A stretch of DNA of 64,000 nt from Proteus faecis (GTDB taxonomy: Bacteria; Pseudomonadota; Gammaproteobacteria; Enterobacterales; Enterobacteriaceae), in the NCBI RefSeq assembly GCF_003144395.1, contig NZ_PENZ01000034.1, forward strand, positions 372,001 through 436,000. Reading direction: 5' to 3'. Below the pieces are notes generated by a model. It saw only the letters and a list, made by a program, of their open reading frames with translations, had not been told where the DNA came from and made no database searches. Within the stretch, counting starts at the first letter, position 1. Every line of letters begins with the position of its first letter. The position numbers and the translations under genes were made by a program. Below are positions 1 through 64,000 of this stretch, one piece after another.

Positions 1-858
1 AGTTTAGGTTCAAAACGTAGTCGTCAAACAATGGGATCGTTTCTCACTATTGTTGCTAAGATGATCGGGTTTTCTTCTCTTAAAAATTGCCAATGGGGAG
101 CACTTCGTCGTCATCATATTCAAGCCATTATTGATATGTTGTCCGATGCTAATAAAGCCCCCGCCACTATCAATACTTATCTCGCTGCATTAAAAGGTGT
201 CGCTTTAGAAGCTTGGGCAATGAAACAAATGGATACTGAAAGTTATCAGCATATCCGCCAAGTTAAATCAGTAAGAGGAAGTCGATTACCTAAAGGCCGT
301 GCACTAACTAGCAACGAAATCCGTGCATTATTTAGAAGTTGTGAAAAAGACAATTCATCGAAAGGTTTAAGAGACGCCGCAATATTAAGCGTGCTATTAG
401 GTTGTGGATTACGTCGTTCAGAAATTGTGGCTCTAAATTACGAGCATATTCAGTTTCGTGATCAAGCTTTTCTTGTTAGAGGTAAAGGTAATAAAGAGCG
501 CATGTCTTATATGCCAGATGATACTTGGGATCGTGTTCAATTATGGATTGATGAAATAAGAGGAACTCAAAATGGTGCCCTTTTTACTCGAATTCGTCGG
601 TTCGATGATGTTACTGATGAGCGAATAACAGACCAAGCCATTTACTATATTTTAGAAATACGCCAACAAGAAAGTGGTATTGATAAATTTGCTCCTCATG
701 ATTTAAGAAGAACATTTGCTTCTGCAATGCTTGATAATGGTGAGGATATCGTCACCGTAAAAGATGCCATGGGACATGCCAGCATTATGACAACTCAGCG
801 TTATGATAGACGTGGAGATGATCGACTAAGAAAAGCAGCTAGGCATTTACGTTTTTAG
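1..858 (+). CDS. Tyrosine recombinase (phage-integrase family), 5' end outside window
   Basis: The frame is open from base 1 and reads sensible protein upstream of the first ATG at 31, so the true start lies outside the window. Catalytic-domain motifs of the family are present in order: GCGLRRSEI (first Arg), GKGNKER (Lys), HDLRRTFAS (HxxR), GHAS (His) and QRYDRR (nucleophilic Tyr). The visible N-terminal part corresponds to the SAM-like core-binding domain. It is of the XerC/D-like mobile-element type and unlike the P2-type integrase at 38793. No attachment site or cargo for it is visible, so its element may lie upstream. The recombinase call is firm; its role is unknown. Confidence 0.88.
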   Translation, partial: SLGSKRSRQTMGSFLTIVAKMIGFSSLKNCQWGALRRHHIQAIIDMLSDANKAPATINTYLAALKGVALEAWAMKQMDTESYQHIRQVKSVRGSRLPKGRALTSNEIRALFRSCEKDNSSKGLRDAAILSVLLGCGLRRSEIVALNYEHIQFRDQAFLVRGKGNKERMSYMPDDTWDRVQLWIDEIRGTQNGALFTRIRRFDDVTDERITDQAIYYILEIRQQESGIDKFAPHDLRRTFASAMLDNGEDIVTVKDAMGHASIMTTQRYDRRGDDRLRKAARHLRF

Positions 859-872
859 TTTTTATTCTGAAA

Positions 873-905
873 TAATACCCATTTAATAAATTAAAATGGG
901 TATTT
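873..905 (+). terminator. Hairpin after the recombinase gene
   Basis: Inverted repeat AATACCCATTT / AAATGGGTATT just after the recombinase stop, followed by an AT-rich tract. It lies between two convergent genes and could serve both. Confidence 0.5.
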
Positions 906-945
906 AAATTAAGCTTATTTTTTTTAAATACTATTTTGTTACAGT

Positions 946-2397
946 TTATCTGAACGGTGGCTCATTAAATGTTCTTAATTTACGCGAGTGTAAATTACTC
1001 TCTTCTTGTTTAAGTAATTCAATGGCTTGAATACCAATTTGCAGATGTTCGGATACCGCCCCTTCATAAAAATGATTAGCCTGACCCGGTAATTTAATTT
1101 CACCATGCAATGGTTTATCTGATACACACAATAAAGTGCCATAAGGAACGCGAAAACGATAACCTTGTGCAGCAATTGTGGCACTTTCCATATCAACAGC
1201 AACGGCGCGACTTAAGTTAAATCTTCTTGCAGAAACCGAAAAACGTAATTCCCAGTTGCGATCATCCGTTGTAACAACAGTTCCTGTTCTTAATCTCTGT
1301 TTTATTTCATGCCCTGGTTTACCGCTGATCATTTTCGTCGCATCATAAAGTGCACGTTGTACTTCAGCAATATTTGGAATAGGAATATCAGGAGGTAAAA
1401 CATCATCTAAAATATGATCATCACGTAAATAAGCATGAGCCAAAACGTAATCACCAAGTTGTTGGCTTTCACGTAATCCACCACAATGACCAATCATTAA
1501 CCAAACATGAGGACGTAAAACAGCCAGATGATCACAAATTGTCTTAGCATTTGAAGGGCCAACACCAATATTAACTAATGTTATTCCGGGACCTTCTTTA
1601 GCTATTAGATGATAGGCTGGCATTTGGTATTTCTTCCAAGTTAAATCAGATATTAACTTTTCAGGATCAACAGTTTCGGCTGTAATTCGCTGAAACCCAG
1701 CACAGGAAAGTGCACAATATGGGCTATTTTTATCCGCAACTTGATCGCAAGCCCAACGAACAAATTCATCAACATAACGATTATAATTCGTATATAAAAT
1801 ATAGGGTTGTACATCTTCAGGTAATGTACCTGTATAATGTTTTAAACGCGCTAACGAGAAATCAGTACGTAATGCATCAAAATGAGAAAGTGGCAACATT
1901 TCCCTATCACAAATTAAACCGTCGGTAATTTCATCACCGATTTTAGATAAATCAGTTGTTGGAAAATATTTTGCTAAAGAGGCACTCATTTTTCTATCAA
2001 AACCAATACCTGTTCCATCAATCACAAAAGGATAAGGAATTTCTTGCTTTGAAGCGCTGACTTCAAAAGTGGCATGGTAAGCATCAGCAATAAGTTGTAG
2101 TTGTTCTGACAGGTAATTTTCAAATAAAGCCGGATTAGTAATCGTGGTAGAATAATTACCTGATTTTGATAATCGACCATAAGCTCGTGTTTTATCTTCT
2201 GTTTTAACTTCACCATACCAATGTACAGTTAATTGGGGGTAAGCAAATATTCCTTCCGCTCTTTGTTTTATATCTGGTAATTTTCCATCTTGGGCATAAT
2301 CAATAATTGCATTGCGTAATGCATCTACAGCATTTTGATATTGTTGTTTTAATTCATTAATAATTTTTTGAATTTCTGGATTATGAGGTTGTGACAT
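946..2397 (-). CDS. amn: AMP nucleosidase
   Basis: Hydrolyses AMP to adenine and ribose 5-phosphate in the cytoplasm (purine salvage and AMP-level control). At 483 residues it has the usual enterobacterial length. The N-terminal half (about 1-180) is the AMP nucleosidase-specific regulatory domain; the C-terminal half is a nucleoside-phosphorylase fold with the segments TLVNIGVGPSNAKTICDHL and GHCGGLRESQQLGDYVL and the late VDMESATIAAQGYRF segment, which holds the ribose- and base-binding residues of this fold. The ATG start is preceded by an AGAGGC-like ribosome site. It stands alone and converges with the recombinase gene. High confidence. Confidence 0.95.
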   Translation of the reverse strand: MSQPHNPEIQKIINELKQQYQNAVDALRNAIIDYAQDGKLPDIKQRAEGIFAYPQLTVHWYGEVKTEDKTRAYGRLSKSGNYSTTITNPALFENYLSEQLQLIADAYHATFEVSASKQEIPYPFVIDGTGIGFDRKMSASLAKYFPTTDLSKIGDEITDGLICDREMLPLSHFDALRTDFSLARLKHYTGTLPEDVQPYILYTNYNRYVDEFVRWACDQVADKNSPYCALSCAGFQRITAETVDPEKLISDLTWKKYQMPAYHLIAKEGPGITLVNIGVGPSNAKTICDHLAVLRPHVWLMIGHCGGLRESQQLGDYVLAHAYLRDDHILDDVLPPDIPIPNIAEVQRALYDATKMISGKPGHEIKQRLRTGTVVTTDDRNWELRFSVSARRFNLSRAVAVDMESATIAAQGYRFRVPYGTLLCVSDKPLHGEIKLPGQANHFYEGAVSEHLQIGIQAIELLKQEESNLHSRKLRTFNEPPFR

Positions 2398-2463
2398 AAA
2401 AGAGCCTCTTATTTATTATTGGTTTATAACCATAATAGCAAGAAGCTTCTCTATGCCATAGTG

Positions 2464-3903
2464 CTAAATATTTAGATAGGAATATTCATAATAACTTTTC
2501 TGTGGATCTACGCTGATATTTTGATTTTTAACATTATAGGTAAAAACTAATTGTATATTTTCTTCTAAAAGAGGTATGCTCTTAGAGGGATCAAGTTCCT
2601 GATAAACATCATTTTCATCCAATATATTAAAAACCTCTGCTGAATTAGACGGCTTATTGAGTGCATTATCACATAAAAAATGCAATAAATTAATTTTACT
2701 TTTGGTATAAAATGTTAGACCTTGATTTATATATTTAGAAAAAAAAGAATCAGCATTTTTTTTACCTAACTCCTCTTTTTCGTTTAATGTTTTTTTATTA
2801 GATACAGTAATTACTAGGTTTTCATCTTTATCTTTATCAATCATTATTGTAGATTTTCCATCAATCGGAGAAAAACCCAATAAAAATAAAGGATCTATAC
2901 CATGAAAAGAATCTTTTACTATATTGAATACACCTTGAGATATTAAATTATAAATGATAATCTTTTTATCAGAATCTACATTTTTAAATTCTCCTTCTAT
3001 TTCTTTTAAGCCGTTATTCATCAAATTTAACTTTAGACATTCAATTTTATTTTCTTTAGTCTCTTCATCTTCATTACTTTCAGAAAAAGCTTTTATCTTT
3101 GATTTAATTATATTTTTGTCAATTAACTCTTTACCCAATAGATGATAATCCATTCTTAATAAATCTTTATGAAGTGTATTAGTAATTTCTCCAAGCGTTA
3201 CATTTTTAATTAAATTATTTAAATTTGGTATAAACTCATTGGTATTAACCTTTAACCTATCAGTCTTTTTTTCAAGATATTTTATATTTTCACTATAGAA
3301 AATAGATTCATCGATAACTTCAGCATTTATTTTTCTTTTCATTTCATTAATAATGGATTTCATTACATTGGCTTTTGTCTTCTCTTTATCAATGTTATCT
3401 ATATTTATCATTCCTTTTTCGTCAAAATAATTAGTATTTTCTTTATTAATGAGTTCTAATATTAAGTATTTAAATACCTCATTATCTAACTCGCTAGTTT
3501 TAGGTAACTTTATCTCAATAAGGTTTTCTTGTATTTTTTTTATTTTTTCTATTTCTATTATATCTTCTTCTTTAGTAAATTCATATTTAACATCCACTTT
3601 ACCAATAGATAAGCACAGTAAATCATCTACTACTTCTATTTTAAAATCATCACTTGAATTATTATTTTTTGATAATTCTTTCATAGCCTTAAAACTTTCT
3701 ATTCTTTGATATAAATTTGGTTCTTTATTAATAAAAACATCTTTAATTAAAGATAATATTTTTTCTTTTTCTTCAATATTACCGATATGGAAGAATTTTT
3801 GTATTTTTTCCCATATCGTTAATGCTGCAGATACTTTATCAGTTTTTTTTATTTTTTCTATTTTTTGATTTGTAATCTCCACACCACCTACATTTACTTT
3901 CAT
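2464..3903 (-). CDS. Putative type III secretion effector with WEK(I/M)xxFF signal
   Basis: 479 residues, Lys- and Ile-rich, far more AT-rich than its neighbours, as for transferred DNA. Residues about 31-40 read IWEKIQKFFHIG. This fits the WEK(I/M)xxFF translocation motif shared by the Salmonella effectors SifA, SifB, SspH1/2, SlrP, SseI and SseJ. The following segment (about 41-90), with LYQRIESFKAMKELS, is spaced like the corresponding part of SifA. The rest, about 120-479, I do not recognise; it has no leucine-rich repeats, no transmembrane segment and no obvious enzyme motif. No chaperone or secretion gene is adjacent, so it would be an orphan effector. The function of the C-terminal part is unknown. 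Confidence 0.62.
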   Translation of the reverse strand: MKVNVGGVEITNQKIEKIKKTDKVSAALTIWEKIQKFFHIGNIEEKEKILSLIKDVFINKEPNLYQRIESFKAMKELSKNNNSSDDFKIEVVDDLLCLSIGKVDVKYEFTKEEDIIEIEKIKKIQENLIEIKLPKTSELDNEVFKYLILELINKENTNYFDEKGMINIDNIDKEKTKANVMKSIINEMKRKINAEVIDESIFYSENIKYLEKKTDRLKVNTNEFIPNLNNLIKNVTLGEITNTLHKDLLRMDYHLLGKELIDKNIIKSKIKAFSESNEDEETKENKIECLKLNLMNNGLKEIEGEFKNVDSDKKIIIYNLISQGVFNIVKDSFHGIDPLFLLGFSPIDGKSTIMIDKDKDENLVITVSNKKTLNEKEELGKKNADSFFSKYINQGLTFYTKSKINLLHFLCDNALNKPSNSAEVFNILDENDVYQELDPSKSIPLLEENIQLVFTYNVKNQNISVDPQKSYYEYSYLNI

Positions 3904-4017
3904 ATTTATCCTGTATCCCTTTTTCTTTATTTTATAAAAAGGATAATTTTGAACTAAAAAAATAGATATAAAAAAAACACCTTTAAATTAAGAAATTTAT
4001 TTCTATTAAATAAAAAT

Positions 4018-4926
4018 TTAAATTGCTAATATACTCAATATGATAGGCAATGTTATTACTGCAAATATCGTTTGAGATGTAATAATCCCTGCCATGAGTT
4101 CAGAGTCCCCACCTAATTGTCTGGTTAGAATATAAGACGTGGGTGCCGTTGGTATCGAAAAGAAAATAACCAAAAGCATCATGACTAACGGAGACAAAGC
4201 TAAAAAATAAGCAACGCTATATGCTACTATCGGTACAATAAGTAAACGAGTAACAGTATTAATACTAATCATTTTGCTCTCGGCTTTTAGCGTCGAAAGA
4301 TGTAATGCAGCACCTATACAAATAAGCCCCAAAGGTAAACTGGTTGCTGATAACAACTTGAGAAATTGATCACTACCAAAAGGAAGACCAATTCCTGATA
4401 GATTTATTATGATCCCAAGAATACAAGAGATAATTAAAGGGTTTTTTATGATAGGCAATGCTAGTTGACGCAATGTCACATTTTGCCCAACGGTTAAACA
4501 AAGTACTGAAGTGACATTTGATAGAGGAACCAATGTTGCTAATATCAATGCGGCTATTCCTAGACCTTCAACACCAAATAAATCAGCGACAATAGCTAAA
4601 CCTAAATAAGTGTTAAATCGAATATTGCCTTGAACGATCGCACCAAAGCGGCCAGCAGACCAGCCTGTTATTTTTTTCAAAATAATACACAAAATAGTAA
4701 CAATAATGACTACAGAAAAAATAGCTCCTGCAAGATGAGGTAATTGAGGATCAGATAAAGGAGCATTTGCTAAACTATTGATCAATAAGGCAGGAAAAAG
4801 TAAAAAATAGTTAAGCTTTTCAGCTCCTACCCAAAATGCTGGTTCAAACGTTTTATTTTTTCTTAAAATTGCACCGAGCGCAATTAACGCAAATAACGGC
4901 CATAACGTTAATAACACATTTTGCAT
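4018..4926 (-). CDS. AEC-family (auxin efflux carrier-like) transporter
   Basis: 302 residues with about ten hydrophobic segments in two sets of five, as in the AEC family of inner-membrane secondary carriers (for example YfdV and MdcF-type carriers). It opens with a hydrophobic helix rich in Leu and Phe, and the central polar break with conserved Asn/Pro (FNTYLGLAI, IIKNPLIIS) fits the family. The substrate cannot be read from sequence; family members move malonate, malate or other carboxylates. It is a single gene with no linked metabolic operon. The intergenic region to the next gene (4927-5115) contains only poor ORFs. Confidence 0.85.
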   Translation of the reverse strand: MQNVLLTLWPLFALIALGAILRKNKTFEPAFWVGAEKLNYFLLFPALLINSLANAPLSDPQLPHLAGAIFSVVIIVTILCIILKKITGWSAGRFGAIVQGNIRFNTYLGLAIVADLFGVEGLGIAALILATLVPLSNVTSVLCLTVGQNVTLRQLALPIIKNPLIISCILGIIINLSGIGLPFGSDQFLKLLSATSLPLGLICIGAALHLSTLKAESKMISINTVTRLLIVPIVAYSVAYFLALSPLVMMLLVIFFSIPTAPTSYILTRQLGGDSELMAGIITSQTIFAVITLPIILSILAI

Positions 4927-5115
4927 AGTATTTATCCTAGAGATATCATGATACTTTACAATATCGCAACATCATGCGGATTGCTATTTTATGTTATTAA
5001 TATAAAAGCTAATTCAAAAAATGATAAAAATAAATTTATACCGCATTTTAAGTATAGCTTTTTTATTATTAGCCTATCACAAAACATCTTTTCAAGATGG
5101 TTAAAATATAGACGA

Positions 5116-5601
5116 CTAATCTAAATCAATACACATGCGGTAACAATGTAAATTTGCTTTCGCTAAATCAGAATAATAATCACGTTCTTCTAATACTTTA
5201 AAGTCTTGCTTTAAATAAAATGATACTGCATTAGGTGTTGCATCTAAAAATAACTTGGATTGCCCTCTCTTAATTGCTTCATATTTCAATTGTTTTAAAA
5301 TGAGTCCTGCAAATCCCTTTCCCATGTATTCAGGTAATGTGAAAATAGCTTCAGCAAAACCGGTTTTAACATCTAAAAAACCCGAAGCAACAGGAATATT
5401 GTATTCTTGGTAATCAATCACATAAAATGGATTACCAATAATAGCCTGCCGATATCCTTCAGGCATTTCATCAGGGGTCCAAGCAGCTAAAATCTCAGAT
5501 GGATAAACATTCTTACAACCAAATCGCAGTGCTTGATTGCGTAAATACCACAATCTTTTAGCTTCCTGTGGTTCAGCGAGTCTAAGTTGAATCATACTCA
5601 T
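5116..5601 (-). CDS. GNAT-family N-acetyltransferase
   Basis: A short acetyl-CoA-dependent acetyltransferase. The open frame extends upstream to 5742, but the extra 47 residues are Lys/Ile-rich, lack similarity to the family and overlap the next gene, so a start at 5595-5607 (reading MIQLRLAEPQEAKRLWYLRN) is preferred. GNAT motif A is visible as YMGKGFAGLILKQL (the Q/R-x-x-G-x-G/A loop that binds CoA), followed by a Tyr-containing C-terminal strand. The acceptor substrate is unknown. It lies downstream of the DUF805 gene on the same strand. Confidence 0.8.
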   Translation of the reverse strand: MSMIQLRLAEPQEAKRLWYLRNQALRFGCKNVYPSEILAAWTPDEMPEGYRQAIIGNPFYVIDYQEYNIPVASGFLDVKTGFAEAIFTLPEYMGKGFAGLILKQLKYEAIKRGQSKLFLDATPNAVSFYLKQDFKVLEERDYYSDLAKANLHCYRMCIDLD

Positions 5602-5701
5602 TTCCATCTTATTTATTGGGTTCAATAGCTTTAAATTAGTAAAGTAATTTATTCTAATAATACTGTTTAACCATTTATCTATTATTATTTTCTTTCTCTT
5701 T

Positions 5702-6157
5702 TTAGTCTTTATTGATGTCAACTTTATAGGCTGATGGTGCAAGCAAGGCGATCAACCCTGCTATTAATAAAATAGAAAGTAATACCATTAACATAAATGG
5801 TGCATTAAATAATAAATATGGTGTTAATAAAATAGGACTAACTGTTAAAACAAGTGAAATAATAACAGGATAGCTTATACCTATATCTCTTATTCGTTGA
5901 GATAAAATAAGTGTAAATATGTAGATTTGTATTATTAAAAATACTATTTCTATTAAGCCATATGGTGTGAAAGAAAATAAGTAGTAAAAATTATTTTCAG
6001 TGATTAATTCTACTTTATCAGGATAAAGTGATATATACCATCGATATGCTAAGTTTTCTGCAATAGAAAATAAAATTGTCCAAGCAATTTCTAGGCCTAA
6101 AAAAGAAAGTCTCCCACGCCGTTGTTGTTTCCATTGATAAGCAAGTTTAGCTTGCAT
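5702..6157 (-). CDS. DUF805-family inner-membrane protein
   Basis: 151 residues with four hydrophobic segments. It shows the RGRLSFLGLE start and the QRIRDIG motif after the third helix; GRxxFW and RLxDIG are the family signatures. DUF805 proteins (YhaH, YhaI type) have no established biochemical role. The start chosen is the internal ATG at 6157 because AAGGGA precedes it by about six bases; an upstream ATG at 6172 has no good ribosome site. Probably co-transcribed with the acetyltransferase. Confidence 0.72.
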   Translation of the reverse strand: MQAKLAYQWKQQRRGRLSFLGLEIAWTILFSIAENLAYRWYISLYPDKVELITENNFYYLFSFTPYGLIEIVFLIIQIYIFTLILSQRIRDIGISYPVIISLVLTVSPILLTPYLLFNAPFMLMVLLSILLIAGLIALLAPSAYKVDINKD

Positions 6158-6327
6158 AATAAATCCCTTCATTTTTAAATAGTAACTTTATAGTTTTTAT
6201 CATAATACACTTATGTCATCATCTAATGAAAGCACAAAAATACCTTCAATTTTTGATAGTTAATGTGATAATTCTCTCTCAATACTTTTTTTATTTAACT
6301 AAAATATAAAATACATAAGGAGTTACG

Positions 6328-6369
6328 ATGCTATCTATTCAGACAACCCGTTTTGCCCTTCTTCGTTAA
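6328..6369 (+). CDS. cat leader peptide MLSIQTTRFALLR
   Basis: A 13-codon open frame with a strong AAGGAG ribosome site (6317-6322), ending 36 bases before cat. Its last five codons form the left arm of a stem-loop whose right arm covers the cat ribosome site. This is the layout of drug-inducible cat and erm leaders, in which a stalled ribosome opens the hairpin. The role is inferred from layout; peptide production has not been shown. Confidence 0.65.
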   Translation: MLSIQTTRFALLR

Positions 6370-6398
6370 AAATCAATTTATTACTTAACAAGAAGGGC
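6355..6398 (+). promoter_or_regulatory. Stem-loop masking the cat ribosome site (translational attenuator candidate)
   Basis: Left arm GCCCTTCTTCGTTAA (6355-6369) pairs with right arm TTAACAAGAAGGGC (6385-6398) with a single bulged base. The right arm includes the AAGAAGGG that would be the Shine-Dalgarno sequence of cat (ATG at 6406). The stem starts inside the leader peptide, so translation of the leader decides whether it forms. Confidence 0.68.
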
Positions 6399-6405
6399 TT
6401 TAAAT

Positions 6406-7047
6406 ATGAATTATAAAAAAGTCGATTTAGAACAATGGAATAGAAAAGAACATTTCTTACATTATCGACACAACCTACAGTGTGGCTTTAGTTTAACCAC
6501 TAAAATAGATATTACTGTCTTAAAAACAGTATTAGATAAAAATAATTTTAAGTTTTATCCGGTAATGATCTATTTAATTGCCAAAACCGTTAATAGCTAT
6601 CCTGAGTCTAGAATGGCGATCAAGGATAATGAATTAGTTATTTGGGATTACATCAACCCGGCATACACTATTTTTCATCCTAAAACGGAGACTTTCTCTG
6701 AGTTATGGAGTGAGTACTTTGAGGATTGGCATTCTTTTTCACAAGGATACAATCAAGATTATCAAGAATATCAAGATAATCTGAGTCTATCCGCAAAATC
6801 TAATTTCCCCGAAAATCATTTCTGCATTTCGATGATCCCATGGGTAAGCTTTGATGGATTTAATCTAAATGTAGCTAATGTAAAAGATTATTTTCCTCCT
6901 ATTTTTACTATGGGAAAATACACCCATCAGAGTGGCAAGTTTTTATTACCAATATCCATTCAAGTGCACCATGCTACATGTGATGGTTTCCATATAGCTA
7001 GAATGATCAATAAACTCCAAGAGTTATGTGATGAATTTTTAGGCTAA
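6406..7047 (+). CDS. cat: Chloramphenicol O-acetyltransferase, type A
   Basis: 213 residues, standard for the trimeric CAT family; transfers acetyl from acetyl-CoA to the 3-hydroxyl of chloramphenicol. The catalytic block is intact: PISIQVHHATCDGFHIAR contains the HHxxxDG active-site motif with its general-base His. The sequence is of the chromosomal Proteus type. A leader peptide and SD-sequestering stem-loop lie directly upstream, so expression is probably inducible. It is followed by a terminator and then by the prophage attachment site; before phage entry it would have lain just downstream of ahpF. Confidence 0.95.
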   Translation: MNYKKVDLEQWNRKEHFLHYRHNLQCGFSLTTKIDITVLKTVLDKNNFKFYPVMIYLIAKTVNSYPESRMAIKDNELVIWDYINPAYTIFHPKTETFSELWSEYFEDWHSFSQGYNQDYQEYQDNLSLSAKSNFPENHFCISMIPWVSFDGFNLNVANVKDYFPPIFTMGKYTHQSGKFLLPISIQVHHATCDGFHIARMINKLQELCDEFLG

Positions 7048-7085
7048 AGAATAGAGATCTTCGATAAGTAAAAAGTGTGAAATAG

Positions 7086-7113
7086 AAAAAGCATCTCAAT
7101 AGAGATGCTTTTT
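7086..7113 (+). terminator. cat terminator
   Basis: Perfect stem AAAAAGCATCTC / GAGATGCTTTTT with a four-base loop and T-run. Before prophage insertion it probably also ended ahpF transcripts from the other side. Confidence 0.8.
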
Positions 7114-7156
7114 ACAAACAATATTAGTAATAATACTAATAGCTAATTTTTAATTC

Positions 7157-7211
7157 TGATTTACTTATTTTGCACTGGTGCGAATCAAGTAATCAAATGC
7201 GCTAAGTGAAG
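7157..7211. repeat. attL (direct repeat of the ahpF 3' end)
   Basis: Identical to 39906-39946 over 41 bp, then one mismatch, then 11 more matching bases. The repeat contains the last ten codons and stop of ahpF, yet no ahpF gene is attached here, which marks this copy as the left attachment site. Crossover must lie within 7157-7197. Confidence 0.92.
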
Positions 7212-7262
7212 CGTTTTATACTAACTTAATATACTGATATAAAAGGATTTAGTCAGCGTAAA

Positions 7263-7284
7263 TGTCCACATATTGACCACACTT
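7263..7284 (+). repeat. Left arm-type integrase site candidate
   Basis: TGTCCACATATTGACCACAC and two further bases, differing by one base from 39785-39806 near attR. It is itself an 11-bp tandem (TGTCCACATAT, TGACCACACTT). It lies 65 bp inside the core, in the same orientation as its partner, as expected for P2-integrase arm sites. Confidence 0.6.
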
Positions 7285-7287
7285 CGG

Positions 7288-7315
7288 AAAGCCTCTTGAA
7301 AGAGAGGCTTTATAT
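7288..7315. terminator. Hairpin terminator inside attL
   Basis: AAAGCCTCTT / AAGAGAGGCTTT stem followed by TATATTTT. Insulates the prophage edge from cat. Confidence 0.6.
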
Positions 7316-7408
7316 TTTGCTTATTTTTCAATGGGTGGAAGTGTTTTTAGCCTGCTCACTTAATAAATCAATAGCTGTGAACTAGATTTTGTTTTGACTT
7401 TATTATCA

Positions 7409-7436
7409 TTGACATAATTTTTATTGATTGTATAAA
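7409..7436 (+). promoter_or_regulatory. Promoter for darTG
   Basis: TTGACA (7409-7414), 16-base spacer, TATAAA (7431-7436), about 36 bp before the darT start. The following TTGATT/AATCAA-rich stretch has dyad symmetry and could be an autoregulatory operator. Its own promoter suggests expression in the lysogen. Confidence 0.6.
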
Positions 7437-7471
7437 TCAAACAATTGATTAATTTTACTAAGGTATTACTA

Positions 7472-8053
7472 ATGAGTAGAAATACACAAATTCAAGATCA
7501 ATCTCTTTTATACCATCTTACATGTATGGATAACCTACCAAGTATTCTTAAAAAAGGTTTATGTTCAAGAGAATCACTTGGTAATGGGTTTACAGATGTT
7601 GCAGATGGTCAGATAATCCAAGGAAGAGAAGCTCTTAATTTACAACGAATGGTTCCTTTTCATTTTTTTAGTAACAACCCCTTCGATGGAAGGGTAAAGA
7701 AAAATCATAAAGATAAAACTTTTTGTATGATTACAGTTAATAGAGATTTCGCAAAAGAAAATAACTGGAAAATAATCCCAACTCATCCACTTTCTGCATA
7801 CAAAGAAATTGAATTGATGGATTATACTACAGGATTTTCTAAAATAGATTGGAACCTAATGAATCAACGAGATTATACAATTCCTGAATGTAAACAAGTC
7901 TGTATGGCTGAATGCCTTTCACCAACTACCGTCTATGCAAAATCTTTTCATTGCTTTTATGTAAAAGATGATGTGGCTAAATCACATGTACTTAAGTTAC
8001 TTGATGAATACAAGCTAAATACTTACGTCAATATCAACTCTACGATGTGCTAA
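7472..8053 (+). CDS. darT: DarT-type DNA ADP-ribosyltransferase toxin
   Basis: 193 residues. DarT toxins attach ADP-ribose from NAD to bases in single-stranded DNA and block replication. Visible family marks are YHLTCMDNLPSILKKGL near the N-terminus (the NAD-binding His region), MVPFHFFSNNPF (the PFxF segment) and VCMAECLSP, whose Glu (about residue 147) matches the catalytic Glu of DarT. The start at ATG 7472 has AAGG eight bases upstream; an upstream TTG at 7445 is less likely. darG follows after four bases. The pair sits between ogr and attL, a cargo position, and is more AT-rich than the phage late genes. DarTG systems are known anti-phage abortive-infection modules. Confidence 0.88.
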   Translation: MSRNTQIQDQSLLYHLTCMDNLPSILKKGLCSRESLGNGFTDVADGQIIQGREALNLQRMVPFHFFSNNPFDGRVKKNHKDKTFCMITVNRDFAKENNWKIIPTHPLSAYKEIELMDYTTGFSKIDWNLMNQRDYTIPECKQVCMAECLSPTTVYAKSFHCFYVKDDVAKSHVLKLLDEYKLNTYVNINSTMC

Positions 8054-8057
8054 CAAT

Positions 8058-9023
8058 ATGATTCGATATGAAAATGGTAACCTCCTTGAATCTCAAGCCG
8101 TTGCTCTCGTAAATGCAGTCAACTGCCAGGGGATTATGGGTAAAGGAATTGCTTACCAATTCAAGGAAGCCTTTCCTAAAAATTATGCAGTGTACAATAA
8201 TGCCTGCAAAAATGGAGAAGTCAAAATAGGATCTGTTCTTATAGTAAATGAGAACAGTAAACTTATTATTAATTTTCCTACTAAAGATAATTGGAGAAGA
8301 AACTCACAATATGACTTTATTGAAAGAGGACTAAATGACCTAAAAAAAGAGATTATGAGAAGAAATATACCATCAATCGCAATCCCCCCTTTGGGCTGCG
8401 GAAATGGTGGCTTAGAATGGAAATCTGTTGAATCTATGATTATCAACATTCTAAGTGATCTTGATTCTGTTGATATTATTCTGTTTTCTCCACCAACAAA
8501 AGAAACATTAAGAGATAAAAAAGATTTAATTAACGTTAAGCATCTTCTGATCCATTATGTATTTGAACAGTTAGTTAATAAATATAGATATACTCTTAAT
8601 ACAATATTTTATATGTGTAATTTTTTAACTAAAGACAATTACTTTAATTTTACAATAAAATATGGAAGACCCTATTCTGAGGAATTAAATATAGCAATCG
8701 ATGAACTCAAAACGATAAAAGAAAAATATGGTAAAAACTTTGAGAATTTCATTGAAAATTATATTAATACTCACCTAACCAAAGAAATGGAGGTGAATTT
8801 CAGAAAACATATACCAGCAATTAATTATTGTACTACTTTATTAAATAAAATTAATTCAAAAGATGATTTTATTATTATATGTAAGTTATTAAGGGAGATA
8901 TCCAAGAATAACCTCATTAACTATGAGGCATCAACCTCTGAAAAAATTATTTTAGAAAAGTTACTTCAAGAAGGCATAATTATAAAAAATATATTTAATG
9001 AATTTGAAATTGTAACATTTTAA
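8058..9023 (+). CDS. darG: DarG-type macrodomain antitoxin
   Basis: 321 residues. Residues 1-150 form a macrodomain: DLLES-type start (YENGNLLESQAVALVNAVN), CQGIMGKGIAYQFK (ADP-ribose phosphate-binding loop) and IAIPPLGCGNGGLEW. In DarG this domain removes ADP-ribose from DNA bases. The remaining 170 residues are helical and Lys-rich and fit the position of the domain that binds and neutralises DarT directly. The gene begins four bases after darT and is followed by a hairpin. Confidence is high for the macrodomain and good for the pair. Confidence 0.88.
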   Translation: MIRYENGNLLESQAVALVNAVNCQGIMGKGIAYQFKEAFPKNYAVYNNACKNGEVKIGSVLIVNENSKLIINFPTKDNWRRNSQYDFIERGLNDLKKEIMRRNIPSIAIPPLGCGNGGLEWKSVESMIINILSDLDSVDIILFSPPTKETLRDKKDLINVKHLLIHYVFEQLVNKYRYTLNTIFYMCNFLTKDNYFNFTIKYGRPYSEELNIAIDELKTIKEKYGKNFENFIENYINTHLTKEMEVNFRKHIPAINYCTTLLNKINSKDDFIIICKLLREISKNNLINYEASTSEKIILEKLLQEGIIIKNIFNEFEIVTF

Positions 9024-9042
9024 AAATATAGCTTACTTAATG

Positions 9043-9069
9043 AAGGCTCATAAATTCCTAGAGCCTTAG
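9043..9069. terminator. Terminator between darG and ogr
   Basis: AAGGCTC / GAGCCTT stem with an 11-base loop between convergent genes; weak T-runs on both sides. Confidence 0.5.
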
Positions 9070-9099
9070 TTAACGTTATATTAAATCAGTATTTTTTCA

Positions 9100-9318
9100 T
9101 CAAATCCCCAACACCTGCTGACAACACTTATCAACATGCAGCTCTACTCGCTCAATCAATTGAGGCTTTGAAATAAACCGCGTTACGGTTTCATGGCTGA
9201 CGAACGTCGCGCCACAATTGATATTCTGGCACTGGTTATAACGTTCTTTGGTATCGGAAGATATTTGCTGACTACTACGGGTATGCGCGGCATGACCACA
9301 AACAGGACAAATCATCAT
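9100..9318 (-). CDS. ogr: Ogr/Delta-family late-gene activator
   Basis: 72 residues with the zinc-finger pattern CPVC at the start and CQNINC about 25 residues later, as in P2 Ogr and P4 Delta. Ogr binds TTGT-N12-ACAA boxes and recruits RNA polymerase to the late promoters; such boxes are present before the V, FI and O/P operons here. It lies last in the FI-FII-E-T-U-D-ogr direction, as in P2. The first two codons are both ATG; GAGG precedes them. Confidence 0.92.
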   Translation of the reverse strand: MMICPVCGHAAHTRSSQQISSDTKERYNQCQNINCGATFVSHETVTRFISKPQLIERVELHVDKCCQQVLGI

Positions 9319-9370
9319 AAACGGGTTACCTCTTTATGATGTGGAAATTACCTGTAATTATACACAGGCA

Positions 9371-10468
9371 CTATTCCTTATCCATATCTATATCACTGCT
9401 TTTAACTTCTAATTCTAACGAGGTGGTAAATCCGCTATTGTTCAGTGAATGGCTCACCGTGACCAACGTCCAATAGGCATTATCAATCTCAGGCTTAAAC
9501 CCGCTCACTTGTACCGGTAGCTCAGGAAAGAGATCCGCACGCCCTTTCGCAAGGGTAATACTAAAAGAGGCAACACCTCGCTGTATTTTTTCCCACGCGG
9601 CTTTCGCGGCACGTTCAGCATTGGTTTTACTCGCATAAGTATGAGACAACACCATCACATTACCTTCTTCACCGACAAGGTACTCCCCTTGTTTCTGCTC
9701 TTCTTTTTTCGGTTTATTGGTAGTGGGTTTTCTACGGCGAATTTGTGATTGTGTTTTTTCTTGCGGTTTACGGGTATTTAAATAATTGGCCGTCACACCG
9801 GTGTAAGCGCCCCTATCCACTAATGAAAAACGGTGTCCATCACCCACACTTCGGGTAATTTGTACCAAAGGTAACGTTTGACCGCTAGCAGTGGTATTGC
9901 CCCCTTGCACCATAAACAGCAAATTGCCGTTTTTAACACAGGCGGTGGCACCGTTTAATTGCCCTAAGCGGGTTAAAAAACTGCCGTCTGACTCATTGGT
10001 CTGATCGATATGTTCAATCTTTACCGTATCAAGACCAGGATCAACCACCGCCGTGACATTATTACGCCCTGCAATGGTTCTGACGATATCGCCTAATGTT
10101 TTTTGGTGGTAAGACATTTCACGGCGCACATTGAGCGTTGCCCTAAAATCGGCACTACGGGCGCGTAATGTCATTTTATCGGGTACACCTGAATGCTCTA
10201 TTTCATCAACTGTAAATGAGCCTTTATGAATAAGGTTTTCACCCTGCCAACCAAGATGCAAGGTCAACACCTCGCCCCGTTTTGGCATCATTAATGCGCC
10301 GTCAGAATCATCTAACTCAATATCAAGCCGGTCAGCTTCAAAGCCCCGATTATCCGTTAATGAAAGTGATATTAATCGCCCTTGAATTTTGGTGCTGATA
10401 TCTTCATCACCGGCGATTAACACAAAAGCCGGCGTGCTACTTTTACCGTTGATCATTTCTGGCAACAT
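9371..10468 (-). CDS. D: P2 gpD-like tail protein (baseplate hub/late control)
   Basis: 365 residues. It matches the P2 gpD family throughout: LTDNRGFEADRLDIEL, FTVDEIEHSGVPD, RARSADFRATLNVRRE, DRGAYTGVT and, at the end, LNNSGFTTSLELEV. The protein forms the hub joining tail tube and spike. The start ATG overlaps the stop of U (TAATG), so translation is coupled. A Lys/Arg-rich linker at about 235-260 is typical of the family. Confidence 0.95.
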   Translation of the reverse strand: MLPEMINGKSSTPAFVLIAGDEDISTKIQGRLISLSLTDNRGFEADRLDIELDDSDGALMMPKRGEVLTLHLGWQGENLIHKGSFTVDEIEHSGVPDKMTLRARSADFRATLNVRREMSYHQKTLGDIVRTIAGRNNVTAVVDPGLDTVKIEHIDQTNESDGSFLTRLGQLNGATACVKNGNLLFMVQGGNTTASGQTLPLVQITRSVGDGHRFSLVDRGAYTGVTANYLNTRKPQEKTQSQIRRRKPTTNKPKKEEQKQGEYLVGEEGNVMVLSHTYASKTNAERAAKAAWEKIQRGVASFSITLAKGRADLFPELPVQVSGFKPEIDNAYWTLVTVSHSLNNSGFTTSLELEVKSSDIDMDKE

Positions 10469-10932
10469 TATGATAAAACCCCTTTCATTGCTTCACCGGC
10501 ACCATTGGCCATCATGCCTAATTGGTCGCTTAAATCCCCTAACATCTGACTGATAGAGTCATCCACCCGTTTTAATGTCAGCGAGAAATCAATTTTTCTT
10601 GCAGCACCATCTTGGAAAAATTCGGTGTGAGTGCGTTGTAAATCGGTGATCACAAACATGCCGTGAATGGTGCCTGTACCATCAATAAACGACCACGCTT
10701 TACCGCTATCCGCCATTAATTCTAATGCCAGCAACGACACTTTACCGCCGGTTAATGAGGGATAAAGCGCCCCCGATAAGGTGATCACATCGGTATCAGG
10801 GCCAATAAATTGTTGTGCCGGTCGGCGTGCGACACGTTGAGTAAAACCATGTCGCCATGTTTGTTGTTTTTGTAGGGATTGATAAGGCACTGTGCGTAAC
10901 TCAAACACAAATACCCCAAGTGCTGCCATCAT
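10468..10932 (-). CDS. U: P2 gpU-like tail terminator protein
   Basis: 154 residues, located between T and D as in P2. Typical start MMAALGVFVFELRTVPYQ and the later ITDLQRTHTEFFQDGAARKIDF segment. gpU caps the tail tube end in P2. The start ATG at 10932 shares a base with the T stop codon (TAATG), with GAGGTG upstream; the GTG six bases earlier is less likely. Confidence 0.92.
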   Translation of the reverse strand: MMAALGVFVFELRTVPYQSLQKQQTWRHGFTQRVARRPAQQFIGPDTDVITLSGALYPSLTGGKVSLLALELMADSGKAWSFIDGTGTIHGMFVITDLQRTHTEFFQDGAARKIDFSLTLKRVDDSISQMLGDLSDQLGMMANGAGEAMKGVLS

Positions 10933-13793
10933 TACCACACCTCACTGTCTTGATAACGGCTATTTAATCGTGCTTGCTTGTCGCGCTCACGGCGTTCAAT
11001 TTCCGCGATAACAAGTTGTGCGATGTCTTGCGCGGATTGATTCGGTTGAGGGTGAATATTAATTTCATAATGTGCCGGCGCGCCTTGATAACGCTGTTGT
11101 TGAATGTTCACGTTAGCCGGTGCCGTGCGATAGTTTTCAACCGGCAAACTGTGCGGGTGCAACGGGGCATTTTGTGCCTGTAATGAAAAGGCACTGCCTA
11201 GCGATAATGCGGCTGTCGCTAACATGGCGGTGTGCTTACGGCTGGTGATATTCGCAGGACCCTCAACAATTTCAGGACCATTTTCGCCGGCAATACCAAA
11301 CTGACCACGCGGGATATAACCGCCTGAATCATACATACCGGCAAAGTTGCTATTGTAAGAATCTAATGCAGACTGCACTTTCGGATCGGATGTTTTAGCA
11401 AATTCCGGTGTCAGTGCTTCTTTGGCGGCGGTTGCCAATTCCCCAATGCTATTTTTAAAGTCCGTCCATTTGTTTTTTATCCCCTGAATAATGGAATCAA
11501 TCAGGTCACTACCGAACTGTAAAAATTTAGCCGGCAACGCTTTAGTATCTTCGACAATTTCATCCCATTTAGTCGATATCGTTGTTTTAAGAAATTCCCA
11601 TTTTTCTTGTGTGTATTTAACGATTTGATCCCAATTACTATAAATAATTCCGGGTAACGTTTGTGTCATAAAAAAGGTTTTAATGCCTTCCCATATCCCT
11701 GAAATTACAGATTTAACCGACGCCCACGCGGTTTTGGTATAGCCGACAATACTGTCCCAATGTTTTGCAATTAAGCCCGGTATCGTCCAGTTAAAGAAGA
11801 TGTATTTAATCCCTTCCCATACTTTTAAAATGGTGTCTTTCAATGCTTGCCATGCAATAGCAGTACGCTGTTTAACAGACTCCCATACTTTGGTGACATA
11901 CGGCTCAATCTTATCCCAATTTTTATAAATCAGATAAATAGCACCCGCAATAACAGCAATAGCCAGCAAAATAGGGTTAGCTAACATGGCTTTACCCAAT
12001 CCTAAAAATGCACTGCCTAATAATTTTATTGGTTTTAATAACAGAGCGAGTGCGCCACCGCCTTTAATGCCTAAAATTGATAGACTTAATTTCGCGGCGG
12101 CTAATGGTCCTAACATTGCGGCAATGGATAACGAGAGAATACCGAGCGTGGTAATTATGCCGGCTATCGCTAAGCCCACCATAGTCAGTGTTTTTGCCAG
12201 CTCAGGATTTTCTTTCATCCACACACCCACATTAGAAATCACACTGGTAATACTTTGTGATATCTGACGCAATGGGCTATCAATGCCGTCAAAAATCTGA
12301 ATGCCTAAATCTTCCCATGCAGATTGTAGGTTTTTCATATCCCCGCTTAAGTTGTCCGTCATGGTGCCCGCGACTTTTTGGGCTTCGCCTTTAGCTTTCT
12401 TTAAGTCGGCAACAAGGTTTTGCAACTCCCCCTTACCCGCTTGTTCTGCCAATACCGATAACGCGGAGAAGGCTTCTTCACCCGCAATATGTTTAAAGAA
12501 TCCCGCCCGTTGCGCATTACCCATATTGGCGGTTTTCTTATCCAATTCAGCTAATAACTCAGGAAAGTCGCGTAAGTTGCCTTTGGTATCACGAGTCTTA
12601 ATGCCCAGTTCTTCTAACGCTTTCGCCGCTTGCTTAGGTGGCTCCGCCAAACGTCCTAAAATTGCCCGCAATGAGGTACCCGCCATTGAGCCTTGAATAC
12701 CGGCATCACCCAATTTACCCGTTGCGGCGGCAGCCGTTTCTAAATCAACCCCTAACCCTGACGCCACCGGTGCAACGTATTTCATCGTGTCGCCAAGCAT
12801 CGTCAGACTGGTATTTGAACGGGTAAAGGCACCGACTAACACATCACTCACTCGCCCCATTTGGTCAGAGTCGAGTTTAAAGCCGGTTAAAATATTTGAG
12901 CCGATATCCGCCGTCGTACCTAAATCAATATCACCCGCCAATGACATTGCCAATGTACCCGGCATAGCATTTTTAATTTGTTCAGGCTTAAAACCTGCCA
13001 TTGCATAGAATGCCTGACCTTGCGCCACTTGGTTGGCGGTAAATGCCGTGGTTGCGCCTAGCTCTCGTGCTTGTTCTCGCAACATCTTAAATTCATCGGA
13101 GTTTTTATCTAAGCGCGTTAATGCCTGCACCTTTGACATACCGACATTAAACTCGTACCCCGGCATTAAGGTTTGTTTCGCGGAATACAACATACCGGCA
13201 CCGGTTGCCGTCATGGTAGCACCGGCACCCGCCATTTTATTTCGCACATCAAGTGTCTTTTGATACTGCGATTTAGCCGCCGCCATGCGCCTTTCTTGTT
13301 CGGCACTGCGCCTTAATTGGTTTTCTTGCCGGCGGAGTTGTTGCGTGGTGCGTTCAATATCACCATTAAGCCGCCGTTGTGCTTGACCGAGTTGATTAGT
13401 AGAAATGCCATTGGCTTGTAATGCCGAGCGCTGTCGCTGTGCCGACTGCTGTAATTGCTCATACTTGGTTTTGAGTTGCCCCGCTTCCCGTTGCGCTTTT
13501 TTAAACGCCTCTAACTGTTTTTTCGTGGGGTTTTCACTGTTGGCTATTTCTTTGGCGAGAGTGGCAACACGTTGTGTGGCGGATTGGTACGCTTGCTGTG
13601 TAGAGGTTAACTGCTGTTTAATCTTGCGAAAGCCGTCAATTTGTGAGGATTGCTGATTAAGGGTTTTTAACGAATCACGCGACTGGCGCACAGCGGACGC
13701 CAATCGTTTATTACTTTCTTGCGCACTGCGAAACGGTGCAGTTAATTTATCAACCGCACTCAGTACAACTTGTAATTTTAAGTTATTACTCAT
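10932..13793 (-). CDS. T: Tail tape measure protein (P2 gpT-like)
   Basis: 953 residues. The N-terminal 190 residues are coiled coil, rich in Gln, Arg and Ala. The TP901-type tape-measure core follows with MAGFKPEQIKNAMPGTLAMS and GSMAGTSLRAILGRL. Hydrophobic membrane-spanning segments occur at about 535-625, and tryptophan-containing repeats (WESVKQ, WEGIK) follow at about 630-760. It sets tail length and may enter the host membrane during DNA injection. Its start overlaps the end of the E' reading frame by eight bases. Confidence 0.94.
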   Translation of the reverse strand: MSNNLKLQVVLSAVDKLTAPFRSAQESNKRLASAVRQSRDSLKTLNQQSSQIDGFRKIKQQLTSTQQAYQSATQRVATLAKEIANSENPTKKQLEAFKKAQREAGQLKTKYEQLQQSAQRQRSALQANGISTNQLGQAQRRLNGDIERTTQQLRRQENQLRRSAEQERRMAAAKSQYQKTLDVRNKMAGAGATMTATGAGMLYSAKQTLMPGYEFNVGMSKVQALTRLDKNSDEFKMLREQARELGATTAFTANQVAQGQAFYAMAGFKPEQIKNAMPGTLAMSLAGDIDLGTTADIGSNILTGFKLDSDQMGRVSDVLVGAFTRSNTSLTMLGDTMKYVAPVASGLGVDLETAAAATGKLGDAGIQGSMAGTSLRAILGRLAEPPKQAAKALEELGIKTRDTKGNLRDFPELLAELDKKTANMGNAQRAGFFKHIAGEEAFSALSVLAEQAGKGELQNLVADLKKAKGEAQKVAGTMTDNLSGDMKNLQSAWEDLGIQIFDGIDSPLRQISQSITSVISNVGVWMKENPELAKTLTMVGLAIAGIITTLGILSLSIAAMLGPLAAAKLSLSILGIKGGGALALLLKPIKLLGSAFLGLGKAMLANPILLAIAVIAGAIYLIYKNWDKIEPYVTKVWESVKQRTAIAWQALKDTILKVWEGIKYIFFNWTIPGLIAKHWDSIVGYTKTAWASVKSVISGIWEGIKTFFMTQTLPGIIYSNWDQIVKYTQEKWEFLKTTISTKWDEIVEDTKALPAKFLQFGSDLIDSIIQGIKNKWTDFKNSIGELATAAKEALTPEFAKTSDPKVQSALDSYNSNFAGMYDSGGYIPRGQFGIAGENGPEIVEGPANITSRKHTAMLATAALSLGSAFSLQAQNAPLHPHSLPVENYRTAPANVNIQQQRYQGAPAHYEINIHPQPNQSAQDIAQLVIAEIERRERDKQARLNSRYQDSEVW

Positions 13794-14267
13794 CCTGTTG
13801 TCCGCTACGTTTCGCCGCTTGATAGCGCCATGACAATAATTCTGAAAGGCTCATTTTGCCGGTGTCTGCCGGTGACCAATGAAAAATGACGGCAATATCT
13901 GCCGCCAGTTCATCAGTGGTTAATTCGCTTGGGAATCGGGCATAACCGACTTCGGTAATAAAAAATTGACCACCTGCACGCTTAAGTTAACTAAATCGCC
14001 CGCAGCTAATGACAGCACATCGTTTTTGGTTAGCGTTGGCATAGTAATACGCGGTAAGACTTGCATCATGCTATCAACATCCATATCCATTAACGGCTGT
14101 AAACGCACACCGCGTAATGCGCCTGAATTGGGTTTAAGCACGGTCACTTTTTCAATTTTGGTTTCACCACGCATAAGCGGTTGTTCTAGTGTCACCGTCG
14201 CTTGGTCACCATTAACAACAACCCATTCAATTTGCTCTTGGTTTTGTTCTTCGATTGGCTTTTTCAT
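13786..14267 (-). CDS. E': gpE+E' fusion made by -1 ribosomal frameshift
   Basis: Reading gpE to the heptamer T TTT TTA (13959-13965 on the complement) and slipping back one base continues as ITEVGYARFPSELTTDELAA and ends KRSGQQDE at 13786, with no stop between. The extension is a well-formed protein segment containing FHWSP and LLSWRYQAAKR. P2 makes E+E' the same way at an equivalent slippery site. The long product is a tail assembly chaperone needed with the tape measure protein. Coordinates cover both frames. Confidence 0.85.
13920..14267 (-). CDS. E: P2 gpE-like tail assembly protein
   Basis: 115 residues, the zero-frame product. Start chosen at MKKPIEEQNQEQIEW because GGAAAGAG lies just upstream; an ATG five codons earlier has no ribosome site. 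The segment TMPTLTKNDVLSLAAGDLV resembles tail-assembly chaperones of the GpE/G family. It lies between FII and T and shares its first 100 residues with E+E'. Confidence 0.88.
   Translation of the reverse strand: MKKPIEEQNQEQIEWVVVNGDQATVTLEQPLMRGETKIEKVTVLKPNSGALRGVRLQPLMDMDVDSMMQVLPRITMPTLTKNDVLSLAAGDLVNLSVQVVNFLLPKSVMPDSQAN
13959..13965 (-). promoter_or_regulatory. Slippery heptamer T TTT TTA for -1 frameshifting
   Basis: Six T residues followed by A in the correct phase (aaT TTT TTA) for simultaneous slippage of two tRNAs, placed 13 codons before the zero-frame stop. Confidence 0.85.
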
Positions 14268-14286
14268 GTTCTCTTTCCGCATTTAA

Positions 14287-14802
14287 TTAAAGCCCCAGCG
14301 CGTCACGCTGTGCTTGTAACAAGTCTTTACCGTCCACTTTTTCCACCATATTGACGATATCAATCTCAATGATTTCTTGACCATCCATCACTAACTTGTA
14401 GTAAGTGGGTTTTACGGTAACTTTGGTTTGTGTGTTGTCGCCCGATTTCCAGTTGCCCGGATCGATTTCGCTATAACGACCACGCAGAACCACTTCAACG
14501 GCTAATGTTTCCCCCGTATCATCACGCTGATAAGCGCCACATAAACGCAATTGCACCGCATCAATAGTGGATGCGCCCCATTGGCGGTAAACGTCAATAT
14601 CAGCGCCACCAAGAGTAAACTCACTATCAAGCGCACCGTCATCAAGGCCCATATCAATTTGCACCGAGCCATTCATACCGCCCCCGCGATAGGCTTCTAA
14701 CTTGCGGGTGATTTTGGGTAATGTGAGTTCTTCGGCAACGCCCACATAATTGGCGCCATTCATAAATAAATTAAAATTCTTTAGCTTGCGTGGTAACGCC
14801 AT
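14287..14802 (-). CDS. FII: Major tail tube protein (P2 gpFII-like)
   Basis: 171 residues, the family's usual size. MALPRKLKNFNLFMNGANY and the GGMNGSVQIDMGLDD segment are typical of P2 FII. It forms the inner tube of the contractile tail. It begins four bases after the FI stop codon, in the same operon. Confidence 0.95.
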   Translation of the reverse strand: MALPRKLKNFNLFMNGANYVGVAEELTLPKITRKLEAYRGGGMNGSVQIDMGLDDGALDSEFTLGGADIDVYRQWGASTIDAVQLRLCGAYQRDDTGETLAVEVVLRGRYSEIDPGNWKSGDNTQTKVTVKPTYYKLVMDGQEIIEIDIVNMVEKVDGKDLLQAQRDALGL

Positions 14803-14805
14803 GAT

Positions 14806-15984
14806 TTACCCCTTGATTTTGTTACCGAAATCCATCAGGTATTTATCGGTAATACGCTGACGTAACATCAGATTTTCCATTGGTGGCACGGGTGTATAGT
14901 CATAATCCAGTGTGAGCTTGCCGTCTTTCAGTTCTTCTTTGCTATTTGATGTCGGGTCATACCAACATTCACCGCCTAACAAATAGCCCTGACTGACCAA
15001 TGAACGTAATTTTGCGTTGATGGTTTCAACGATATCCCGCGCTAAAGATGGCGTTAACGGCTTATCAATCGCCCACATTTGCCCTTCTGCCATGGTGTCA
15101 GCAAGGACTTGTGCGCTACGGGTATAAGATTCAAACGCAAACAGTGGATCATCCGAACAGGTACGCGAACCCCAAAAACGAAAACCATCACGACGAATAA
15201 GTGTCGTCACGCCTTTTTCATTCAGTAAACCAGCATCGGTAGCGGGATCTTGTAAATCCCAATAGATATCCTTAGAAATACCCGTCACACCATTAACGGT
15301 GATATTAGATAAGGTTTTATGCCAACCAATATCATTGTCTAACTTGGCACGCAAACCTAGCGCACGCGCAGTGGCGTAAGCCGTAGTCTCGTTATTAGTG
15401 GTGCTATCCCATGACGTGAAATCAGGGAAAATCACCATCAATTCACGCTGACCAAAGTTGTCACGGTACTTGATTGCTTCGCTGATATTTTTACAGTCGT
15501 AAGCAGACACATAACCAAATGCGCGGAGCTTTTGACAAATCACCGCAATCTCATTGGCAACGGCTAACGTGTCGTGATCGGGTGCGCCAATAATACGAGG
15601 CTTAATGCCGTGTTGGGATTGAGAGGCTAGCAGTGCTTGTAACCCTGTTTTTAGCCCTTCTTCGGTAGTACCACCGATAATATTAGTAGTGGTTTCTGCT
15701 TCACTTTCGCCTTGTTCTACACGCACCACAACGGTGATGGGTTTAGCCTGATCTGCAATCGCCTTTAACGTGCTGGCTAAGGTACCGGTTTTCCCTGCTT
15801 TACCGATAACTTGTGATACATCAGTCAGTAAAATAGGTTTGTTTAAAGGAAAGGTTTTTTCGTCCGCATCATCAGCGGTGCAAACCACGCCGACAATAGC
15901 GGTGCTGATAGTGCGAATGGGGCGGGTGCCTTCGTTAATTTCAATAACGCGCACACCGTGATGATAATCTTGTGCCATGCTCAC
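14806..15984 (-). CDS. FI: Major tail sheath protein (P2 gpFI-like)
   Basis: 392 residues; contractile sheath subunit. Typical are [20 protein letters not shown], the [15 protein letters not shown] segment, [19 protein letters not shown] and the C-terminal [18 protein letters not shown]. It is the first gene of a late operon; an Ogr box lies 64-83 bp upstream. Confidence 0.96.
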
Positions 15985-16047
15985 GGACTCCTATAACTGT
16001 GTCCGTGTAGCATGAAAAATTAGCGGATAAATTGCACGAAAGCGGGA

Positions 16048-16067
16048 TTGTTTGAGGGTTGGTACAA
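16048..16067 (-). promoter_or_regulatory. Ogr box of the FI late promoter
   Basis: TTGT-N12-ACAA exactly, the P2 Ogr/Delta recognition dyad, centred about 73 bp before the FI start codon, which leaves room for a transcript start about 55 bp downstream. Confidence 0.75.
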
Positions 16068-16089
16068 AATCATTTAAATATATAAATAT

Positions 16090-17763
16090 TTAATCAGACA
16101 CCCATACCTCACTCCAATCCATATAAACGCCACGCAATGATTTAAGTGTTTTTCCACTGTTTAGTAAACAAATATCACAAAACCCAGTCTGTCCTTGATG
16201 AATAGCAACTCCGATATTATCAATAGGAGGCATCATAACTGTTGTCCAATTTTCTCCTCCAGATCCACCCGGTAGTTTGAAATAAATCTGCTTTCCTCTA
16301 ACATCTTCCGTTAATGAAATCGTAGAAGTAGAGTTTCCCGCGCCACCCACTTTACGCCAATTTTTCCCGCTACCTTTTTTTTCATATCGTGCATCACCTT
16401 GTCCTTGAGTTAAAGCCCCTATATCACTCGCATTTAAATTAATATCTCCGCTCAATGGTTTACCATTTACTTTACGTGTATTAGGCACTCGACCATTGGC
16501 ATTATTGTTAGCATTATTAGCCGCAGTCTGTGCATTGTTTGCGGCAGTTTTGGCTTCATTCACTTGTGCCGGTGTTGCAGCACCCACATCACCCGCCGTT
16601 AACGTAATATCAGCACTTAGTGGTTTTCCATTCACTTTGCGAGTGTTAGGCACTCGACCGTTAGCGTTGTTATTCGCATTATTTGCTGTGGTTTGTGCTG
16701 CGCTTGCTGCAGTCTGTGCATTAGATGCAGCTGCCTTTGCTTCGTTAACTTGTGCTGGCGTCGCCGCGCCCACATCACCCGCCGTTAATGTAATATCTGC
16801 ACTCAATGGTTTATTGTTCACTTTGCGAGTGCTAGGCACTCGACCATTGGCATTATTGTTAGCATTATTAGCCGCAGTCTGTGCATTGCTTGCGGCGTTT
16901 TTGGCTTCATTCACTTGTGCCGGTGTTGCAGCACCCACATCACCCGCCGTTAATGTAATATCTGCACTCAATGGTTTATTGTTCACTTTGCGAGTACTGG
17001 GCACTCGACCATTGGCATTATTGTTAGCATTATTAGCCGCAGTCTGTGCATTGCTTGCGGCAGTTTTGGCTTCGTTAACTTGTGCTGGCGTCGCAGCACC
17101 CACATCACCCGCCGTTAACGTAATATCAGTGCTCAGTGGTTTATCATTAACTTTACGGGTACTAGGTACGCGACTATTGGCGTTTGTGTTAGCGTCATCC
17201 GCTGATTTTTGTACTTTACTTAAACCCGTACTTAATTCGGCTTTGGTGGCATAAAGCTTAGCCACTTCCTCCAATGTCTGTTTTGAGGCACTTTCAATGG
17301 CATCATTGACAAATTCACGGGTCGCCAATATCACCGAGGGGTCAACCTTTAACTCGACTGACTCGGTATGACTAACGGTTAATATCATGCGAATAGTCTG
17401 TGTTCGCCCGCTTCCCTCTTGCAATTGGGGTTTATAGGTTTCGGGGCAATTACCTACAGCAATTAAACTGCCTTCATCATCAAATAAACCAATCTCACGT
17501 ATCCAGTAACCGCCCTCATTTTCAGGGATCACTTGTTCAGCAATAATCTGGCTGTCGTTTTTTGGATCAACAAATAAGGTGTTTAATCCCGCCCGGCGTT
17601 TCTCACCCACGAGTTTAGTTTGTTGTGTATCGGGTGTGGGTAACGTTCCGCCACCGTCACCCACGGCCATTTGAGTAATTTTTAAGGTGGTGCCTAATGC
17701 CGTGGCTTTTGCCAATTTATTGGCACCAATCACGGTTAATAAGGCGAAAAACTTAGCGCTCAT
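16090..17763 (-). CDS. H: Tail fibre protein with tandem repeats (P2 gpH-like)
   Basis: 557 residues from MSAKFFALLTVIGANKLAKA; the extra seven codons upstream are not supported and this start overlaps I by 11 bases. The first 160 residues are the conserved P2 gpH baseplate-attachment part (GEKRRAGLNTLFVDP, EGGYWIREIGLFD). Residues about 200-430 are four 55-62-residue repeats (TRKVNxKPLSxDITLTAGDV, then an Ala/Asn-rich coiled stretch). The last 100 residues are a different receptor-binding tip ending SEVWVSD. In P2, chaperone G follows H; here the sheath promoter follows directly. Confidence 0.92.
   Translation of the reverse strand: MSAKFFALLTVIGANKLAKATALGTTLKITQMAVGDGGGTLPTPDTQQTKLVGEKRRAGLNTLFVDPKNDSQIIAEQVIPENEGGYWIREIGLFDDEGSLIAVGNCPETYKPQLQEGSGRTQTIRMILTVSHTESVELKVDPSVILATREFVNDAIESASKQTLEEVAKLYATKAELSTGLSKVQKSADDANTNANSRVPSTRKVNDKPLSTDITLTAGDVGAATPAQVNEAKTAASNAQTAANNANNNANGRVPSTRKVNNKPLSADITLTAGDVGAATPAQVNEAKNAASNAQTAANNANNNANGRVPSTRKVNNKPLSADITLTAGDVGAATPAQVNEAKAAASNAQTAASAAQTTANNANNNANGRVPNTRKVNGKPLSADITLTAGDVGAATPAQVNEAKTAANNAQTAANNANNNANGRVPNTRKVNGKPLSGDINLNASDIGALTQGQGDARYEKKGSGKNWRKVGGAGNSTSTISLTEDVRGKQIYFKLPGGSGGENWTTVMMPPIDNIGVAIHQGQTGFCDICLLNSGKTLKSLRGVYMDWSEVWVSD
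16480..17160 (-). repeat. Four tandem repeats inside the tail fibre gene
   Basis: Units of 165, 165, 186 and 165 bp (55, 55, 62, 55 residues), very similar in DNA sequence, plus the first codons of a fifth. The third unit carries an extra seven-residue Ala/Gln/Thr insertion. Such repeats can change number by recombination. Confidence 0.9.
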
Positions 17764-18364
17764 GTGCGACCTCAACTTTATCAATAATGTGTACTCCGAC
17801 CGCCGTTAATGGCGCACCAGACACGGTAATTTCTTCTGCAAAATACGGATAAACCGTTAACTCATCACCGCTAAACGTTGCAGCAGAGAGATAAAACTCA
17901 CCTTGTGAATCAAGGTTGATAGATAAACCCAAGAGGTGCCGACTAACAGGGCGTGCATCAGCAATCAAACGCTCTAATTCGTCATAGATTTCTTGGGTAA
18001 TACCGTTTTCTTGCACACCCACATCAAGGCGAAACGTGCCCGGCGGATCGTCGGTTTGCCACCATTCCGTCACTTTGATGATGTAACCGAGTGGCTCAAC
18101 CACACGCTTAAGTGCGCCAATGGTGCCCTTGTGTCGGTGAATAAACATCGAATCCCGTACTACTTGGCGCTTAACAGGCTCCGACCAATTTTCATCCCAT
18201 CTATCAACCGACCAGGCCCATGCAAGGTATGGCAATAAATCAACGGGGCATGTACTGGCGTTCCATAATTGGCGCAATGGCACCGGCAACGTTTGCAAGG
18301 ATTGACAGGCAATGGCAGCCGCCTTTTCTAATGGGCTACTGCCTGATGGTAATAAGCTATTCAT
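17753..18364 (-). CDS. I: P2 gpI-like baseplate wedge protein
   Basis: 203 residues from ATG 18364 (a TTG four codons upstream is less likely). The start MNSLLPSGSSPLEKAAA, the PVDLLPYLAWAWSVDRWD segment and VKRQVVRDS mark the gpI family. It overlaps J upstream and H downstream. Part of the V-W-J-I-H operon. Confidence 0.93.
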   Translation of the reverse strand: MNSLLPSGSSPLEKAAAIACQSLQTLPVPLRQLWNASTCPVDLLPYLAWAWSVDRWDENWSEPVKRQVVRDSMFIHRHKGTIGALKRVVEPLGYIIKVTEWWQTDDPPGTFRLDVGVQENGITQEIYDELERLIADARPVSRHLLGLSINLDSQGEFYLSAATFSGDELTVYPYFAEEITVSGAPLTAVGVHIIDKVEVAHER

Positions 18365-19265
18365 CCGAGCCACCAAGGGTCAAGGTGCTTTGGATGCAAT
18401 ACGAGGCTTGCGTTTTATCGAGCACCACATCTTTTGCGGGCTGTTTTAATTCCACTCGTTGCACACCTTCCACATGCAATGCGGCATAAATCGCTGACAG
18501 GCGAATATCACGCCCTAAGCGGTGTTGCTCTGTAATGTATTGCGTCAGACGTTGATTTGCTTCTTTGCGTATCGGCTCCGATTCGGGTCCCGGAAAGAGA
18601 AATAACGTCGCATCAATTTGATAAGGGATAATTTTTGCGGATTGTACTTTGATGCGGTCAGCAACCGGTCTCACATCTTCATCGTTTAACGCGTGCTCAA
18701 CAATGCGCAGTAATTCTTCGGATGCGGTGCCGTCACCCTCACGAGATAACACGGAAATAGTGACATTTGCCGGTGCTGGACTGATCGCAGACACATCGGA
18801 CACCCGACCATCGGCACTACGGGCATGAAATTCATAACTGCCTACCGGCCCCGCAACACTTAACCCCTCAAAAGCGGCGGGAATGCGTAAACGCAAATCA
18901 TCGTCAGACTCTAAAATCGCTGGTGTGGGCGGAATAGTCTGGTTATTGGCGGGACGTAACACTAAACGCGATAAATTATAATTCGCGGCTAATTGGTCTA
19001 AATCTGCCCCTCTCGCATACGCCACCATCACCGCACGCGCAGACTCATTAATTAGTTGGCGTAATAACAACTCACGATAGACGTTTTCTTCTAACAGCTT
19101 GGTCAGGGGTTCAGACTCTAACGATAACGTGTTAGCCACCGCATCACGTAAATGCGTTGGCATCGAGCCAATCAATGCCGTTTTGCGTTCGCGTAATAGT
19201 TGCTCTGCATCTAACGACTCAATCACATCGGGCGGTGTTAATTGGCTTAAATTAATCGTTGGCAT
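18357..19265 (-). CDS. J: P2 gpJ-like baseplate wedge protein
   Basis: 302 residues; baseplate J-like family (the T4 gp6 counterpart). INLSQLTPPDVIESLDAEQL, the ARGADLDQLAANYNL segment and YEFHARSADGRVSDVSA are typical. The start overlaps the W stop; the end overlaps the I start. Confidence 0.94.
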   Translation of the reverse strand: MPTINLSQLTPPDVIESLDAEQLLRERKTALIGSMPTHLRDAVANTLSLESEPLTKLLEENVYRELLLRQLINESARAVMVAYARGADLDQLAANYNLSRLVLRPANNQTIPPTPAILESDDDLRLRIPAAFEGLSVAGPVGSYEFHARSADGRVSDVSAISPAPANVTISVLSREGDGTASEELLRIVEHALNDEDVRPVADRIKVQSAKIIPYQIDATLFLFPGPESEPIRKEANQRLTQYITEQHRLGRDIRLSAIYAALHVEGVQRVELKQPAKDVVLDKTQASYCIQSTLTLGGSDE

Positions 19266-19603
19266 TATGTCACCGGTAGAGAGAAATTAATCGGTTGTTG
19301 GTTATGGGCGTAATAGCCGGTGATATCGACAATCACCTGTTCCTGTTGGCTATGAATATCAATGGCAGTCATCACAATACGTGGCTCCCAACGATAAACC
19401 GCGGTGTAACATGCCGACATCAATTGCAGTCGCATCTTGGCGTTAACAGGGCCGTCAATTAAATCGGCAAGCAAACTGCCATATTCTCGGCGCATCAATC
19501 GGCTACCAATGGGGGTGTTAAAAATATCTTTCACCGACTGGCGAACGTGCTCAATATCGGTAATACGTTCACCGGTTTGTACATTCATACCGAGATAGTT
19601 CAT
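19265..19603 (-). CDS. W: P2 gpW-like baseplate protein (T4 gp25-like)
   Basis: 112 residues. IFNTPIGSRLMRREYGS is the gp25/gpW signature, followed by a beta-rich half with VIVDITGYYA. It overlaps V by four bases and J by one. Confidence 0.94.
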   Translation of the reverse strand: MNYLGMNVQTGERITDIEHVRQSVKDIFNTPIGSRLMRREYGSLLADLIDGPVNAKMRLQLMSACYTAVYRWEPRIVMTAIDIHSQQEQVIVDITGYYAHNQQPINFSLPVT

Positions 19604-20226
19604 TGCGGCTGTCCTGTATTACCATCACCTGTACGCACACCACCGTGAGTATGGGCTGAAACCACCACGCCATTAGAGGACATTTGTCCGCCAACATGGG
19701 TAATATCGCCGGTCATTGTGCCGCCTTTTTGCACCGTCAGTGATCCCGTGGTTAAGTTGTTGGTGCAAATAACGGTAGGGGTATCAAGGGTAATTTTGCT
19801 CGTTGCCACGCACATAATGTCGGGTGATGTGACTGTGACAGATTCACTGGCTTCAATCTCGGCGGTTTTAATTCCCGTGACTATTAACGCCCCGGTTGCG
19901 GGTTCATATTCAATTACTGCACCGTCTTTATACTCATGACGATGGGCAGTTAATGAGGTTGATGGCTCTGAAAAATCGTCACTAAATATTGCCGGTAACA
20001 CAAACGAGGTGGTTAAATCACCACCGATTGACAGCAATAACACTTGTTCGCCGATACTCGGCGCCCACCATGAACGCGATTTTCCGGCACGCGCAGTAAG
20101 CCACGGGCGCCAGTCGGTTTCATTGTCGCCCGTTTTAACTCGACAGCCTTTTTCCGCACTGACATCAATCACAATGCCAGTACGGATCAAGTTTTGTATT
20201 TTTCGGATAAGTTCTGCGATATTCAT
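19600..20226 (-). CDS. V: Baseplate spike protein (P2 gpV-like)
   Basis: 208 residues. The N-terminal OB-fold part has GCRVKTGDNETDWRPWLTAR and WWAPSIGEQVLLLSIGGDL. A beta-helical C-terminal spike ends with SAHTHGGVRTGDGNTGQPQ; the HTH tip residues bind iron in P2-type spikes. It is the first gene of the V-W-J-I-H operon. Confidence 0.94.
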   Translation of the reverse strand: MNIAELIRKIQNLIRTGIVIDVSAEKGCRVKTGDNETDWRPWLTARAGKSRSWWAPSIGEQVLLLSIGGDLTTSFVLPAIFSDDFSEPSTSLTAHRHEYKDGAVIEYEPATGALIVTGIKTAEIEASESVTVTSPDIMCVATSKITLDTPTVICTNNLTTGSLTVQKGGTMTGDITHVGGQMSSNGVVVSAHTHGGVRTGDGNTGQPQ

Positions 20227-20271
20227 ACTTACAATGTGCCTAAGATGCTTGTTTATTGCTTCATTATTTTT

Positions 20272-20291
20272 TTGTTTCGCTTATGATACAA
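20272..20291 (-). promoter_or_regulatory. Ogr box of the V late promoter
   Basis: TTGT-N12-ACAA exactly. Its centre is about 55 bp before the V start codon, so the transcript would have a very short leader if the annotated V start is right. Confidence 0.7.
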
Positions 20292-20321
20292 AGCACTTAG
20301 TTTAATTGAGGGTATAATAAA

Positions 20322-21143
20322 ATGATCAAACTTGGCATTTATGGATATGACATTAAATATGAAAATTCATTTTTTTTTGGACGGATGATTCCATATAAAA
20401 ACATGGATATTAGTGACAAAAAAACAAATTGTTATCTTTCTGCTTTTTTAGAAATAGAACATGATGAAAATACAAATAGAAATATAAAAATATTAGAAGC
20501 AATACTTTGTTTTATTGAACAAAAAGAAGTGTATATAAAAAACCCATTAAAAACTCATGAAGATTATTCTAATCTAGACAATGATTACCCTAATTCTCTA
20601 GGCGATAGAAAATATTCTCCCGCTATAATATTAGAAGAAAAATATAAAAAAGATTCTCGAAAATTATTTATAGAAAAAGCTTTTGACAAATTAAATTCAG
20701 AGGAAGATGCATTTTCAGTAATGTTTTTTAAAAAAGAACTATCTATAAAAATGATACCATCCTATATTGATGTTACTTACTTTTTATTATTTTCCGGCTT
20801 AGAAGCATTTGCTAGAGATTATTATCAAGCATATCATCCTGCTAAAGTTAATAATGTATTTGATAAAATTTTCAAAGAATTTAATATAGAAATAAAATCA
20901 AATGAATCTGAAACAAAAAGAAACACCTTAGTTTACACTAAGCTAAGAAATACTATTTTTCACAATGGAAAATATACAACTAATTTAAATAATTCAACCA
21001 CTGGGGAAGAAATAAATCTAGCTGATTATTTTTATTTTTTTAAAAATATATTTAATATTGTTATATTTAAATATATTGATTTTGATGATAAATCTATCAA
21101 TATGAATCCATTCTCAAGAAGCAGGTTTATTAAAAGAAATTAA
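20322..21143 (+). CDS. Cargo protein with HEPN-type RxxxxH motif
   Basis: 273 residues, much more AT-rich than the flanking late genes and on the opposite strand. It has its own ribosome site (GAGGG, eight bases before ATG). The C-terminal half is helical, with FSGLEAFARDYYQAYH, then KLRNTIFHNGKY at about 207-218. RNTIFH fits the Rx4-6H catalytic motif of HEPN ribonucleases, and the Glu of GLEAFAR is placed as in HEPN helix 2. I do not recognise the N-terminal half. It occupies the S-V cargo site (orf30 in P2). An anti-phage role is inferred from position and motif only. Confidence 0.6.
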   Translation: MIKLGIYGYDIKYENSFFFGRMIPYKNMDISDKKTNCYLSAFLEIEHDENTNRNIKILEAILCFIEQKEVYIKNPLKTHEDYSNLDNDYPNSLGDRKYSPAIILEEKYKKDSRKLFIEKAFDKLNSEEDAFSVMFFKKELSIKMIPSYIDVTYFLLFSGLEAFARDYYQAYHPAKVNNVFDKIFKEFNIEIKSNESETKRNTLVYTKLRNTIFHNGKYTTNLNNSTTGEEINLADYFYFFKNIFNIVIFKYIDFDDKSINMNPFSRSRFIKRN

Positions 21144-21775
21144 TGAGTAAGAAATTCAATTAATTGATTTTCAATATGTTTAATATCTGCCGGTGAAAAG
21201 CCTAATAGCTTTCGTTCAGGGTAGTGAATTTCTAATGACTTGCCCCGCACACGCTCTTTCAAACCGTAATGATGCACCGCAGCAATGCCCGCCACTTGCG
21301 GAGCAAAAGAGAGGGTGACACCTTTATCGTTTGCTGACATTCGCAAATAACGGGCGGTGGCTAAACGCTTAAACATACGAGTCTGTTTATTCGGCTTTGT
21401 GGTGCTGATTTTGTCTTTTTTCACTTCAATAAAACGCAAGATATCGCGCTTATAAAAACTGCGTTCGGCTCTCTTTTCTAAATCGTAGCCGGTGATCACC
21501 TCGCCCTTTTTCGTTTTGCGTAGTCGCCAATTTTTTAAACTGCGTGGCTGTCCTTTCCAGACAAATTTCATTCCTCGCAAAACGGTAACCGTTGAGGCTT
21601 TACGCTTAGTGAATGCCGTTCCATCGGGATTTTTTTGCGCACGAATACGTTGCAAATTGCTTTTGCGTAAATCACGGGCAATTTCACGGGCTAATTTTTT
21701 ACGTTCATTGGGTGACGCTTTTGCCAACATGGCGGCTAATGCTTGGGTTAACGGGCTGAAATCATCGGCGTTCAT
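21140..21775 (-). CDS. S: Tail completion/virion morphogenesis protein (P2 gpS-like)
   Basis: 211 residues from MNADDFSPLTQALAAMLAKA; the upstream 30 codons of the open frame lie within R and do not fit the family. ERKKLAREIARDLRKSNLQR is the conserved start of gpS-type proteins. The later RGMKFVWKGQPRSLKNW and VHHYGLKERVRGK segments are also typical. It overlaps R by 14 bases and ends four bases into the end of the converging cargo gene. Somewhat longer than P2 gpS. Confidence 0.88.
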   Translation of the reverse strand: MNADDFSPLTQALAAMLAKASPNERKKLAREIARDLRKSNLQRIRAQKNPDGTAFTKRKASTVTVLRGMKFVWKGQPRSLKNWRLRKTKKGEVITGYDLEKRAERSFYKRDILRFIEVKKDKISTTKPNKQTRMFKRLATARYLRMSANDKGVTLSFAPQVAGIAAVHHYGLKERVRGKSLEIHYPERKLLGFSPADIKHIENQLIEFLTH

Positions 21776-22202
21776 GAGCCACACTCTCCCAAATTTCAAA
21801 TGGATCAGTCGGCTCTTCAATGGCACCGACAACGAGTTTATCCGCTTGCGCATTGACGAGGACACGCTCAGTCAGCTTTAAATCAATGCTGATACTGGCG
21901 GTTTGGTGACTATCAATAAAGGCATCAAAGGTAAAATGACTTTGGCGTTTATCGGGATTGAGGAAAATATCAGGTTGATGTTGTTCAATCCAACCAATGA
22001 TCACCGCCATTAACACATCTTGGTCACCGGGATAATCATCAATAATAATATTGAGATTGTATTGATACTCATAAGATTGACTACGGGCACCGGTTGCCAC
22101 AATCGCCCCACCATCAATAAAGGTGTAGAGCCTATCGGGATTTTCGCCTAAATAAGCGACCTTTTTAATTAAGGTATCACGCAGGTTTGCAGGCTTTTTC
22201 AT
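21762..22202 (-). CDS. R: Tail completion protein (P2 gpR-like)
   Basis: 146 residues. MKKPANLRDTLIKKVAYL and the YEYQYNLNIIIDDYPGDQD segment match the P2 gpR family of tail-completion proteins. It overlaps the lysB end and the S start, consistent with coupled translation. Confidence 0.92.
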   Translation of the reverse strand: MKKPANLRDTLIKKVAYLGENPDRLYTFIDGGAIVATGARSQSYEYQYNLNIIIDDYPGDQDVLMAVIIGWIEQHQPDIFLNPDKRQSHFTFDAFIDSHQTASISIDLKLTERVLVNAQADKLVVGAIEEPTDPFEIWESVAHERR

Positions 22203-22680
22203 GGTTTAACTCATTGATGTATTGCAATAATCGATTTGTATAATCAATCAAATATTCCGTTTGTGCCTTATTCTCCGCCATCATTTCGAGGAGACGTAAA
22301 TAATCTTGTTGAGCTGTTTTGGTAAGTCGTGCGGTGGTTGCATTACCCATGCCGGCGGTGGCGGTGGTGTGATTATCGGGGTTGGGGCAATCGGCTTTGA
22401 TGTACACCCGTTTAGTATTATTGCGCAACTCATCATTAAGCCGGCTAATATCATTTTTTGCATCGGTTAGCGCCTTTGTGTGTTGTTTATCCAGTTCTGA
22501 TAAACGAGTAAGTTCTTTCTGATAGTGCTCAATAGCATTTTTATGACTGATAACATTTTGCTTAAGGGCGAGGTTGTCACCCTTAAGCTGGCTATTCTCA
22601 GTGAGCAAGGCATCAAACTTAAATATCAGTAGCAAGCCCATCACGACCGCGACAATAATAAGCAGTACGTTCCTTTTCAT
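22177..22680 (-). CDS. lysB: i-spanin-like lysis protein (LysB/Rz type)
   Basis: 167 residues. An N-terminal transmembrane helix (MKRNVLLIIVAVVMGLLLIF) is followed by a long periplasmic coiled coil (about 30-100), the architecture of inner-membrane spanins. The start overlaps the endolysin stop (ATGA). A complete Rz1-like gene is nested inside in another frame. The pair links the two membranes and disrupts the outer membrane at lysis. Confidence 0.85.
   Translation of the reverse strand: MKRNVLLIIVAVVMGLLLIFKFDALLTENSQLKGDNLALKQNVISHKNAIEHYQKELTRLSELDKQHTKALTDAKNDISRLNDELRNNTKRVYIKADCPNPDNHTTATAGMGNATTARLTKTAQQDYLRLLEMMAENKAQTEYLIDYTNRLLQYINELNHEKACKPA
22281..22463 (-). CDS. lysC: o-spanin lipoprotein nested in lysB (LysC/Rz1 type)
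   Basis: 60 residues, entirely within lysB in another frame. The signal peptide MQKMILAGLMMSCAIILNGC ends in a lipobox with Cys 20, followed by a proline-rich stretch (PTPIITPPPPPAWVMQ), the hallmark of Rz1 outer-membrane lipoproteins. Confidence 0.88.
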   Translation of the reverse strand: MQKMILAGLMMSCAIILNGCTSKPIAPTPIITPPPPPAWVMQPPHDLPKQLNKIIYVSSK

Positions 22681-23081
22681 CGTGGGATCTCAATATGAGG
22701 ATAGTCAGGAAAGCGGGTTTCAACGGGTAAACTGGGATCACTTTTCCAGTTTTTACCAAAGCGCAATGTTACCCCCTCTTCATCTGTGGCTTGTTTAAAG
22801 GCTCTTAAAATCGGCTCAAAGAAATGTGGTTGCCATTCCATTCCCGGTTTAATCACAGAAGGTAAAATATCAATGGCATCGCCTGTTAAATGACGGCTGT
22901 TTAATGTTTTTGAAACACCCTTTTTGACGTTTTCTTTTTGCTTTTCGAGTGTGCGAACACCTTCAATCACTGCAAAGTCCGCCGTAGAAATGTCTAACGC
23001 ACGATAAGCAATTTTCACTAACAGCGGGTTAACGCCACTAAGATTATTTTTACTGCGCTGACTAAAGATAAATTTACTCAC
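22677..23081 (-). CDS. Endolysin, M15-type peptidase
   Basis: 134 residues from GTG 23081, six bases after GGAAGG; a TTG two codons earlier is also open. SRHLTGDAIDILP carries the His and Asp zinc ligands and YPHIEI the second His, as in L-Ala-D-Glu carboxypeptidase-like endolysins of phage T5 type. This replaces the P2 gpK lysozyme. It lacks a signal sequence, so it depends on the holin just upstream. It overlaps the holin and lysB genes. Confidence 0.87.
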   Translation of the reverse strand: MSKFIFSQRSKNNLSGVNPLLVKIAYRALDISTADFAVIEGVRTLEKQKENVKKGVSKTLNSRHLTGDAIDILPSVIKPGMEWQPHFFEPILRAFKQATDEEGVTLRFGKNWKSDPSLPVETRFPDYPHIEIPR

Positions 23082-23388
23082 CGGCAACCTTCCTTAAGAA
23101 TAACTTTCCGACTGCGCTAATAAATGCTGACCCCATCCAGCCCGCCATGCCCGCTATACCGCCGGCAATTTCAGGTTGCCACTGAAAATAACTTGCACCG
23201 AATAAAATCAATGCCCCTGAAAACATAGAGACAACGATTTGCGCAAGTAAAATGGCAAAGCGGAACGGTTCCCCTTTCACTATTTTATTGGCATAACTGG
23301 CAATACCACCAAAAACCGCCATGCCGGCAATTAATAAGGCGGTAAACCAATTAATATTACTTGGATCTTTATAGGGCATCTTCTTCAT
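23074..23388 (-). CDS. Putative holin
   Basis: 104 residues from ATG 23388 with AAGGGGG upstream; the longer open frame to 23505 overlaps X and is not supported. Three hydrophobic segments (WFTALLIAGMAVFGGIA, FAILLAQIVVSMFSGALILF, IAGGIAGMAGWMGSAFISAV) end in a charged tail. It lies directly before the endolysin. Topology fits class I phage holins of P2-like phages. Confidence 0.8.
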   Translation of the reverse strand: MKKMPYKDPSNINWFTALLIAGMAVFGGIASYANKIVKGEPFRFAILLAQIVVSMFSGALILFGASYFQWQPEIAGGIAGMAGWMGSAFISAVGKLFLRKVAGE

Positions 23389-23407
23389 ACCTTCCCCCTT
23401 AAAGGGG

Positions 23408-23614
23408 TTAATCCCAAAGTTGTAAAATCGGTGTGGTGCTGTGTTGTTGGGGCGTGTCCGGTAACTCAATCGCGGTGCCGGTGGGTAAGATTGCCCCCCA
23501 TTCAACCAGCCCAGGATTAGCCTCTAATACTTGCTCAATCATGCCGGATGACTGACCAAAGTAACGCCAACAAATATCATCTACGGTATCCCCTTGTTGG
23601 GTGTAAATCCGCAT
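23408..23614 (-). CDS. X: Tail protein X (LysM-like, P2 gpX)
   Basis: 68 residues. IYTQQGDTVDDICWRYFG is a LysM-type fold typical of gpX, followed by VLEANPGLVEWGAILPTGT. Adjacent to the L stop codon as in P2. Confidence 0.93.
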   Translation of the reverse strand: MRIYTQQGDTVDDICWRYFGQSSGMIEQVLEANPGLVEWGAILPTGTAIELPDTPQQHSTTPILQLWD

Positions 23615-24069
23615 TAGATAAGCTCCACCGTGTTATGGGTTTCCCCTTTGATACGTTGTAAAGCCCATTGACCATCACGCCACACTTCATCAATCACCGG
23701 TGTCATGGTGTCGGCTTTTTTATTACCTTGTGCGGTGGTATCAATATCGCGATAACGTTCGATTAAACTGGCTTTTGCAAAACAGAACACCGCACGCTGA
23801 TATAAAACCATCAGTTCACTTTCACCGTTAATCTGTTCGGCTGGCACGTCTTTTAATGTTTTCGCAGATTGACCTATGCGCCACTGATACAACTCGCGAT
23901 TCACTTCAATCATGGCGTTCAGTAACGTGCTTTTCAGCCGTTCCGGTGTCACCGTGCCATCGACGCGAGTCTGCAATTGAAAATCACGAGTTTGAATATC
24001 AGGGAAAAAGCCATTATTTTTAATGGTTTCGTCTTTTTGTGGCACAGGGTTAGCAGAAACATAATCCAT
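23614..24069 (-). CDS. L: Head completion protein (P2 gpL-like)
   Basis: 151 residues. Segments FFPDIQTRDFQLQTRVDGTV and LLNAMIEVNRELYQWR are typical of gpL head-completion proteins that bind after DNA packaging. The gap to M (24070-24143) holds a small hairpin rich in AAAGCAAATTGCTTT and no gene. Confidence 0.93.
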   Translation of the reverse strand: MDYVSANPVPQKDETIKNNGFFPDIQTRDFQLQTRVDGTVTPERLKSTLLNAMIEVNRELYQWRIGQSAKTLKDVPAEQINGESELMVLYQRAVFCFAKASLIERYRDIDTTAQGNKKADTMTPVIDEVWRDGQWALQRIKGETHNTVELI

Positions 24070-24143
24070 AAGAAAACCTTAAAATAGGTGGGCGGTGGAC
24101 GAAAGAAAGCAAATTGCTTTTTCCGTGCCGCCCTGACGTGGTG

Positions 24144-24812
24144 TCACAATGCTTTTTCAGCGTCACGCTGGGCTTTGAGCACTTTATCTAGTTGCTTTAA
24201 TTCGGTTTTAATCCCGACATTTATGTTTAACTCTAAGGCTCGACTTAATACGCAGTAGCTTTCTTGTGGTCGATTATTATCGCGTAGCACTAACCCTAAG
24301 ATTTTATAGAGTTTTGCTCTCACTTCATCGGGCATATCTTCATCATCAGTAAGGGCGCGTGTACGCTCTAACGTTGCTAAAGATACTGGTAATTTCACGG
24401 CATACGCTCGCATTGCCGAATCGGCAATTTCTTCGGCAATCACGGTGCCCGTGGTGCGGTTAACACCGGGGATCACTAAACGGTTAGCTAATGCATAAAC
24501 GGCAATATCTAACGCCCCCTCATAATCACCCGCATCAATTTTCCACAGCAAAATCGTCATTAAGACATCATCTTGCACACCGCTGCCACCAGACAGCGCC
24601 CCATCAACCCACGGCTGATAATTGGCTAATATCTTGCGTTTATAAGCTTCTTTGCGTTCCCGTGACTGAAAATGTTTTAGCTCTTTTTTATCTGTCGCAA
24701 GACGTAACAGCATCATGTGATAGCCTTTCGTATTGCGACTAACATGCCCACCCAATTGAGTGGACTGTTGCGCACTTAGGCTCATGCGGTGTTTTTCCCA
24801 CGGAGATAACAT
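24144..24812 (-). CDS. M: Terminase endonuclease (small) subunit, P2 gpM-like
   Basis: 222 residues. It has WVDGALSGGSGVQDDVLMTI, LLWKIDAGDYEGALDIAVYAL and MPDEVRAKLYKILGLVLRDN, all conserved in gpM. It recognises and cuts cos together with the large subunit gpP. The start codon overlaps the capsid gene stop region. The C-terminal Lys/Pro tail seen in P2 is short here. Confidence 0.94.
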   Translation of the reverse strand: MLSPWEKHRMSLSAQQSTQLGGHVSRNTKGYHMMLLRLATDKKELKHFQSRERKEAYKRKILANYQPWVDGALSGGSGVQDDVLMTILLWKIDAGDYEGALDIAVYALANRLVIPGVNRTTGTVIAEEIADSAMRAYAVKLPVSLATLERTRALTDDEDMPDEVRAKLYKILGLVLRDNNRPQESYCVLSRALELNINVGIKTELKQLDKVLKAQRDAEKAL

Positions 24813-25930
24813 TATTTCGCCTTTTTATTTTCAGCCGATGCTTCTTCTGTTACTGCGCTGTTGTCTGTACCGTCAGTGGTTTCGGGTGGTGTTTCTTCGG
24901 CATCTTCGCAAACGATATTTTCAACGAGCGCCACACCACGGAAATCTTCAACCACGAAATCTTCATTGACTGACTCGTAGTTTTCGATGCGATCACGTTT
25001 TGCATTATCCAGCACTTGGCGACGACGAGAATCCGCAAGAAAATAAATCGACAAGTTATCAAGACGAGTAATAAAAAAGGTATTTTCAGGGAAGAACGGC
25101 GCACGTACAGCCGGTAAACCGCCAATACGTTTCTGACTGATAATGGTATCTGCTGCCAGCTTTTCGCTGTTGTTTTGGTCTTTATTGACCAGTGGGAAGT
25201 ATTTATCTGCTAACAATTTACGCCCACAAATCACAACAAGCCCCGTATCGTCCTGATATTCTGGATCAATTGCCTTATCAATGGTGTCTTGGACTAACGC
25301 ATCGAAATTTTGATACGCGCGCCCTTTACCAACATAAACCGGTTTGGCTGTTGTTGTACCGTCTTGCGTGATACTGCCCATCACATGTTCAGGCGCACGT
25401 TCGCGTACTTTTTGTAACCAGCCCGAATTCACATCTTGCAGTAAGGGATATTTTTTACGATCAGAGTTATCGGCGCGGTGCGTACCATTAAACCCAATCA
25501 TAATGCGGTCTAATGCCTGACGGCGGATAATCGCATCACGGATACGGGTTTGAAAGTCGGTAAACTTCGCCCACATATCAATTTTTGCGTAATCAAGATG
25601 GGTGTCGTAATTGGTTTTCTGGCAAAGATAGCTGTTCTTTGTCAGCTTAATCGGATCGCTTGTTTCACGGTCTTTTGCTGTTGTGTCAGTGGTTCCCGCA
25701 ATAGTCGAACCGATACCTAAACCAATGGCTTCACCAACTTGCTCATCAACCGGCACGATATTAATGTGCGTTAAAAACTCCGCCGATTGCTGGATCGTAG
25801 TTTCTAATTTTTGAGCCGCAGATGGTTCAATCGGTACTTTGGTATCGCTAAACTCTTGCGCGCTAACACCGTAAATTTTACCGAGTTGCGTCATATACGC
25901 ATTAAATTTAAAACGAGTTTCTTTTTTCAT
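24812..25930 (-). CDS. N: Major capsid protein precursor (P2 gpN-like)
   Basis: 372 residues. MKKETRFKFNAYMTQLGKIY, DFQTRIRDAIIRRQALDRIM, GRKLLADKYFPLVNKDQNN and SQKRIGGLPAVRAPFFP match P2 gpN closely. It is expected to be trimmed at its N-terminus by gpO. The C-terminal 40 residues are acidic, Glu/Thr-rich and divergent. Confidence 0.96.
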   Translation of the reverse strand: MKKETRFKFNAYMTQLGKIYGVSAQEFSDTKVPIEPSAAQKLETTIQQSAEFLTHINIVPVDEQVGEAIGLGIGSTIAGTTDTTAKDRETSDPIKLTKNSYLCQKTNYDTHLDYAKIDMWAKFTDFQTRIRDAIIRRQALDRIMIGFNGTHRADNSDRKKYPLLQDVNSGWLQKVRERAPEHVMGSITQDGTTTAKPVYVGKGRAYQNFDALVQDTIDKAIDPEYQDDTGLVVICGRKLLADKYFPLVNKDQNNSEKLAADTIISQKRIGGLPAVRAPFFPENTFFITRLDNLSIYFLADSRRRQVLDNAKRDRIENYESVNEDFVVEDFRGVALVENIVCEDAEETPPETTDGTDNSAVTEEASAENKKAK

Positions 25931-25945
25931 GGTTTGTTCACTACC

Positions 25946-26755
25946 TTAGCAATCCGTCAGCACTTCGCCGTTATTTTCGCCACCCGTTGCCGGCGGACGA
26001 TGTGAGAACGAGGCGTCTGTATTTTCAAATTGGTTTTTTAATTCCGTGAGTTGTTGCGTGAGCGCTTTTACCGCTTCGCTTTGATCGGCGCTTTTTAATG
26101 CGGTAATTTCTGCTGAAAGGGTTTGCACTTCTTTGGCGCACAGCTCTACTGCCTGATGCACATCGGTAAATCGCGCATCATCACTGTGTTGTTTTTTAGA
26201 AAACATCTCTTTAATGACGCTAAAAAGTCCCGGCTTATCGCTTTCTGGTTTTTCGTCAGTAAATTCGAGATGCGTTTCTTCTGCGGCAGTAAAGACGTTA
26301 TCTTTGCTTTGTTTGCGCTCTGAAAGTGGGCTACTTTGTGCGCTGGCACTAAATTGCAACATTTCAGTGCCTAAACTCGCGGGGTTATCAGTCACTGCAA
26401 GACCGACCAGATAGGCTTCACCGGTATCTGAAAAACTCGGGTTAATTTCGACAGAGGTGTAAACTTTTTGACGTTTTTTATTGAGTTCAATTAAATCAGG
26501 TGTCGGATTGATCACGCCGTATAATGCCAACTTACCTGCCAGTGCCCCTTCTTTGATTTCCTCGGTATATACCGATTCCACATCACCAAAGCGTGGCGCC
26601 CATGAATAGTTATAGTGATCGATATTGACTCGCGCACCATAAACCGCGGGATCAAAGTTTTTTGCAATTTGGGTTAACCATTCGCGGTCAACTCGACGCC
26701 CGTCCGTTGTCGCCCCTTCAACACAAAGACGAACCGGTTTTGATTTCTTCGACAT
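25946..26755 (-). CDS. O: Capsid scaffold and maturation protease (P2 gpO-like)
   Basis: 269 residues from MSKKSKPVRLCVEGA. The N-terminal serine protease (1-150) has candidate catalytic residues Asp 18, His 47 (NIDHYNY) and Ser 101 (VYTSVEI), as in P2. The C-terminal part is the scaffold, ending in coiled coil (about 195-245) and a Gly-rich tail. First gene of the O-N-M-L-X-lysis-R-S operon. Confidence 0.94.
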   Translation of the reverse strand: MSKKSKPVRLCVEGATTDGRRVDREWLTQIAKNFDPAVYGARVNIDHYNYSWAPRFGDVESVYTEEIKEGALAGKLALYGVINPTPDLIELNKKRQKVYTSVEINPSFSDTGEAYLVGLAVTDNPASLGTEMLQFSASAQSSPLSERKQSKDNVFTAAEETHLEFTDEKPESDKPGLFSVIKEMFSKKQHSDDARFTDVHQAVELCAKEVQTLSAEITALKSADQSEAVKALTQQLTELKNQFENTDASFSHRPPATGGENNGEVLTDC

Positions 26756-26836
26756 GCACACTACTCCAGACTGCATCCGTTTATTCGTTGGTCTGTATGT
26801 TGTCGGTTAAAAGGGGCGTTAAACAATGGATAAGGT

Positions 26837-26856
26837 TTGTTTGAGAAATGGCACAA
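26837..26856. promoter_or_regulatory. Ogr box between the divergent O and P operons
   Basis: TTGT-N12-ACAA exactly, 74 bp before the P start and 82 bp before the O start. The dyad is symmetric and may serve both late promoters. Confidence 0.75.
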
Positions 26857-26929
26857 AGGGAATGAAGCGAATCGGTGATCCACGGTCAATAGACTAGCCG
26901 TAACTTAAGCAAGAAATAGTGATTGTGCA

Positions 26930-28684
26930 ATGGCTATTACCGAAACATTTGATAACCGAAAAAAAGCAATGCACCTGTATTTTTCAGGTTACCGCATTGC
27001 TCGCATAGCGGAATCGCTAGGCGAAAAGGCGTCCACCATTCACAGTTGGAAACGCCGTGATAATTGGGATGAAATCAACCCAACCGAACGCGCAGAGTTA
27101 ACCGTTGAAGCGCGTTATTGCAATCTGATTTTAAAAGAGAGCAAAGAAGGCAAAGATTTTAAAGAAATCGATTTATTAGGGCGTCAACTTGAACGCATGG
27201 CGCGGATCAGAAAATATCAAAACGGTGGTAATGAAACTGACCTTAACCCTAAGATTGCCAACCGCAATAAAGGCGAACGCCGTCAACCAGAGAAAAACTT
27301 CTTTTCAGAAGAACAAATCGAAAAATTAGAAGATGAGTTTCGCAATACGTTATTTGAATATCAAAAGGTGTGGTATCGCGCCGGTCATCACCGTATCCGC
27401 AATATTTTAAAATCTCGTCAAATCGGCGCAACGTTTTACTTTGCCCGTGAAGCCTTTATTGATGCCCTGACCACCGGACGGAATCAAGTTTTCTTATCCG
27501 CCAGTAAAGCGCAAGCCTATATGTTCCGTGAATACATTATCAAAATGGCATTAGAGGTTGATGTTGAGTTAAGAGGCGACCCGCTGATGTTGAGCAATGG
27601 TGCAACGCTCTATTTCCTCGGCACTAATGCACGCACAGCACAAAGTTATCACGGCAATTTATATCTGGATGAAACCTTTTGGATACCCAAGTTTCAGGAG
27701 TTACGCAAAGTGACTTCAGGTATGGCCATACAAAAACATTGGCGACAAACCTACTTTTCAACACCGTCAACCATGAGCCATGAAGCGTACCCGTTTTGGT
27801 CGGGCAAGCTATATAACCGCGGACGCAAAAAAGAAGATAGAGTTGATATTGATATTTCACATGAAGCCTTAGTCAATGGGCGCTTATGTGAGGATGGGCA
27901 GTGGCGACAAATCGTCAACATTGAAGATGCGTTGCGAGGCGGTTGTGATTTATTCGATTTAGAGCAACTCAAAAAAGAGTATAGCCCAGACGAATATAAC
28001 AACCTGTTAATGTGCCACTTTATGGATGATATCGAATCCCTATTTAACTTTAACATGATGCAAAATTGCATGGTGGACAGTTGGGAGGTGTGGGATGACA
28101 TTCAACCATTAGCCCTGCGCCCTTATGCCTATAATCCTGTTTGGGTAGGTTATGACCCCAGCAAAGGCGGTGAAAATGGTGATAGTGCCGGTTGTGTGGT
28201 TATCGCTCCGCCGAAAGTACCCGGAGGGAAATTCCGCATATTAGAGCGCCATCAATGGCGTGGTATGGATTTTCGCGCACAAGCTGACGCCATAAAAAAA
28301 ATCACCGAACGTTTCTATGTTGAATATATGGGTATTGATACCACCGGCTTAGGCCATGGGGTTTATCAGAATGTTATCCAGTTTTTCCCTGCTGCGCGTG
28401 AGTTTATTTATAACCCGAATGTCAAAAATGCTTTAGTCATTAAAGCTTATGACGTGATTAGTCACGGACGTTTAGAGTTCGACGCACAGTGCGTTGATAT
28501 CATTCAATCTTTTACTTCCATTCGCCGTACTACCACCGGAAGCGGTAACCGCCCTACTTATGAAGCCTCACGCAGTGAAGAAAGCGGACATGCTGACCTT
28601 GCATGGGCAACGATGCACGCCCTCTTCAACGAACCATTAACCGGCACCACCGAGAACAGTAATAATATTGTGGAGATTTATTGA
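26930..28684 (+). CDS. P: Terminase large subunit (P2 gpP-like)
   Basis: 584 residues. An N-terminal helix-turn-helix (about 12-50, IARIAESLGEKASTIHSWKR) precedes an ATPase with Walker A-like KSRQIGATF (161-169) and Walker B LYLDETF (244-250, Asp 247, Glu 248). The C-terminal nuclease fold has GYDPSKGGENGDSAG and MGIDTTGLGHG. It drives packaging into procapsids. It is followed by Q with a TGATG overlap. A truncated lookalike of residues about 140-380 occurs at 31558-32238. Confidence 0.96.
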   Translation: MAITETFDNRKKAMHLYFSGYRIARIAESLGEKASTIHSWKRRDNWDEINPTERAELTVEARYCNLILKESKEGKDFKEIDLLGRQLERMARIRKYQNGGNETDLNPKIANRNKGERRQPEKNFFSEEQIEKLEDEFRNTLFEYQKVWYRAGHHRIRNILKSRQIGATFYFAREAFIDALTTGRNQVFLSASKAQAYMFREYIIKMALEVDVELRGDPLMLSNGATLYFLGTNARTAQSYHGNLYLDETFWIPKFQELRKVTSGMAIQKHWRQTYFSTPSTMSHEAYPFWSGKLYNRGRKKEDRVDIDISHEALVNGRLCEDGQWRQIVNIEDALRGGCDLFDLEQLKKEYSPDEYNNLLMCHFMDDIESLFNFNMMQNCMVDSWEVWDDIQPLALRPYAYNPVWVGYDPSKGGENGDSAGCVVIAPPKVPGGKFRILERHQWRGMDFRAQADAIKKITERFYVEYMGIDTTGLGHGVYQNVIQFFPAAREFIYNPNVKNALVIKAYDVISHGRLEFDAQCVDIIQSFTSIRRTTTGSGNRPTYEASRSEESGHADLAWATMHALFNEPLTGTTENSNNIVEIY

Positions 28685-29712
28685 TGAGCCGTAAAAATAA
28701 AAAAAGTTTTAAAGCACAACAAACGGCAACCGCCAATAATAGTATGGAAGCCTTTACCTTTGGTGATCCCGTTCCGGTGTTAGATAAACGAGAAATCTTT
28801 GATTATCTGGAATGTGCGCAAGTTGATAATTGGTATGAGCCACCGGTTAGCTTTGATGGGTTATCAAAACTGTTTCGTGCGGCGACGCATCATAGCAGTG
28901 CAATTTATGTGAAACGTAATATCTTAGTCAGCACATTTCAGCCTAACCGTTTTCTCTCTAAGTTAGACTTTAGCCGGTTTGCTCTCGACTTCTTAACCTT
29001 TGGCAATGCCTACCTTGAACGGCGTAACAATATGGTGGGTAACTTATTAAAACTCACCCCCGTTCTCGCCAAATATACCCGCCGTGGTGTTGCTGATGAT
29101 AGCTATTGGTTTGTGCGTTATGGCTATGACTCACAGCCTTATGAGTTTAAACTCGGTAGCGTGTTTCAGTTATACGAACCCGATTTAAATCAAGAGCTAT
29201 ATGGATTACCGGAATATCTGGCATCCACTATGTCAGTGCTACTGAATGAAGCCGCTACCCTATTCCGTGTTAAGTATTATCGCAATGGTAGCCATGCCGG
29301 ATTTATTTTATACGTCAGTGATGCATCACAAAACCAAAGTGATATTGATAAAATTCGTAAAGCAATGCAAAACTCAAAAGGTCCCGGCAATTTCCGCAAC
29401 TTGTTTATCCACGCACCGAACGGCAAGAAAGACGGCGTACAAGTTATTCCACTAAGTGAGATTGCGGCGAAAGATGAATTCCTTAATATCAAGAATGTTA
29501 GCCGTGATGATATGTTAGCGGCACACCGTGTACCGCCTCAAATGATGGGGATCATTCCACAGAATACCGGTGGCTTTGGTGACGTAGAGAAAGCGGCAAA
29601 GGTTTTCTTTCGTAATGAGTTGGCACCACTGCAAAGCAAGATATTACAGATCAATGATTGGTTAGGTGAGGAAGTGATTAAGTTTGATAAGTACACATTA
29701 GATGATGAGTAA
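28684..29712 (+). CDS. Q: Portal protein (P2 gpQ-like)
   Basis: 342 residues from ATG 28684, which overlaps the P stop; an in-frame TTG precedes it. MEAFTFGDPVPVLDKREIFD, FLTFGNAYLERRNN, LYGLPEYLASTMSVLLNEAA and AAHRVPPQMMGIIPQNTGGF are conserved portal segments. It forms the ring through which DNA is packaged. Last gene before cos. Confidence 0.96.
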   Translation: MSRKNKKSFKAQQTATANNSMEAFTFGDPVPVLDKREIFDYLECAQVDNWYEPPVSFDGLSKLFRAATHHSSAIYVKRNILVSTFQPNRFLSKLDFSRFALDFLTFGNAYLERRNNMVGNLLKLTPVLAKYTRRGVADDSYWFVRYGYDSQPYEFKLGSVFQLYEPDLNQELYGLPEYLASTMSVLLNEAATLFRVKYYRNGSHAGFILYVSDASQNQSDIDKIRKAMQNSKGPGNFRNLFIHAPNGKKDGVQVIPLSEIAAKDEFLNIKNVSRDDMLAAHRVPPQMMGIIPQNTGGFGDVEKAAKVFFRNELAPLQSKILQINDWLGEEVIKFDKYTLDDE

Positions 29713-29730
29713 CCTCACCGCACAAAGAAC

Positions 29731-29758
29731 AATACCGCCGACACTGGCGGTATTTTTT
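29731..29758 (+). terminator. Terminator of the P-Q operon
   Basis: ATACCGCC / GGCGGTAT stem, six-base loop, then TTTTTT. Confidence 0.88.
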
Positions 29759-29940
29759 ACCTGTAAAGTATAAGGTGAATCCGCCTAATTCCCGCCCTCT
29801 CAAACCCGTATTAAATGCATCTACAATCCATTTTAAGCACACGTAATTTATTTGATATTCAGATATCTTTTTCTTGTTTTAATCGCTCTATGCGCTGGAA
29901 ATTTGCGAGGAATAATGTTTTTAACCCCATCAAAACGCAA

Positions 29941-29958
29941 TCGTGACCCCGCCACGCC
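29941..29958 (-). other. Candidate cos cohesive-end sequence
   Basis: On the complement it reads GGCGTGGCGGGGTCACGA; the P2 cohesive end begins GGCGAGGCGGGG. The orientation relative to Q is the same as in P2, and it lies in the 433-bp gene-free stretch between Q and the KAP gene (29713-30145). Exact nick sites cannot be read from sequence. Confidence 0.65.
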
Positions 29959-30145
29959 CGCGCACTAAATGTGTCGGTTTTTATGCAGATGCAAATTCTC
30001 ATCATAGCGCCTAGCAATGGCATTAGTGTATATAAAAAATGACGGCACAATAGATTCAATATCATGCAAAATTATTCAGAATTGCTTACCATGCAATAGT
30101 AACTATCTAAATAGATTTCATATTAAACGTATTTAAGGAGTTGTT

Positions 30146-31495
30146 ATGAGGTTATCACCAGAAGAACCTGATTTTTCTCAAGGATTTACAAGCGAAAATG
30201 ATATTTTTAATAGGAAAGTTTTATATGAAAAAATTATTAATGTCGTAAACCATTCTGAAGATAGTAACTTAGTTCTTGCATTAAATGATAAATGGGGAAA
30301 TGGTAAAACCTCTTTTGTAAAAATGCTAAAAGCAGAATTAGAACTATCAGAAAATAATATTAATGTTATTTACTTTGACTCTTTTAAAAATGATTACCAA
30401 AAAGACCCATTATTACCAATGATATCATGTGTATACAATAGTATAGAACATGATGAAAAATCTATAAAAGAGAAAGTGTTCCAAACAGGTAAAAGTGTTG
30501 CTTTAAGCATTTCAAAACAAGTTCCTAAAAGTATAATCAATATATTAACCTCTAAACTAATCGACAGTGATGATATAGATAAAATTAAGGAATCAATTGT
30601 TGATGCCACAAATGCCCCTTGGGAAAGTTACATTGAAGATAAAATAAAAAACTCACAAGAAGAAGAGGATAAAATCGAAAGTTTTAGAGCCATATTAAGG
30701 TCTATACACCAAAAAACAAATAATAAAACCTTATTTATTATTGATGAGTTAGATAGAGCAAGACCTGATTTCTCATTAAATCTTTTAGAATTAATAAAAC
30801 ACATATTTAATGTTGAAGGTTTTTATTTTTTACTAGTTATGAATAAGCAACAATTTGAAGAATCAATAAAAATAAGATATGGAAATATTAACTCATCATT
30901 ATATTTAAATAAATTTATAGATTATTGGTTTACCTTGCCTAAAGATATATTTACAACAGAAGAATACATAAATGGCGAAGGGTATCGTATGCCTAAAAAT
31001 TTAACTTTAGGTGCTTATCTTCAACATATAGATAAAAATAATATTCTTATGAAAGAAAGCGATGCATTTAATATGCTACTGTACCTATTTAACTTCAACA
31101 ATGTATCTCTTAGAGAAATAGAGAAATGTTATTCTTTAATTTCAATTATTAAAAACTCCAATAAAATAATGATGCTTGATAAGCCATATCAAGTTATTGT
31201 TGCTTTGGTTTGTTTTTTGAAAATTAACAATGAACCATTATTAGATAAATTAAAAAGAAGGGATGCAACTCCAGAAGAAGTACTTACACTATTGAATATA
31301 CCATTGGATAAGGATTTATTTGATACATCAATTCACTATTTATATATAGTACTGCGTTATGAATTACTTACTGGTGAAGAATTTAAAAAACTTAAAGGTG
31401 AAAATTATTTTATAGGTATAGAAGGTTATGCTGGCAGAAAAGTAAGATACTTAGAAACGATAACCGATTACTTTGAAAACATGTCCATAGATTAA
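30146..31495 (+). CDS. KAP-type P-loop NTPase (cargo gene)
   Basis: 449 residues, very AT-rich. Walker A NDKWGNGKTS (47-56) and Walker B FIIDELDRARPDF (197-209) fit the KAP family of STAND-like NTPases. No clear transmembrane segments are seen in the region where many KAP proteins carry them. The C-terminal 200 residues are helical with no recognised domain. AAGGAG precedes the ATG. It lies between cos and A, where P2 has tin and old, both phage-exclusion genes, and it converges on the terminase-like gene. KAP NTPases occur in anti-phage systems; the role here is inferred. Confidence 0.8.
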   Translation: MRLSPEEPDFSQGFTSENDIFNRKVLYEKIINVVNHSEDSNLVLALNDKWGNGKTSFVKMLKAELELSENNINVIYFDSFKNDYQKDPLLPMISCVYNSIEHDEKSIKEKVFQTGKSVALSISKQVPKSIINILTSKLIDSDDIDKIKESIVDATNAPWESYIEDKIKNSQEEEDKIESFRAILRSIHQKTNNKTLFIIDELDRARPDFSLNLLELIKHIFNVEGFYFLLVMNKQQFEESIKIRYGNINSSLYLNKFIDYWFTLPKDIFTTEEYINGEGYRMPKNLTLGAYLQHIDKNNILMKESDAFNMLLYLFNFNNVSLREIEKCYSLISIIKNSNKIMMLDKPYQVIVALVCFLKINNEPLLDKLKRRDATPEEVLTLLNIPLDKDLFDTSIHYLYIVLRYELLTGEEFKKLKGENYFIGIEGYAGRKVRYLETITDYFENMSID

Positions 31496-31503
31496 TTCCA
31501 TGA

Positions 31504-31543
31504 TGGCTTAAATTATTCCTAAGAATATTTTAAGCCACTTTTT
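31504..31543. terminator. Bidirectional terminator between the KAP and terminase-like genes
   Basis: TGGCTTAAA / TTTTAAGCCA stem extended by an inner AT helix, followed by TTTTT on the plus strand. Confidence 0.7.
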
Positions 31544-31557
31544 GTTAATTTCATAAA

Positions 31558-32238
31558 TCAATTTTTATTAAATTGACACAATATCATTTCATTAAAATAA
31601 TCATCACCCCTATCATTTCTTATATTTTCCATATTTAAAAAGTTATAACACCCCATATTAATAGATGGAACGACATCCCAATACGTTTCCTCATCAAAAA
31701 TTTTATGATGTTTAAAATAATCATTATCAGCAATGTGACCATTATCTAACTTTGAACGACTTGAATAAAAAGTCCTTCTCCATTTTTTATTTAAACTCAC
31801 TGATTTAACTAGACTTACAATGTAAGAAGGGTCTTGAAACCAACTCCATTCTGAAACATAAATGTCACCAATGATATCAACCCATGACTTACGATTCTCA
31901 GGTAAAAAATACAATATTGCGCCATTATCTAACTCTATTTTTGTTATAGGATTATTACTTTTTATACCTAAGAAATATTTAACAATCTCCATTTCATTAG
32001 AGATAAATTCATCATCTGGCCCACAAATATGGCTTATATATATTTTATTTCTTCCTGTTAAACAGGCATCTAATAACCCCTCTAGAGCAAAGAAATAACT
32101 GCTACCTATTTGACGCGCTTTATGTAAATATCTATTTCTTTCAAACCTGTGGTTATACCAACGTGTTTGCCATGGATATAATTTATCTAACTTGCTATAT
32201 AAACTTACCAATAAATCAGTTGTTACCTTGACTTTCAT
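31558..32238 (-). CDS. Truncated terminase-ATPase-like protein
   Basis: 226 residues from ATG 32238, preceded by GAGGAGAG. It is collinear with gpP residues about 140-380: LYPWQTRWYNHRF (gpP FEYQKVWYRAGH), KARQIGSSYFFALEGLLDA (gpP KSRQIGATFYFAREAFIDA), TGRNKIYIS, NGAILYFLPENR, KKWRRTFYSS. The Walker B aspartate is lost (IYVSEWSW against LYLDETFW). The N-terminal DNA-binding part and C-terminal nuclease are absent. It starts one base after the small membrane protein, itself overlapping gpA, so it should be made early. It might act as a decoy or packaging interferer; this is inference. Confidence 0.75.
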   Translation of the reverse strand: MKVKVTTDLLVSLYSKLDKLYPWQTRWYNHRFERNRYLHKARQIGSSYFFALEGLLDACLTGRNKIYISHICGPDDEFISNEMEIVKYFLGIKSNNPITKIELDNGAILYFLPENRKSWVDIIGDIYVSEWSWFQDPSYIVSLVKSVSLNKKWRRTFYSSRSKLDNGHIADNDYFKHHKIFDEETYWDVVPSINMGCYNFLNMENIRNDRGDDYFNEMILCQFNKN

Positions 32239-32239
32239 T

Positions 32240-32452
32240 TTATCTCTCCTCACTCATACCAATAAATTTTCTATATTTCTCTGCAATAAAAAAATATGAT
32301 TCAATAAAAATATAAAGAGGCCATAACGTTGAATAATCTATCGCTTCGCCAAAACTATATTTATTGCGATAACTCTTTTTTGATTTAATAGTCCTGTATA
32401 TAAAAAGAGTTACCGACACCAATAAATAAAACAAAATTAAATATTTAATCAT
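32240..32452 (-). CDS. Small membrane protein coupled to gpA
   Basis: 70 residues. An N-terminal hydrophobic helix (MIKYLILFYLLVSVTLFIYR) is followed by a basic loop and a second aromatic segment (STLWPLYIFIESYFFIA). Its ATG overlaps the end of gpA by eight bases, and the terminase-like gene begins one base after its stop. No family recognised. Coupling suggests that it works with the terminase-like protein or as a phage-exclusion protein. Confidence 0.65.
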   Translation of the reverse strand: MIKYLILFYLLVSVTLFIYRTIKSKKSYRNKYSFGEAIDYSTLWPLYIFIESYFFIAEKYRKFIGMSEER

Positions 32453-34823
32453 TTATTCCTCTCAATTTATTAACCTTAGCCATTACCCTATCTCGTGTAT
32501 TTGATATATTCTTTTGCTTCACTTTTTCAAAATTAACTTTTTCTCGTTTCGTTGATGAAATTTGAATCTTCCCGTTCTCAAACCAAATCACTTCATCGCC
32601 ATAACTCAGGCGCATACCGTTCATCACCATTGACCACATTGTGTCTGGCGGTAAATCCAATCCCATTTTTTCGGCAAAAGCTTTAAACTCAGGTATCAAA
32701 CGTTCCTGATTTTCACTTAATGACACGGTTGAAATTATTCGCTGATTCTTTTTATGCTCTAAAACCTCACCAAATGATTTATCCCAATCGCTATATTGTG
32801 AACGTAGGTCAAAAACATCAGGCTCAGAAATCCCCCATACGGGCGATTTTAAGCCCCTATCGTGTAGGTTTTTAATATCGGGTGAACTGCCCGATCCACA
32901 GTTATTGACAGGACTCCGAGGCGCGCTAATCGCGCTTTTTAAAGTCAAAACCCGACCCGTTTCTAACTTACGCTTATGCTCAATTGCCTCAATATCCTGC
33001 TTAGATTTGCGGACTAAACGATACTGACGTTCACGCGTTTTTACTAAATCACCGCTTTTCAATGGTGAACATAGCCCAATAACGCGCATCACTTCTTCAT
33101 CATAAGAATTCGGCTCATCTGCAACAATACGAGCGACTAATAACGTTTGTAGGTTACGCTTAACGTTAGGCCCTCCTTGATGCTCAATATAAGCGGCGAA
33201 ATCCCCGGCATCGGCAGACGCTCTTACTTTTTCCGCTATATCACCCAACTTATCAGCGATACTCACACCACGAACACGGCGACACTCACGCCATACGCCT
33301 TTAGACGGTAAGCCAAACATGTGAAATTGAGGAATACGCCAAGTTGATGCCCACGCGGTAACAGCAGATGCAACCTCGGTTAATAACTCTCCCGATTCGT
33401 CATCAACTTCGCCCTCTAACGCATAACCATCAATATTTTTAGAAATGTATTTAGCGAGATAACCCGTCGCACCGCCTTTATTTAAATGCTTTGCTTCAAA
33501 ACGGTGTTTCTTTGCGCCTCGTTCTTCGCCATCTTCTTCAAGGGCGTACTTACGCATGATCTCAATCGCTGATGCACGTTGAGATTTATCCAGAAACATC
33601 ATCATGTGCCAATGTGGCGTAGCGTCATGATGAGGTTCAACAACCCTGATCCCATAATAGTTAATGCCTTTGTCTTTAAAGGCTGTGCGAATTTTTGCCC
33701 AAACTCTTACTAAATAACGCTGACCATCTTTCGGAGTGTATGCACTGTTATTCCATTTCTCGTTAATGAGAACTTTTTTCTTTTTCTCATCTTTAGAAAC
33801 GTTAATTTGCTTGGTGGGATGGTATTTTGAAGGGGTGGTTAACGTAATAAATAAACCAATATCGCCCCGTTCTTCTGCAACTTTTTGAATACCTGCGGCT
33901 TGCGCCATTAATTCCATACGGCGAATTTTAGGGTTAGCGATACTTGCTAATACTTTTTCCATTAAGTCAAAGCGATCACCCGATTCAACATCTTGAATAT
34001 CCATCATTTCAAGATAATTCATATTCGCTAAGCGTTGCGCTCTGACTTCACGAACCGCATTTTTACTGGCGTAAGGCGTCTTATCTGAATTCACATCACC
34101 AAAGGCAATATGCAAAGACTCACGCCAACGCTGACGATGAGCCTTTAACTTTTTCAGCCACCAATCTTCATTAGTTAACCGACTTAATCCTGATAGCGCA
34201 TCTTCAGGTGTTAACTTCCATTTTTGCACTTTTCCCCAAAACAATGGCGTTACATGTAAATAGGTAATTAACTGCCCTAATTGATGATAAATAGGGTTAA
34301 TCACTTTTAGGTTAAGTAACACCTCACGATCACCGTTATTTTCAGCAATTGCCTGATCAGCTAATTCATCGAATAAGTTGTCACACGCATTCGCGAATGA
34401 CTTCGCCATATGACGCAATATTTTGTCATGCGCATCGGGCAAGCGATTAAAGAACATGGCTTGATCAAAATCTCTATCTAACAAGAATTGACGCTTATCT
34501 TTCGCTAAACCATAGCGCGCATTAACAGCTTGCAAACGCTGATAAACGCTTTTATGAAACTTAAACACCAGCCAGTTATGAACTTCTTTAGGTGTTTTCT
34601 CTTTTCTAAGATGTTCGATGTATTTAAATAAGCGGGATTTAAGAAAACGAGGCAGTTTTTCAATATCGAATAAAATCGCTTGCCCCTGAGCCAATTGCTC
34701 ACGGGTAAGCGGTCTTTCATAAACAACAGGCTCGTGCTGTTTCCCATTCCACCAATACGTCCATTGCATATCAGCAGGATAGGAAACAGGAGGCTGAGAA
34801 AAATCAATCAAACGGCTAGCCAT
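32445..34823 (-). CDS. A: Replication initiation endonuclease (P2 gpA-like)
   Basis: 792 residues; HUH-type rolling-circle nickase. Metal-binding motif PHWHMMMF (His 404, His 406) and the double-tyrosine motif GYLAKYISKNIDGY (Tyr 455, Tyr 459) are intact. The P2 origin lies within gene A, so this gene probably contains it too. Start overlaps the preceding gene (TAATG). Last of the coupled early genes before the two cargo genes. Confidence 0.95.
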   Translation of the reverse strand: MASRLIDFSQPPVSYPADMQWTYWWNGKQHEPVVYERPLTREQLAQGQAILFDIEKLPRFLKSRLFKYIEHLRKEKTPKEVHNWLVFKFHKSVYQRLQAVNARYGLAKDKRQFLLDRDFDQAMFFNRLPDAHDKILRHMAKSFANACDNLFDELADQAIAENNGDREVLLNLKVINPIYHQLGQLITYLHVTPLFWGKVQKWKLTPEDALSGLSRLTNEDWWLKKLKAHRQRWRESLHIAFGDVNSDKTPYASKNAVREVRAQRLANMNYLEMMDIQDVESGDRFDLMEKVLASIANPKIRRMELMAQAAGIQKVAEERGDIGLFITLTTPSKYHPTKQINVSKDEKKKKVLINEKWNNSAYTPKDGQRYLVRVWAKIRTAFKDKGINYYGIRVVEPHHDATPHWHMMMFLDKSQRASAIEIMRKYALEEDGEERGAKKHRFEAKHLNKGGATGYLAKYISKNIDGYALEGEVDDESGELLTEVASAVTAWASTWRIPQFHMFGLPSKGVWRECRRVRGVSIADKLGDIAEKVRASADAGDFAAYIEHQGGPNVKRNLQTLLVARIVADEPNSYDEEVMRVIGLCSPLKSGDLVKTRERQYRLVRKSKQDIEAIEHKRKLETGRVLTLKSAISAPRSPVNNCGSGSSPDIKNLHDRGLKSPVWGISEPDVFDLRSQYSDWDKSFGEVLEHKKNQRIISTVSLSENQERLIPEFKAFAEKMGLDLPPDTMWSMVMNGMRLSYGDEVIWFENGKIQISSTKREKVNFEKVKQKNISNTRDRVMAKVNKLRGIND

Positions 34824-35146
34824 TACAGCACACCGCCTAAACGTTTCGGATCAATAATTTCAATGGCTGTTTCGCACAGTTTAGCGACGTGAGTCATTAT
34901 CTCTATCAATTCAGAGATAGACTTAATTTCTGCGCAAATAACACGACTCACATGCGCACCAACAACGCCAGCAGTCACATTTACCGCAGAGTCATACCAC
35001 GCAATCACTTCACGGCGCACACGACCATCAATAACAGTGACTTCAATTAACCCAAATTGTTTTTTCCAATAAACGATAGCAAAACGGGTGCCGGTAATAT
35101 GCACCCCATTTTTTGGATCTTGAATATCAACATAGCCCTGTTCCAT
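34823..35146 (-). CDS. Hypothetical early phage protein
   Basis: 107 residues from ATG 35146, seven bases after GGAGG and overlapping the dam stop (TGATG). N-terminal half beta-rich with RFAIVYWKKQFGLIEVTVID; C-terminal half helical. Not recognised. Its place just before A corresponds to the small P2 orf83 region. Confidence 0.7.
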   Translation of the reverse strand: MEQGYVDIQDPKNGVHITGTRFAIVYWKKQFGLIEVTVIDGRVRREVIAWYDSAVNVTAGVVGAHVSRVICAEIKSISELIEIMTHVAKLCETAIEIIDPKRLGGVL

Positions 35147-35973
35147 CAGCATACCTCCGGCAATACGGCGATAATTTCTTTTGCTGATTGGCGATTTCCA
35201 TTTGCAGAAATAGAACGAGGCGCATCAATCTCGTGAATAATAAAACCGAGGTCGGCATACATCCCTTTTGCATGAATGGAATTAGAGACGGTAATCGGGT
35301 TACCTTGTGATTGATTTAATGCCTTTAGCGCTTGAGCTAATTCAATTTGATGAGCGTGAGTAAAATCAGTGTGATGATATTTAGTAAAACATTTCTCATC
35401 CCCCATATATGGAGGATCACAATAAACACCATCCCCGAAGTCAACGAGTGATAAAGTATCTTGCCATTCTAAACAGGCGATAATGGCATTAGTAGCTTTT
35501 TCAGCAAATTGCCTGATTTCTTCCTCTGGAAAATAAACACGGCCATATGTTCCAAATGGCACGTTAAATTCACCTGAATTGTTATATCGACATAACCCAT
35601 TAAAGCAATGACGATTTAAATATAGAAATCTTGCTGACTGTATATATTTATCACATTCGCTTTTATCTAATACCTTAATTGAATTAAATAATTTCCTAAT
35701 AGAAATGTAATCATTTTTATGATTATTTTCTTCCCATGCATAGAACTCTTTACGTGCCATTATTTCAGTATGTTCTACGACATTACGATATAAACTAATT
35801 AAATCCTGATTGGCATCAGCAATTAAATATTCTTCATATTCCGTATTCATCATAACCGCACAAGAACCCGCAAACGGCTCAACTAAGCGCTTTGCTTTTG
35901 GCAAATACGTAATTAATTTATCCATGATGCGGGCTTTTGAACCCGCCCATTTCAGAATGGTTTTATTAGCCAT
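35146..35973 (-). CDS. dam: Dam-type adenine DNA methyltransferase
   Basis: 275 residues. LKWAGSKARIMDKL (SAM region), RLVEPFAGSCAVM (FxGxG-like motif) and YCDPPYMG (the DPPY catalytic motif) place it in the Dam/DpnIIA N6-adenine methylase family, probably GATC-specific. No restriction partner is next to it, so it is a solitary phage methylase, perhaps protecting phage DNA. TAATG overlap with the preceding gene. Confidence 0.92.
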   Translation of the reverse strand: MANKTILKWAGSKARIMDKLITYLPKAKRLVEPFAGSCAVMMNTEYEEYLIADANQDLISLYRNVVEHTEIMARKEFYAWEENNHKNDYISIRKLFNSIKVLDKSECDKYIQSARFLYLNRHCFNGLCRYNNSGEFNVPFGTYGRVYFPEEEIRQFAEKATNAIIACLEWQDTLSLVDFGDGVYCDPPYMGDEKCFTKYHHTDFTHAHQIELAQALKALNQSQGNPITVSNSIHAKGMYADLGFIIHEIDAPRSISANGNRQSAKEIIAVLPEVC

Positions 35974-36281
35974 TATTCATCATCCTCAATAATAGAAAAT
36001 GAAAGCATTACAAATTTAGGTTTATCGCCTAACTCTGGAATAATAGAATTAATACAGGTGATATCGGTAATAACCGTTCTAATAACATTTCCCGTATATT
36101 CGCCATAATGAAAAAGGTGACGGAATTCTCTTGGAGGAATAGCATTAAATTCACGTAAAACTAAAAGATCCCCGACTTGAAAATCTCTATCAGCTCGACA
36201 AAATTCGGCTTTTTTCGCTCCAATACGTACTTGATTGAAATATTGATGGTTTATTTTTAATTCATGCGTATATCGTTGCAT
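35973..36281 (-). CDS. DUF3850 (ASCH/PUA-like) protein
   Basis: 102 residues from ATG 36281 with CGGAGTG upstream. HELKINHQYFNQVRIGAKKA followed by FRADRDFQVGDLLVLREF-like spacing (here EFCRADRDFQVGDLLVLREF) is the DUF3850 pattern; the fold is related to ASCH RNA-binding domains. Function unknown. Confidence 0.82.
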   Translation of the reverse strand: MQRYTHELKINHQYFNQVRIGAKKAEFCRADRDFQVGDLLVLREFNAIPPREFRHLFHYGEYTGNVIRTVITDITCINSIIPELGDKPKFVMLSFSIIEDDE

Positions 36282-36282
36282 T

Positions 36283-36504
36283 TTAAACACTCCGATAATG
36301 CTTAGATTTCAATTCATGCACTGTCTGGCAATCCGCACAGCGGGTGCATCCCATTACTGCAATACGGCGCTTTTCGGGTATTTCACGACCGCAATCTTCA
36401 CATTCAAACGCTGATACACCGACGTAACGCCCTGTTACTGCTTTTATTTGTTTATCAAGCAATAACTGTGATTGTTCGCAGGCTAAATCCATTTCTTTAG
36501 ACAT
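36283..36504 (-). CDS. TraR/DksA-type zinc-finger protein
   Basis: 73 residues from MSKEMDLACEQSQ. ECEDCGREIPEKRR with CTRCADC forms the four-Cys zinc finger of the TraR/DksA family (P2 orf82 type). It is a short form lacking the long coiled coil, as in phage members that bind in the RNA polymerase secondary channel. Overlaps the preceding gene by eight bases; AGGAATGG precedes it. Confidence 0.85.
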   Translation of the reverse strand: MSKEMDLACEQSQLLLDKQIKAVTGRYVGVSAFECEDCGREIPEKRRIAVMGCTRCADCQTVHELKSKHYRSV

Positions 36505-36703
36505 AATTCCATTCCTGCGCTTGATGTTCGATAGACTCGGCTTCACCTTCTAATAATTGAAATACTTGCGAAGGCTCCATTCGTTCACTTAGTGCTCTTG
36601 ATGCTAATTTGCGTAAACGGGCAGAAAAAAGAACCGCCCGAGATTTTCTTTCATCTTCTCGAACGGCATTAATTAAATCGGTTACATCACTTTCTTTAGA
36701 CAT
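36497..36703 (-). CDS. Small early phage protein, possibly DUF2732
   Basis: 68 residues from MSKESDVTDLINAVRED; helical, with SARLRKLASRAL. Size, position before the TraR-like gene and charge resemble the DUF2732 proteins of P2-like phages. An upstream start in the open frame is not supported. Confidence 0.6.
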   Translation of the reverse strand: MSKESDVTDLINAVREDERKSRAVLFSARLRKLASRALSERMEPSQVFQLLEGEAESIEHQAQEWNYV

Positions 36704-36771
36704 AATCAGACCTCTGATAATCAGATATAAAAAGTCCTGACAAATAAATGTCATTTATTTTTTAGGTGTAA

Positions 36772-37167
36772 TTAAATAGGCATTGCTAATTTATTCGGGA
36801 TTAATGCGCTTAATACTTTTATTTGATGAAGTGCATTAATTATTTTTATTTTATCTTTCCTCTTTAATAATAAATAATCTGTTCCGTTCTTTTCTTTTTC
36901 TATCTCAGCAAGATAATAAATCATCTGATATATACGATTATTTTCATTTCTTAAATAATCAAGAAACTCACTAACCTGAATATCATCACTATTTTTATTT
37001 AACTTACTTAATAAATCAGCCCTAACTTCTGCTGTTTTATTCATACCACTGACGCGCTCATCAAATGAAAGACCATCATTGCGATAGTGCTTTACAACTT
37101 TAGGCTGATAAAAATCATCATTGCCTTGTAGTTGCTCTCTTGCTTGGATAAGCTCCGCGGCATTCAT
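36772..37167 (-). CDS. Early phage protein at the position of replication gene B
   Basis: 131 residues from MNAAELIQAREQLQG. Helical, with RNENNRIYQMIYYLAEIEKE. It lies between cox and A where P2 has B, the DnaB-helicase loader of 166 residues, but I cannot confirm homology by eye. AT-rich. Confidence 0.55.
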   Translation of the reverse strand: MNAAELIQAREQLQGNDDFYQPKVVKHYRNDGLSFDERVSGMNKTAEVRADLLSKLNKNSDDIQVSEFLDYLRNENNRIYQMIYYLAEIEKEKNGTDYLLLKRKDKIKIINALHQIKVLSALIPNKLAMPI

Positions 37168-37175
37168 AACAACAC

Positions 37176-37325
37176 CTAGATAGAAACTTTCACAAGAAAA
37201 GAAATAATAACAATGGCACATAAAGCCAGTGTTACTTTATCCGCTTTTGAATACTTTTTACTTTTATAAGTAAAAGATTCACTGTTTAATTTATATTTAT
37301 TTCGTTGCTTGATTAATTCATTCAT
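37176..37325 (-). CDS. Small single-helix membrane protein
   Basis: 49 residues, MNELIKQRNKYK at the start and a hydrophobic C-terminus (VTLALCAIVIISFLVKVSI). GGAG lies nine bases before ATG 37325. It ends eight bases before the B-position gene. Orphan in sequence; part of the early operon. Confidence 0.6.
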   Translation of the reverse strand: MNELIKQRNKYKLNSESFTYKSKKYSKADKVTLALCAIVIISFLVKVSI

Positions 37326-37431
37326 AAGTTATTTCTCCATTTATATTCGGTTTTTTATCCATGACCGAAAACATGGTGCTGTGCTAATATTGAATCGCCA
37401 AAAACAAAACAAGCACAGAAGGAACATAAAT

Positions 37432-37620
37432 ATGTCAATCGAGAAAGACACTAAAAACAAACTAACTAATCTTCTTCTTCAAGTAAAAAGCATAAAAGAA
37501 CCCATTACTTGTGAAGAAGCTCTTGATTTAAGAAATTTAGCATCAGAGCTTTCACGTGAAATTTACAATAAGTTCCATACACAACAAAAAGGTAGCGTTG
37601 ATATTATTGATTGCTTTTAA
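37432..37620 (+). CDS. Small protein counter-transcribed in the early region
   Basis: 62 residues, MSIEKDTKNKLTNLLLQVKS, helical and charged. AAGGAAC precedes ATG 37432, and a TAATAT -10-like element lies at about 37386. It runs against the surrounding early genes and overlaps the end of the next gene by four bases. Function unknown. Confidence 0.55.
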   Translation: MSIEKDTKNKLTNLLLQVKSIKEPITCEEALDLRNLASELSREIYNKFHTQQKGSVDIIDCF

Positions 37621-37886
37621 AATGAGTTACGTCGATGCAGTGCAATAATTGCATCAAACACAGCTTGTAAATCTCCAATATAAAAAGACGTCATAGTGGG
37701 ATTAACCTCCCTTATGGCGTTTAATATTGAAAACATTAAAGTCATTCTAGATACTGTGCCTAATGATTTTATTTCTTCTTTTCCTAGCCCATTCTCTTTT
37801 TTAGGAAGTGATAACGTATATTTCTTCACTTCTGAAATTAGTATTTCTAATTTTTCATTATCTTCTGATTTAATTAATTGACTCAT
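37617..37886 (-). CDS. Hypothetical early phage protein
   Basis: 89 residues, MSQLIKSEDNEKLEILISEV, helical. Start overlaps the preceding stop (ATGA) with AAGGTGAC upstream. No family recognised. Confidence 0.6.
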   Translation of the reverse strand: MSQLIKSEDNEKLEILISEVKKYTLSLPKKENGLGKEEIKSLGTVSRMTLMFSILNAIREVNPTMTSFYIGDLQAVFDAIIALHRRNSF

Positions 37887-38068
37887 TGAATGTCACCTTT
37901 TAACCCATCAATATATTTAACCGCCTCAGCCATTGCATCAAACTTACCGAATGACTGATCATCTAACCAAACGTGATAACGAGTAACTGGGCTCATTGCT
38001 TTTCGTGGCAACTTAATAATCGTAAAACCACGATACATAAAACTATGCTCAGTTATTTGTCGTATCAT
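37883..38068 (-). CDS. Hypothetical early phage protein (P2 orf78 position)
   Basis: 61 residues from MIRQITEHSFMYRGFTIIKL; beta-rich start and helical end. ATGA overlap with cox. The sequence suggests a small single-domain fold with YHVWLDDQSFGKFDAMAEAV, resembling short phage regulatory proteins; not recognised further. Confidence 0.65.
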   Translation of the reverse strand: MIRQITEHSFMYRGFTIIKLPRKAMSPVTRYHVWLDDQSFGKFDAMAEAVKYIDGLKGDIQ

Positions 38069-38325
38069 GATTTCAGCCCTAGCCACACCAACCAACCGTC
38101 ACGCATCTCTTTTGGTAAAGATTCATAAGCCATCTTTAAACCGTTATTCCATGCAGGCAGATAAACATAGTTTTCGGCTCTACTTGAACCCGGTCTTTTC
38201 ATTTGAATAATGGGTAACTTTCCTGCTTTGCGCATATCAGAAACGGCGCTAACTGGCTTACCAATTAATTCAGCAAATTTTTCCTCCGTCACGCCATCTG
38301 ACAGACTTACGATTTTCTCTCTCAT
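38065..38325 (-). CDS. cox: Cox-like excisionase/regulator
   Basis: 86 residues. VTEEKFAELIGKPVSAVSDM is a helix-turn-helix of the P2 Cox/MerR-like winged type, followed by KLPIIQMKRPGSSRAENYVY. It is first in the early operon, divergent from repressor C. In P2, Cox represses the lysogenic promoter and directs excision. Confidence 0.88.
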   Translation of the reverse strand: MREKIVSLSDGVTEEKFAELIGKPVSAVSDMRKAGKLPIIQMKRPGSSRAENYVYLPAWNNGLKMAYESLPKEMRDGWLVWLGLKS

Positions 38326-38426
38326 CTGCTACCCTCTTATGTCGGGCGCTTTATAGCGCCTTAAGACTCTTTGCTTCCCTGCAAGTAAATATCTAATACT
38401 CGATACAATATGGAGAACTCCACATA
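38326..38426. promoter_or_regulatory. Lysis-lysogeny switch region between cox and C
   Basis: 101 bp holding face-to-face promoters for cox and C. Visible symmetry: GGCGCTTTATAGCGCC near 38344-38359 and TGGAGAACTCCA (38411-38422), which contains the C ribosome site. Operator half-sites for C and Cox cannot be assigned by eye. Confidence 0.6.
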
Positions 38427-38726
38427 ATGTCAAGATCGCAAGGTGAGAAATTACGATTAATGCGTAACTCCGAACAGATGACAAAAAGGGAACTCGCTGA
38501 TTTGGTTGGGCTAAATTATGCAACCTACCACGGTTATGAAAGTGACAAATCGAAAATGACGTTTGAATCAGGGGTGAAAATCTTTTCCGCCAAAGTATTC
38601 AGGAAATATCGAGACTGGTTTATGTTCGATGAAGTTAATCCCGATGCTGGGCAAATCGCACCGGCACTCGCACACAGTGGGCAAGACAACACGCAATCAT
38701 CCCACTCAGACAAGAAAATTGGATAA
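38427..38726 (+). CDS. C: P2 C-like immunity repressor
   Basis: 99 residues, the same length as P2 C. Helix-turn-helix at about 17-40 (MTKRELADLVGLNYATYHGY). It keeps lysogeny by repressing the early promoter. Divergent from cox and upstream of int, as in P2. Confidence 0.9.
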   Translation: MSRSQGEKLRLMRNSEQMTKRELADLVGLNYATYHGYESDKSKMTFESGVKIFSAKVFRKYRDWFMFDEVNPDAGQIAPALAHSGQDNTQSSHSDKKIG

Positions 38727-38792
38727 CAATACATCAAGCATTTTGCGAATTTATTGATTCGCAAAGCATTTGTTCCATTGGAGGGTTTTCTT

Positions 38793-39782
38793 ATGACAAT
38801 TAAGAAACTCGAAAATGGTCAATATGAAGTGGACATTAGACCGGCTGGCCGTCACGGAAAACGGATCAGACGACGCTTTGAAAAAAAGCAAGAAGCTATT
38901 TTATTTGAACGTTATTCACTGGCTAATCAGCAAACAAAAGATTGGGTAGAAACATCAACCGATATTCGCCCTCTTAGCGATTTAATTGATATTTGGTGGG
39001 ATGTGTTCGGCAAAAATACACCTTATGGAAGAATGACACACCTAAGGGTGAGACGTATTGCTGAATCACTGAATAATCCCCCTGTTTGCCAATTAACCGA
39101 TAAGCAATTGGTACTCTATCGTGAGCTTAGACTCGCTTCTGGCGTAAAAGCCTCAACGATAAATAGGGATATCTCAGCACTCAGCGGTATGTTTACGGCG
39201 CTTAAAAAAACGGATTTCTTTTTAAGTAAACATCCCGTTCAAGGAATATCACGGTTAAAACAGCAAACGACTGAAATGTCATATCTAACAGATAATGAAA
39301 TTCAGCAATTATTAGCATTATTGGAAGGTGACAACCTAAAAGTTGCCGTTCTCTGTTTAAGCACAGGCGCCCGCTGGGGTGAAGCCCTCAAGCTAAAACG
39401 TGAACATGTGATCCAAAATAAGGTGAGATTTACGTACACCAAAACCAATAAGCCAAGAATTGTGCCAATTTCTCAAGCTGTTGCTGACATGATTTGTACA
39501 AAGAAATCAGGATTGCTCTTTACTGAAACGTCTTATCACATGTTTCGTAGAGCAATTAAAAAAGTGAAGCCCAGTATGGCATTAGGTCAGGCAACCCACG
39601 CATTGCGCCATACATTCGCCACCCATTTTATGATGAACGGCGGAAGTATTATTACGTTACAACGCATCTTAGGACACACTAATTTGCAACAAACGTTGAC
39701 CTATGCACACTTTGCGCCAGACTTCTTACAAGATGCCATTCAATATAACCCTTTGAAAGGTAGCACAGAATTACTGGTTTAG
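38793..39782 (+). CDS. int: P2-type integrase
   Basis: 329 residues from ATG 38793, with GGAGGG upstream; the open frame extends 13 codons further without support. The N-terminal arm-binding part is MTIKKLENGQYEVDIRPAG. Catalytic motifs: LSTGARWGEALKL (Arg), HALRHTFATHFM (HxxR), LGHTNLQQTLTYAH (His and Tyr). It ends just before the arm site and the attachment core, as expected. Confidence 0.95.
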   Translation: MTIKKLENGQYEVDIRPAGRHGKRIRRRFEKKQEAILFERYSLANQQTKDWVETSTDIRPLSDLIDIWWDVFGKNTPYGRMTHLRVRRIAESLNNPPVCQLTDKQLVLYRELRLASGVKASTINRDISALSGMFTALKKTDFFLSKHPVQGISRLKQQTTEMSYLTDNEIQQLLALLEGDNLKVAVLCLSTGARWGEALKLKREHVIQNKVRFTYTKTNKPRIVPISQAVADMICTKKSGLLFTETSYHMFRRAIKKVKPSMALGQATHALRHTFATHFMMNGGSIITLQRILGHTNLQQTLTYAHFAPDFLQDAIQYNPLKGSTELLV

Positions 39783-39784
39783 AG

Positions 39785-39806
39785 TGTCCACATATTGTCC
39801 ACACTT
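39785..39806 (+). repeat. Right arm-type integrase site candidate
   Basis: Two 11-bp tandem copies, TGTCCACATAT and TGTCCACACTT, starting two bases after the int stop; one mismatch from 7263-7284. Confidence 0.6.
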
Positions 39807-39852
39807 GAACACTTAAGGGCACTTTTTAGCCCTTTTTGATGATTTTGTGTAC

Positions 39853-39883
39853 AAAAAAAGGCATCTTAAAAAAGATGCCTTTC
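39853..39883. terminator. Terminator between int and ahpF
   Basis: AAAAGGCATCTT / AAGATGCCTTT stem with T-run; lies on the phage side of attR and gives ahpF a phage-supplied terminator. Confidence 0.8.
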
Positions 39884-39905
39884 TCTATAACTTATTGATT
39901 ATATT

Positions 39906-39960
39906 TGATTTACTTATTTTGCACTGGTGCGAATCAAGTAATCAAAGGCGCTAAGTGAGG
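39906..39960. repeat. attR (core within the ahpF 3' end)
   Basis: The 41-bp core 39906-39946 equals 7157-7197; similarity continues to 39960 with two mismatches. The ahpF stop codon and last ten codons lie in the core. Confidence 0.92.
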
Positions 39961-41479
39961 CTTTTGCACCTTCACCTGCAGCAATGATGATTTGCTTATA
40001 AGGTACTGTTGTACAGTCACCCGCAGCAAATACACCTTTGATATTTGTTTCACCGCGGGCATCAACAACAATTTCGCCCATCTTATTACGCTCAACAGTA
40101 CCTTCTAACCACTGAGTATTAGGTAATAAACCGATTTGAACGAAAATACCTGCTAATGCAATATCATGCATAGAATTATCGGTACGATCTTTATATTTTA
40201 GACCAGTTAACTTAGTGCCATCACCATATACTTCTGTAGTTTGTGCATTTAAGATAACTTCTACATTACTTAAGCTACGTAATTTTTTCTGTAATACCGC
40301 ATCTGCTCTCATTTCTGGAGCGAATTCTAATACTGTTACGTGTTCAACCAAGCCCGCTAAGTCAATTGCCGCTTCAACACCTGAGTTACCACCACCAATA
40401 ACAGCAACTCTTTTGCCTTTAAACAGTGGGCCATCACAGTGTGGGCAATAAGTTACACCACGAGTACGGTATTCATTTTCACCGGGAACATTCATATTTC
40501 TCCAGCGAGCACCCGTTGCAATAATTAAGCTACGGGTTTTTAAAATCGCGCCTGATGCGGTTTCAATTTGGTGTAATTCCCCTTCTGATGCACCTGGAAT
40601 TAAGCGACTAACAGTTTGACTATCGATCACATCTACTTGGTAATCATCAACGTGGGCTTTTAATGCACCAGCAAGTTTTGCACCTTCAGTTTTTGGTACT
40701 GAGATATAGTTTTCAATATCAACAGTATCAAGAACTTGGCCACCAAAACGTTCACCAATAAGGCCAGTATTCAAACCTTTACGAGCTGAATAAACAGCTG
40801 CTGACGCACCAGCAGGACCACTTCCCACAATTAAAACATCAAATGCATCTTTTTGGTTTAACAATTCTGCAGTACGTTTTTCTGCATTGCTGTCTACTTT
40901 GTTGACGATTTCAGCTAAGGTCATACGACCCTGACCAAACTCGTTACCATTTAAGAATACAGCAGGAACGCCCATGATGTTACGTTCCTGAATTTCATTT
41001 TGGAACATGCCTCCGTCAATCGCAGTATGTGTGATCTTCGGATTTAAAATCGCCATTAAGTTTAATGCCTGAACAACATCAGGGCAGTTATGACAAGAGA
41101 GCGAATAATAGGTTTCGAAATGAAACTCACCGTCTAACTGACGAATTTGTTCAAGTAATTCTTGTGCTTCTTTTGATGGATGCCCACCAGTTTGTAGTAA
41201 TGCTAAAACTAATGAAGTAAATTCATGACCTAATGGCGAACCAGCAAAACGAACACCCGTTTCTTTCCCTGGGTTGGTAATAAGAAAAGATGGTTTACGT
41301 ACATCGGCGTTATTATCTTCACGGTAAGTGACTTTATCAGATAATGGTTCGATTTCTTTTAATAACGCTTGGATATCAGCAGAATGTTTACTATCGTCTA
41401 ATGTTGCTACTAGCTCAACTGGCTGGGTTAATCGTTCTAAATAAGCTTTCAATTGAGCTTTTAAATTATTATCTAACAT
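39914..41479 (-). CDS. ahpF: Alkyl hydroperoxide reductase flavoprotein subunit
   Basis: 521 residues; NADH-dependent FAD disulfide reductase that recycles AhpC. The N-terminal glutaredoxin-like domain has SCHNCPD, the thioredoxin-reductase-like part has [18 protein letters not shown] (FAD), CPHCDGP (redox Cys pair) and [15 protein letters not shown] (NADH). Intact although it is the phage attachment gene: its last codons come from the shared core. Follows ahpC in one direction. Confidence 0.97.
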
Positions 41480-41498
41480 TTTTGCACCCTCAATAAAA

Positions 41499-41518
41499 TC
41501 GGGTGCCGAAACACCCGA
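41499..41518 (-). terminator. Hairpin between ahpC and ahpF
   Basis: TCGGGTG / CACCCGA stem in the 69-bp spacer; probably lowers ahpF expression relative to ahpC or stabilises the ahpC message. Confidence 0.6.
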
Positions 41519-41548
41519 TAAATAACTTTTTAGTGGCTTAATTCTTAT

Positions 41549-42112
41549 TTAGATTTTGCCAACTAAATCCAGTGATGGAGCTAAAGTTGCATCACCTTCT
41601 TTCCATTTTGCTGGGCAAACTTCGCCTGGGTGGCTAGCTACATACTGAGCTGCTTTAACTTTACGCAGCAGGTCTGATGCATCACGGCCAATACCTTCAG
41701 CAGTAATTTCAATTGCTTGGATGATACCTTGTGGGTCAACAACGAAAGTACCACGGTCTGCAAGACCTTCGTTCTCACGCATGTTTTCGAAGTTACGAGT
41801 TAATGCGCCAGTTGGATCGCCAATCATGCCATATTTGATTTTACCGATAGTTTCTGAGCTGCTATGCCATGCTTTATGGGTAAAATGTGTGTCAGTAGAA
41901 ACTGAATAAATTTCTACACCCAGTTTTTGGAACTCAGCATAATGATCAGCTAAGTCACCTAATTCTGTTGGGCACACAAAAGTGAAGTCTGCAGGGTAAA
42001 AGAAGAAAACGCTCCATTTGCCTTCGACGTCCTTTTCAGTCACTTCTACGAATTGACCGTCTTTAAATGCCATGTTTTTGAATGGTTTGATTGGGGTATT
42101 AATTAAAGACAT
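41549..42112 (-). CDS. ahpC: Alkyl hydroperoxide reductase peroxidase subunit
   Basis: 187 residues; typical 2-Cys peroxiredoxin. Peroxidatic Cys in [12 protein letters not shown], resolving Cys in [11 protein letters not shown]. Reduces hydrogen and organic peroxides in the cytoplasm with AhpF as reductant. An OxyR-type operator lies 58-94 bp upstream. Confidence 0.97.
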
Positions 42113-42169
42113 TGTATTTCCTCCTGTTTGGTATGGGACTAATGTACCTATTCCATTTTAGAATAGCTA

Positions 42170-42206
42170 ATACATTCCTGCTATCAGTTCAATAGGTTTT
42201 ACCTAA
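42170..42206 (-). promoter_or_regulatory. OxyR operator upstream of ahpC
   Basis: On the complement: TTAGGTAAAACCTAT, seven bases, ATAGCAGGAATGTAT. The OxyR consensus is ATAGNTNNNANCTAT twice with a seven-base spacer; one mismatch in the first half and two in the second. Confidence 0.7.
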
Positions 42207-42380
42207 TGAGTTGAAGAAATTGATAGAGGTAGGTTAATGATATGTAGCTATTAAAGCAAGGCACAACAAGTAAAGTACACCTACCTTCTCTCTGTTTAAT
42301 ATCCCTAGCCTCAGTAACAGTAAAATTATAACATAATGAATTATAAATAAATATTAACTCTATTATAGATAAATAAAATA

Positions 42381-43037
42381 CTATTGTGCTAATTTGGCAG
42401 GTTTAAGAACAGTATAAGTACATTCAAATGCCGCCTTTTGAATACGATAAACATCTTGACTATCTATTGTGGATTGCACAACAGCATCGCCCGATTGAAA
42501 ACGTTGCAATTCTCCCCAAGGTGCCTTCATTGCAAATGGAGGTGTAGAATCCGGTACAATAAAGTAATTCATTTCGATACCCTTTGGAGTAAAAGGCTGA
42601 TAATCACGAGGATAAGACGCTAAATTAATTTCATTTTTCTCTGCGGTGTTGTAGCGTTGAGCAAATTTGGTTTTTCGTACCAATATCTCCTCATTACCTG
42701 TTTCTGGACAAATATTTTGTACTACCCAATCTCCTATTTTTGCTGGTTCTGAAATTGTTTCAATCCCTTCACCTTTAATTATAGTTGTGATGATCTCACC
42801 TTCTTTCGCGGGTCTTGCTAGAACAGGTTTTGTTTTTATTGCTACACCGGTGATGCCTGCTTGCTGAGCTTGCGTAAAGTAAGCTACGCGCTCCTTTTGT
42901 GGTAATTGAGAAAGATCATGTGTAAAACCAAATGAAGGAATTAAAGATAAACTTATTAATAGTGTTTTTGTTCTATTTTTCTTATACTTATAGGTCTTGT
43001 CGATATTTAATTTACCGCTTTGTATATAGAAAGGCAT
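42381..43037 (-). CDS. Hypothetical exported protein
   Basis: 218 residues. A basic 22-residue lead and the hydrophobic stretch TLLISLSLIPSFGFTHD suggest a long signal peptide or membrane anchor. The body is beta-rich with charged GEIITTIIKGEGIETIS, a single WVVQNICPETGNEE segment and a second Cys near the end. AGGAAAC precedes the ATG. No family recognised; single gene. Confidence 0.65.
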   Translation of the reverse strand: MPFYIQSGKLNIDKTYKYKKNRTKTLLISLSLIPSFGFTHDLSQLPQKERVAYFTQAQQAGITGVAIKTKPVLARPAKEGEIITTIIKGEGIETISEPAKIGDWVVQNICPETGNEEILVRKTKFAQRYNTAEKNEINLASYPRDYQPFTPKGIEMNYFIVPDSTPPFAMKAPWGELQRFQSGDAVVQSTIDSQDVYRIQKAAFECTYTVLKPAKLAQ

Positions 43038-43516
43038 TGAATTGTTTCCTGATAAATATCATCTACACTTAATACACTACGTCTGTAAACGTTAAACTGA
43101 TTATCGCAGGAAATAAAACAATAGCACGAGTAAAATCAGCTACCTAGCTAAAAATTATCAAAAGATCGAGCGATCTCACAACTTAAAAAAGAGAACATGT
43201 AATTAAGAAAAAAGATCAAATCGTTAAAGATGTTGCTTCAATCACTCCTATTTAATTAAAAGAAATTACTTATACGAATAGTTTAGTCTGATGACTATTC
43301 AATAATAAGAAAATCTGACGAAGCGTTTGAACAAATTTGAGATATTAAAGAGTAATCATGAAAAGCTAGTTAAGGCTTTTTCTTATCTGATGTTTTATAT
43401 TCCAATAACTATACAAACTATATAAAAATATAAAGACCTCAATTAACTAACAATACTCTGTATCTTGAAGTCTTTATATAAAACCAATCTCTAACTATCT
43501 GTAACTAAAAACAGAG
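43038..43516. other. Gene-free AT-rich stretch
   Basis: 479 bp with no credible open frame on either strand. It contains GAAAAGCTAGTTAAGGCTTTTTC (near 43358-43380), a weak hairpin with T-run that could end porin transcripts. Confidence 0.5.
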
Positions 43517-45040
43517 TTAAAATAGATATTTAAAGCGGACACGAGCCCCATAACGATCTTTATCACTATTGTGTACATTAATATCATCTTTGCCATCTAT
43601 ATGTGAATAATAAGCCCCTAAATAAGTCTTAAAATTATCCATATCTAAAATATTAGGTAATTCATAAGAAGCAAATACCGTGTTGATATTGTACTTTCCA
43701 GGATTAAGCGTTAAATAGGTGTCATTTTGACCACTCGTGGTTTCGATTTTTTGGTAGTAAGCTCTAATATCATTATGAGCGTAAATATAACCAAGTTGAA
43801 ATTTGCGCCATAACACATTACTACCAATAGAAAAATCATTTTCATCTTTAGCGTCAAGATAAGCAGCACTTAAATTTGCAACAATACCGTTAATAGGATC
43901 ATCAGCTAAAGTGTCCCATTTTACAGTTAAGCCATAACCTGTACGCCGTGATTGATCTTGGAACTTTCCATTTTCATCATCATAGCCATAAGCTTTGCTT
44001 ATCACGTTTGCATCTATTGCGCCGGCAATAGTTAAATTGTCTTTCTGCCAAGCAACAACAGGACGCATATAAATAACATTTTTACGGTTATCAAGTTTAC
44101 GCCCATGATATTCATTGCCTTTAAAAACAGAAGTTCCATCTTCAACTAAAGCATTTAGCTCAAAATACCAGTCATTATAGTGTGTATTAACCATCATACT
44201 ACCACCATCACTACTACGACCGCGTCCTTCTTTCATCATATAGATATAGCCAAAACCATCACCATATAAATCATTTGCTGTATTGCCTGAATATTCAACA
44301 AATGTATCTTGATTTAAAGGAAACATGTCGTAAGCTTCATAACGACCAATTTTATATTGCCATTTATCACGTTGACCAAAGTAAAAAACAGCATCATCTA
44401 GATTCATTTTACCGGTCATGTCAGCCATAGGCTGAGCACGAAAACCGGCATAATTACCATTTTTTAATTCTCGTTCACCATCTACACCAATTAAAATACG
44501 CCCATTAAGTGACCATTTTTCATTATCATCAAAATCTTTTTGATTACCGGGCATCATTCTCATCGATGTTAGTTGCCCTTTCTTACTAGCAGCATCAATA
44601 TTATATTCAACGTCACCATATAATTTGAGATCACCCCAATTTGTATTGGTAGAGAAAAAACCTGTACCTTCTTTACTTTTCGTACTAGTAAGCTGAACTG
44701 ATTGTTTTTGTTTGATTTCATTAAGTTGAGTTTGTGCAATGTCTACTTTTGCTTGAGCCTCATCAGATTGCTTTTCTAATAGCGCAAGACGTTGCTCCAT
44801 GTTGACGTTTGTAACATTATTTAATGTTTTTTTTTCTTGAGATAAGCTGTTGGAGTTAATTAATTGCTCAAGGCGAGCCGCTTTTTGTTCTGCAGCAGCG
44901 GCTCTAGCTTCAGCGGCGGTTGCTCGTTGTTCAAGTGCATTTAACCTTGCTTCAATTGCACTTATATCGGTTTGTGCATTGGCACATAATGGCGTAGTGA
45001 GGATTAAACTTATCACAACAGATAATGCTTTAACTTTCAT
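43517..45040 (-). CDS. Carbohydrate-type outer-membrane porin (ScrY/RafY-like)
   Basis: 507 residues. Signal peptide MKVKALSVVISLILTTPLCA ends at ANA-QT; residues 25-60 are a coiled coil of repeated A-A-E-A/Q units as in sucrose porin ScrY. The rest is beta-barrel, starting LKLYGDVEYNID and ending GARVRFKYLF with the C-terminal Phe of outer-membrane barrels. A second helical stretch lies at about 75-115. No sugar transport or catabolism genes are adjacent, so the substrate is unknown. AGGAAT precedes the start. Confidence 0.85.
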   Translation of the reverse strand: MKVKALSVVISLILTTPLCANAQTDISAIEARLNALEQRATAAEARAAAAEQKAARLEQLINSNSLSQEKKTLNNVTNVNMEQRLALLEKQSDEAQAKVDIAQTQLNEIKQKQSVQLTSTKSKEGTGFFSTNTNWGDLKLYGDVEYNIDAASKKGQLTSMRMMPGNQKDFDDNEKWSLNGRILIGVDGERELKNGNYAGFRAQPMADMTGKMNLDDAVFYFGQRDKWQYKIGRYEAYDMFPLNQDTFVEYSGNTANDLYGDGFGYIYMMKEGRGRSSDGGSMMVNTHYNDWYFELNALVEDGTSVFKGNEYHGRKLDNRKNVIYMRPVVAWQKDNLTIAGAIDANVISKAYGYDDENGKFQDQSRRTGYGLTVKWDTLADDPINGIVANLSAAYLDAKDENDFSIGSNVLWRKFQLGYIYAHNDIRAYYQKIETTSGQNDTYLTLNPGKYNINTVFASYELPNILDMDNFKTYLGAYYSHIDGKDDINVHNSDKDRYGARVRFKYLF

Positions 45041-45673
45041 TCGAATATTCCTAAGTTAGCAAATGTTGGCTTAACAGGTACGACAAATACATAGCAATCA
45101 ATTCTGTTGGTCGATTGCTCTATCTGATGAGCGTATTGTTATAATAATTAGATAATATTTTTATAAATATCAATCAGTTATTCGCATCATTATTTCTATT
45201 CTTAATAATAAATAAACCGATACCTTGATAACCTTGACATTATTTATGTTTATTAACTTCTAGCATCATAAGTAAGGTTACGTTTGGACTAAGGTACTTA
45301 TTCTCGTTTAAGTACTTACAAACGTTTATTATTTTGATTCGGTATTTGATTTATTATTATTTCAAGCATATCTCTGGTTTACGTTTTCAAATTTTATAAT
45401 GGGTTCACTAAGTTAATTAAAATAATCGCTATTGTGGAACATTTCCACAATCATTTGTGATTTTTTTGAGGTCAGTACAAGAACCTGAGAAAATCAATGT
45501 AATAACCCATCAAAAAATGATGCATTACAAATAAATAAAGATAAGGCGTGTTTTATCAGGAATGAGGAGTTTTGATATTTAGAATAATTTTATAAGGTGA
45601 TAAATGGATAGGAATTGCTTGATAGAGGGGAAAGTAGCAGAGGTTATATTATTATAACCTCTGTCCATCATTA
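45041..45673. other. Long intergenic region upstream of the porin
   Basis: 633 bp, no credible gene. Holds the porin promoter region and one striking 21-bp perfect palindrome at 45431-45451. Confidence 0.5.
45431..45451. promoter_or_regulatory. Palindrome ATTGTGGA-ACATT-TCCACAAT
   Basis: Perfect eight-base inverted repeat with five-base centre, 391 bp before the porin start. Operator-like; regulator unknown. Confidence 0.45.
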
Positions 45674-45829
45674 TCATATTCTACCAGGTTTACGTAATGC
45701 TCTACGAAAGTAAGAAACTGGCATTTTAGGGCAAGTTTGTTCTTTTACTGCTGGATTGTTTTCCAAATCATCTTTATCTATTTCATTATTTCTTCTTGAA
45801 TTTTGTAGCCGAGTATCTGCTTTATTCAT
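45674..45829 (-). CDS. 51-residue protein coupled to the PadR-family gene
   Basis: MNKADTRLQNSRRNNEIDKD ... MPVSYFRRALRKPGRI. The ATG lies inside the end of the regulator gene (ATGAATAA overlap) with GAGGAAAGGGACG upstream. Basic C-terminus, one Cys. No family recognised; strong ribosome site and overlap support expression. Confidence 0.6.
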   Translation of the reverse strand: MNKADTRLQNSRRNNEIDKDDLENNPAVKEQTCPKMPVSYFRRALRKPGRI

Positions 45830-46643
45830 CGTCCCTTTCCTCTGAGATCAATGCCTCATTGATAGCTTCAATTTTCTCAACTGCTTCATTAAGAATAGAA
45901 GCAATACGTCCAGCTCTTTCCACAGAGAGCTCTTTTAACACTAATTTATGGCGTAAAACTGCTTTTAATTTACCAACAGCAGATTCAATTTCCTCAGAAA
46001 CACCACCAGCGTTTTGAGATAAATCTCTTGCATAAGCCAGTTTTCTTTGAATATTGGCATCTATATCTTGATGTTCTGCTAAAAATGCAGCGCCTTCAGA
46101 TGTAATACTGTAGTTTTTACGACCTTTTTCAGCAATCGTAGCAACTAATAGATCTTGCTCTTCAAGTAGTGTTAACGTTGGATAAATAACACCTGGGCTA
46201 GGTACATATAACCCTGAAGAAGCCTCATCTATTTCTCTAATAATTTCATAACCATGACTTGGTTTTTTCGAGATCATGCTAAGTAGCAGAACGCGTAAAT
46301 CACCATGATCAAACATACGTTTTAACTGGCGACCTTGCCCTTTTCCTCTACCTGCGCATCCACGCCCACGGTGTTTTCCATGTCCATCAGAGCTATGTTC
46401 ACCATGACAGCACTCACCACGATCTTTATGCCCATGACCATGTTCACCATGACAACACTCGCCACGACCTTCATGTCCATGACTATGTTCACCATGACAA
46501 CAATGCTCGCCATGATTTTCTTGGTGTCGGTTATGTTTACCTTTACCACTGCAACGCCCTTTTCCGTGCGCATGTCCATGACCGCCATGTTCACCATTTT
46601 CAGCACATTGTTGATAAAGTGAGTTCAATGCTCGAATCATCAT
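45822..46643 (-). CDS. nfeR: PadR-family metal-responsive regulator (NfeR/YqjI-like)
   Basis: 273 residues. The C-terminal 165 residues are a PadR winged helix (FDHGDLRVLLLSMISKKPSH, GVIYPTLTLLEEQ) and dimerisation helices. The N-terminal 100 residues are His-, Cys-, Gly-rich with repeats of the GECCHGEHGHGH kind. E. coli NfeR has a shorter His/Cys-rich extension, binds nickel/iron and represses ferric reductase nfeF. Three TTTAGATATATC-type palindromes upstream suggest autoregulation. No nfeF homologue is adjacent. Confidence 0.82.
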   Translation of the reverse strand: MMIRALNSLYQQCAENGEHGGHGHAHGKGRCSGKGKHNRHQENHGEHCCHGEHSHGHEGRGECCHGEHGHGHKDRGECCHGEHSSDGHGKHRGRGCAGRGKGQGRQLKRMFDHGDLRVLLLSMISKKPSHGYEIIREIDEASSGLYVPSPGVIYPTLTLLEEQDLLVATIAEKGRKNYSITSEGAAFLAEHQDIDANIQRKLAYARDLSQNAGGVSEEIESAVGKLKAVLRHKLVLKELSVERAGRIASILNEAVEKIEAINEALISEERDDE

Positions 46644-46660
46644 AAATATTCCCTCATTGT

Positions 46661-46733
46661 TTTAGATATATCGAATTTATACAGTGCAATATAATCCGAT
46701 ATATCTAAATGATCAAGTTTTAGATATATCTAA
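46661..46733. promoter_or_regulatory. Three operator palindromes upstream of nfeR
   Basis: TTTAGATATATCGA (46661), CGATATATCTAAAT (46697-46710) and the perfect 16-bp TTTAGATATATCTAAA (46718-46733). They resemble the TATATC-containing operators of the PadR/NfeR family. Confidence 0.7.
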
Positions 46734-46810
46734 ATATACATTTAAATCGATTATCTTATTAACAATATGATTTATCTATGATTATATTATTCAAACATAA
46801 GCTTAATTAT

Positions 46811-46825
46811 GAATGATTATCATTC
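46811..46825. promoter_or_regulatory. Fur-type box
   Basis: GAATGATTATCATTC, a perfect 7-1-7 dyad, one base from the AATGATAATCATT Fur core. It lies 168 bp upstream of nfeR in a gene-free stretch (46735-46970). Confidence 0.6.
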
Positions 46826-46971
46826 TCTAATTTGCTCTTATGTGCTATCGATGAAAATAAAAGAAGATTATTAATCAAGAAGAATAAAAAATAGGCATTT
46901 TTAGCTTAAAATGCACACGGAACAAAACAGACATTTAGAATGCAATAAGTGACGGTGTCACTTTTATCTAT

Positions 46972-47022
46972 TAAAAAAAAGCGAAGATAATGAGGTAATA
47001 ACCCACTACTTCGCTTTTTAAC
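46972..47022 (-). terminator. Terminator of the PLP-enzyme gene
   Basis: AAAAGCGAAG / CTTCGCTTTT stem with a large inner loop containing GTGGGTTATTACC, followed on the complement by eight T residues. Confidence 0.7.
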
Positions 47023-47067
47023 AAAATTTATTTCAATTGTAGAAAATATAACAAAAACGAAATATTG

Positions 47068-48906
47068 TTACTTGTCTAATGCAGACAAAACTACTTTCTT
47101 AATATATTGATATCCTGCTTCAATTTGTTGTTCATCACAGATTTCAGTACTTTTTATAGTAAGCTGTAGCAAGTTTAAGTGTTTGACAGTTTCCCACTCA
47201 TTGTTATCAAAACCACACTCAGAACAAAACTGCGCGGGTGCATCATCGCTATTGCGAGCACAAAGCGTTAATAAACTTAAATCTTGTTTATGATGACTTT
47301 TTATCACCAAGTTTTCATAGATTGTTTTATTAAGATTATTTTGCGCTTCTAAGTCCTTATTTCCTTTCTTTACAATAGCAAAATTTAGTTTATTAAAGTC
47401 AGATGCAGATAAAACACGAATATAATAGTGATCAAATTCTTTTTCAAAAGCAGTTGCTTGATTAAAAAACTGCTCAAGCTTGATGCGCGTTTCCCATTGA
47501 ATTTGTGCATATCTGCCATATCCAGATGAAGTAAAAGGATAGAGTTGATGCACACTCCACATCGATGCTACTGCTGGTGCGGATTGAATACCATCAATTT
47601 CAGGAACTTCATCAGCTTGCTCTGGACATAATCTAGGAGGGTTGGTTAAAAAACGACTAATACGCGCATCTTTAATACACACAACACCTGTAGGATATGG
47701 TGAAAATCCAGCTTGAAACGGTTCAAAAGAGACTGAATCAGCGAAAGAAAGTTGTGTAATGCTTTCATATATTTCAGGCGTCAATTCGAGTAATGGAGCT
47801 TCTTTCTTTAATTTATTACATAAAGTCTGATAAGGGATAAGTTCATAATTATCATCAAGAAATAAGCTTTTCATATAACCAAATTGCGATGCATCAATAT
47901 GGATGTAAAATGAATTATTGTATTTTTCCTCGCACTCTTTTCTTAATTCAAAAAGTGGTTTTAACTTATCAACACAACCATAAGACGGTGCACCTAATAT
48001 GCCTATAACGCCGAGAATGGGCTCACCTTGTTCTATCAAACGAAAAACAATACTGCGTGTTTTTTCAATATCGGTTTTAAATGTTTCATCAATCGGCAAT
48101 GCTATAAGGTTGTCATACCCTAAACCAAGTATATCCATTGCTTTTTTCCAAAACTCAAAACGAGAAACAGGAACAAGCAATTTTCCTAAATGCATTGTTT
48201 TTGTCATGCCCGTCCCTCGACATGTTAAATGGCTAACATCATCAAAAATCCCGCGCTCATTGAGTTGTTCGCTTATTGCTAAAATATCCGTAACAGACAT
48301 ATTGAATAACTCAAAGGCTTTTTTATCTGCAACTAAATCGCGTGATTTTGGATGACGAGCGATTGCCATTGGTAATGTTTTTAAATTTCTAAGCGCCCAT
48401 AATATTTCATAGCAAGCAAGAGTATGGCTTGTTGTGATATGACCAAATGCATCTTCTGATGAGAAACCGATTAATCTACAGAGATCATCTGTAATTTTCT
48501 TTTCTTGTTCTTTTAATAAGGGAGAGTGGTTATTAAAAACATTATCCGAATTGTATGCTAACGCAGAAAGATAACCGAATTTCGCCAATTGCATCACTTG
48601 AGAATGATGATGGGAAAAATAAGGTTCAATATCAGATTGATTATAATTATTTTGCTGTTTTAAAGTCTCTAAAATACTTTCATAAGCATTATCTACTGCT
48701 TTTTTTTCAATAGTGTTACTTTTTATTTTAGCGTCTAAACTCTCGCTATTATTTCTTTTCATTTTATTTGCTTTAGGAAAAGAATACTCACTATCCATTA
48801 GTATTTTTGCCATCTCTCGATAATAACATGTGAGAGTATCAATGGTTCGGGTATGGTATACACGCTCTGTAGCACTCAGACAGGTTTGTTTGTAATTTGC
48901 CATCAT
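47068..48906 (-). CDS. Group II PLP decarboxylase homologue lacking the active-site lysine
   Basis: 612 residues, the size of bacterial tyrosine decarboxylases. HSQVMQLAKFGYLSALAYN, GHITTSHTLACYEILWALRN, LGAPSYGCVDKL and FYIHIDASQFGYMKSLFLDD fit the fold, the last giving the PLP-ring Asp. Where the family has DPHK with the Schiff-base Lys, this reads SVSFEPFQAGFSPYPTG, so His and Lys are Phe and Gln. It should not form an internal aldimine. It may be a non-catalytic relative or use another reaction. A terminator follows; no transporter partner is adjacent. Confidence 0.8.
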   Translation of the reverse strand: MMANYKQTCLSATERVYHTRTIDTLTCYYREMAKILMDSEYSFPKANKMKRNNSESLDAKIKSNTIEKKAVDNAYESILETLKQQNNYNQSDIEPYFSHHHSQVMQLAKFGYLSALAYNSDNVFNNHSPLLKEQEKKITDDLCRLIGFSSEDAFGHITTSHTLACYEILWALRNLKTLPMAIARHPKSRDLVADKKAFELFNMSVTDILAISEQLNERGIFDDVSHLTCRGTGMTKTMHLGKLLVPVSRFEFWKKAMDILGLGYDNLIALPIDETFKTDIEKTRSIVFRLIEQGEPILGVIGILGAPSYGCVDKLKPLFELRKECEEKYNNSFYIHIDASQFGYMKSLFLDDNYELIPYQTLCNKLKKEAPLLELTPEIYESITQLSFADSVSFEPFQAGFSPYPTGVVCIKDARISRFLTNPPRLCPEQADEVPEIDGIQSAPAVASMWSVHQLYPFTSSGYGRYAQIQWETRIKLEQFFNQATAFEKEFDHYYIRVLSASDFNKLNFAIVKKGNKDLEAQNNLNKTIYENLVIKSHHKQDLSLLTLCARNSDDAPAQFCSECGFDNNEWETVKHLNLLQLTIKSTEICDEQQIEAGYQYIKKVVLSALDK

Positions 48907-49418
48907 CGCACCTATATATAAATTTTTATTATCTGTTTTAATGAGAATTGTGTTTATTAATCGTCAATAATTAATCTTTATTCAAATGATATACTACATG
49001 ATGAGTAAGAATCTTCTTTATTTTATTGATATTAGTTAATATTTTTCTAATTTGATTTAATTAAATGACATTTTAATGATAAATGATTTAGCTTTATTTG
49101 TTAGTTTCTTTAATTTATTATCAATTTTGATTTAAGTTATATTTCTGTAAATGTGATATTATTTTTGCTAAGGTCGATACTTACATCTACCTTAATGAGA
49201 ATTAATGAATATTTCTATCGCTTAACAGCTATTAAAAAGAACAGATATTAAATTACTTATCTAAAATAAGAATTTATTTATTTAAATGTTATTCATTTTT
49301 TCTTCAATATATAAAAAAACACATGAAATATGAACATGTGTTTTTCGGAATATTCGTTTTTTAGAAAGTAAAATAACTTCTGGTTCTTATATCAAATAAG
49401 TTTTAAACACTCTTATTT
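48907..49418. other. Gene-free AT-rich stretch
   Basis: 512 bp without a credible gene on either strand; upstream region of the PLP-enzyme gene and downstream region of the oxidoreductase. Confidence 0.5.
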
Positions 49419-50441
49419 TTACTCTTTTATGTTATAAGACAAGGTTTCAAGCATCACTTTACCAATCAAATCACCAGACTCCATTAACTCATGTGCTTTT
49501 CCCACTTCTTTTAATGGAAAAATAGCATTAATAATTGGTTTGATTTTTCCTTCAGCTATAAACGGCCATACATGCTGTTTTAGTTCTTGCGCTATTTGTG
49601 CCTTCTCTTCTATTGAGCGAGATCGCATCGTTGAACCAGTATGAATTAAACGCTTAATCATCATTGGCATCATATTTAAATTTTTAGGCATTCCTTTCAT
49701 CATACCAACTTGTATAACGCGCCCAAACTTACTGGCAACTTGATAATTTTTTTCTACGTAATCCCCACCAATAATATCAAGAATAACATCAACGCCTTTC
49801 CCTTCAGTTAAGATAGGAATTTCCTTAGCAAAATCGGCTTGTTTGTAATTGATGACATAATCAGCCCCAAGATCACGAGCTACAACAGCTTTTTCTTCAG
49901 AGCCTACCGTTGTATAGACTGTTGCACCTATTGTGTGAGCAAGCATTATAGCCGTTGATCCAATTCCTGACGTTCCACCATGAATCAGAACAGATTCACC
50001 TTGTTTTAACTTACCTAACTGAAATAAATTAGCCCAAACAGTAAAGAAATTTTCAGGTAGTGCAGCTGCTTCAATATCCGTTAAATTCATTGACGGTAAT
50101 GCAATATCTTCATGAGCAATACAATATTGAGCGTAACCACCTCCAGCAACTAACGCACAAACTCTATCTCCTAGTTGCCATTTAGTGCAACCTTCCCCTA
50201 ATGCGGCAACTTCGCCAGCAACTTCTAGGCCTGGAATAGGTGAAGCATCTGCTGGTGGAGGATAACTACCTTGGCGTTGAAAAATATCAGGTCGATTAAC
50301 GCCTGAAGCTTTAACATTGATCAAAAGATAATGTGGGGGAAGTGAAGGTATCGGTGATAGTTGGGGTTTTAATTTATCTATACCACCTGGCTCTGTAATG
50401 GCAATTTCTAACATATCTGCAGGTAAGACAGTTGTTTTCAT
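49419..50441 (-). CDS. NAD(P)H quinone oxidoreductase, zinc-free MDR family (PIG3-like)
   Basis: 340 residues. The N-terminal GroES-like part has VKASGVNRPDIFQRQGSYPP; the Rossmann part has VLIHGGTSGIGSTAIMLAH. The GVNRPDIFQRQG variant and the length match PIG3-type quinone reductases, with no zinc-ligand Cys cluster. GGGAGCC precedes the start. It probably reduces quinones; the substrate is not certain. Single gene. Confidence 0.87.
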   Translation of the reverse strand: MKTTVLPADMLEIAITEPGGIDKLKPQLSPIPSLPPHYLLINVKASGVNRPDIFQRQGSYPPPADASPIPGLEVAGEVAALGEGCTKWQLGDRVCALVAGGGYAQYCIAHEDIALPSMNLTDIEAAALPENFFTVWANLFQLGKLKQGESVLIHGGTSGIGSTAIMLAHTIGATVYTTVGSEEKAVVARDLGADYVINYKQADFAKEIPILTEGKGVDVILDIIGGDYVEKNYQVASKFGRVIQVGMMKGMPKNLNMMPMMIKRLIHTGSTMRSRSIEEKAQIAQELKQHVWPFIAEGKIKPIINAIFPLKEVGKAHELMESGDLIGKVMLETLSYNIKE

Positions 50442-50570
50442 AATAGGCTCCCATTTATTTAATCACTCACGAATTTAATGATAAATAAACAAAATCAACA
50501 CGCTGTTTCTCATTTTAATAAGGATGGTCGATTATTCAGCAATAAATAACCTAAATGTATTTGAGAGAGA

Positions 50571-51455
50571 TTATAACCAACCTTGCTTCTGATGCTGTAT
50601 GCAAATCGGGCACAATTTTGCTTCTGGAGTCCAAGATAAAAAGGCTAAACGACATTTTTCACAATGAGCATCATAATAATGGTAGTGTGTGGGTTCATTA
50701 TTTTTAGCAACTTTTTCATTAATATGAATGGATTTAGGAAAACAAACCACTTCACAACTCATACACCCAGTACAACGTTTTTCATCAAGCGTAAATATAT
50801 TATTTTCAAGTTCAATCGCACCTTCATCACACACTTTGGCGCAGGCAGAACAAAGAATACAACTGTCTTTATCTAACTGAATTTGAAACCAACTGTCTTC
50901 AGGATAAAGTTGTTTTCTTGCATTTAATCCTGTTCTTACTTGATCTTTATTGAGTGGCTTTTCATCTAGTTTTTGACGAAAAAGCATAAAGCGACGCCCA
51001 CTATCAATATCAGTAGGTTCTGTGATAATTAATTGCCAAATAGGCTCTTGTAATGTTTTTAATTGAAGATTTAAGTTTGCTAAAACAGGAAGCCATTTAT
51101 CTACTAAAGGCTGTGCTATCTTCATTCCTCTAATTTGATATTGGCGGTGCCACACTAATAATTCTTCGGTGCTTGCTAATGGTTCATCATGATTAACAAC
51201 AAGGTAATTATCTTGATGTGTTCTTTCGTGAGGTGCGATATTTTCTATCGCATCAACGGGACAGGTAAATAGACAATTACCACATTGAAAACAGAGTTCA
51301 TTGTCTATTTTTACATCTAAATGAGCGAAAGTGATAGCGCCAACAGGACAAACTTTGGAGCAACTATCACATAGGCTTTGTTTGAGGCGTTTTCTCACAC
51401 ATTTATCATTAATAATCGGTTCAGGCGGAAGATCCACCTTAATAAAACGCCTCAT
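50571..51455 (-). CDS. Polyferredoxin, fourth gene of the dms operon
   Basis: 294 residues with four [4Fe-4S]-type Cys clusters: CDSCSKVCPVGAI, CFQCGNCLFTCPVDAI, CILCSACAKVCDEGAI and CTGCMSCEVVCFPKSI. A C-terminal CEKCRLAFLSWTPEAKLCPIC knuckle probably binds zinc or iron. It starts 14 bases after dmsC. It has no signal peptide and is therefore cytoplasmic. It may deliver electrons or assist cofactor assembly of the reductase; standard E. coli dmsABC lacks it. Confidence 0.8.
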   Translation of the reverse strand: MRRFIKVDLPPEPIINDKCVRKRLKQSLCDSCSKVCPVGAITFAHLDVKIDNELCFQCGNCLFTCPVDAIENIAPHERTHQDNYLVVNHDEPLASTEELLVWHRQYQIRGMKIAQPLVDKWLPVLANLNLQLKTLQEPIWQLIITEPTDIDSGRRFMLFRQKLDEKPLNKDQVRTGLNARKQLYPEDSWFQIQLDKDSCILCSACAKVCDEGAIELENNIFTLDEKRCTGCMSCEVVCFPKSIHINEKVAKNNEPTHYHYYDAHCEKCRLAFLSWTPEAKLCPICIQHQKQGWL

Positions 51456-51469
51456 ACATCACTACTCCA

Positions 51470-52342
51470 CTACTTAACAATAAAGAATGCAAAACGATTA
51501 AGAATTTCTGCAATCAGTATTATTGCGCTACTTGCTAACACCATACGCAATCCTGAAGTAAATACAGCATGGCGATATTTCCATACACTGTATCCCATCA
51601 TTAAAATACCAAGAACGGACATAAGCCATGCAGATATTCTTAATCCGAATGTTTCATTATACGCAATGATAGGCGTATGAGGGAACGTTATTGCATCATT
51701 TGTTGAAATGACTACTGACATCCATTCCAAATAAAAAGGCTGTACAACCATACGTAATGTTACAGCAAGGAAAACAACCACTAATGCACTTATTACAATC
51801 CTTTTTGCTAGCTCATCATTCACAAATGCTTTAACACGAAATGCGGTTATTGATAATGCAATAACGGCTCCTACTGTAAATAGTGCACCTATAAACATAA
51901 AATAGGTATTTGCGTGCTGCCATGTCAGCATTGATGTGTTGTAATACAGTGATGCCATACAGAATATATCGATAATGCCAATCAAACCAATCATTGCCAG
52001 TATGGTTTTATTCATATGCCCTTTTATCAAAATAACTAAGGTATAAAGGCATAGTGCGCCAAGATAAACTGCAGCAAATATAATTTCACGACTTAGCCAT
52101 GATGACGATATATGGCGTAATGCATGAAAAGCATTCCATGGGTATCCCATGTGTAAAGTTGATGCTAATAATCCTAAGCAACCTAAAATAGCACTCGTTA
52201 ATAACACCGGGCGCATAGCAACAGTCGCTCTCTGGTTACCAAACTTTTTCTCTAGCCAACAAAAATAAAGTGCGGTAAAAATAGTCACACCCACAGAACT
52301 TTGGACAAATAAAGTAAAAGTAACTAATGGCCATTCACTCAT
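51470..52342 (-). CDS. dmsC: DMSO reductase membrane anchor subunit
   Basis: 290 residues with eight hydrophobic helices, DmsC family. MSEWPLVTFTLFVQSSVGVT is the typical start, and HMGYPWNAFHALRHISSSWLSRE contains the conserved first-loop His. It anchors DmsAB and takes electrons from menaquinol. The start overlaps the dmsB stop (ATGA). Confidence 0.9.
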   Translation of the reverse strand: MSEWPLVTFTLFVQSSVGVTIFTALYFCWLEKKFGNQRATVAMRPVLLTSAILGCLGLLASTLHMGYPWNAFHALRHISSSWLSREIIFAAVYLGALCLYTLVILIKGHMNKTILAMIGLIGIIDIFCMASLYYNTSMLTWQHANTYFMFIGALFTVGAVIALSITAFRVKAFVNDELAKRIVISALVVVFLAVTLRMVVQPFYLEWMSVVISTNDAITFPHTPIIAYNETFGLRISAWLMSVLGILMMGYSVWKYRHAVFTSGLRMVLASSAIILIAEILNRFAFFIVK

Positions 52343-52968
52343 GCTTGAACTCCTCCTTTTTTCGTCGCTCCAGTATGAGGTTTGATAACTAAATTCGGAT
52401 TTGTCATCGTAAAATCTGGTAATCCTTGAACTTGATTCAAATCCCCGTATTTCGCCCTTAGCTCTTTAATTTTGCCAAACTTAATTGCATTTAGCGGACA
52501 GGTATCAACACAAATTGGATTTTTGCCTTCAGCTAACAAATCGATACAAAAATCACATTTTGACATCTGCCCAGTTTCTTCATTCATTTGCGGTGCACCG
52601 TAAGGACATGACCAAGCACAATACCCACAACCTACACATTTAGAAGTGTCAACGCGCACAATGCCATCGCCTTCACGCTTATGCATAGCAGTAGTCGGGC
52701 AGTTTTTCACACAAACAGGTGAATCGCAGTGGTTACAAGATAGAGTTAATGTATAAGCAAAAACATTATTAACTAGACCACCTTGTCCTGTTGGTGCAAA
52801 ACCACCACCTTTTATTTCATAAATACGGCGAAAACGACGCCCTACTTCTAAATTATTTTTGTCTTTACATGCCACTTGACAAGCTTTACAACCAGAGCAA
52901 CGAGAGGAATCAATAAAGAAACCAAGTTGTTCATCACTCACTGGCGCATATTCTTTAAAGTCACTCAT
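52339..52968 (-). CDS. dmsB: DMSO reductase iron-sulfur subunit
   Basis: 209 residues with four ferredoxin-type clusters: CSGCKACQVACKDKN, CNHCDSPVCVKNCP, CVGCGYCAWSCPYGAP and CDFCIDLLAEGKNPICVDTCP. GFFIDSSRCSGCKACQ is typical of DmsB/YnfG. Transfers electrons from DmsC to DmsA. Overlaps both neighbours. Confidence 0.94.
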   Translation of the reverse strand: MSDFKEYAPVSDEQLGFFIDSSRCSGCKACQVACKDKNNLEVGRRFRRIYEIKGGGFAPTGQGGLVNNVFAYTLTLSCNHCDSPVCVKNCPTTAMHKREGDGIVRVDTSKCVGCGYCAWSCPYGAPQMNEETGQMSKCDFCIDLLAEGKNPICVDTCPLNAIKFGKIKELRAKYGDLNQVQGLPDFTMTNPNLVIKPHTGATKKGGVQA

Positions 52969-55355
52969 GCTTTGGTTACCTCAACTAAAACGGTTAAATG
53001 CGAGTTGCCATGTGCTAATGGTGTCATTCGTGTAGATGTTAAAACATTAGGACATCCACCATGATCAACACCATTTTCATCGGGCGTCCACCATGCTCCG
53101 GCTTGCAATCCAACCACACCAGGGATAATACGTTGTGTTACTAATGCAGGGATTTGAGTTATTCCTCTGTCGTTATAAACACGCACCATATCACCATTTT
53201 TGATACCTCTATTTTCAGCATCAATTGGATTTATCCATACTTCTTGACGTTGTACTTCTTGTAACCATGGATTGGCATATTGAGTTGAATTTGCACGATT
53301 TTTCCCTTTCCAAGTTAGCATTTGTAATGGATACGTTGCTGTTAACTTATCTTCAGGGCCTTCAATAGCAGGTACATAATGAGATAGGGCCGGAATATCT
53401 GGATTATTCATGTCATAAAGACGTTTAGAAAAAATCTCAATTTTTCCTGATGGTGTTGGGAATGGATTGTTTTCAAGATCATTGATATTTTTTTCAAAAG
53501 CAATAAACGGTTCATCTTTGAAAAGGTAACGACGTGTTTTTAGCAACTCGTCAAAATTAGGGAAGTCGGGTCTATCTTGGAAACGTTCTTTATTTGTATT
53601 AACAAGATAAGCTATCCACTCTTTTTCACTTCGACCTTCAGTAAACGCCTCTTTCACGCCCATTTTTTCTGCTACGTCTGTTATCCACTCATAATCAGAA
53701 CGGCGTTCAAAAGCAGGCTCAACCACTTTCTCAGATAAAAGGAAATAATTACCCGTTCCCCATGTATTACCAATATTCCAACGTTCTAAAAAACTGGTTT
53801 CAGGTAAAACGAGATCGGCATATTTTGCAGACGGAGAAAGATATAAGTCACTAGCAACAATAAATTCAACTTTTGAATCATCAGCTAATAACTTAGCAGC
53901 CGCATTAACATCTGGGTTTTGGTTAACTAAATAGTTGCCTGCTAAAGAAAAGATCATTTTGATATTGGTATCGAGTTTATCAACACCTAAAAGACCATCT
54001 TCAACACGTATTTGACTTGCATCATCAACCGCTTGCATCCAATTCATAATGGATATTTGGGCTTTAATTGGGTTCTTCCCAATATTAGGACCACGCATAG
54101 ATTGACGATTACCAATACCACCGTAACCAGCAGCCCATGCCCCTTTTTTGCCTACATTTCCAGTGATTGCGGCTAATAGTGTCGAACCTCGAGCGCTACG
54201 TTCACCACATATATGACGTTGAGGTCCCCAACCTTGAATGAGAGCGGCTGGTTTTGTCATGGCATATTCGCGAGCGAGTTGGCGAATAGTATTTGCAGGG
54301 ACTCGAGTGATTTTTTCTGCCCATTCAGGCGTTTTTTCTATTCCATCTTTTTGACCTGTTAAATATGCCACTAAGGACTCATTAGCAGGAACGCCTTCAG
54401 GCATATGCTCTTCATCAAAACCAATAACATATTTGTCAATAAAAGGTTTGTCATGAAGGTTTTCAGTAACAATGACATACATCATTGCATCCATTAAAGC
54501 ATTATCTGTTGTTGGTAAAAGAGGGATCCATTGATCCGCAAGAGACTGCGCTGTATCTGAATAGCGAGGATCGACCACAATAAACTTAGTACCCTTATTT
54601 TTCATTTTCTGAAAATAATGGTTTGTATGACCAAAAATAGTTTCATTAGGGTTATGACCCCATAAAATCACTAATGGTGTATCTTCAAGTGTATCGAGTG
54701 AACTGCCTGTTTTGGATATGCCGTAAGTATAAGGGGTCACTTTGACCGTATTCCCTAAACTAACAGAATGATAATAAGGTAAGTATCCACCAGTTAAATT
54801 GAAAAGTTTCTTCATCATGGTATCACCAGAGAAGATCCCTCCCGTTACAGCGGTATTGACAGTTAAAAAACGACTTGCTGCACCATACTTTTCAGTTAAA
54901 CGCAAAATATTATCTGCAATAAGCGTTGTTGCTTCATCCCATGAAATACGTTCAAATTTACCCTCACCACGCTTGCCCACACGTTTCATTGGGTATTTTA
55001 GCCTGTCAGCGTGATAAGAAAATTTACGATAACCTCTACCACGCACGCACGCTCTCATAATAGGCATCGATTCATCTAATTCATTATCAGGTCTTGTTGT
55101 GATCTGAGTAACAATTCCTTCTTTTATATGGGCTCGTATATCACACTTCCCACCACAGTCAAAAGTACTGCATGTTGCAACAACAGTGGAGGGTTCTCCA
55201 TTTATTTTTGCAATTGGTAAACTTTCATCTACATTAGCTTGTGCATTTCGTGCGAAAAATGGCACTGTCACTAATGCGGCACTTGATTGAACAAAGTGGC
55301 GGCGACTTAACGACATCATCCCTTTGCTTTTCTCATTTTTTTCTATTTTTTTCAT
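52965..55355 (-). CDS. dmsA: DMSO reductase catalytic molybdopterin subunit
   Basis: 796 residues. A Tat signal with SRRHFVQSSAALVTVPFFA gives export of the folded enzyme. An N-terminal CSTFDCGGKCDIRAHI cluster and MRACVRGRGYRKF begin the molybdopterin oxidoreductase fold; ILWGHNPNETIFG and LVLPETSFLERWN follow, and LQAGAWWTPDENGVDHGGCP is near the end. Substrate could be DMSO, another S- or N-oxide or selenate. A class II FNR promoter lies upstream. The start may instead be the internal MMSLSRRHF; the Tat twin Arg is kept either way. Confidence 0.92.
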   Translation of the reverse strand: MKKIEKNEKSKGMMSLSRRHFVQSSAALVTVPFFARNAQANVDESLPIAKINGEPSTVVATCSTFDCGGKCDIRAHIKEGIVTQITTRPDNELDESMPIMRACVRGRGYRKFSYHADRLKYPMKRVGKRGEGKFERISWDEATTLIADNILRLTEKYGAASRFLTVNTAVTGGIFSGDTMMKKLFNLTGGYLPYYHSVSLGNTVKVTPYTYGISKTGSSLDTLEDTPLVILWGHNPNETIFGHTNHYFQKMKNKGTKFIVVDPRYSDTAQSLADQWIPLLPTTDNALMDAMMYVIVTENLHDKPFIDKYVIGFDEEHMPEGVPANESLVAYLTGQKDGIEKTPEWAEKITRVPANTIRQLAREYAMTKPAALIQGWGPQRHICGERSARGSTLLAAITGNVGKKGAWAAGYGGIGNRQSMRGPNIGKNPIKAQISIMNWMQAVDDASQIRVEDGLLGVDKLDTNIKMIFSLAGNYLVNQNPDVNAAAKLLADDSKVEFIVASDLYLSPSAKYADLVLPETSFLERWNIGNTWGTGNYFLLSEKVVEPAFERRSDYEWITDVAEKMGVKEAFTEGRSEKEWIAYLVNTNKERFQDRPDFPNFDELLKTRRYLFKDEPFIAFEKNINDLENNPFPTPSGKIEIFSKRLYDMNNPDIPALSHYVPAIEGPEDKLTATYPLQMLTWKGKNRANSTQYANPWLQEVQRQEVWINPIDAENRGIKNGDMVRVYNDRGITQIPALVTQRIIPGVVGLQAGAWWTPDENGVDHGGCPNVLTSTRMTPLAHGNSHLTVLVEVTKA

Positions 55356-55394
55356 TAGTTTATCATTCTCACATAATAACTTTTATCAGTAAAA

Positions 55395-55435
55395 ATGATA
55401 GGATATAGAGGTAAACCATCATTGATGCACATCAA
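55395..55435 (-). promoter_or_regulatory. FNR-dependent promoter of dmsABC
   Basis: FNR box TTGAT-GCAC-ATCAA (55422-55435), perfect. On the complement a TATCAT -10 element (55395-55400) is centred 31 bases away, the spacing of a class II (-41.5) FNR promoter. The rest of 55436-55887 holds no credible gene. Confidence 0.78.
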
Positions 55436-55887
55436 TACCACTAAAGAGGTAATAGAATGTTTCAATATTCCGCACTTCTTTGCCGATCTCCCACTTTTTA
55501 TAAAGAAAAGCTAACTCAAGGTAGCATTAAGTTGCATCAAAAATACATTAAGTTGTTTTTCCCTGATTTTTTGTTATAAAAATAAAGAGTTATACATAAA
55601 AAAGACAAAGATAAGATAAAGCCGTAAATAAAATGTCAATATAAAGATAGAAAATATTGAAGCGCCTCTTCATTTTTGGCTTTTGGCACGGATAATTTAG
55701 TAATAGCACTATGACTTCGTTAGAAAATCGAATAATATACCAATTGAGTATAGGGTTAGCGCAAATTGTTCTAAATAGACCTTTAAGCAAAACATTGTTT
55801 TTATCAAGATACATGTTTTGTTACATTCAGAATTATTTCCACACGTACCGTTATTCCCCTTACTAATTACTTCAATATGTGTTAAAA

Positions 55888-55901
55888 TTGACGCATATCA
55901 A
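55888..55901 (+). promoter_or_regulatory. FNR box upstream of fnr
   Basis: TTGAC-GCAT-ATCAA, one base from consensus, 27 bp before the fnr start; a place fit for negative autoregulation as in E. coli. Confidence 0.7.
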
Positions 55902-55927
55902 TATTTTTATTTGTAATGAGCAAGCTT

Positions 55928-56686
55928 ATGATCCCAGAAAAACGCGTCGTTCGCCGAATCCAATCTGGCGGTTGTGCAATCCATTGTCAGGATTGCAGTA
56001 TTAGCCAGCTCTGCATCCCGTTTACTTTAAACGAGCATGAGCTTGATCAACTCGATAATATTATCGAGCGTAAAAAGCCCATCCAGAAAGGTCAAACCTT
56101 GTTTAAAGCAGGTGATGAGCTGAAATCACTTTATGCCATACGTTCCGGTACAATTAAAAGTTATACCATTACGGAAGAAGGCGACGAGCAAATAACAGGA
56201 TTTCATCTTGCTGGTGATTTGGTTGGTTTTGACGCCATTATTAATACTGAACACCCAAGTTTCGCACAAGCTTTAGAAACCTCGATGGTTTGTGAAATTC
56301 CATTCGAAACGTTGGATGACCTGTCAGGCAAAATGCCTAACTTACGTCAACAAATGATGCGCCTAATGAGTGGCGAAATCAAAGGTGACCAAGAGATGAT
56401 CTTACTGTTATCGAAAAAGAATGCAGAAGAACGTCTGGCTGCTTTTATTTATAACCTCTCTCGTCGCTTCGCACAGCGTGGTTTTTCGCCTCGTGAATTC
56501 CGTTTAACCATGACTCGTGGTGATATCGGTAATTACTTAGGTTTAACCGTTGAAACGATTAGTCGCTTACTTGGTCGCTTCCAGAAAAGTGGTATGTTAA
56601 GCGTTAAAGGCAAATATATTACTATTGAAGATAGTACACTGTTAAGTGAACTTGCAGGCAAACTTCCTTCATCAGTTGAAGTTTAA
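55928..56686 (+). CDS. fnr: Anaerobic transcription regulator Fnr
   Basis: 252 residues from [20 protein letters not shown] (an upstream ATG at 55916 is also open). Oxygen-sensing [4Fe-4S] ligands are the Cys of [16 protein letters not shown] plus Cys near 122 (TSMVCEIP). A cyclic-nucleotide-binding-type fold precedes the helix-turn-helix [20 protein letters not shown], whose E--SR residues read TTGAT. Neighbour of uspE as in E. coli. Confidence 0.97.
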
Positions 56687-56827
56687 TCTGTTACATTTCA
56701 CACGCTAATTTTATAACGGGGCACACAAATTTGTGTCCCGTTTTCTATTTTGTGCTATTGCATTTTATCTTCTTGGGTTATCTTTAAATTGTAGATGGAT
56801 AAATCCAGCCCTAAAGAGGATATTACA

Positions 56828-57778
56828 ATGGAAAAATATCAAAACCTTCTCGTTGTCATTGATCCTAACCAAGATGACCAACCAGCACTTCGCCGTGCTG
56901 TCTATATCGTTCAGCGTAATGGTGGGCGGATAAAAGCTTTTCTACCTGTTTATGATCTCTCTTATGACATGACAACTCTTTTATCTCCCGATGAACGTAA
57001 TGCCATGCGTAAAGGTGTTATCAGTCAGAAGGCTGCTTGGATCAAACAACAAGCACGCTACTACCTTGAAGCAGGTATAGAGATTGATATAAAAGTCATT
57101 TGGCATAATCGCCCTTATGAAGCCATTATTGAAGAAGTTGTTGCACATCAACATGACTTACTGATTAAAATGGCTCACCAACATGATAAATTAGGCTCGC
57201 TTATTTTTACCCCGCTTGACTGGCAACTACTTAGAAAATGCCCTTGCCCTGTTTGGATGGTCAAAGATAAAGAGTGGCCTGAATACGGTACTATCGTTGT
57301 CGCTGCAAATTTATCAAACGAAGAATCTTATCATGATGCCCTTAATCTAAAATTGATTGAACTCACCACCGATTTATCTCATCGCATACAAAAAGATCCT
57401 GATGTCCATTTACTCAGCGCCTATCCTGTTGCGCCTATTAATATTGCGATTGAGTTACCTGATTTTGATCCAAATCTTTATAATAGTGCACTACGTGGTC
57501 AGCATCTCATTGCAATGAAAGAGTTGCGCCAGAAGTTCTCTATCCCAGAAGAGAAAACACATGTTAAAGAAGGATTGCCAGAGCAAGTGATCCCTCAAGT
57601 TTGTGAAGAATTAAATGCGGGTATTGTCGTACTAGGTATTTTGGGGAGAACTGGCCTATCCGCCGCATTTTTAGGAAATACAGCCGAACAACTTATCGAC
57701 CATATTAAATGTGATTTGTTAGCAATTAAACCGGATGGTTTTACCTGCCCTATTACTGTTGATAGCGATCACGATTAA
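56828..57778 (+). CDS. uspE: Universal stress protein E
   Basis: 316 residues from [20 protein letters not shown] with AGAGGA upstream; same length as E. coli UspE. Two tandem Usp domains; the second ends [22 protein letters not shown], a degenerate nucleotide-binding loop. Cytoplasmic stress protein. Located after fnr as in E. coli. Confidence 0.95.
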
Positions 57779-57797
57779 ACTTATTGCTCTGTATACT

Positions 57798-57829
57798 AAA
57801 AAAGCCAGTCAAAAATTGACTGGCTTTTT
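57798..57829. terminator. Bidirectional terminator between uspE and pntB
   Basis: AAAAAAGCCAGTC / GACTGGCTTTTT stem; loop AAAAATT; T-runs on both strands. Confidence 0.9.
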
Positions 57830-57850
57830 GCTATTCGCTATCTATATCTG

Positions 57851-59239
57851 TTATAGCGCTTTTAAAATTGCATCCACACTGGCTTTAGCATCGCCAAACA
57901 ACATTTGTGTATTCTCTTTAAAGAACAGTGGATTTTGAACACCTGCATAACCCGTATTCATTGAGCGTTTAAACACAATAACATTCTGCGCTTTCCACAC
58001 TTCTAATACTGGCATACCCGCAATTGGGCTATTTGGATCATCTTGTGCAGCTGGGTTTACTGTATCATTAGCACCAATAACCAACACCGTATCAGTGTCG
58101 GGGAAATCATCATTGATTTCATCCATTTCTAATACAACATCATAAGGTACTTTAGCTTCTGCTAATAACACATTCATATGACCCGGTAAACGTCCTGCTA
58201 CTGGGTGAATACCAAAACGCACTTTCACACCACGTTGACGCAATTTTTCAGTAATATCATGTACAGGGTATTGTGCTTGAGCAACCGCCATTCCATAGCC
58301 CGGAGTAATAATAACTGAGGTTGAGTTTTTCAGCATATCAGCCACTTCTTCAGCAGTTGTTTCGCGATACTCACCCATTTCACCGTCTTCTGTTGAAGCT
58401 GAGCCATCAGTACCAAATCCACCTGCTATTACGCTAATAAAAGAACGATTCATCGCCTTACACATAATATAAGAAAGGATAGCACCTGAAGAACCCACTA
58501 ATGCACCTGTTACAATTAACAAGTCATTGCTCAACATAAAGCCTGCTGCCGCGGCTGCCCATCCAGAGTAAGAGTTCAGCATCGAAACAACAACTGGCAT
58601 ATCTGCACCACCAATTGATGCAACTAAATGCCAACCAAATGCCAAGGCAATCACAGTCATTATGATGATTAAGAAAACTTGTAAGCCAACACTGTCAGTT
58701 TTAACAAACCAAACCATCAATAAAAAAGAAACAACCAAAGCTGCAAGGTTTAATTTATGACGATTAGGTAACATCATCGGTTTAGATGACATTTTCCCGC
58801 TTAATTTACCATAAGCGACAATTGAACCAGTGAATGTAACCGCACCAATGAAGATCCCTAAAAAGACTTCTGTTAGGTGGATATTCACCATGACAGGATC
58901 CATTGCTGTATTATGGTCAAGATAACTGTTAAAACCCACTAAAACCGCCGCTAAACCTACAAAACTGTGTAAGATTGCGACTAATTCTGGCATTTGAGTC
59001 ATTTCGACTTTTTTAGCTAAACGGATACCAATAACAGCACCGATTACCATTGCAATAATGATCCAACCCACATTACCAGCATAAGGGCCGAAAATGGTTG
59101 CGAACAATGCAATTGCCATCCCTGCAATACCAAAATAGTTACCTTGTTTAGAGGTTTCATGTTTTGATAAGCCGGCAAGGCTGAAAATAAATAATATCGC
59201 GGCGACAATATATGCCGCTGTAACAACGCCGCTGGACAT
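57851..59239 (-). CDS. pntB: NAD(P) transhydrogenase subunit beta
   Basis: 462 residues. Eight or nine transmembrane helices occupy 1-260, followed by the NADP(H)-binding domain with [16 protein letters not shown] (GxGxxA/V variant) and [18 protein letters not shown]. Couples proton entry to NADPH formation. Twelve bases after pntA. Confidence 0.97.
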
Positions 59240-59250
59240 AATTGTCTCCC

Positions 59251-60780
59251 TTATCCTTTACGGAACATTTTCAACATACGTTGAGTAACAGTAAATCCAC
59301 CAAAAATATTAATACTCGCAATCAATATTGCGATAAACGAAAATAGGCTAACCCAGCCACCACTACCAATTTGGAGTAAAGCACCAACAACGATAATGCC
59401 TGAGATTGCGTTTGTCACTGACATTAATGGCGTATGCAATGAATGACTTACATTCCAAACAACGTAGTAACCGACAACACAAGAAAGTGCGAATACCGTA
59501 AAGTGAGATAAAAACTCTTTCGGTGCAACATTTGCAAGCCATGCAAACAATAAAAAGGCTATCGCTAATAAACTGTACTTTTTCCAAGGTGAAACTGGTT
59601 TAGCAACGGGTTTCTCTTGTGGTTTTGCAGCAGGAGAGGCTTTAGGCTGTGCAGAAACTTGAATAGGTGGCGCAGGCCATGTTACTTCACCAGCACGAAT
59701 TACCGTCACACCACGAATGACAACATCATCAAAATCAATATTGATATTACCGTCTTTTTCTTTACACAGTAATTTCAATAGATTAACTAAGTTAGTACCA
59801 TAGAGTTGAGATGACTGTGCAGGTAAACGAGCGGCTAAATCAGTGTAACCAATGATTTTTACGCCATGTTCTGTCGTAAAGATTTCATTAGGTACGGTAT
59901 ATTCACAGTTACCACCATTTTGAGCCGCAAGATCGACGACAACACTTCCCGGCTTCATTGAATCAACCATCTCTTTCGTAATTAAACGAGGAGCGGGTTT
60001 TCCTGGAATTAATGCCGTTGTAATGATGATATCAACATCTTTTGCTTGTTCTGCAAATAATGCCATTTCAGCATCAATAAATGCTTTTGACATTACTTTC
60101 GCGTAACCATCACCGCTGCCCGCCTCTTCTTTAAAATCAAGCTCAAGGAATTCAGCGCCCATACTTTGAACTTGCTCTTTAACTTCAGGGCGAGTATCAA
60201 AAGCACGAACAATAGCACCAAGACTACCTGCGGCACCGATAGCGGCAAGGCCTGCAACACCAGCACCAATGACCATCACTTTAGCTGGTGGTACCTTACC
60301 TGCAGCAGTAATTTGTCCGGTAAAGAATCTTCCGAATTCATGGGCAGCTTCTACAACAGCACGGTAACCTGCAATATTTGCCATTGAACTTAACGCATCG
60401 AGAGATTGCGCACGAGAAATACGTGGCACACTATCCATTGCCATAACGTTAATATTCTTTTTAGCTAACTTTTCAAGCAATGCCGCATTTTGAGCTGGCC
60501 AAATAAAACTCACCAGTGTCGCACCATCTTGTAGCAACGCAATTTCATCATCTAGTGGTGCATTTACCTTCAAAATAATGTCTGATTCCCAAACATTTTG
60601 AAGAGCTAGGATCTCAGCACCGGCTTCCTGATAAGCGTTATCTTCAAAGCTTGAGGCAATGCCTGCACCATTTTCAATAGCGACTGTAAATCCTAATTTT
60701 ATGAGTTGAGCCACTGTAGCTGGTGTAGCTGCAACCCTTGTTTCATTAGAAAGTCGCTCTTTGGGTATACCAATTCGCAT
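59251..60780 (-). CDS. pntA: NAD(P) transhydrogenase subunit alpha
   Basis: 509 residues. [20 protein letters not shown] and [20 protein letters not shown] (NAD-binding) form the cytoplasmic domain; a Pro/Lys/Ala linker is at about 370-405 and four transmembrane helices follow. Divergent from ydgH as in E. coli. Confidence 0.97.
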
Positions 60781-61166
60781 AATTTCCCCTTCTTATCCAT
60801 AGAGTTCTGTTAAAATTTCCCCGTTAACTTCACATTTATGCAAAAAAAATGTTAAAAATAATAATATGTATGCCATTAATCGGAGTTCTAATAACCTACT
60901 GAAAATAAAACCAATAATCTATATCTGTGTAAAGCTAAAATTGAACTTAATTGGATCATTTTAGTCGAAAAGGCATATTTATGAATTATTCACTATATTC
61001 AGGTAAATATCTGGTAACATATACTGGTCATTTGACTCTGTGGCAATTCGCTAAATAAAATAATGCGACAAATGCTATTATTACATGTAATAATTAATCC
61101 CTATGTGATAAACCACGACGTTCAGCACATGACCAATATTAATTGCGCAAGGCGGAAGGATTTTGT
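60781..61166. promoter_or_regulatory. Divergent promoter region of pntAB and ydgH
   Basis: 386 bp without a gene, AT-rich, holding promoters for both directions; no specific operator recognised. Confidence 0.5.
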
Positions 61167-62120
61167 ATGAAGCTGAAAACCTCAGTCATCGCAGCAGCGA
61201 TGTTATCTTTAACTAATATCACTGTTGCGCAGGCTGCTCAGGAATTAACACCCGAACAAGCTGCAGAACTAAAACCATTTGAAAGAATTACAGTTATCGG
61301 TCGTTTTAACGCCATTTATGAAGCCGCTGATGCGGTCTCTCGTCGTGCGGATAAAGTCGGTGCTGATAGTTTCTATATTCAAGGTCTAGATGATATTAGT
61401 GATAGTGGCAACATGAGTGTTACTGCTGACCTATACCATAAAGATGCACCAAAAGCAGATAAAGAAAGCTATCGTGTTTTTCATGGCGTGAAAGAACTAC
61501 CAAAACCTGAAGCAATTCTGCTACAACCATTTGATACAGTTTCTATCCGTGGTTACTACCCTACAACCCCTGATATTAACAACGCAATTGCAAAAGCGGC
61601 AGCTAAAAAAGGTGCAGCATCATTCTTTATTGTTCGTAACGTATCAACGAATGATGGCGGTAACCAAGAAGTAACAGCTTATATCTACAAAAAAGATGCG
61701 CCTAAACGTGCAATTCAAGCGCCAGAGGCTGTCGTTCCTTATGATTCAGAGGCAGGTCGTGCACTTATTGCAGAAGGCGGAGCCGCTGCAAATAAAGTTG
61801 AAAAACCTGGCCTTGCTTCAAATACTGACTTTGATAGAAGCGTAGGTGCTTTTGCTGAAACACAAAGCTCTGGTGCAAGTGGTCGTTACACCGTCACTTT
61901 ACCTGATGGTACTGAAATTCAAGAAGTCAACAAAGCAGCGGCTGCATTAATGGATCCTTTTGATACCATTACTTTCAGTGGCTACTTTGTGAACTCACCA
62001 GAAATCTCGTATCAGGTTGCTAAGCGTGCAGCAGCAAAAGGCGCTAAGTTCTACCATATTACAAATGAATGGCAAAGTGATGGTGGTACAGTCACTATTA
62101 CTGCTGATCTGTTCAAGTAA
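61167..62120 (+). CDS. ydgH: Periplasmic DUF1471 protein YdgH
   Basis: 317 residues from MKLKTSVIAAAMLSLTNITV with AAGGA upstream. Signal peptide cleaved after AQAA. Three DUF1471/YhcN domains follow, each with a TxxGRF/RGYY/SGYF strand and a late G-(N/T)-x-(S/E/T)-VTA-like strand ending in DLYHK, YIYKK or DLFK. E. coli YdgH has the same three-domain build. Function in envelope stress is not established. Confidence 0.93.
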   Translation: MKLKTSVIAAAMLSLTNITVAQAAQELTPEQAAELKPFERITVIGRFNAIYEAADAVSRRADKVGADSFYIQGLDDISDSGNMSVTADLYHKDAPKADKESYRVFHGVKELPKPEAILLQPFDTVSIRGYYPTTPDINNAIAKAAAKKGAASFFIVRNVSTNDGGNQEVTAYIYKKDAPKRAIQAPEAVVPYDSEAGRALIAEGGAAANKVEKPGLASNTDFDRSVGAFAETQSSGASGRYTVTLPDGTEIQEVNKAAAALMDPFDTITFSGYFVNSPEISYQVAKRAAAKGAKFYHITNEWQSDGGTVTITADLFK

Positions 62121-62140
62121 TAAAAGTTTCCCATTAAAAA

Positions 62141-62166
62141 ACCTTGCTCTAGCAAGGTTTTTTTTA
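62141..62166 (+). terminator. ydgH terminator
   Basis: ACCTTGCT / AGCAAGGT stem, two-base loop, run of nine T. Confidence 0.9.
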
Positions 62167-62382
62167 TTCAAAATTTAATCAAACAATCATTATTTTATAA
62201 AAGTGAATAATTTTTATGATTTAATGCATAGACAACCAACTCAACTCTCCGTAAAATCTCGCTGTTTTTTAGTGTTTTTATCTTTATTTAAATTTGAGAT
62301 ATTCATATTTATTCTATTTACTGACCAAAAAACAAGAAAATACGCTATTTATTTACAATTTTAATCATGTAGGTAATTATCC

Positions 62383-63777
62383 TTGAATAAGAAACTTGGC
62401 TTAATATCACTCACCGCATTAGTATTAAGCTCAATGGTTGGTGCAGGTGTATTCAGTTTGCCTCAAAATATGGCTGAAGTTGCCAGCCCTGCCGCATTAA
62501 TTATTGGCTGGCTGATAACCGGCATTGGAATCCTCTTTCTTGCTACATCTTTATTACTCCTCTCTCGTCTTAGACCTGATCTTGATGGTGGCATTTTTAC
62601 CTATGCGAAAGAAGGATTTGGTGAATTCATTGGTTTTTGTTCAGCATGGGGTTATTGGGTCTGCGCTGTTGTTGCAAACGTTTCTTATCTTGTTATTGTT
62701 TTTGCTGCCTTTAGTTTTTTTACAGACACACCAGAGAACGTTATTTTTGGTGATGGAAATACATGGCAGGCATTAATTGGAGAATCAATTTTACTTTGGG
62801 TTGTCCATTTTCTTGTATTACGTGGTGTTCAAACTGCAGCTAGTATTAATTTAATGGCGACAATGGCAAAACTCCTTCCTTTAGGATTATTTATTATTGT
62901 CGCGCTATTAGCTTTCAATATGGATATATTTACTCTTGATTTTAAAGGTGTAAATATGGGTGTCCCGGTGTGGGATCAGGTCAAAAATACCATGCTGATT
63001 ACACTGTGGGTATTTATTGGTATTGAAGGTGCCGTCGTAGTTTCCGCAAGAGCCAAAAATCGTCGTGATGTTGGCTTAGCAACAGTACTTGCCGTTGTTA
63101 TCGCATTAATTATCTATATCCTCGTCACTTTATTATCGCAAGGCTTGGTTAGCCAAGCAGAGTTGGCATCAATGAAAAACCCATCAATGGCGCCATTACT
63201 CGTTCAGCTTATTGGTGGCATAGGCGAGATAATTATTGCAGCCGGTCTTATTCTCTCTGTATGTGGTGCTTATTTAAGCTGGACTATTATGGCGGCAGAA
63301 GTGCCATATATTGCTGCACTGCATCATTCATTTCCTAAACAATTAGGAATACAGAATAAAAATGATGCTCCTTCATCTTCATTATGGTTTACCAATTGTG
63401 CTGTCCAATTCTCTTTAGTTTTAATTTGGTTGACCGGAAGTAACTACAATACACTGTTAACCATTGCATCAGAGATGATCCTTGTCCCTTACTTTCTTGT
63501 CGGTGCATTTTTATTTAAAGTCGCAATCGCACGTAGCAGTCGTGCTCTATTATTAATAGCAATACCTGCAAGTCTATACGGTTTATGGCTACTTTATGCA
63601 TCAGGTGTTATTAATTTATTGCTCTCTGTCGTTCTGTATGCCCCCGGTATTCTGATGTTTTTATACACACGAAAACAGTACAAAGACAAAAAGCCTCTAT
63701 TCTTGAGTGAAAAGATCCTGTTAGCTCTTGTCTTATTTGGCGCAATTCCGGCATTAGGCTACTTAATTTTTTACTAA
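62383..63777 (+). CDS. ydgI: APC-family basic amino-acid antiporter YdgI (ArcD-like)
   Basis: 464 residues, starting with TTG 62383 (LNKKLGLISLTALVLSSMVG), preceded by AGG. The length matches E. coli YdgI from this codon. Twelve or so transmembrane helices; GAGVFSLPQNMAEVASPAAL is the conserved first-helix substrate motif and FIGIEGAVVVSARAKNRRDVG the helix 6 region. Probably exchanges arginine/ornithine or related amino acids. Confidence 0.92.
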   Translation: MNKKLGLISLTALVLSSMVGAGVFSLPQNMAEVASPAALIIGWLITGIGILFLATSLLLLSRLRPDLDGGIFTYAKEGFGEFIGFCSAWGYWVCAVVANVSYLVIVFAAFSFFTDTPENVIFGDGNTWQALIGESILLWVVHFLVLRGVQTAASINLMATMAKLLPLGLFIIVALLAFNMDIFTLDFKGVNMGVPVWDQVKNTMLITLWVFIGIEGAVVVSARAKNRRDVGLATVLAVVIALIIYILVTLLSQGLVSQAELASMKNPSMAPLLVQLIGGIGEIIIAAGLILSVCGAYLSWTIMAAEVPYIAALHHSFPKQLGIQNKNDAPSSSLWFTNCAVQFSLVLIWLTGSNYNTLLTIASEMILVPYFLVGAFLFKVAIARSSRALLLIAIPASLYGLWLLYASGVINLLLSVVLYAPGILMFLYTRKQYKDKKPLFLSEKILLALVLFGAIPALGYLIFY

Positions 63778-63786
63778 AGACAATCT

Positions 63787-63814
63787 GAGAGGTACTAGAG
63801 AAACGGTACCTCTC
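63787..63814 (+). terminator. ydgI terminator
   Basis: GAGAGGTAC / GTACCTCTC stem followed by a pyrimidine-rich tract. Confidence 0.75.
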
Positions 63815-63962
63815 TTCTCCTTCCTTCCCCCCTCACTTCAGTTAAGCGCCTTCCTGCTAAGCTGTTATTTTTAACTTAGATGGTTAGGTATATATAAATT
63901 AAGAAACATATAGTATGTTGTAACTAATATAGAGATAGTCATTAATTAGCTGGGTAATAAAA

Positions 63963-63995
63963 AACCCACAAGAAGTATAACTTCTCGTGGGTCTA
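63963..63995. terminator. Hairpin at the window end
   Basis: ACCCACAAGAAGT / ACTTCTCGTGGGT stem with one mismatch. T-run lies on the complement side, so it probably ends a gene beyond the window. Confidence 0.55.
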
Positions 63996-64000
63996 AACAT

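Follow-up and report, generated by a model that had tools for sequence, protein, structure and literature searches.

Few phage proteins are as well conserved as the large terminase (TerL), and it directly triggers immune receptors of bacteria. The available text on the Avs family describes Avs1-4 as receptors that sense the large terminase, the portal or Ksap1 (PMC12931631). P2 has a hotspot beside cos, flanked by gpA and the portal, and the available text of Rousset et al. locates old, tin and many defence systems there (Rousset et al., 2022, PMC9122126). The open-access literature, covered through titles and the starts of abstracts from full-text searches, describes no family of pseudo-terminases. 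The family of terminase look-alikes in P2-like phages reported here is apparently undescribed.

The window, which is the whole 64,000-nucleotide stretch of DNA that was analysed, carries a P2-like prophage. Its gpP and portal genes are followed on the same strand by a KAP NTPase gene, which converges with a chain of three genes on the opposite strand: gpA, a 70-residue protein and a 226-residue protein, the pseudo-terminase. The features are as follows.

26930..28684, plus strand: gpP, the prophage's own full-length large terminase, with HTH, ATPase and nuclease (Pfam Terminase_5, Terminase_6N and Terminase_6C).
28681..29712, plus strand: portal gpQ, about 66-67% identical to E. coli-type portal frames and a portal by E. 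coli annotation.
30146..31495, plus strand: KAP-family P-loop NTPase (KAP_NTPase 3.1e-37; PADLOC PDC-S20 1.8e-76), defence-candidate cargo of the hotspot.
31558..32238, minus strand: the 226-residue pseudo-terminase, a TerL ATPase core alone, with Walker A KARQIGSS and Walker B SE, not DE.
32240..32452, minus strand: the 70-residue protein, with a hydrophobic N-terminus (by eye); it is a conserved anchor at 20 IMG/VR loci.
32445..34823, minus strand: the gpA-like replication gene (so named in the original prediction), upstream partner in the chain; its homologues keep the order in related loci.

The gpA gene overlaps the 70-residue frame, and a single base lies between the stop codon of that frame and the ATG of the 226-residue frame (at 32238), confirming the coordinates and the coupled chain of the original prediction. 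The prediction had also matched this position to the tin/old region of P2, and the gene does lie in the gpA-portal hotspot next to cos as that region is described in the available text (Rousset et al., 2022, PMC9122126). At the gpP/gpQ junction of the window there is no inserted pseudo-terminase. The KAP NTPase has weaker PADLOC matches to PifA and QatA besides the candidate PDC-S20; a copy with 98% identity is present in locus L015 and none was found in L016. At about 31505-31545, in the gap where the KAP and pseudo-terminase genes converge, an inverted repeat followed by a T run is a possible two-way terminator, noted by eye and not in the scan output.

Residues 18-223 of the 226-residue protein are collinear with residues 139-364 of the prophage's own gpP (24% identity, E 4e-23, BLASTP). 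The protein matches PHROG 3746, terminase large subunit (2.7e-36), and Pfam Terminase_6N (4.3e-7, 30.3 bits against a cut-off of 22). Terminase_6N is the middle one of the three Pfam domains of gpP and the only one that the protein matches; the HTH N-terminus and the nuclease C-terminus are absent. Judged by these matches, the resemblance to gpP is beyond chance. The prediction of a collinear look-alike of gpP from about residue 140 to 380 stands in its collinearity and was slightly off at the end, as the aligned span stops at 364; the lack of a DNA-binding N-terminus and a nuclease is as it had been described. Terminase_6N is also matched by eight of nine other pseudo or truncated copies, the exception being L039. 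The GC content of the gene is 0.291, compared with 0.440 for gpP and 0.412 for gpA. It had been read as AT-rich, diverged and not recently duplicated, and this was correct: the 24% identity and a separate clade (see below) rule out a recent duplicate of the prophage's own gpP. PADLOC has no model matching the 226-residue or the 70-residue protein, NCBIfam has none matching any of the four pseudo-terminases tried, and a PDB sequence search with the pseudo-terminase alignment returned no match. The AlphaFold prediction of the 226-residue protein is of low confidence (mean pLDDT 53.6), as is that of a 144-residue relative (59.6), and neither model serves as evidence here.

In a set of 20 genomes that represents each species of the genus once, the window's own genome and G002 (96%) have the full gene; the gene order in G002 is gpA, pseudo-terminase, portal and gpP. 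G012 has a C-terminal fragment and G011 a short form. IMG/VR holds copies at 100%, 96% and 91%, the first of which may be the window's own genome. A search with the 226-residue and 70-residue proteins found no relatives in a set of genome contigs that may omit records close to the window's genome. L012, L013 and G002 share an intact frame with the window, and the median dN/dS among four distinct window-type copies is 0.21. The original prediction had raised the possibility that the gene is a decaying fragment in related prophages. Some relatives are indeed without the gene or have broken pieces of it, but intact orthologues at 96% and 91% and a dN/dS of about 0.2 indicate that the 226-residue gene is no decaying fragment; to judge from its substitutions it is held by purifying selection, and to judge from its presence and absence it is dispensable.

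The gene that follows the conserved 70-residue anchor is variable. At 20 loci it is a long pseudo-terminase in three and the 144-residue gene in five, and the other twelve have other genes or nothing, so the pseudo-terminase is an optional cargo of the gpA-portal hotspot next to cos. One alternative cargo, at L018-L020 (6200-6556), is a 118-residue hydrophobic protein (phrog_18437), behind which L018 and L019 have a 32-residue remnant of the pseudo-terminase. We rejected the 70-residue protein as an obligate partner because of the 12 of 20 loci with other or no cargo and because other genes precede the 164-168-residue forms of L037 and L039. We also rejected the KAP NTPase and the pseudo-terminase as a paired system, since L016 has a pseudo-terminase without KAP and L020 has part of KAP without a pseudo-terminase.

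The gpA-portal site is held by the window copy, by a diverged short form of 144-168 residues and by copies from another host lineage. The 144-residue protein occurs in L021-L025, G011 and L010. It is homologous to the 226-residue protein (E 2e-10) and has a weak match to phrog_3746 (4e-7) and none in Pfam; in alignments its Walker A and Walker B acids are gone, and the frame is still open. Forms of 168 and 164 residues occur in L037 and L039 without the 70-residue gene, and the median dN/dS over eight copies of 144-168 residues is 0.28. In the other lineage, a remnant that reads VYVSEWAW lies close to the remains of a portal gene in genome G178, of a different genus in the same family. When this remnant and its relative were used as queries, ten IMG/VR contigs proved to carry copies (L132, L133 and L136 repeat L127, L128 and L129). 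Eight of these copies are intact (L132-L139, 229-245 residues as called), lie on the gpA strand and face the portal; the L130 copy is shortened and the L131 copy is a fragment. VYVSEW is present in 8/8 of the intact copies, which have a median dN/dS of 0.19.

A second site was reached via the short form. Escherichia phage 500465-1 has a truncated terminase gene between gpP and the portal, and a scan with this copy gave 35 loci. Of these, 33 (L044-L076) have a pseudo-terminase frame, which is complete in 32 and cut by the contig end in L068, and it overlaps both gpP and portal wherever both neighbours are visible. L077 and L078 are without the frame, L077 retaining just its last third, in frame. 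L125 is a relative without the insert; there gpP overlaps the portal by one base, the base where the pseudo-terminase otherwise starts. Further gpP-portal copies are found in Yersinia phage vB_YenM_201.16 and in Salmonella phage BIS20 (partial, record end). At the family level 122 of 392 genomes have a match at 1e-12. Among the matches listed there, intact short gpP-portal copies are found in G112 (two), G173, G194, G267 and G188, and broken ones in G334 and G390; the G112, G173, G194 and G188 copies overlap gpP and portal, and the G267 copy abuts the portal. A class-level search of 369 genomes gave eight matches at E 1e-25, including the window's own genome, which alone has a short copy. The original prediction had suggested a search for homologues always lying between A and cos; gpA-portal copies were found there, and the pseudo-terminases sit between gpP and the portal as well. 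E. coli annotation names the gpP-portal copy 'terminase large subunit domain-containing protein'. Over 24 gpP-portal loci the median dN/dS is 0.18 for the pseudo-terminase, 0.06 for gpP and 0.07 for the portal; by this measure the pseudo-terminases evolve about three times faster than gpP.

Two of these copies (L075 4001-4708 and L076 4001-4705) are mosaics. 

The pseudo-terminases of both sites split from the gpPs in a 56-row tree with SH-aLRT/UFBoot support of 99.8/100. The support is 100/100 with the short forms added (59 rows) and again 100/100 with the other host lineage added (67 rows); in the latter tree the gpA-portal copies and the short forms group at 99.9/99. Subject to possible long-branch attraction, as the branches are long, the pseudo-terminases appear to be a monophyletic TerL-derived clade that takes in none of the full-length gpPs sampled. 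The clade is present at two sites in P2-like phages: gpA-portal, next to cos, and gpP-portal, in E. coli, Yersinia, Salmonella and others.

The Walker motifs were counted in 73 distinct gpP cores (110 frames), 35 distinct gpP-portal copies (40 loci) and five distinct gpA-portal copies (one a fragment). Four copies stand outside these counts: L042, which has SE but diverges at its C-terminal end, the cut L068, and the broken L118 and L119, in which Asp-Glu is kept. In the gpP cores, Walker A KSRQIG followed by Thr and Walker B Asp-Glu are invariant (73/73). In the gpP-portal copies, the Walker A Thr position is Asp in 33/35 and Thr in 2/35, and the Walker B Asp position is Ser in 29, Leu in two, Pro in one, Gly in one and Asp in two; the Walker A Lys and the Walker B Glu are kept in 35/35. 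All five gpA-portal copies have Ser for the Walker B Asp and keep the Glu. The window copy has Ser at both the Walker A Thr and the Walker B Asp positions, and the predicted Asp to Ser change is there to be read (IYVSEWSW against LYLDETFW in gpP). The Walker B Asp is lost and the Glu kept in 38 of the 40 distinct copies (one a fragment, one partial), the window copy included. The two exceptions, BIS20 and L113, both at the gpP-portal site, keep both Asp and Thr; these and the broken L118 and L119, which keep the Walker B Asp, indicate that loss of catalysis is not universal in the clade. The retained parts of the nucleotide pocket are the adenine-motif Gln, the Walker A Lys, Arg, Gln and Gly and the Walker B Glu. 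Loss of the Walker B Asp removes a Mg contact, and hydrolysis should therefore be impaired. At the gpP-portal site (L044-L076, L112-L117, Yersinia and BIS20), the acid seems to have moved from Walker B to Walker A, as the Thr to Asp replacement in 33/35 copies has it.

Over 24 loci, gpP and portal distances are strongly correlated (Mantel r=0.905, p=0.001), whereas the correlations are weak between gpP and pseudo-terminase (r=0.118, p=0.175) and between pseudo-terminase and portal (r=0.317, p=0.135). Leaving out L075 and L076 raises the last two to 0.42 and 0.41, so the independence from gpP is incomplete. L128 and L129 have pseudo-terminases that are 82% identical next to gpPs at 48% and portals at 50%; their gpAs are 93% identical, suggesting that the gpA-portal copy travels with the gpA side. 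The same pair, with gpA at 93% and gpP at 48%, shows a head and packaging module swapped across cos. The L132-L139 pseudo-terminases adjoin three different gpP types. The pseudo-terminase is exchanged largely without regard to the carrier phage's terminase, which speaks against a role in the phage's own motor and against one in helper hijack.

The reading we prefer, with a confidence just short of an even chance, is that the pseudo-terminase may be a dedicated TerL mimic aimed outside the phage's own motor, most likely as a decoy for TerL-sensing immunity and next as a poison for a foreign motor. It would act as a pseudo-enzyme, a stand-alone TerL ATPase domain with much of the nucleotide pocket kept and the Walker B Asp gone. 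From its operon placement, it would be produced during the phage's own lytic growth. A promoter scan found no promoter of its own above shuffles for the pseudo-terminase, and fewer sites than in shuffled sequence; this result and both placements suggest lytic-growth expression and not constitutive expression in the lysogen. A factor that recognises the TerL ATPase domain, other than the own motor, would then bind the mimic instead. The likeliest target would be a TerL-sensing host receptor of the Avs kind, occupied without being triggered, perhaps because the nuclease domain is missing. The next likeliest would be a competitor phage's packaging motor, which the mimic could join and stall. Host receptors that sense the terminase or portal exist (Avs1-4, as described in the available text of PMC12931631), which makes the immune decoy our first choice and the foreign-motor poison our second.

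The original prediction had proposed a competitor poison or superinfection exclusion: when a second P2-like phage infects the cell, a dead ATPase subunit would enter its TerL ring or portal and bring packaging to a halt. This is unlikely in our view, although the gpA-portal hotspot is the site of P2 old and tin (available text of PMC9122126), the neighbouring KAP NTPase is a defence candidate and the near-independence from the own gpP would fit. Being coupled behind gpA, or overlapping gpP and portal, the pseudo-terminase would be made in the phage's own lytic cycle, where a poison of P2-type motors would also threaten the own motor, and the want of an own promoter above shuffles also argues against it.

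An accessory or regulatory subunit of the own packaging motor, either in a heteromeric terminase ring or as a cleavage brake, is rather improbable. The purifying selection is consistent with it, as is the order gpP, pseudo-terminase, portal with its overlapping start and stop codons, an arrangement that adjacency alone would fit. However, a near relative of the pseudo-terminase is found in just 17 of 5426 E. coli genomes (by a near-identity search, which would miss diverged copies), against 1208 of 5426 with a close gpP 3' end, and among the 25 E. coli matches listed there are 23 in which a full-length gpP match directly adjoins the portal. Its distances track neither gpP nor portal over all 24 loci, the 82% identical copies of L128 and L129 serve beside 48% identical gpPs, and the window copy is in a different operon from gpP.

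An anti-satellite device, which would block the use of the helper terminase by P4-like satellites, has a low probability. P4 uses the P2 terminase and shares the cos core (available text of PMC9122126), and the gpP-portal class is placed in the packaging operon, but such a device must act on complexes of the own gpP, and the decoupling from gpP makes this less likely. A decaying duplicate without function is very improbable: broken copies (L118, L119), fragments (L122, C-terminal, and L131), the L018/L019 remnants, the lost frame of L077/L078 and the shortened L130 would suit it, but most examined copies are intact, the four sets have dN/dS values of 0.18-0.28 and particular residues have stayed the same through deep divergence.

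Returning to the mimic, a wider proposal is possible, if doubtful: in P2-like phages of Enterobacterales, a horizontally moving pseudo-terminase family, made together with gpP and portal or in the early replication operon, might shield the packaging genes from TerL- and portal-sensing immunity. With a clade of catalytically altered terminase mimics in several host lineages, the idea that phages use decoys to protect their packaging motor can readily be tested. Records mostly annotate members of the clade as plain terminase or hypothetical protein, and counts of terminase genes can miscount phages.

The closest relative of the pseudo-terminase is the P2-type gpP, with which it shares ATPase-domain homology over about 205 residues, the Walker A Lys, Arg, Gln and Gly and the Walker B Glu. 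It differs in having neither HTH nor nuclease, in its replaced Walker B Asp, in being shorter after the TPS motif and in forming its own clade. Aeromonas phage phiO18P gp21 (DQ674738, 'truncated terminase ATPase subunit') is likewise a truncated copy of the TerL ATPase between gpP and portal. It was rejected as a clade member, since the tree places it with the gpP of its own phage (support 99); it retains the Walker B Asp and the segment after TPS, and thus seems an independent, younger duplication, suggesting that the truncated-terminase architecture arose at least twice. In gp21 (L043 3845-4618) the Walker A Arg is His, with Walker B kept. With P2 old and tin, the pseudo-terminase shares the place next to cos between gpA and portal, as variable cargo beside a conserved anchor (available text of PMC9122126); it is TerL-derived, is likened to them by position and not by sequence, and its role in exclusion is putative. 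Avs (AVAST) proteins recognise the large terminase or the portal, the products of the two genes that flank the gpP-portal class (available text of PMC12931631). Unlike the pseudo-terminase, they are host receptors and not phage proteins, and here they are a possible target only.
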